IMG/VR virus record: IMGVR_UViG_3300000116_000260
Location: 1-22,684 of that record
Length of the DNA: 22,684 nucleotides
Direction: 5' to 3' (one strand)
DNA from: a virus
Position 1 is the first letter of the stretch, and every line of letters begins with the position of its first letter. Made by a program: the position numbers and the translations under genes. This document shows, one piece after another, positions 1 to 22,684 of this stretch. Below the pieces are notes generated by a model. The model was not told the origin of the DNA. It ran no database searches and saw nothing but the letters and a program-made list of their open reading frames with translations.

Positions 1-3000
1 TTGCTATGTTTGCATCAGCTGGTCTAGCTGTTAAAACAAAAACATCTCTATTTCCTTTAGAATCATTAATTTTTTTAGCAACATCAGCTAAAGGCCCTTT
101 ACTTCCATTAACTACTTTACTAAATTCTGAATAATCAAACTCTGCTCCAGCGTCTTGTAATTTTTTAAATTGTTCAGCAAACTGTGTTGCATCTAAAACT
201 CCATTAGTTCCATCTGGAAGAGAATAAAGTACGTTAGATTTAGTTTTAGCAAGCGTGTCATCAAAATCAAAGATTCTAGCTTTTTTAATTGGTTTTAACG
301 CTGTTATTGGTTCTACAACGGGCTGTCCAGCTTCGTCTATGTTATACATTTTAGCAAGGCTTTCTCCATTTAAACCAATAATAGTTTTAGGATCAATTCC
401 ACCTTTAAGCAATACTTCTGGTGAAAAATATCTTGAAAGCCATGAGTCTGTATAAACATTCCAATTTTCACCCATGCTATTACTTCTATTAGCGGCTTTT
501 AAAACACCATCTAATGATTTATCTAAAGCTATAACTTTATAATTTCTTTTTACAGCTGGATACACAATTCCCCAAGGAACTTTATTTATAGCTGAGTTGA
601 GTAAAAACAATCTAGCATTATTAGCTTGCATTGCGTGTTCCCATTCTATACCTCTAGTTCCTTTTTTACTTGGCAATAAAAAGTCTGAATATCCAACAAC
701 TTCTGCACCTTGTCTAAACCATAAATTAGAACCACCATTACTAGTGTTGGTTAGCATCATAACCAAATCAACCATACTAGGATCATTATATACTAAATCA
801 TACAATGGAACCATTGTTTGTTCAAACATAGCTAAATTAGCTTTGTTATTTTTTAATATAGTTCCATTTTTATCAGATTCTTTAATTTTTGCAATCGTAT
901 TTCCTATTTTACCAAAAGAATATTTACTTTTTGTCCAGTTTTTAGCACTTCCTACTAAATAAGTTAAATTTCCTGCTTTTTTAACACGACTAATCATTTT
1001 GTTCATGTCTGCTGTAAAATCATTTTTAACTTTCATTCTAGCTTTATCAGCTGCTATCATTTTAGTTTTATCAACTGGTAGTTTAGTTAAGTTGTATTGA
1101 TCTTTAGCTTTTTGATAAGCTCTGTCTTGTACTGGAAAAAATCTAGTACTACTATTAATCATTATTTCTCCTGTTGAAAAAGCGTCTATAGGTACATTGC
1201 CTTCTGTAATCGCAAATTCCATAGATTTAATTGCTTTTGCTCTTCCAGTTTTTTCACTTAAATTAAAACCTATATTTGTTGTAGCACCTAATTCTTTCCA
1301 AACATTCAACGCCGGCATACCACTACCATCTTTAAATCCAGGTATATTTGCTAAAGTTTGAAGACCTATTTTAGGTGATTTCAAAGCAGAACGACTAGCA
1401 AAACTAATATTGTTTTCTTTGTTAAACAACTGAGCTGTTGCTGGATCTTTTTTTGCAAAATCAATTAAAGCTTCATTAGAAATTTGCTTAGCTACCGCAT
1501 TTACTAATGATTTTTTTCTATCAGCTTTTACACTTCTAGGTTGTGAAGGTAAAATATCTTTACCCTCATAATAATCAATAAATTCTTGCTTAGTTGGCAT
1601 GTTATCAAAGCTCCAACTAGAAGATATTCCAGAACCCATTTGAAAATCAATGTTGTTTAACGCAGCATTGACTAAAGAATCATAGTTTTTATCTAAATAT
1701 TTAGATAAATCATTAGATGTTTTTGTATTTTTACCTAATTCTTTACTTATTTCATCTTTTAACTGTTTGCTAAATAAATTACCAAGTGATTTTCTTAATA
1801 TATTTATTTTTCTTTTATCTGAAAGTTTTGGATCTTTTAATTTATTTTTAACAGCATCAGATATGGTAATATTATTTAAAAATCCTTCTACTAATTTTTC
1901 GCTCTTTTTATCAAGTTTTTCTAAATTTAAAGCTTTTACAATAGGTTTGTTTAAATTAATATCACTATTAACTTGTTGATCACTAGACACAGCTTGCGCT
2001 TCATTGCTAGTTAAATCTTCTGTAAATTGATTGTCTTTACCAGTAGCTTTATCTATTATTCTATTAGCTCTTAAGTTTAATCTATTACTAAGATACTTAT
2101 CTAAAGTTTGAGCAGTAGGATCAAATTTTTCTTTTGAACCTTCTTTACCAGCGATCATTTCGTAAGAAGCAGACCTTAAGTCATTTATAAAATTTGCTCT
2201 TGAATATTCGTCCAATAAATCTTTAGGAGTAGGATCATAAAGTCTTTTAGTTATGCTTTCAAATATTGGTGCAGCAATTTTATTTATACCTAATTGAAAC
2301 CTGTTTTTCCCTAATTCTGTTTGAATTAAATTACCATCTTCATCTAAAGATTTTTCGTATAATTCTTGTAACTTATTGTATTCTATCTCGTTATCAGTTT
2401 GTTCAACAAGATTTTTTATTTGATCATCAAAACCTTTTTTAGCTATTTTATATTGAGAATCATATTCAGTCTGAGTTATTTCTTTATTGTCTAAAGAATT
2501 TTTAAGTTCTTTTGATTTATTAACAAAAGATTTATTTATTTCAGATCTAGAAGGTGCTTCAAATCCTTTTACATTTTCAGTAGCAGATTGAACAAGATCA
2601 CTTTGAGCTTTTATGTCTAAAACTTTAAATCTACCTTTATTAATATTTTTGCTGTAGTTTTTTAAAAAATTAAATACTTCTTCACCGGTATTTAATTGAA
2701 CAGAACCAAATCCATAACCTTGTAAATATCCTTCTATACTATTTCCTAAGTTTTTTATAAGATTAGGACTTCCGTTTTTGATTTCAATTTTTTCTTTAGC
2801 AGCTATATCAGTAAAAATATTTAACCATTCTTCAGAAGAACCTTTTGGTAATTCTCCATTTTCATCAACATCATATCTACTATTTATTCTGTTTTCAATT
2901 CTATCATAAATATCAGAGTTTTCTTCTTTTAAATAAGTTTTAAACGAATCTACTAAAGGTTTCATTCCTTTTTCGTCTCTATTAAAATTCATAGTAACAA

Positions 3001-6000
3001 AGTCATGAAATAATTCATGACCCAATGCGTTTAATTGACCTGTTAAAGCTGATCTTGTTTTGTTAACATAAATGTCAACTGTTTTTGTTTCAGTATTATA
3101 TATATATTCAGCATCAGATTCACCCCAGTTTTCTTTATTTAGACCTTCGCCTATCTCCTGCATTTCCTCTACAGTATCTATGTAAGCAACATTTCTAGTG
3201 TAAGAATCGCCATCAGGCCCAATTTTTTTACCTTTTTCGTAATCAACGTATTTTTTTTGTTTTTTATTTAAAGTTTCTAAAGCGCTTAAAGCATCTATAG
3301 TAGCAAATTCTTTAGATACTACATCTTCTATTCCTTTGTCATAAAAATCAGGTGAAACTAATTGTCTATTTGATTCAGCTACTTCTTTTCTTTCTTCATT
3401 AGCTCTTTCTTTTTGATTTTCAGTATATTTATCATTTTCACTATTAACAATTGCATTTAAATCATTTTTTATGTCTTCATTTTTGGCATAAGTTAATAAT
3501 TCTCCCTTAGAAAGACTGTCAAACTGAGCCGTAAGCTCTTCTAGTTTGTATTTTTTTTGTAATTTTAATTGTTCAATATTTGATTCAACTCTTTCTCTTT
3601 TTACTTTAGAAGAATTTTCATCTAAACTTCCTTGTTCTTCTACTATTTGTTCTTCAATTTTACGCATTTCACCCTTCCACTGTAAAGGTGCTAAAGCTTG
3701 AAAAGCAAGAGATTTTTGTTCTGAAATTTGTGATCCAACAGATACAGCAGTTGCTCCTTTACCTAATATAAAACCAACTAAACCAGCATTTATAGAATTA
3801 TGCAATACAGCATCAAATTCTTTTTCATCATCATAAACTAGCCAATCAGTACCTTCTTGGCCAACGTTTGTCAATAATTCTGTTCCTCCTTCACCAAAAC
3901 CAGCAAGAGTACTTTTTACTCCTAAATTAATAATAGGGTTCATCATTTCTCTTACTTGCTGAGCAGATTTACCAGCTGTTTTCATACTATTGATAAGCCT
4001 AAAGCTTTTGGCTCCTAAGTATTCCATGCCAGTTTCAAAAGTCCCTTTTAGTAAATTAGCTGAATAGATTTTTTCTAAAGTTTCTTTTGGTCTTCTAACT
4101 AAGTCATCTTCTAATCCAGAACCAGCAGTAGACATACCTAACATTAAACTTCCAGCAACAGGAAAAGCAATTGAAAGCGCTAAAGATGGTCCAGAACCAA
4201 TAGCTTCATTAACAAGAACTTCAGCAGCCTTTTTATAATCACCGCTAAGAGCTAAATCATATCCATCTTGAGGTATACCATCTTTATCATAATATTTAGG
4301 CTTCAAAGTTGCTAAAGCATCTGCAGCTTTATAAACTTCAGATAAATCAACATTGTTTTCTCTAGCTATATTTTCAAAGTTTTCTGACAAAGAAAGACCA
4401 TTTGGCAAGCTACCCATGAAACCAGTTGTTTTCATTATAGCAGCTAATGGTGCATATCCAAATTTCTCAGCAAAATCTACTAAACCAGCGCCTTGAGTGA
4501 AAACAAAACTACTCACTGAAGCAACTGCAGGTAAAACTTCTTTAGGTATGTTTGTTGTTCTTGAAAGAGCTTCTATGTTGATTTCTCTAACTTTTGCTTC
4601 TTTTTCAGAATTAACAATATTTACACCTCTTTCTAAAGCAGTTTTGTATTTATTTATACCTTCTAAATATTCAGTATCTTGGCTAGCAAAGTTTTGAAAT
4701 TGTTCTTGGTTAAAAACAGTCATTGCATCGTTATAACCAGCTATAGTTGGGTTATTCTGTATGCTTTTTTCTGCTAACTGCTGTATGTATAAATTTATTT
4801 TATCGTCAGCTTCTTTTTTTCTATCCTCCCATTGAATACCTTTGGTTGGAACAGTTGCTACCATTGCTCCGTCAGAATTAACATAACCTATTTTAACGTC
4901 TCTGTAGGCTTTGTCAGCAAATTTATTTATTCTATCTTTTTCTTCAGATTGAACAGTTTTGTAGACATCTTGATATGCTTGTTTGATGTTAAATTTTTCT
5001 TGTAATTCTTTTCTTTTTACATTTAAAATTTCTTGAACTTCAGGATTCTGCTGATATCTTTCTTTAACTTTTTTTCCACCTTCATCTTCATCAACAAGAT
5101 TTTGATATGTTTGTTGAACGGTTTCATTGTTTTTAGCACCTGATCTAAGCCTATCAACAACCATTTCGTTAAACATTTCGTTTTGTTTAACTTCTTCACG
5201 TTCTTGTTTAGCTTCAGGAGAATTGTATTCTGCTGATTCATTGTATTTTTTTACAGATTCAGGAATTTTACTATCAAATTCTTCTTGCGCTTCTTCAAGA
5301 TCAAGATCAACTTTTTTATTTAACTCTGCAGCTTGTTGTTTGTTAAAAGGCCACTCACCAGTTTTTAAATAAACTTCACGAGCTTCTAATATACCAGTAG
5401 GATCAACATAGGTTCCACTAGCTTGTTCAGCTTTTTTATTTGCTTCAACTATCTTAGGATCTTTTCCAGTAGGGTCAAAAAGTTTTGCTTTTTCAAGAAG
5501 ACCAGCTATAGTTTCTTTAAGCCTTTTATTAAATATAGTGCTTTTGTTTTCAGCTTTAAAGTTTTGCTGTTGTTGTCTATAGTCTACGGACGTAGCTACA
5601 AAATTATTAATATCTTCCTCTGTTGGCTTGTAATTACGAGCCTTATCATTAACGCGTCCTAGCGTAGTATTTTCAATGTTATATTCGTAAGCTTGTTCTT
5701 TAGCTACTTTTTTTACTTCAGGATCAACCTTATCAGCTACTATCTCTACGTTTTCTAATTGCTCTGTTTTTATGTTAACTATTTCAACACAATTACCAAG
5801 TGTGTCTTTTTCAAAACCTTCTGGACATTTTTTACGTCTTTCTAGTATTTCTTCTCTTGTATTGCTTATTACACCAGAAGAATCACCTACAGGAGCTTGT
5901 GCTGACATTTTTTCAGCGTATTGTTGATCAAAATTATTTCTTTTTTTAGTTTCAGCATCTTCACTAAAACCCTTAATCATAGCATCTTGAGCTAAGTTTA

Positions 6001-6271
6001 ATTCTTTATCTTCATTACATTTACCAAACTCATCTGGATCTGATCCATCAGGGCATATTGCAACTGCTTTTAATGGGCTTTTGTTATTGTTATAGCCGCA
6101 TTCATGACACATATATAGATCATCTCCTCCATCAGCTACTTTCCAACTATGATTACATTTTTTGCAGTTTATTTTACTGCTATCTTTTTTATGATACTTT
6201 ATAACTTTTGCAATGTTAGATTCTGGCTCATTTGCCGCTATCATTTTATTTACAATTGTTTCTAAACTCAT
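1..6271 (-). CDS. giant multidomain internal virion (polyvalent-type) protein, C-terminus beyond window
   Basis: The frame opens at ATG 6271-6269 and stays open to the left edge, giving 2090 visible residues. The ATG directly follows the TAA of the previous gene. Seen in order: a zinc ribbon with CxxC pairs at residues 36-39 and 55-58; a CPDG/CPEG...GxC motif near residues 73-85 and again near 147; long charged helical stretches; hydrophobic Gly/Ala-rich segments near residues 690-720 and 825-850; an HExxH site, LGHELFHDF, with histidines 1085 and 1089; more helical sequence; then a HAD motif I, IFDFDDTLAKT, near residue 2002 and a downstream VLTARP resembling motif II. Known: phage giant internal or 'polyvalent' proteins carry enzyme domains into the host during DNA ejection. 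Inferred: this is such a cargo protein, given its size, its domains and its place at the end of the virion module. Which enzymatic activities are real is unknown. Boundaries between domains are estimates. Confidence 0.85.
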   Translation of the reverse strand, partial: MSLETIVNKMIAANEPESNIAKVIKYHKKDSSKINCKKCNHSWKVADGGDDLYMCHECGYNNNKSPLKAVAICPDGSDPDEFGKCNEDKELNLAQDAMIKGFSEDAETKKRNNFDQQYAEKMSAQAPVGDSSGVISNTREEILERRKKCPEGFEKDTLGNCVEIVNIKTEQLENVEIVADKVDPEVKKVAKEQAYEYNIENTTLGRVNDKARNYKPTEEDINNFVATSVDYRQQQQNFKAENKSTIFNKRLKETIAGLLEKAKLFDPTGKDPKIVEANKKAEQASGTYVDPTGILEAREVYLKTGEWPFNKQQAAELNKKVDLDLEEAQEEFDSKIPESVKKYNESAEYNSPEAKQEREEVKQNEMFNEMVVDRLRSGAKNNETVQQTYQNLVDEDEGGKKVKERYQQNPEVQEILNVKRKELQEKFNIKQAYQDVYKTVQSEEKDRINKFADKAYRDVKIGYVNSDGAMVATVPTKGIQWEDRKKEADDKINLYIQQLAEKSIQNNPTIAGYNDAMTVFNQEQFQNFASQDTEYLEGINKYKTALERGVNIVNSEKEAKVREINIEALSRTTNIPKEVLPAVASVSSFVFTQGAGLVDFAEKFGYAPLAAIMKTTGFMGSLPNGLSLSENFENIARENNVDLSEVYKAADALATLKPKYYDKDGIPQDGYDLALSGDYKKAAEVLVNEAIGSGPSLALSIAFPVAGSLMLGMSTAGSGLEDDLVRRPKETLEKIYSANLLKGTFETGMEYLGAKSFRLINSMKTAGKSAQQVREMMNPIINLGVKSTLAGFGEGGTELLTNVGQEGTDWLVYDDEKEFDAVLHNSINAGLVGFILGKGATAVSVGSQISEQKSLAFQALAPLQWKGEMRKIEEQIVEEQGSLDENSSKVKRERVESNIEQLKLQKKYKLEELTAQFDSLSKGELLTYAKNEDIKNDLNAIVNSENDKYTENQKERANEERKEVAESNRQLVSPDFYDKGIEDVVSKEFATIDALSALETLNKKQKKYVDYEKGKKIGPDGDSYTRNVAYIDTVEEMQEIGEGLNKENWGESDAEYIYNTETKTVDIYVNKTRSALTGQLNALGHELFHDFVTMNFNRDEKGMKPLVDSFKTYLKEENSDIYDRIENRINSRYDVDENGELPKGSSEEWLNIFTDIAAKEKIEIKNGSPNLIKNLGNSIEGYLQGYGFGSVQLNTGEEVFNFLKNYSKNINKGRFKVLDIKAQSDLVQSATENVKGFEAPSRSEINKSFVNKSKELKNSLDNKEITQTEYDSQYKIAKKGFDDQIKNLVEQTDNEIEYNKLQELYEKSLDEDGNLIQTELGKNRFQLGINKIAAPIFESITKRLYDPTPKDLLDEYSRANFINDLRSASYEMIAGKEGSKEKFDPTAQTLDKYLSNRLNLRANRIIDKATGKDNQFTEDLTSNEAQAVSSDQQVNSDINLNKPIVKALNLEKLDKKSEKLVEGFLNNITISDAVKNKLKDPKLSDKRKINILRKSLGNLFSKQLKDEISKELGKNTKTSNDLSKYLDKNYDSLVNAALNNIDFQMGSGISSSWSFDNMPTKQEFIDYYEGKDILPSQPRSVKADRKKSLVNAVAKQISNEALIDFAKKDPATAQLFNKENNISFASRSALKSPKIGLQTLANIPGFKDGSGMPALNVWKELGATTNIGFNLSEKTGRAKAIKSMEFAITEGNVPIDAFSTGEIMINSSTRFFPVQDRAYQKAKDQYNLTKLPVDKTKMIAADKARMKVKNDFTADMNKMISRVKKAGNLTYLVGSAKNWTKSKYSFGKIGNTIAKIKESDKNGTILKNNKANLAMFEQTMVPLYDLVYNDPSMVDLVMMLTNTSNGGSNLWFRQGAEVVGYSDFLLPSKKGTRGIEWEHAMQANNARLFLLNSAINKVPWGIVYPAVKRNYKVIALDKSLDGVLKAANRSNSMGENWNVYTDSWLSRYFSPEVLLKGGIDPKTIIGLNGESLAKMYNIDEAGQPVVEPITALKPIKKARIFDFDDTLAKTKSNVLYSLPDGTNGVLDATQFAEQFKKLQDAGAEFDYSEFSKVVNGSKGPLADVAKKINDSKGNRDVFVLTARPADANIA

Positions 6272-7465
6272 TTAAGAATATTTTTTTATTAAATCTTTAG
6301 CAGAAGATGATTTCATTTTAATTGGTGTTTCTTCAACAGTTTCTTCAACTGTATCTTGAACTTCCACTTGTGGTTCGTACATGTTAGCTGCAGCATTAGG
6401 AATGGTTGCATCCTCTGTTACTGTTTCAGCAATAGTACCTTGTGGCGTTTGCAGATCTTCAGTTTGTTGTGCTTGAACTTCTTCTTGAGCTGGAAGCATA
6501 ACTTGTTTTTGTGCAGCTATGTTTGCAGCAGAAGTAGCCGCTGCATTGGCTATAGTATCTGGATGAGGTCTTACTTGACGTGTGTATTTGTTACCCATGT
6601 AACCGTTTAAATTTTTAAATGCAGCTGCTTGAGCACCATCTTCAAATTCTAAACCATCTTCATCAACAAAGTTCACATCTTCAGCTAAAGCTTTTATTTC
6701 ATCATTAGGTATGTTTAAATGATCTCCTAAGAAAGATCTAACACCTTCGGGGCCAACTTCATTTAAAGCATCTAACGTAAACCCTAAAACTTCTTTGTCA
6801 TGCTCAGCATAATCACCTGAATCATAAACTAATTGTCCGTTTTCGTTAGTCCTAGCTCTAGGCATACCATTTTCATCTAAACCTAAGTTTTTAACAAATG
6901 GATCAACTAAAGTATTTATAGGTTTCATTTTTCTAAAAGGTTTTGGAATATTAACAAAATCATATATGTTAATATCAAAATTTCCTTGCATAGGATGTTT
7001 ACCTACTCCTTCCATTTTAACTCTACCTTCATCGTCTAAAGCTAATTCAACTTCACCTCTATCTATAGCTTGTAAAACAGCTTCTTCATGCTGATCCATA
7101 CCATAGGATAATGTACCATTTTTAAGCATTTCATTATACATAGCTAAATTAGATTCTACTGTTTTTGTAAAATTACCTAAATTGCCAACCATTTGTTCAA
7201 CCATAGCCATTTTAGCTGCAAAATCAGCATTACTAATCTCACCTTTACCTTTCTTATTAACCAAGTCATTTGCTTGGCCAACTATGTTTCTAGCAACAGC
7301 CTGACTTTGAACTTTAAAAACACCTTGAGGTGTAGGATTTTCTTGATTTAATCTATCTTCGGCTGATTTTCTAAATTTTCTATCATACTCAACATTCCTA
7401 GCTGCTCTTATGATTTGCTGCTCAGGGCTTGTTTTCTTACGTGCCTCGTTTGGATTGTATTCCAT
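6272..7465 (-). CDS. putative internal virion / ejection-associated protein (397 aa)
   Basis: Complete ORF from ATG 7465; its TAA abuts the ATG of the giant protein with no gap, so the two are probably translationally coupled. The first 60 residues are charged and helical, then a mixed helical region. Around residues 140-260 there are acidic turns such as LDENGMP and VDEDGLEFEDGAQAAAF. The C-terminal 100 residues are low-complexity (Ala, Gln, Glu, Thr), probably disordered, ending in the basic tail KDLIKKYS. I recognise no catalytic motif and no signal peptide or membrane segment. Position between an Ala/Gln-rich ejection-type protein and the giant cargo protein suggests a virion component that is packaged or ejected with DNA, comparable in place to the internal proteins of podoviruses or the cargo proteins of crAss-like phages. 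This role is inferred from context only. Confidence 0.8.
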   Translation of the reverse strand: MEYNPNEARKKTSPEQQIIRAARNVEYDRKFRKSAEDRLNQENPTPQGVFKVQSQAVARNIVGQANDLVNKKGKGEISNADFAAKMAMVEQMVGNLGNFTKTVESNLAMYNEMLKNGTLSYGMDQHEEAVLQAIDRGEVELALDDEGRVKMEGVGKHPMQGNFDINIYDFVNIPKPFRKMKPINTLVDPFVKNLGLDENGMPRARTNENGQLVYDSGDYAEHDKEVLGFTLDALNEVGPEGVRSFLGDHLNIPNDEIKALAEDVNFVDEDGLEFEDGAQAAAFKNLNGYMGNKYTRQVRPHPDTIANAAATSAANIAAQKQVMLPAQEEVQAQQTEDLQTPQGTIAETVTEDATIPNAAANMYEPQVEVQDTVEETVEETPIKMKSSSAKDLIKKYS

Positions 7466-7518
7466 GTTAATTAATTATTAATTTAAATTCAACCATTTTT
7501 TTATAAAACATTATCATA

Positions 7519-8556
7519 TTAGCTTCCAGCTGCTTGTAATTGAGCCAAAGCATCATTAGATGCGTTTTGGTTATTCAATTGTTCTGCTGATAAATTCATT
7601 AAATCCATTTGTTTACCATATTGAGCTTGATCAACACCTGTAAGACCTGCAGCTTGACTTAAATCAAATTGTGTTTGACCTTGCGCATTTTGAGCTAAAG
7701 CATTGTTAGTTGCAGCTGCATTTGCTGCGTTAGCATTTTGTAATGCACCAAACTCAGCCATTCTTTCTGCGTTAGATTGAGAGCGGTTAAATTGATTAAG
7801 CTGATTTTCTGCTGTAAACATTGAAGCATTTCTTTGATTAGTTTGACCTGCATTAAATTGGCTTGCTTGATTTCTTGCTTGTGCTCCAAACTGTGCTGCG
7901 GTATTTTGTGCACCAACGTTAAATTGGCTTTGTCCTAAGTCAAATTGAGAAGCTAAATTTCCTTGAGCAAGCATGTCTCTTTGTAGTGACTGTTCACCTT
8001 GAGCTCTAAGTTGTTCGTTAGCCTTAACTTGCTTATCTATATCAGCAGATATACCTTGTTTAGATTTTGCAGCTGCTGCAGCTAAAGCAGTTGCTCCACC
8101 AGCACCAGTACCTGCTTGAGCAGCTAAGTCTTGAGATGCTGCTAATGATTGATCAGCTTCTTGAGCCGCCATTTCAGCGCCTGCTGTTGATACTTGCAAG
8201 TTATTAAAAACGTTACTTAATCCAGTTGCAGCGCCTCTTTGAAGGTTACCAACGTTTGTTTGTGCAAGTTTATCAAAATAACCTTCTGCTGAAGCACGTT
8301 CGTTAGCTGCATAATCTGCTAACTCAACATCTGGAAGTGCAGGATCAAATTTTTCACCACCGCGTCTTTCAAGATTGGCAATTTTATTTTCAGTAAAACT
8401 AAGATCAGAATAAAAATCACCAACTTCTTGATTTCTTACATTAGCTAAATCTGTGTCATATTGATTTTTAGCATCGAATACAGCTCTATTTGATTCATTA
8501 CGATCATTAGCTGCGATTCTAGCTATATTTTGTCTTTCTTTTTTTCTTCCTCCCAT
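7519..8556 (-). CDS. Ala/Gln/Asn-rich putative DNA ejection (internal virion) protein
   Basis: Complete ORF of 345 residues from ATG 8556, whose first base overlaps the stop of the upstream gene (TAATG). The N-terminus (MGGRKKERQ) is basic. The middle is Ala-rich and helical, with an Ala run near residues 155-163, and residues about 200-270 contain degenerate repeats built on QF(D/N)xGQ and AxQF units. There is almost no Cys, Pro or Trp, and the composition (Ala, Gln, Asn) is that of long helical phage ejection proteins such as T7 gp14 or P22 ejection proteins. That comparison rests on composition and gene order, not on a recognised family signature. The 52-base gap before the next gene is AT-rich and holds no other gene I can support. 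Confidence 0.75.
   Translation of the reverse strand: MGGRKKERQNIARIAANDRNESNRAVFDAKNQYDTDLANVRNQEVGDFYSDLSFTENKIANLERRGGEKFDPALPDVELADYAANERASAEGYFDKLAQTNVGNLQRGAATGLSNVFNNLQVSTAGAEMAAQEADQSLAASQDLAAQAGTGAGGATALAAAAAKSKQGISADIDKQVKANEQLRAQGEQSLQRDMLAQGNLASQFDLGQSQFNVGAQNTAAQFGAQARNQASQFNAGQTNQRNASMFTAENQLNQFNRSQSNAERMAEFGALQNANAANAAATNNALAQNAQGQTQFDLSQAAGLTGVDQAQYGKQMDLMNLSAEQLNNQNASNDALAQLQAAGS
7750..7953 (-). repeat. degenerate QF(D/N)xGQ-type repeats inside the ejection-type protein
   Basis: At about residues 201-269 of the 345-residue protein the sequence cycles through ASQFDLGQ, SQFNVGAQ, AAQFGAQ, ASQFNAGQ and LNQFNRSQ, with Phe recurring every 8 to 13 residues among Gln, Asn and Ala. 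The units are degenerate at DNA level, so they are old or under protein-level selection rather than a fresh tandem duplication. A helical or coiled rod with regularly spaced Phe is a reasonable guess. Boundaries are approximate. Confidence 0.5.
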
Positions 8557-9008
8557 TATAATTTTTTTATTAATTCATATGATGGAGTTTGAAACTTCTC
8601 ATATCCAGCTTTTAAATAGTAATCTAACATATATCCTTCTTGTGCCCAACCAAAAGCATATTTATAACCTAATTCTTTTGAAAAATTTGTTACAAAATTT
8701 ACTAATAATTGTATTGCTTTTTTTCTATCTGTGTCTTTGTATTCAGGATCTGATATAGCAGCCGTGGGAAGAGAACAATTTGAATTTGTCATTCCTAACC
8801 ACATAGCTGCTATTGGATCTTCTTCTTTACAAACTATAAATCCTCCTAAACCAGCTCTTTTTTCTTCATAGTTACCTATTTGAAAAGCTCCCGGTAAAAA
8901 ATCTCTAAAGTTTTCGTTATCCATCCAAGGTATCTGACCATGATGCTTCCACCATTTTGGTAAAAATTCCCAGTCAGATTCTTGTAATTTTCGTACTTGT
9001 AATTTCAT
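8556..9008 (-). CDS. GNAT-fold acetyltransferase-like protein in virion module
   Basis: Complete 150-residue ORF from ATG 9008. Length and pattern fit the GNAT fold: an N-terminal strand (LQVRKL) followed by ESDWEFLPKWWKHHG, a central strand GFIVCKEEDPIAAMWLG, then ISDPEYKDTDRKKAIQLLVNFV, a strand after LGYKYAFGW, and the C-terminal helix-strand DYYLKAGYEKF typical of GNATs. The acetyl-CoA loop, normally (Q/R)xxGxG/A, is replaced here by DRKKA, so binding may be altered or lost. Similar small GNAT-like proteins, also with a Trp pair near the start, occur in the structural clusters of other marine phages to my recollection. Substrate is unknown; it may modify a virion protein, or be a structural derivative. 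Its stop overlaps the start of the next gene by one base (TAATG). Confidence 0.72.
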   Translation of the reverse strand: MKLQVRKLQESDWEFLPKWWKHHGQIPWMDNENFRDFLPGAFQIGNYEEKRAGLGGFIVCKEEDPIAAMWLGMTNSNCSLPTAAISDPEYKDTDRKKAIQLLVNFVTNFSKELGYKYAFGWAQEGYMLDYYLKAGYEKFQTPSYELIKKL

Positions 9009-9025
9009 TTAATATAATTTAATTT

Positions 9026-9262
9026 TTATTCTGAGGAGTAAACCGCTTGTGAGTTCACTGCAAATAATTCTGTTTTAGAAGCTGCAGCCGGAGCTGGTAA
9101 AGTTAATCTTACAGAGGCGTAAGAACCTTTAATTCCACTGATAATTCTATCATCAGTTTGAGTTAAAGATCCGTTTACGACAATGTAATTAGCTTCGGAT
9201 GAACTAATTGGTGCAAAATACTTGCCTTCTTTTTCTTGAAAAGGAAAACTTACTATAGCCAT
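9026..9262 (-). CDS. small conserved-looking virion-module protein (78 aa)
   Basis: ORF from ATG 9262, one base after the stop of the large tail gene, ending 17 bases before the GNAT-like gene. It alternates short hydrophobic and polar stretches (YIVVNGSL, YASVRLTLPAP) and looks like a compact beta protein without signal peptide or Cys. The strict packing between two clear genes and the same strand support it being real. I do not recognise a family. A small tail or neck accessory protein is possible from position only. Confidence 0.65.
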   Translation of the reverse strand: MAIVSFPFQEKEGKYFAPISSSEANYIVVNGSLTQTDDRIISGIKGSYASVRLTLPAPAAASKTELFAVNSQAVYSSE

Positions 9263-9263
9263 A

Positions 9264-12200
9264 TTATGCGTTTTGAGTTATTGTTAAAGTTGTATCTGAC
9301 AATGCAGGAGATATTCTTGTATTTGTATTACTAACTGTAATTGTACCTGTTCTCTGTACTCCTGTACTGTTTGCTTCAAGACTAACATCAAAACTAGTAT
9401 CAGGATTTAAAGCTGTAACAGCATTAACACCACCAATTAATATCCAAGAATCTGAAGCAGTTAATTCTGTGCTAACATTACTTGGTGAAGCAACTGTTTG
9501 AGCTGGTAATCCTGTATTGTCAAATGTTATTGGTATCATATTATTTACAACAGCCAACACTGGTCCACCAGTTACAGTTGTTATTGCACCTATAACAGCA
9601 GTGCTTGGTGAAACTAAAACTATGCTATACACAGCACTAAAACTTGTACCTGCATTTATAGATGTATTAGTAACTGATGCAACTACAGGCGAACCTGCGA
9701 CTGCTCCATTTGTTACTACAAAAGTAGCGCTAGTAGGTGTCATTGTCATATTAGCTGGTATGCCTGAATAACTTACCGTAGCTGTTATATTTGTATTATC
9801 AAAAGGTGATATTTTATAAGGCTGAGTAAGTGCAGGTGAAGCAAATGTAGCATAAGTCATGTTAACTGTAGGTATACTCCAAGACAATAAAGTCTTAAGT
9901 GTTGCCACACCACTTACCGCTACAGTTCCTGAAGAAGCTGTAGAAGGTACAGTTAAATTATACTCATACTTAGCATTATCTTGATTGTTAGCTACCGCAG
10001 GTGATGCCGCTGTTACTCTACTTATTAATGCTGCAGTTGGATTAAAAGATAAAATTCCAGAAATGTCAACTACTATATTTGCAGGATCTATATAATAATC
10101 AGCATCTGATAACAATGTAAATGCATAAGTTTGAACGCCAACAATGTTAAATACTGTAGAAGCTGGAGTAGGTGTTGCATTAGCCACTGCATCATTAATA
10201 TTTATAGTTAATAAAGCTGGTGTGCTAGCTAATATAGCTCCTACGCCACCAACAGTAAGAGTTTGAATAGAATCAGTAGAACCAATTGTATAAGCAACTC
10301 TAAAAACTATATTTCCTTCAGCTGTTAAACCAGTAGGATTGGTAACTGTTAAACTACTATTTCCACCAAGAGTTATATCTCCAGGCGTAAGAAATTTATA
10401 TGCTAAACTTATAGGTGTAGCAGTTATTATCCACTGAACTACATCTCCTTGTTTTCCAATTAATGTTGATTCACCTGTTAAACTTCCATTTACAGCCGTA
10501 CCTATTATTTGCAGCGAAGTAGATATTGTATTTATTGTTTGTGGTAAAGTACCCATACTTGTTACATCGGTTTCTATAAAACTTAATAACCAACCACTAG
10601 ATCCTTCATATCCTAATGTATTAAACTGTTTTATAGTAGAAGGAGATTCATTAAATATAGGTTGCACAAAAGAAGGTTGAGTTCCTAAACCATAAAAGTT
10701 ATTTCTAAATCCAGGTGTAGTGTCATTGTGTCTCCATAAACTACCTTGATAAAAAGTATAATAAGTATTATTTAAACTTAAACCAGACTCTTGATTAAAA
10801 GACCTAAAGCTACTCCATCCTTTAGAATTTTCATCATATGCAATAGTTAAATAACCATCAGTAGCAGTTCCAACGTTTGTATCTGGATTACCATCTAAAC
10901 CTTGGCCTACTATAGTTAGCATTAATAAACTAGAATATTCATCATAGCTACTAGTAATAGTTATAGCAGCTTTTAAAGCATCTCTAAAAAAATCTGCCAT
11001 ACCTATATTAGATATTTCTTCAATACCTTGAGGTGATAGTTTTAAAACAGATCCATTATTTCTATCTGTAAAGTATTTGTTAAATCCAAATTCAGCATAA
11101 GAAAGTGGATCTTTAGATATACCAAAGCGACCAGCATAAGGTGCTACTGTACCTAAAAATTGTGTATTACTTGTTACAGGTATTTGACCACCTTCAGCAG
11201 AGTAAATAAAATCTTTATCAATAGGTGATCTAGATATTTTATCTTCTTGAAAAATTAACAATTGTGTATCATCAGCAGCGAGCTTCTGTATTGAGCCATC
11301 TTGTGGATCTACAGATACAGTTAAACCGCCTTCAGATTCATTAAATTGATTTATATAGTTAATACCAGTTCTAGAATTAAAAAGTCCACTAGAATGTATT
11401 AAAGTGTTAAATCTTAATTCTTCAGCAAAGTTATCTTGTACAACAAAAGCTCTAACACCAACATCAAAAAATTGCTGATTGTATCCAGCTCTTAATCGGT
11501 TTAATTCTATATTAGCTCCTGCTGCTGCACCTGGAGGTTGAAAATCTAATAAGTAACAATTAAAAAAATCTATATTTATAGCTATTGCTTGTATGTTAGT
11601 AACCAATCCACCTGTAGATGTTTCATAAAATATATCTAAGTCAGATTCAAAAGGTTGTGTTTCGTAAACAGCTATACCACTTGAAACTGCTGCACCACTA
11701 TTATTAACTGTTGTTGTTGAGGCTTCTCCTGTTGGATTTGCTATAGCTTGAATAGATTGTAAAGCTCCATAAACAGAAGATACAATGTTTTGACCTCCTA
11801 CATACTTAGGATAAACAGAAACATCACATGGAGATATTGTAGCTGATGTACTTGGTGGTATAACAGCTGTTTGATCTCTAGGTATTTTATTTTGACTATC
11901 ACCTAATCTTTCTACAACATTAAGTGAAGATACAGCTGATATCCAGTTATAATATTCTTGTTCTCTTTGCTTTACAACAATTCTATAGGTGTAAGCCCAT
12001 GTTGGAATTTGATTAACTGGATCTGTAAATACAATCCTTAATGCGTTAAATGCATCTGTTGAATCAGCTGCACCAGTAGTTGGATCAACATAAACCGTAT
12101 CACCACCTGAGTTTGATAATATAACAGGTGATTGTCTACCAAATTTATCAGCTAATACAATACCTATTTGATATGTTCTTCTTGATTTTAAAGAAAGTGG

Positions 12201-13313
12201 ATTTACTCCTGGTCCCCACTTAGCTCTAGCTGCGTTTTCACCAGTTCTAGTTACTGTGAAATCAATGTTTGGTATATTATAGTTTTGTAAAAAATTTCCA
12301 TAAACTAATCTACCTCCTACTAGTTCTTGTGATTGAGCTATTCTAGGAACAGCATCGTACACTCTAGTTAACTGATCTCCTGGTAATGTTCTAAATGGAT
12401 CTTGTGAAGCATAGAAAAAGTTTATTGAAGCTTCACCTGCAACAGGCTTATCTTCAACAACATACAAAGCAGTTGATCCTGTTTCTTTGTATATTAATTC
12501 TACTTCTGTTATACCATAACCAACAGGTGTTGGTATTTGAAATTGTACTGATTTTATAGCATTTACAAAAGTTTCTATTTCTCCAAAAGTATTTATACTT
12601 GTAGATATTGCGTCAGGATTACCCATCCTAGAGAATATAGTTGTAGAAAAAGGTGCTAATGTACTATACTCACCATCGTCAAACTTCCATCTATAAGAAA
12701 ATCTTACTAATTTTTCTTCTAAAAAGTTAGAAGTAATAGGATTACCTTGTTCATCAGTAGTACCAACGGCAAGAATTGTTGGAGAAAGATAAGGTGTAAA
12801 TTTAGCTACAGAAGCTAAGTTGTCAAATGATACAGAAGTATAGTATGTAGGATCATTTACAGCTCTTACTACGTTTATTTTTCTTGGAGGATTTCTATTG
12901 TCAGTCCAAAAAAGTAAATCATCAACAAGATTTATTCCTGATATTTTAAAGTCTTTGTGAAAATTTAAATCTGCTCCACTTACTAAAGTTCTTAATTGTT
13001 TTGATGATTGGTCATATGAAAAAATACCATGAGTACCTCCATTACTTCCATCATAAGAATCGTTAGATGTTACGTAAAAATATATTCTATCATCACTATT
13101 GCTTCTATAAGACCCAATGCAAGATCCGTCAGTTATACCTGAAGATGCAACTTGAATATTACCTAATAAATTCTCAATAGCACCCATATCAGCACTTTCC
13201 GACTTACCAACGTTGATATTTAGAGCCTCTCTATATTCGCCAGGAGGAACTAATCTATCATCTTTGTCTCGATTCATTCGGCCACCGTTAAATTGCTTCT
13301 TAATTTCTGGCAT
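9264..13313 (-). CDS. large tail-tip/stabilization ('muzzle'-type) protein with Ig-like and BACON-like C-terminus
   Basis: Complete 1349-residue ORF from ATG 13313. Residues 1 to about 900 look like the tail stabilization/muzzle proteins of crAss-like and marine podovirus-like phages: the N-terminus has MNRDKDDRLVPPGEY and then GAIENLLGN, and near residue 750 there is FTDRNNGSVLKLSPQGIEEIS, with several short beta-rich repeats between. After about residue 905 (YEGSSGWLLSF) the character changes to Ser/Thr/Ala/Val-rich, nearly charge-free beta sequence made of several Ig-like modules. The last 85 residues resemble a BACON domain: TASDSW, then RTGTITVSN and a final TLTITQNA. BACON domains are typical of Bacteroidota proteins and occur in a crAssphage tail protein. 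Inferred role: closes the tail tube and, through the C-terminal array, contacts the host surface. Domain count in the array is uncertain. Confidence 0.85.
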   Translation of the reverse strand: MPEIKKQFNGGRMNRDKDDRLVPPGEYREALNINVGKSESADMGAIENLLGNIQVASSGITDGSCIGSYRSNSDDRIYFYVTSNDSYDGSNGGTHGIFSYDQSSKQLRTLVSGADLNFHKDFKISGINLVDDLLFWTDNRNPPRKINVVRAVNDPTYYTSVSFDNLASVAKFTPYLSPTILAVGTTDEQGNPITSNFLEEKLVRFSYRWKFDDGEYSTLAPFSTTIFSRMGNPDAISTSINTFGEIETFVNAIKSVQFQIPTPVGYGITEVELIYKETGSTALYVVEDKPVAGEASINFFYASQDPFRTLPGDQLTRVYDAVPRIAQSQELVGGRLVYGNFLQNYNIPNIDFTVTRTGENAARAKWGPGVNPLSLKSRRTYQIGIVLADKFGRQSPVILSNSGGDTVYVDPTTGAADSTDAFNALRIVFTDPVNQIPTWAYTYRIVVKQREQEYYNWISAVSSLNVVERLGDSQNKIPRDQTAVIPPSTSATISPCDVSVYPKYVGGQNIVSSVYGALQSIQAIANPTGEASTTTVNNSGAAVSSGIAVYETQPFESDLDIFYETSTGGLVTNIQAIAINIDFFNCYLLDFQPPGAAAGANIELNRLRAGYNQQFFDVGVRAFVVQDNFAEELRFNTLIHSSGLFNSRTGINYINQFNESEGGLTVSVDPQDGSIQKLAADDTQLLIFQEDKISRSPIDKDFIYSAEGGQIPVTSNTQFLGTVAPYAGRFGISKDPLSYAEFGFNKYFTDRNNGSVLKLSPQGIEEISNIGMADFFRDALKAAITITSSYDEYSSLLMLTIVGQGLDGNPDTNVGTATDGYLTIAYDENSKGWSSFRSFNQESGLSLNNTYYTFYQGSLWRHNDTTPGFRNNFYGLGTQPSFVQPIFNESPSTIKQFNTLGYEGSSGWLLSFIETDVTSMGTLPQTINTISTSLQIIGTAVNGSLTGESTLIGKQGDVVQWIITATPISLAYKFLTPGDITLGGNSSLTVTNPTGLTAEGNIVFRVAYTIGSTDSIQTLTVGGVGAILASTPALLTININDAVANATPTPASTVFNIVGVQTYAFTLLSDADYYIDPANIVVDISGILSFNPTAALISRVTAASPAVANNQDNAKYEYNLTVPSTASSGTVAVSGVATLKTLLSWSIPTVNMTYATFASPALTQPYKISPFDNTNITATVSYSGIPANMTMTPTSATFVVTNGAVAGSPVVASVTNTSINAGTSFSAVYSIVLVSPSTAVIGAITTVTGGPVLAVVNNMIPITFDNTGLPAQTVASPSNVSTELTASDSWILIGGVNAVTALNPDTSFDVSLEANSTGVQRTGTITVSNTNTRISPALSDTTLTITQNA

Positions 13314-13322
13314 ATAATTTTA

Positions 13323-14246
13323 TTAGTGTTTTATCCATTTAGCTTTGTTGCGAAATATATTAGTCATTTCTTCTATTTTCATATTAGATATTCTAATTTT
13401 TGCATTTTGCATTTTAGCGTATGCTTCTTTTTTATAAAGAGCTACACCACCGGCTGCAGATGGTCTAAGTTTACTTAAGTTATAAAGCATTGATGCGTAA
13501 ACAGCATCTTCAGCTAATTTAGGTACTAAAACATTATCAAAATCTCCATTTTGACCCAAGCCATCAGAAACATATGTAAGAGTTATATACATGTCTGTAG
13601 AGAAACTAGAATCAAAATATATTTGTCCTGCATTTAAATCTAATACAAAAGTTCCATTTATGTTAGCAAACTGTGGAGTTAATCCGTATCTAGACCCAAA
13701 GTATCCAAAACTATCGGTTTGAAAAAAACCATTATAATAATCTAAAGCTTCTGATCGTTCTGTTGTAGTATTAGATTTTTGATACCTATCTATAGTTTCA
13801 GATGTTTCTGCAAATATAATATTACCTTCTTGATCATATAAATAATGATAATTTTCATCTTGAGCAACACCTTTGTTTGCGTGTGTTACCGCACTTGGTA
13901 GTATTGTTCTTTGAACACCAGAACCATCAGTATAAGAAATTTTTATGTAATTAACGTAGTCAGATGGTAAAGACATTTGTAATGTGCTACTAAGCTGTAT
14001 TTCAATAGCTTTTTCAGAATGAAATACATCATAACTAAATTCTTGAACCGATCTTTGAGCCCAAAAAGCAACTTCATACCGAGGAACCTTTGTTAGCACC
14101 TTGCCATCACCTACATATGCAACAATAAAATTATTTATTATATCGTTAAGATTAGTTCTCCTGTAATATCCAGGGATTGCTAAACCAGTTCCTCCGTCTA
14201 ATGCGGAGTAATTGTTTACGTCTAAAGGTCTTCTTGATACTGCCAT
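13323..14246 (-). CDS. neck/ring-type head-tail connector protein (307 aa)
   Basis: Complete 307-residue ORF from ATG 14246; the start overlaps the previous stop by one base (TAATG), indicating coupling. The N-terminus (MAVSRRPLDVNNYSALDG) leads to LNDIINNFIVAYVGDGK and ARR-like helical sequence VAFWAQRSVQEFSYDVF, then a beta-rich centre with LQMSLPSDYVNYIKISYTDG and VLDLNAGQIYFDSSF, and a helical C-terminus ending in basic residues KAKWIKH. Proteins of this pattern sit between capsid and tail-tip genes in marine podovirus-like and crAss-like phages, where they form rings below the portal. The assignment follows from gene order and overall pattern, as I see no diagnostic motif. Confidence 0.8.
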   Translation of the reverse strand: MAVSRRPLDVNNYSALDGGTGLAIPGYYRRTNLNDIINNFIVAYVGDGKVLTKVPRYEVAFWAQRSVQEFSYDVFHSEKAIEIQLSSTLQMSLPSDYVNYIKISYTDGSGVQRTILPSAVTHANKGVAQDENYHYLYDQEGNIIFAETSETIDRYQKSNTTTERSEALDYYNGFFQTDSFGYFGSRYGLTPQFANINGTFVLDLNAGQIYFDSSFSTDMYITLTYVSDGLGQNGDFDNVLVPKLAEDAVYASMLYNLSKLRPSAAGGVALYKKEAYAKMQNAKIRISNMKIEEMTNIFRNKAKWIKH

Positions 14247-14962
14247 TATTGTTCTTGTGCTGAGTTTTGATTTTCTTTACCTTGTGCAAATCCTGATACG
14301 TCTGCTTGTTTTATAACAACACCTGCGTAATTTAATATTCTAACAACTAAATTATTCTCTTCAGAAGGATGTAGTTCAAAATTGTAAGATTTAGCGCTAG
14401 TGTCATAACTGTCAGTATCAGGATCGAACAATGTAGGATCGTAATAAGGGATAGTTCCGTTTAAAATGTACCCCCATTTAGGTCTTATTGGTTGTTTTAT
14501 ATAATCAAGTTTTACACCTGTTGTTACTGTACTTGGATACACAACTAAATCTTTACCATTCATAGTATAAACTGGTTGTGTAGATACTGGAGCGGTTAAA
14601 GGTGATAAATTTATATATTTTATTTCGTCGTGAGAAGCTATGTCTGCAACAACATTATTAACAGAAACAATACCTATTCTATATAAATCTTCAGGTATTG
14701 GAAATTTTTCATTAGTTTTAGTTAAATTTCCTTCCTTATAAAAAACATTAACTTTTTCAGCTAAATACAGAGTTGGATCTGAAAAATCACTTTCTACAAA
14801 AGTTTGGCTTTCGTAAGCTGCTGACTTTGGAAAATATGTTGCAAAAATTTCATTTTGAACTTGCTCTGCAAGTCTGTTAAATTCATCAGGCGTTATATAT
14901 CCTCTATTGTCTTTGTTAGAAATAACAAGTACAGTTTGGTATACATTATTTATATTTACCAT
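14246..14962 (-). CDS. neck/ring-type structural protein (238 aa)
   Basis: I place the start at ATG 14962 (MVNINNVYQTVL, 238 residues), since the frame's only upstream alternative is a TTG at 14995 adding eleven Asn/Lys-rich residues. Residues 15-45 contain NKDNRGYITPDEFNRLAEQ followed by an aromatic helix, a pattern I recall from ring/adaptor proteins of crAss-like and marine phages ('N-x-G-x-I-(T/S)-P-x-(E/D)-F-N-x-(L)'). The remainder is beta-rich with a YIKQPIRPKWGY segment and a C-terminal helix with ENNLVVRILNYAGV. The stop overlaps the next start, so the two neck proteins are probably made in a fixed ratio. Function in head completion is inferred. Confidence 0.82.
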   Translation of the reverse strand: MVNINNVYQTVLVISNKDNRGYITPDEFNRLAEQVQNEIFATYFPKSAAYESQTFVESDFSDPTLYLAEKVNVFYKEGNLTKTNEKFPIPEDLYRIGIVSVNNVVADIASHDEIKYINLSPLTAPVSTQPVYTMNGKDLVVYPSTVTTGVKLDYIKQPIRPKWGYILNGTIPYYDPTLFDPDTDSYDTSAKSYNFELHPSEENNLVVRILNYAGVVIKQADVSGFAQGKENQNSAQEQ

Positions 14963-15026
14963 TAATTTATTTTTATCGTTAATTAGTTGATGCAAGGTTG
15001 ATTTCTCACCTTACATCAGGTAAGCT

Positions 15027-15800
15027 TTAATTAAGCTTTTTAGTTAGAGACTTCATTAACATAACTCCGTCATCTGTTTTAAAGTATTGAGATAAAGCAG
15101 CATAAGGATGTTGCTCGAAAGGAACTGTAAGTATCTTTTTACCGTTAGCAAACTTAAACACTGTGTTATCATCTGTTAATAAAATTACACCTTGTTCTAC
15201 AGCTCTATTAGCTAAATTCCTTAGTTTAATATCTTCATCTTCAGATATTTCAATAAACAAAGCTGGTTGAGATTTTGCAAATCTATAAGCATCTCTTTTT
15301 AATTCTCTTGAAGACATAGTACTAACTGCACTACCTAATTCAGTACGCATGATAGCTTCTAAATGTTCTATATCTAAAGTTTGAACTAAGTTTAATGCTT
15401 CCATTTCAAATTCTAATAAATCAATTTCATCTTCAGCATCTTTAGCGGCATCTGCTTCTATCCATAAATTACCTTTTAAAGGGTGATATAAAGAAAGCAT
15501 TTTTTGCATAGTAACCTCAGTTCTAGGTACATTAAGTATACCGTCTTGAAATATAACATGAGTTAAAGTGGAATAACCATTTTGTTCATCTGCAAATAAA
15601 GACTTTTGATTAGTAGCTAATCTTAATTCTCTATTCATTTTTAATCCTTCGTCAAACCATAATAAAGGTTTTCTAGGAGTGTGTTTTGTTTGAATAGTAT
15701 AAGTTACTGGAGAATGATTTCCAGTTAAAACATATACTCTATCTTTGAATTCCCAGTCTTTTTCAACTTGAATACTTGAACTTTTTTCTTGTGTTGTCAT
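15027..15800 (-). CDS. conserved phage head-region protein of unknown function (257 aa)
   Basis: Complete 257-residue ORF from ATG 15800, the first gene downstream of the capsid gene and its hairpin. After a polar N-terminus it has DRVYVLTGNHSPVTYTI, then HTPRKPLLWFDE, LRLATNQKS and LSLYHPLKGNLW, followed by an acidic helix (DAAKDAEDEIDLLEFEME) and a mixed C-terminal half including LTDDNTVFKFANG. This pattern recurs next to capsid genes in marine phages as far as I recall, always without a known function. It could be a decoration, vertex or completion protein. No signal peptide, membrane segment or catalytic motif is visible. Confidence 0.78.
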   Translation of the reverse strand: MTTQEKSSSIQVEKDWEFKDRVYVLTGNHSPVTYTIQTKHTPRKPLLWFDEGLKMNRELRLATNQKSLFADEQNGYSTLTHVIFQDGILNVPRTEVTMQKMLSLYHPLKGNLWIEADAAKDAEDEIDLLEFEMEALNLVQTLDIEHLEAIMRTELGSAVSTMSSRELKRDAYRFAKSQPALFIEISEDEDIKLRNLANRAVEQGVILLTDDNTVFKFANGKKILTVPFEQHPYAALSQYFKTDDGVMLMKSLTKKLN

Positions 15801-15802
15801 GA

Positions 15803-15847
15803 TTAAATAATATAAAATAAGAATACTGGGCTCCGAAGAGCCCGTAT
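15803..15847 (-). terminator. UUCG-loop hairpin plus U-rich tract after the capsid gene
   Basis: Transcribed on the minus strand, bases 15847 to 15823 form a stem ATAC-GGGCTC / GAGCCC-(A)-GTAT closed by the loop TTCG, i.e. the unusually stable C(UUCG)G tetraloop, with one bulged base. A U-rich tract (TTCTTATTTTATATTATTT) follows at 15822-15803. It lies 16 bases past the capsid stop and ends just before the next ATG. This fits an intrinsic terminator, probably leaky because genes for the same virion follow without another visible promoter, or an mRNA-stabilising 3' hairpin for the abundant capsid message. Confidence 0.75.
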
Positions 15848-15863
15848 CCTATAGTTAAAAATA

Positions 15864-17462
15864 CTAAGCTTTGAATAAAACAAAGTTATTAGCTGCTTGA
15901 GTGATAAGACATCTTTCACTTAAGTAGTTAATTTTCATTTCATCAATATCAGAAGTAGGAGAACCAGTTCCAACAGATCCTGTAATCCAAGATTTATTTT
16001 TACGGTTTTCAGTTTCTGAAGATCTATATCTAATGTGTAAGAATGGACGCTTGATGTTTTGACCTAATTGTTGATCGTAAACTGTAGAAGTTCCAGCAGG
16101 AATTAATACACCTTCGATGTCTCCAAAACCTCCACGAGTTGACCAGTCATTTAAGTATTTCCAGTCAGTTTTGTAAAAGTCATAAGAACCTCTGCGGTAT
16201 CCTGTGAATCCTAAGTTAAGAGCCATATCAGCACTGTTGTTAAATACACCAAAAGATGTACCATGAGCGTGATTAGCTGTTCCAGCATATGCACCATTTT
16301 GTTGCGCTAGAATATCATCAATTTCTAAAGAAAGATCACGATTTAAGAAAAGCATGTTTTCTTCAATTGCCCCTTGCTTGTCTAGTTGCTTGAGTACATT
16401 GTCAAAATCTGTTAATGCACCACCACCTGCTTGAGCAGCTGCTTGAGCACCAAATCCTTGATAAACATTTCCTCTAGCTTCAAGAGCTTCAAAGAAACCT
16501 TCTGTACCACGAGCGTTTTGCGTGCCTAAAGAACCTCCAAAAGTACCTAGTGGAATAGCTGCTCCACCTGCTACTTTTTTAACGCCTTCAACCATAGACA
16601 TTTCAAGATAATCTTCCCAACGAAGTCTATTTTCATGTTCTGATTTAACGTACCATAAGTAACCACCTGCACCATTTTCAGAAGTAACTTCAATCCAACC
16701 AATCTGAGCTGTGTCAGAACCATTGATTTGATAGTTTTCTTTTAGAATAATAGGAGCATTAGCAAACGTTGCATATCCTGGATCTAGCTTTTCAGTAAAG
16801 TTTCCTGTACCTTTAGCAAATTCAGAACCGTAAACAATTGCTGTAACTCTAGATGCTGCTGCAATTTGTGCGTGAGCTGCATATGATTGTACTTGGAACA
16901 TTTGTCCCGCGCCAACAGCACCTGCACCAACACCTACATTAGTAACTACACCTTTAATAACAGCGCCAGTTCCACCAACTGCTGAAGTAGCTGAAGTTTG
17001 AACCTGTACCATTACAGTTTGTCCTATTCTAAAATTACACTGAAGTGTATTAGCTGGAGCACCTGTTAAACCTGTGCTAGCAGGCTGAGCAACTGGTACT
17101 TCAAAATTTAGTATACCACCTGCGGCAGCGGCTGCAGCAATGATTGCTTGTCCACCTCCTGCTGCTGGCATCACTCCTGCTGTACCTCGAGGAATAACAT
17201 TTGCATATCTTGTATGTAATCTACCTTGTTCAGTCCAGATTATTTGATCTGAAGTTGAAGGCATTTCCGCAGATACCATACGAAGGAAAGAACCGATAGA
17301 TCTGTTTCCATATCTTTCTACTTCTTTTTCGTACACATCTGGTAAAAATTGTTGTGTCCATTGACTAAAGTTTGCATCAGTGAAATTAATGTAATTTCCA
17401 CCGTACATTGCTTTAGTTTGGGTTGGTTGTAAAGCGGCTGGTATGCCTGCTGTAAAAGCCAT
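15864..17462 (-). CDS. major capsid protein
   Basis: Complete 532-residue ORF from ATG 17462. It sits after portal and scaffold genes, the standard place of the major capsid gene. The N-terminal region (FSQWTQQFLPDVYEKEVERY, then IGSFLRMVSAEMPSTSDQI) matches the N-arm pattern of capsid proteins of marine Bacteroidota phages; residues about 95-210 are an Ala/Gly-rich, beta-prone insertion-like stretch; ENRLRWEDYLEMSMVEG follows near residue 280, and the C-terminal third holds SFGVFNNSADMALNLGF and FLHIRYRSSETENRKN. Presumed HK97 fold. The gene has more G/C-ending codons than its neighbours, as expected of a highly expressed protein. The leader is A-rich with no Shine-Dalgarno sequence. A hairpin follows the stop. 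Confidence 0.88.
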   Translation of the reverse strand: MAFTAGIPAALQPTQTKAMYGGNYINFTDANFSQWTQQFLPDVYEKEVERYGNRSIGSFLRMVSAEMPSTSDQIIWTEQGRLHTRYANVIPRGTAGVMPAAGGGQAIIAAAAAAGGILNFEVPVAQPASTGLTGAPANTLQCNFRIGQTVMVQVQTSATSAVGGTGAVIKGVVTNVGVGAGAVGAGQMFQVQSYAAHAQIAAASRVTAIVYGSEFAKGTGNFTEKLDPGYATFANAPIILKENYQINGSDTAQIGWIEVTSENGAGGYLWYVKSEHENRLRWEDYLEMSMVEGVKKVAGGAAIPLGTFGGSLGTQNARGTEGFFEALEARGNVYQGFGAQAAAQAGGGALTDFDNVLKQLDKQGAIEENMLFLNRDLSLEIDDILAQQNGAYAGTANHAHGTSFGVFNNSADMALNLGFTGYRRGSYDFYKTDWKYLNDWSTRGGFGDIEGVLIPAGTSTVYDQQLGQNIKRPFLHIRYRSSETENRKNKSWITGSVGTGSPTSDIDEMKINYLSERCLITQAANNFVLFKA

Positions 17463-17488
17463 ATTGTTTTGATTTTAAGTTGTTATTA

Positions 17489-18757
17489 TTATTTCCATTT
17501 TATTCGCAACTTGTCAGAAGATTCGCCTGATACTACTCTAATTTGATCACCTTGTTTTGTCATAACTGAAGATCCATCGCTTCTAGGGTCCATGTTTATG
17601 TTTTTAGCTTTTCTAGCTGAATCTTTTATAGCGTCGGCACGGCCTTGCTCATAAAAATGATTAGCTATTTTATCTGCATTTTGCGCAGCAAAAAGTGCTT
17701 TATGGTATTTTCCCACGTCTTGTGCACCACCTTTACTCTCAAACTGGTTTAAAAAATTTGTAATATCTGACTGGAACTCTTTTGTTTTTTCAGGGTTTTC
17801 AACTTTAAACCTATATTTGTTTTCTCCAACATTAAAATCAAAACCTTTGAAATTATCGGAAAATACTTTTTCAGTTTTACTGTCAAAATCATTTTTAAAT
17901 TTTATTCGTCCTTCAGCCTGTTGCTTTTGTTTATTATAATACTCAAAAGCCTCTTGATATTCAGGAGCAACATTATCTTTTTTTCTTAACTTAAGATCAT
18001 TATAATATTGTTCTTTTACTTTATTAAAAGTATTTTTAGCATTAAATAATTCTTCTTTAAAAGCTAGTTGCCTAGCTTTAACGTCAGACGCTTCGTCTAA
18101 CTCTGCATCATAAGAAAAGTTTTTATCCATTAAAAAATTGATATCTTCTTTATCTAAATGCGGTTTTGTAAATTCATAATACTCTCTAACTAAACTTACG
18201 TTATCTATTTTATCTATATCTCTATTTAGCTTAGTGTAGTCTTCAACACTACCTCCAGTGTCTTCCATAAACTTAATAAGTTTATCAACACCTTCTGGCA
18301 AGTCTATACTAGTATCTTGTATTATTTCTTCTTTTGTTAAAGGAATAGGTTTTTCTTCTATTTCCTTTTGTTGTACTTCTTCTTCTTCTTCTTTAACTAA
18401 TTCTAAAGGAGAATCTTCTATAGTTTCGTTTACTTCTTCTTTTTGGGTTGAAGTATCTTCTTGATTGGATTCGACCCGTACTTTGCCGTCCACTTCTTGG
18501 CTATCTCCGGTTCGTTCGCCCACAGAAACCTTCTCTGTTTCTCGCTCTTGAATGGCATCTTTTTCTTGTTTTTTAGGTTCTTCATCAATGTTAACTTTAT
18601 AAACTCCATCATCTTGAAGTCCATATTCTTTATCTACTTCACCTGATTCAACAGCTTTTTCAAGTACAGCTGCTTCTTTCTCTTGAGGAGTTATTACAAC
18701 ATCCTCATTTCCATCAACAACTTTCACTTCAATTTTTTCTTCTGTATTGTTTTCCAT
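17489..18757 (-). CDS. capsid scaffold-like protein
   Basis: Complete 422-residue ORF from ATG 18757, between portal and capsid genes. Residues 1-140 are extremely Glu/Lys-rich and probably disordered. A helical core follows: LPEGVDKLIKFMEDTGGSVE near residue 155, NRDIDKIDNVSLVREYYEF, then LDKEDINFLMDKNFSYD and long charged helices with RQLAFKEELFNAK. The 'FMxDTGG...LxREYY...LxxEDIxFLM' pattern is one I recall from putative scaffolds of marine phages. Expected role: guides capsid assembly together with the portal, then leaves the prohead. No protease motif is seen. The disordered part at residues 67-109 overlaps, in another frame, a separate small gene on a G+C island, so the local sequence of this protein may be a by-product of that gene. 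Confidence 0.8.
   Translation of the reverse strand: MENNTEEKIEVKVVDGNEDVVITPQEKEAAVLEKAVESGEVDKEYGLQDDGVYKVNIDEEPKKQEKDAIQERETEKVSVGERTGDSQEVDGKVRVESNQEDTSTQKEEVNETIEDSPLELVKEEEEEVQQKEIEEKPIPLTKEEIIQDTSIDLPEGVDKLIKFMEDTGGSVEDYTKLNRDIDKIDNVSLVREYYEFTKPHLDKEDINFLMDKNFSYDAELDEASDVKARQLAFKEELFNAKNTFNKVKEQYYNDLKLRKKDNVAPEYQEAFEYYNKQKQQAEGRIKFKNDFDSKTEKVFSDNFKGFDFNVGENKYRFKVENPEKTKEFQSDITNFLNQFESKGGAQDVGKYHKALFAAQNADKIANHFYEQGRADAIKDSARKAKNINMDPRSDGSSVMTKQGDQIRVVSGESSDKLRIKWK
18430..18558 (-). CDS. small basic MPFKS-type phage protein, overprinted within the scaffold gene
   Basis: A 42-residue ORF from ATG 18558 to TAA 18430-18432, same strand as the scaffold gene but in its +1 frame. The product begins MPFKSEKQRRF, continues with ANEPEIAKKW and ends in a lysine tail (KKKK). 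I recall many short phage proteins with the pattern MPFKSxxQRRxxxAxxPEIAxxW, so the match argues for a real gene rather than a chance ORF. The frame opens earlier (ATG 18624), but the family pattern starts at the internal Met, so I choose that. The leader is A-rich (AAACAAGAAAAAG) with no strong Shine-Dalgarno sequence. Bases 18471-18560 are 52% G+C by hand count, against 27% in the 60 bases on its upstream side. The function of the family is unknown to me; the basic charge suggests nucleic acid or acidic-protein binding. Confidence 0.62.
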   Translation of the reverse strand: MPFKSEKQRRFLWANEPEIAKKWTAKYGSNPIKKILQPKKKK

Positions 18758-18787
18758 AATTTTATAAAATATAATAGTTTTTAAATT

Positions 18788-21214
18788 TTAAGATGCTTCA
18801 AATCTTCCCATATCAAAGCCACCTAAGGTATCATTACCTGCTGATTCAAAATCTTTAGTGGGATTATCAGTATTAGGAGCTCCACTAATTCTACCTTCAA
18901 CTTTCATAGCTTCTTTAGTTAAAGCCGTAGCATTACTTCTTTCAGCAAGTTCCATTTGTGATTTTAATTCTAATTCTTTTAACTGAACGTTTAAATTAAA
19001 TTCATATTGCATTAGTTCTTTTTTAGATCTGGTTTCAAGTTCCATTTTTTTTATTTCAAACTCTATATCAGCTTGCCTGTATTGTATTTTAGATGCTGTT
19101 TTAACTTGTTCAGCATCAGCTTTTGCAGCTTCTATTTCTATTTGAGCTTGTCCTTGAGCTTGAGCTTGTGCAGCGCTAGCAGCTTGTGCTTGAGCTTGAT
19201 CAGCTTTTTGTTTAGATTGTCTTCTGTATTTTAATAATTGATTAGCTAGTTTAACATTTTTAACTTCTCTTATGTCTATAGCATCTTCAAGAAATATATC
19301 ACCTTTAGACAAAGCCATTTGTATATTGGCTTCTAATAAAGCTTTTTCATCTTCATCAGGTTCTAATTCTAAAAATATACCAAAATCATGTAAGTTTAAA
19401 TTTTTAACTTCTTCTAAAGATCCTACTGAAAATTGTCCTATTGAATCTATTAAGGATTCTTTTGTTGGATGAAATTCTAATACGTCTTTAAACCTAAGAG
19501 ATATAGCTTCAGCTAATGATGTTGTTATAAACATACTACTATAAAGTATATGTCTAGTTGCTACGTTACTATTTGCTGCAGCTAGTTTTTGAACACCAAC
19601 TAAAGAATTAGGATCTGGATCAGAACCATCTCTAGCTTCATTAAGACCAGTAACATCTCTCATCATTTGTATATACTGATTGTATGCACCAACTAAAACT
19701 TGAACTTGTCCTCCGCCACTTCCTGGTAATTCTTGTATTGGAACTTTACCAGCGTTTTGATCACCTTCAACAGTTAAAGATCTACCTATTATAGAACCTG
19801 TTTGAAAATACATGTTTAATGCTTCTTGAGGATTATAGTTATTTCCATTACCTAAGTCTATTTCAGCTAATCCATCAGCATCTAAATAAACACCTGAAGG
19901 TGTCATTCTTTGTATTGCTTGTTGAAGTTTTAAATGAGTTAATTGAACTAAATCTGCATAAGGTGTCATTTTAGCTACTAATGAATTTATATTACCTTTA
20001 TACATCCTTGGTGCACTAGCAATGTAATTCATCATGACTTTGTTAATGTTAGCATTAGGTCTAACCATATTAGTTGCCTTTTGCCATTTCAACAATTGTT
20101 GTGTTCCTAGAACTAATACACCTTCATATATAACTTCTCTTGTTTGTTTTACTTTTTCAAATCTAACAGAATCTTCTGGTGGATCAAAAGTATCATCTTT
20201 TTCTATAGCTTTTTTAGCACCAGTAGCAACTTCTTTTATTTTATATACATCATGCTCCCAAGTTTTCCAATTAAAATACAAAACTGTTAACGTGTTGTTT
20301 TGAGATAAAGAGTCATTAACTTGATAATCTTGAGGACTATATGTATTGTAAGTATTCCAGTTAGAACCTTCTTTTACTAATTGCTCTATTTCTGAATTAG
20401 GTAAATCAGGAAATTCTTTTTTAAGTTCATTTACTTTTATGTTTTTTACTTCACCAAAATAATAACAATCTTCAAAATTAGGATCTTCAGTGTAAGACCA
20501 AACTAAATTAGCTGGATCAACATATTCAACAACTACTCCATCAGTATTATTAAAACCGTGTTTAGCACAACCAATACCTATAGTTGCTATATCATAATCA
20601 ATTCTTCTTTTTGTTTGATCATAATTATTTGATTTAAAAATATTTTCTATTGCTTGTTCTTCAGCTAATTCTATACCTTGCTTATAATTAAGTTGCATGT
20701 ATAATTCTAACTCTTCAGTATTAGCTGGAAGTTCGTTTACGGCAAAATTCCTAGCTGAAACGCCTAATTCTGTTTCTATTTTTAACAGTAAATCAGCAGT
20801 ATTTAAATCTTGTTGAACATCGTTAACAAACTTTGTTCTTTTACCAGTAGATAAAGGATCTTGTCCAACAGCTTTTATAGTAAAAGTTCTATCTTGCATA
20901 CCGTTAACAACGATGTCTACAAATTTAGGAACTATAGGTACTGGTTTCCAGTCTAAGTTTAAATAAGACAGATCTCCATTTATAGCAAATTCATCTTTAT
21001 ATTTTCTTATAGATTGCTCACCACGAGCATACAACCTTAGTCTATGGCATTCTTCTCTAGAATTATAAAACCTACTAACCCCATTGTTGTCTTTATTAAA
21101 CCACTCTTGTTCAATAGCTCTACCTACCGATAAACCATACTCTTGAGTCTTTTTAACAGAGTCGGACACTGCTTGACTAGGGAATGTGTAATTTTTCGCT
21201 TTTATTTTTGCCAT
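18788..21214 (-). CDS. portal protein
   Basis: Complete 808-residue ORF from ATG 21214, two bases after the terminase stop. The long length, near that of crAss-like and P22-type portals, and the position between terminase and scaffold support the call. The N-terminal 120 residues are mixed, with WKPVPIVPKFVDIVVNGM. The centre has IGIGCAKHGFN and VVEYVDPANLVWSY (wing region), and near residue 560 MMRDVTGLNEARDGSDP followed by SLVGVQKLAAANSN, a signature I recall from marine flavophage and crAss-like portals. The last 130 residues are an Ala/Gln run then long charged helix (QAQGQAQIEIEAAKADAEQ onward), fitting a C-terminal barrel inside the head. It forms the dodecameric DNA channel at the vertex and docks the terminase. 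Confidence 0.87.
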   Translation of the reverse strand: MAKIKAKNYTFPSQAVSDSVKKTQEYGLSVGRAIEQEWFNKDNNGVSRFYNSREECHRLRLYARGEQSIRKYKDEFAINGDLSYLNLDWKPVPIVPKFVDIVVNGMQDRTFTIKAVGQDPLSTGKRTKFVNDVQQDLNTADLLLKIETELGVSARNFAVNELPANTEELELYMQLNYKQGIELAEEQAIENIFKSNNYDQTKRRIDYDIATIGIGCAKHGFNNTDGVVVEYVDPANLVWSYTEDPNFEDCYYFGEVKNIKVNELKKEFPDLPNSEIEQLVKEGSNWNTYNTYSPQDYQVNDSLSQNNTLTVLYFNWKTWEHDVYKIKEVATGAKKAIEKDDTFDPPEDSVRFEKVKQTREVIYEGVLVLGTQQLLKWQKATNMVRPNANINKVMMNYIASAPRMYKGNINSLVAKMTPYADLVQLTHLKLQQAIQRMTPSGVYLDADGLAEIDLGNGNNYNPQEALNMYFQTGSIIGRSLTVEGDQNAGKVPIQELPGSGGGQVQVLVGAYNQYIQMMRDVTGLNEARDGSDPDPNSLVGVQKLAAANSNVATRHILYSSMFITTSLAEAISLRFKDVLEFHPTKESLIDSIGQFSVGSLEEVKNLNLHDFGIFLELEPDEDEKALLEANIQMALSKGDIFLEDAIDIREVKNVKLANQLLKYRRQSKQKADQAQAQAASAAQAQAQGQAQIEIEAAKADAEQVKTASKIQYRQADIEFEIKKMELETRSKKELMQYEFNLNVQLKELELKSQMELAERSNATALTKEAMKVEGRISGAPNTDNPTKDFESAGNDTLGGFDMGRFEAS

Positions 21215-21216
21215 AT

Positions 21217-22684
21217 TTATTTTATTATCTCACTTCTTGATCCTTCATTCTTATATTTTGAAAAAGAAAAATCAAGTGTTTTAACTACTCTTTCCGCCCT
21301 TGGGCGATACAAATGTTTACGACATGCCATAATAGCTAAACCGCTACTTATAGATGCATCGTACGCTGTTCTTTTTGATATGTCAAACTTAGCCCAATCT
21401 TCTAATGTTCTTTGAAAAAACATATCTCCATGGTTTTCGTCTTTAGCACCAACGTATTCTTCTATATATGATTCAATAGCAGCAGCATGTGCTTGCTTTA
21501 TGTCTTCTGAAGAGTTAGGAATACCTCCTAATTCTAATTCTGTTTTAGATAAATTGCCAATTAATTTGTCTGGTCTGTTCATTGAAAAACCTCTGTAACC
21601 TCTTCTTTTTAAATGATAAAGTAATCTAGGTTTATTATTCTCTGCAAGTATAGGCATACCATAAAAAACTAATGCCATTAATACATCTTCAAAAAATATC
21701 TCAGCTGTTTGAGGTCTAGCAACATACTCTAAAAAAAACTTACTATTAGGCACATCACTTACCATTGAAAAAGTAGTTAAACCATGTAACGCTCCATTAG
21801 AACCTCTACCTCCTACAGTTCCAGATATATCATATGAGTCACATCCAAAAGCACCTAATCCATTGTTGCCAGCATATTTAATACCATTTTTAACTAATGT
21901 ATTGTTTTGTATGTTTTTTGGTGGTATCCAAGATATTTTAAATCTACCGTTATTAGTTGGTGTCCAAATAACTTCAGTATCTTTCATACCGTTTTTCCAT
22001 GAAAACGAACCTTTAACTATATGACCTTTAGCAGTCATTTCTTCGTTAAAATCTATCTGTTGGTATATCTTAGTTAAATTAAATAATGAATTTACTGTTT
22101 CATCTCTAAATGCGTGCTTTTCAGATCTCGGAAATTGTCTGTAGTATTCATTTAAAGCATCACTATCGTTTTTTAAACCTTCAACCTCATTATCCCAGTG
22201 TTCGATAACTCCTGTATATATTCTTTCGCCATCAATTCCTTCAATCGGTTCTGATGGGGTGTCGAAGACAGGATAGCCATACTTATCGATAAATCCTTCG
22301 TAACCCCATTCCATAGGTATGAACAAAGAATATAATCCACTTGCAGTCTGACCATTGCGGTTTCTATTTGTGACATCTGAGTTATAAAATAATTTTTTAA
22401 AGTTATCTCCACCTTTTGCTAAAGCATTAGACGTTGATCCCATCATACATTTACCTACAATTTTTGCACCGAGCCTGAGGCAGGTTTTCGTGATCCTCCA
22501 GTTGTTGAGGATGTTGTCGGGCCTCTCCCACTTCCCCGATTCGTCGTGGACGAGGAGTTGTAGTTTCTCCCCATCGTACGAGTTGTCGCCCGTGTTCTTC
22601 CAGTCGATCGTGGTATCAAGGCCTGCTCCCAATCTTTCTTCTTCTTTTTGATTGGTTTCCTTAAGGGAATTTCTGGTAAGTCTT
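21217..22684 (-). CDS. terL: terminase large subunit, 5'-truncated by window edge
   Basis: The frame is open to the right edge, so the N-terminus with Walker A lies outside the window; a TTG at 22632 is an internal codon, not the start. Visible: Walker B, LLVHDESGKW (catalytic D-E at 22545-22540), followed by the coupling motif GKCMMGSTSNA. The C-terminal RNase H-type nuclease begins near GLGAFGCDSYDISG with a probable metal-binding Asp, then FFLEYVARPQTAEIFFED, LLYHLKRRGYRGFSMNRP and a C-terminal helix with QAHAAAIESYIEEYVG. The protein translocates DNA into proheads through the portal encoded just downstream and cuts the concatemer. The first visible 160 bases of the ATPase part (22471-22630) have a base composition unlike the rest of the window. 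Confidence 0.92.
   Translation of the reverse strand, partial: RLTRNSLKETNQKEEERLGAGLDTTIDWKNTGDNSYDGEKLQLLVHDESGKWERPDNILNNWRITKTCLRLGAKIVGKCMMGSTSNALAKGGDNFKKLFYNSDVTNRNRNGQTASGLYSLFIPMEWGYEGFIDKYGYPVFDTPSEPIEGIDGERIYTGVIEHWDNEVEGLKNDSDALNEYYRQFPRSEKHAFRDETVNSLFNLTKIYQQIDFNEEMTAKGHIVKGSFSWKNGMKDTEVIWTPTNNGRFKISWIPPKNIQNNTLVKNGIKYAGNNGLGAFGCDSYDISGTVGGRGSNGALHGLTTFSMVSDVPNSKFFLEYVARPQTAEIFFEDVLMALVFYGMPILAENNKPRLLYHLKRRGYRGFSMNRPDKLIGNLSKTELELGGIPNSSEDIKQAHAAAIESYIEEYVGAKDENHGDMFFQRTLEDWAKFDISKRTAYDASISSGLAIMACRKHLYRPRAERVVKTLDFSFSKYKNEGSRSEIIK
22471..22630. other. G+C-rich island inside the terminase gene
   Basis: By hand count bases 22471-22620 are 83/150 G+C (55%), against about one third in the window. 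The change is sharp on the left (TTTTTGCACC to GAGCCTGAGG near 22470) and on the right (after CCTGCTCCC near 22630). The reading frame is intact and the residues fit the terminase ATPase, with codons ending mostly in C or G (CTC, GTC, CAC, GAC), so the shift is synonymous. Recombination with a G+C-rich relative or co-conversion beside an intron or homing-endonuclease site can produce this. Confidence 0.7.

Follow-up and report, generated by a model that had tools for sequence, protein, structure and literature searches.

A predicted small gene overprinted in a candidate scaffold gene of related marine phages and exchanged as a cassette

Genes embedded in another gene are long known from phages. 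In Lambda, the short gene Rz1 is fully contained in another frame of Rz, a late gene of this double-stranded DNA phage, and encodes the lipoprotein partner of the Rz product. Among the Microviridae, lysis gene E of phiX174 overlaps the external scaffold gene D out of frame and on the same strand (PMC3324380). An overprinted orphan gene of Escherichia coli was proposed to have arisen de novo (PMC4683798). Well-supported cases are nevertheless rare: a survey of 715 same-direction gene overlaps of more than 60 bases in prokaryotes accepted none of them as real (PMC2478687).

The window considered here is the whole analysed stretch of 22,684 nucleotides (virus record IMGVR_UViG_3300000116_000260), in which a small gene lies embedded in a larger one, hereafter the host gene (Table 1). 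Like E in D, it is a small conserved gene nested out of frame and on the same strand in a (candidate) scaffold gene, and the statement of the preliminary description that such nesting had not been described therefore fails as worded. The two systems differ in several respects. phiX174 is a single-stranded DNA phage and E a lysis protein, whereas the product encoded in the window is a strongly basic peptide, in whose sequence no long hydrophobic stretch was found when it was examined for resemblance to a membrane-spanning lysis protein of the E type; moreover, the slot studied here takes different kinds of protein and the gene is found in a second host gene as well. With Rz1 it shares complete embedding in another frame of a late gene of a double-stranded DNA phage, but the peptide has no visible lipobox and there was no sign that it partners the host protein. 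As in the proposed E. coli case, the second frame of an existing gene serves as a gene, but the gene of the window is not an orphan, homologues being present outside the locus. No earlier account came to light of a nested partner being exchanged, or of its recurring in a second host gene in an unchanged phase; literature text searches retrieved no description of the nested gene, subscription papers being mostly outside their scope.

Table 1. Coordinates of the features discussed for the window
Feature	Coordinates	Strand	Basis or remark
Head/virion structural protein, downstream of host gene	15864..17462	(-)	phrog_13704 E 5e-91; major head by position
Host gene (422 aa), product acidic in its N-terminal and helical in its C-terminal half	17489..18757	(-)	Scaffold candidate by position
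Host residues 53-115, predicted disordered	18413..18601	(-)	AlphaFold2 pLDDT <50; encloses whole overlap (residues 67-109)
Nested small gene, 42 aa, ATG start, TAA stop	18430..18558	(-)	Host gene +1 frame
A-rich leader of nested ATG, candidate Bacteroidetes-type initiation region	18559..18571	(-)	Leader comparison in relatives
Portal protein, upstream of host gene	18788..21214	(-)	phrog_6547 portal E 1e-134; Pfam P22_portal E 5e-7

The name of scaffold gene, used in the preliminary description, was only partly sustained. The host gene meets the positional criteria, being located between the genes of the portal and the major head protein and encoding a helical and acidic product, and its homologue in phi38:1 is annotated as a structural protein. 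It matched no PHROG family (those of scaffolds included) and no significant Pfam family, and fold searches with its model, itself of low confidence, returned no PDB fold match and no known scaffold. The assignment thus rests on gene order and make-up only and is not proven. The acidic and disordered character attributed to the host protein at the overlap was borne out, as far as disorder can be predicted from the AlphaFold2 model (Table 1).

Isolated relatives of the host gene belong to flavobacterial phages (Elemovirus, Pervagoviridae, Pachyviridae and Maribacter phage Panino), from which Bacteroidetes hosts were inferred for the window phage. A protein of 1349 aa encoded at window positions 9264-13313 displayed a weak crAss muzzle C-terminal match (E 1e-4) and, at its C-terminus, a weak BACON match (E 0.008). 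Despite the former, the window phage is not called crAss-like here, because neither Pervagoviridae nor Elemovirus is placed in Crassvirales in the NCBI taxonomy.

The nested gene encodes MPFKSEKQRRFLWANEPEIAKKWTAKYGSNPIKKILQPKKKK. Its position, its frame and the sequence of its 42 residues, as well as the unbroken reading frame of the host gene, agreed with what had been described. The +1 frame is also open farther upstream, forming an ORF of 64 aa with an earlier ATG in the window; despite this ATG, the methionine of MPFKS is the start conserved in all 154 distinct occupied relatives. The small peptides are strongly basic, with a mean net charge of about +11. In the AlphaFold2 model of the peptide (mean pLDDT 74), residues 6-15 and 17-27 form short helices and the tail is loose. 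No Pfam or NCBIfam match above cut-off was obtained for it, and NCBIfam and PDB sequence searches gave nothing useful, the best PDB match being no better than E 0.36. The profile of phrog_1375 was matched weakly, with E 0.0064 for the window peptide and E 4.9e-5 for an F-type peptide.

A first scan gathered homologues of the host gene (41-89 % identity) on 80 viral contigs, and every one in which the 5' part was present displayed a +1 ORF at the same place, starting with MPF or MPY (MPL in one case). A deeper profile scan provided 80 further contigs, 75 of which were scored as occupied; in addition, L226 (MPFV start) was found occupied on reading, L250 was cut off, and L201, L219 and L232 had truly empty slots. 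Altogether, a nested ORF was present at the slot in 154 of 157 distinct host genes, always with an ATG and always in the +1 frame. Stops in the small frame of relatives, which would have counted against the preliminary description, were therefore not encountered, and the homologues that it called for were found, stand-alone phage proteins among them. Its main proposal, that a disordered and acidic part of the host protein shares its DNA with a conserved small phage gene read in the +1 frame, was supported. Locus L136:3860-5041, where the nested frame runs into the C-terminal part of the host protein through a change of frame within the overlap, was considered as an in-frame fusion of peptide and host protein and rejected; its upstream start and frame change point to a probable indel or assembly error.

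Frame-specific selection was estimated from 33 disjoint pairs of homologous loci. Within the overlap, dN/dS amounted to 0.16 in the small frame versus 1.46 in the host frame, identifying the former as the constrained one. Outside the overlap, in the C-terminal part of the host gene, dN/dS was 0.19 in the host frame and 1.21 in the +1 frame, a control which shows how an unselected frame appears. The small frame had the lower pN in 32 of the 33 pairs, and five of six groups displayed the same strong contrast in dN/dS when analysed singly; only in group D, where divergence was lowest, was it weak (0.24 versus 0.40). In the window's own group, synonymous differences of the host frame reached their minimum over the nested gene. 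Synonymous change in the small gene (pS 0.33) was near the synonymous rate of the host gene elsewhere (pS 0.41), which indicates that little restricts the overlapped host residues beyond the frame staying open and the residues acidic.

Codon use in the nested gene was in keeping with two readings. When the small protein was randomly recoded with synonymous codons according to host codon usage, the host phase was open in 0.24 % of the recodings, versus 154 of 154 genes observed; the stand-alone relatives serve as a natural control, 25 of 26 displaying one to nine stops in the equivalent phase. Third positions of the nested gene were G in 52 % and T in 6 % of the cases, versus 10 % and 37 % in the host gene elsewhere. 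By avoiding T and favouring G at third positions, nested codons keep the host frame stop-free and acidic: a lysine codon following a G is read as glutamate in the host phase, which renders a basic peptide compatible with an acidic linker. The charge of the host reading over the overlap was -7.4, versus +7.7 expected if the coding only avoided host stops (27 peptides for which the sampling used gave no stop-free recoding were left out of this comparison).

Bacteroidetes mRNAs are devoid of Shine-Dalgarno sequences, and A at position -3 favours initiation in Flavobacterium johnsoniae (PMC6847099). In 118 distinct leaders of relatives, the A-content of the 13 bases preceding the nested ATG had its median at the 98th percentile of same-phase positions, and local folding was weaker (z about +1). 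This A-richness derives partly from the GAA- and AAA-rich codons of the host gene, yet it exceeds that of same-phase positions in the same genes. With such an A-rich and weakly folded leader, the nested start is plausible for Bacteroidetes ribosomes. Internal initiation is the simplest route of expression and was preferred because the ATG is invariant and common to the stand-alone relatives; translation itself is inferred, direct evidence being absent.

Programmed frameshifting from the host frame, by which the host N-terminus would be fused to the basic peptide without internal initiation, is very unlikely in comparison. The sequence before the ATG is A-rich and looks slippery, and in many relatives an open +1 stretch of some codons precedes it, but in several (e.g. 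L044, L046 and L052) this open stretch comprises just four codons; besides, a frameshift product needs no ATG, yet the ATG was invariant in 154 of 154, and the stand-alone relatives start at the same methionine. Low synonymous variation in the host frame could also result from constraint on the nucleic acid, the region being kept as an RNA or DNA element (a packaging or regulatory signal) and not for a protein. Such an element would hardly allow the synonymous sites of the small gene to vary nearly as much as those of the host gene elsewhere, nor quite different small-protein sequences to occupy the slot, and Rfam had no match for the nested region; little credit remains for it. Least credible is a chance ORF, left open by the GAA-rich acidic codons of the host gene and resembling known proteins by coincidence. 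An open +1 frame alone is indeed unremarkable because such codons seldom yield +1 stops, and it persisted over the nested length in 13 % of host-synonymous shuffles, but the MPF start was kept at that codon in just 3.4 % of them, and the family, under purifying selection in the +1 frame, is present in nearly all homologues. Its stand-alone relatives elsewhere and the frame-specific dN/dS already refute coincidence. Given the conserved peptide, the frame-specific selection and the unlikely dual coding, the nested gene lies far beyond chance and, as judged from sequence comparison, is close to certain to be a real, selected and overprinted gene.

The peptides were sorted by motif into seven kinds (a sorting of our own, in which some kinds are related). 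At least 32 changes of kind were counted on a FastTree tree of the host C-terminal part, a number which is approximate because some branches are weak and long. The loci L056 and L064 illustrate such a change, being 96 % identical before the nested gene, 56 % inside it and 95 % after it; in 47 pairs, which are not independent, host C-terminal parts at least 80 % identical accompanied peptides less than 50 % identical. The slot is thus filled by several kinds of small protein, which supplant one another along the host tree, demonstrating that the gene is exchanged as a cassette.

Scans with three kinds of peptide also located the family in the +1 frame of giant ORFs (L129, L358, L370, L373, L378, L380 and L391). 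In cultured Elemovirus isolates, the nested copy resides in a structural protein gene of 3.7 kaa and the gene at the scaffold position has no nested ORF; the copy of Manatee Spring podovirus is likewise nested in the gene of a giant structural protein, and another nested copy was found in a Cytophagales MAG contig. At the Elemovirus locus L408 (NC_055853.1), the nested ATG is at position 6380. The second host gene was thereby represented by Elemovirus and nine other loci (Manatee Spring podovirus included), all in the +1 frame. Neither the Elemovirus nor the Manatee Spring records examined carry an annotation of the nested gene. Most giants are linked by sequence, yet the position of the nested gene differs among them. 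Wherever both genes were present in a record (G002, G007, Elemovirus and Manatee), it was the giant, not the gene at the scaffold position, that contained the copy. Profile searches with the small proteins found at most one place per record, many records being fragments. Since no copy was detectable by such searches in several isolated relatives (Panino, phi38:1, Gundel_1 and phi46:3), the nested gene is not universal. The giant carriers, to which L408:2692-13800, L410 (a minus-strand giant) and L434 belong in addition to the seven loci above, are of virion type and about 1,000 to 3,900 aa long, several being cut by contig ends. L316, a candidate for a new host gene, was a truncated ORF at a contig end and was not counted.

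MPFKS-type proteins do recur as stand-alone small phage proteins, in agreement with the preliminary description. Stand-alone homologues (023Pt_psg01, Streptomyces phage FlowerPower, S-CBS2 and P-RSP2, with phrog_1375 as a weak relative) share the N-terminal motif and the conserved core with the nested copies, but are ordinary separate genes, which usually contain stops in the phase that nested copies keep open. Furthermore, MPFKSEKQRRYLWANEPEIARDWTDTYGSR or a close sequence forms the N-terminus of varied proteins of about 140 to 800 aa at many loci (L115, L117-L121, L126-L128, L130-L132, L134, L135, L138-L140, L142, L144, L149, L152, L155, L156 and L167), as if the small protein doubled as a fused N-terminal module.

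Taken as a whole, the material is best explained by a genuine +1 gene of ~42 codons which is initiated internally and forms an exchangeable cassette (probability about 0.88, translation being inferred). Ribosomes on the late mRNA would read the host protein, and some of them would begin at the nested ATG inside the gene, where the preceding leader is rich in A and weakly folded, as Bacteroidetes ribosomes prefer. The peptide produced would be small and strongly basic, its two short helices being followed by a basic tail, and the overlap would be tolerated because the host protein is disordered there. Recombination would swap types of small protein in one slot, which in relatives would be located in the gene of a giant virion protein. 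Coding potential, constraint on both frames, exchange and two host genes are established by the comparisons above. A wider proposal, favoured with some reserve, is that overprinting is transferable: in this phage group, the family would settle in the +1 phase of late virion genes where these encode disordered linkers, be swapped there type for type by recombination with the host frame kept open, and have moved between at least two host genes.

The basic character, the helices, the late-gene setting, the presence once per record searched and the quick turnover of types suggest a late nucleic-acid-binding peptide or a peptide of host/phage specificity (conflict-related), a guess that remains tentative. 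An anti-defence or host-takeover factor, with types tracking host immunity, is a narrower guess, compatible with the main explanation and slightly more doubtful: types turn over rapidly on a stable backbone and no structural role was detected, but no annotated family in Pfam, NCBIfam or PHROGs was matched and the gene sits among late genes, whereas many such factors act early. That the gene is merely a selfish passenger, inserted in a dispensable linker, hard to delete cleanly and of no benefit to the phage, is unlikely. Its exchange as a unit, its two host genes, the empty slots and the near-neutral host residues would fit, but purifying selection acts on the product with about the strength seen elsewhere in the host protein (0.16 versus 0.19), mobility functions would hardly fit into about 42 codons, and ordinary homologous recombination suffices for swapping.

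The small gene and its host gene offer an unusually clear and testable case of one DNA stretch encoding two proteins in related marine phages, and the availability of Elemovirus isolates in culture, for instance on Flavobacterium sp. BAL314, makes it accessible to laboratory testing. Overlapping genes are usually seen as fixed, locked-in pairs; here, one partner is repeatedly exchanged and changes host gene with the phase kept. The loci thereby provide natural replicates for studying the mutual constraint of two frames and the spread of overlapping genes. If the proposed transferability holds true, overprinting would be an arrangement of genes that can be passed on, rather than a unique accident frozen in place.
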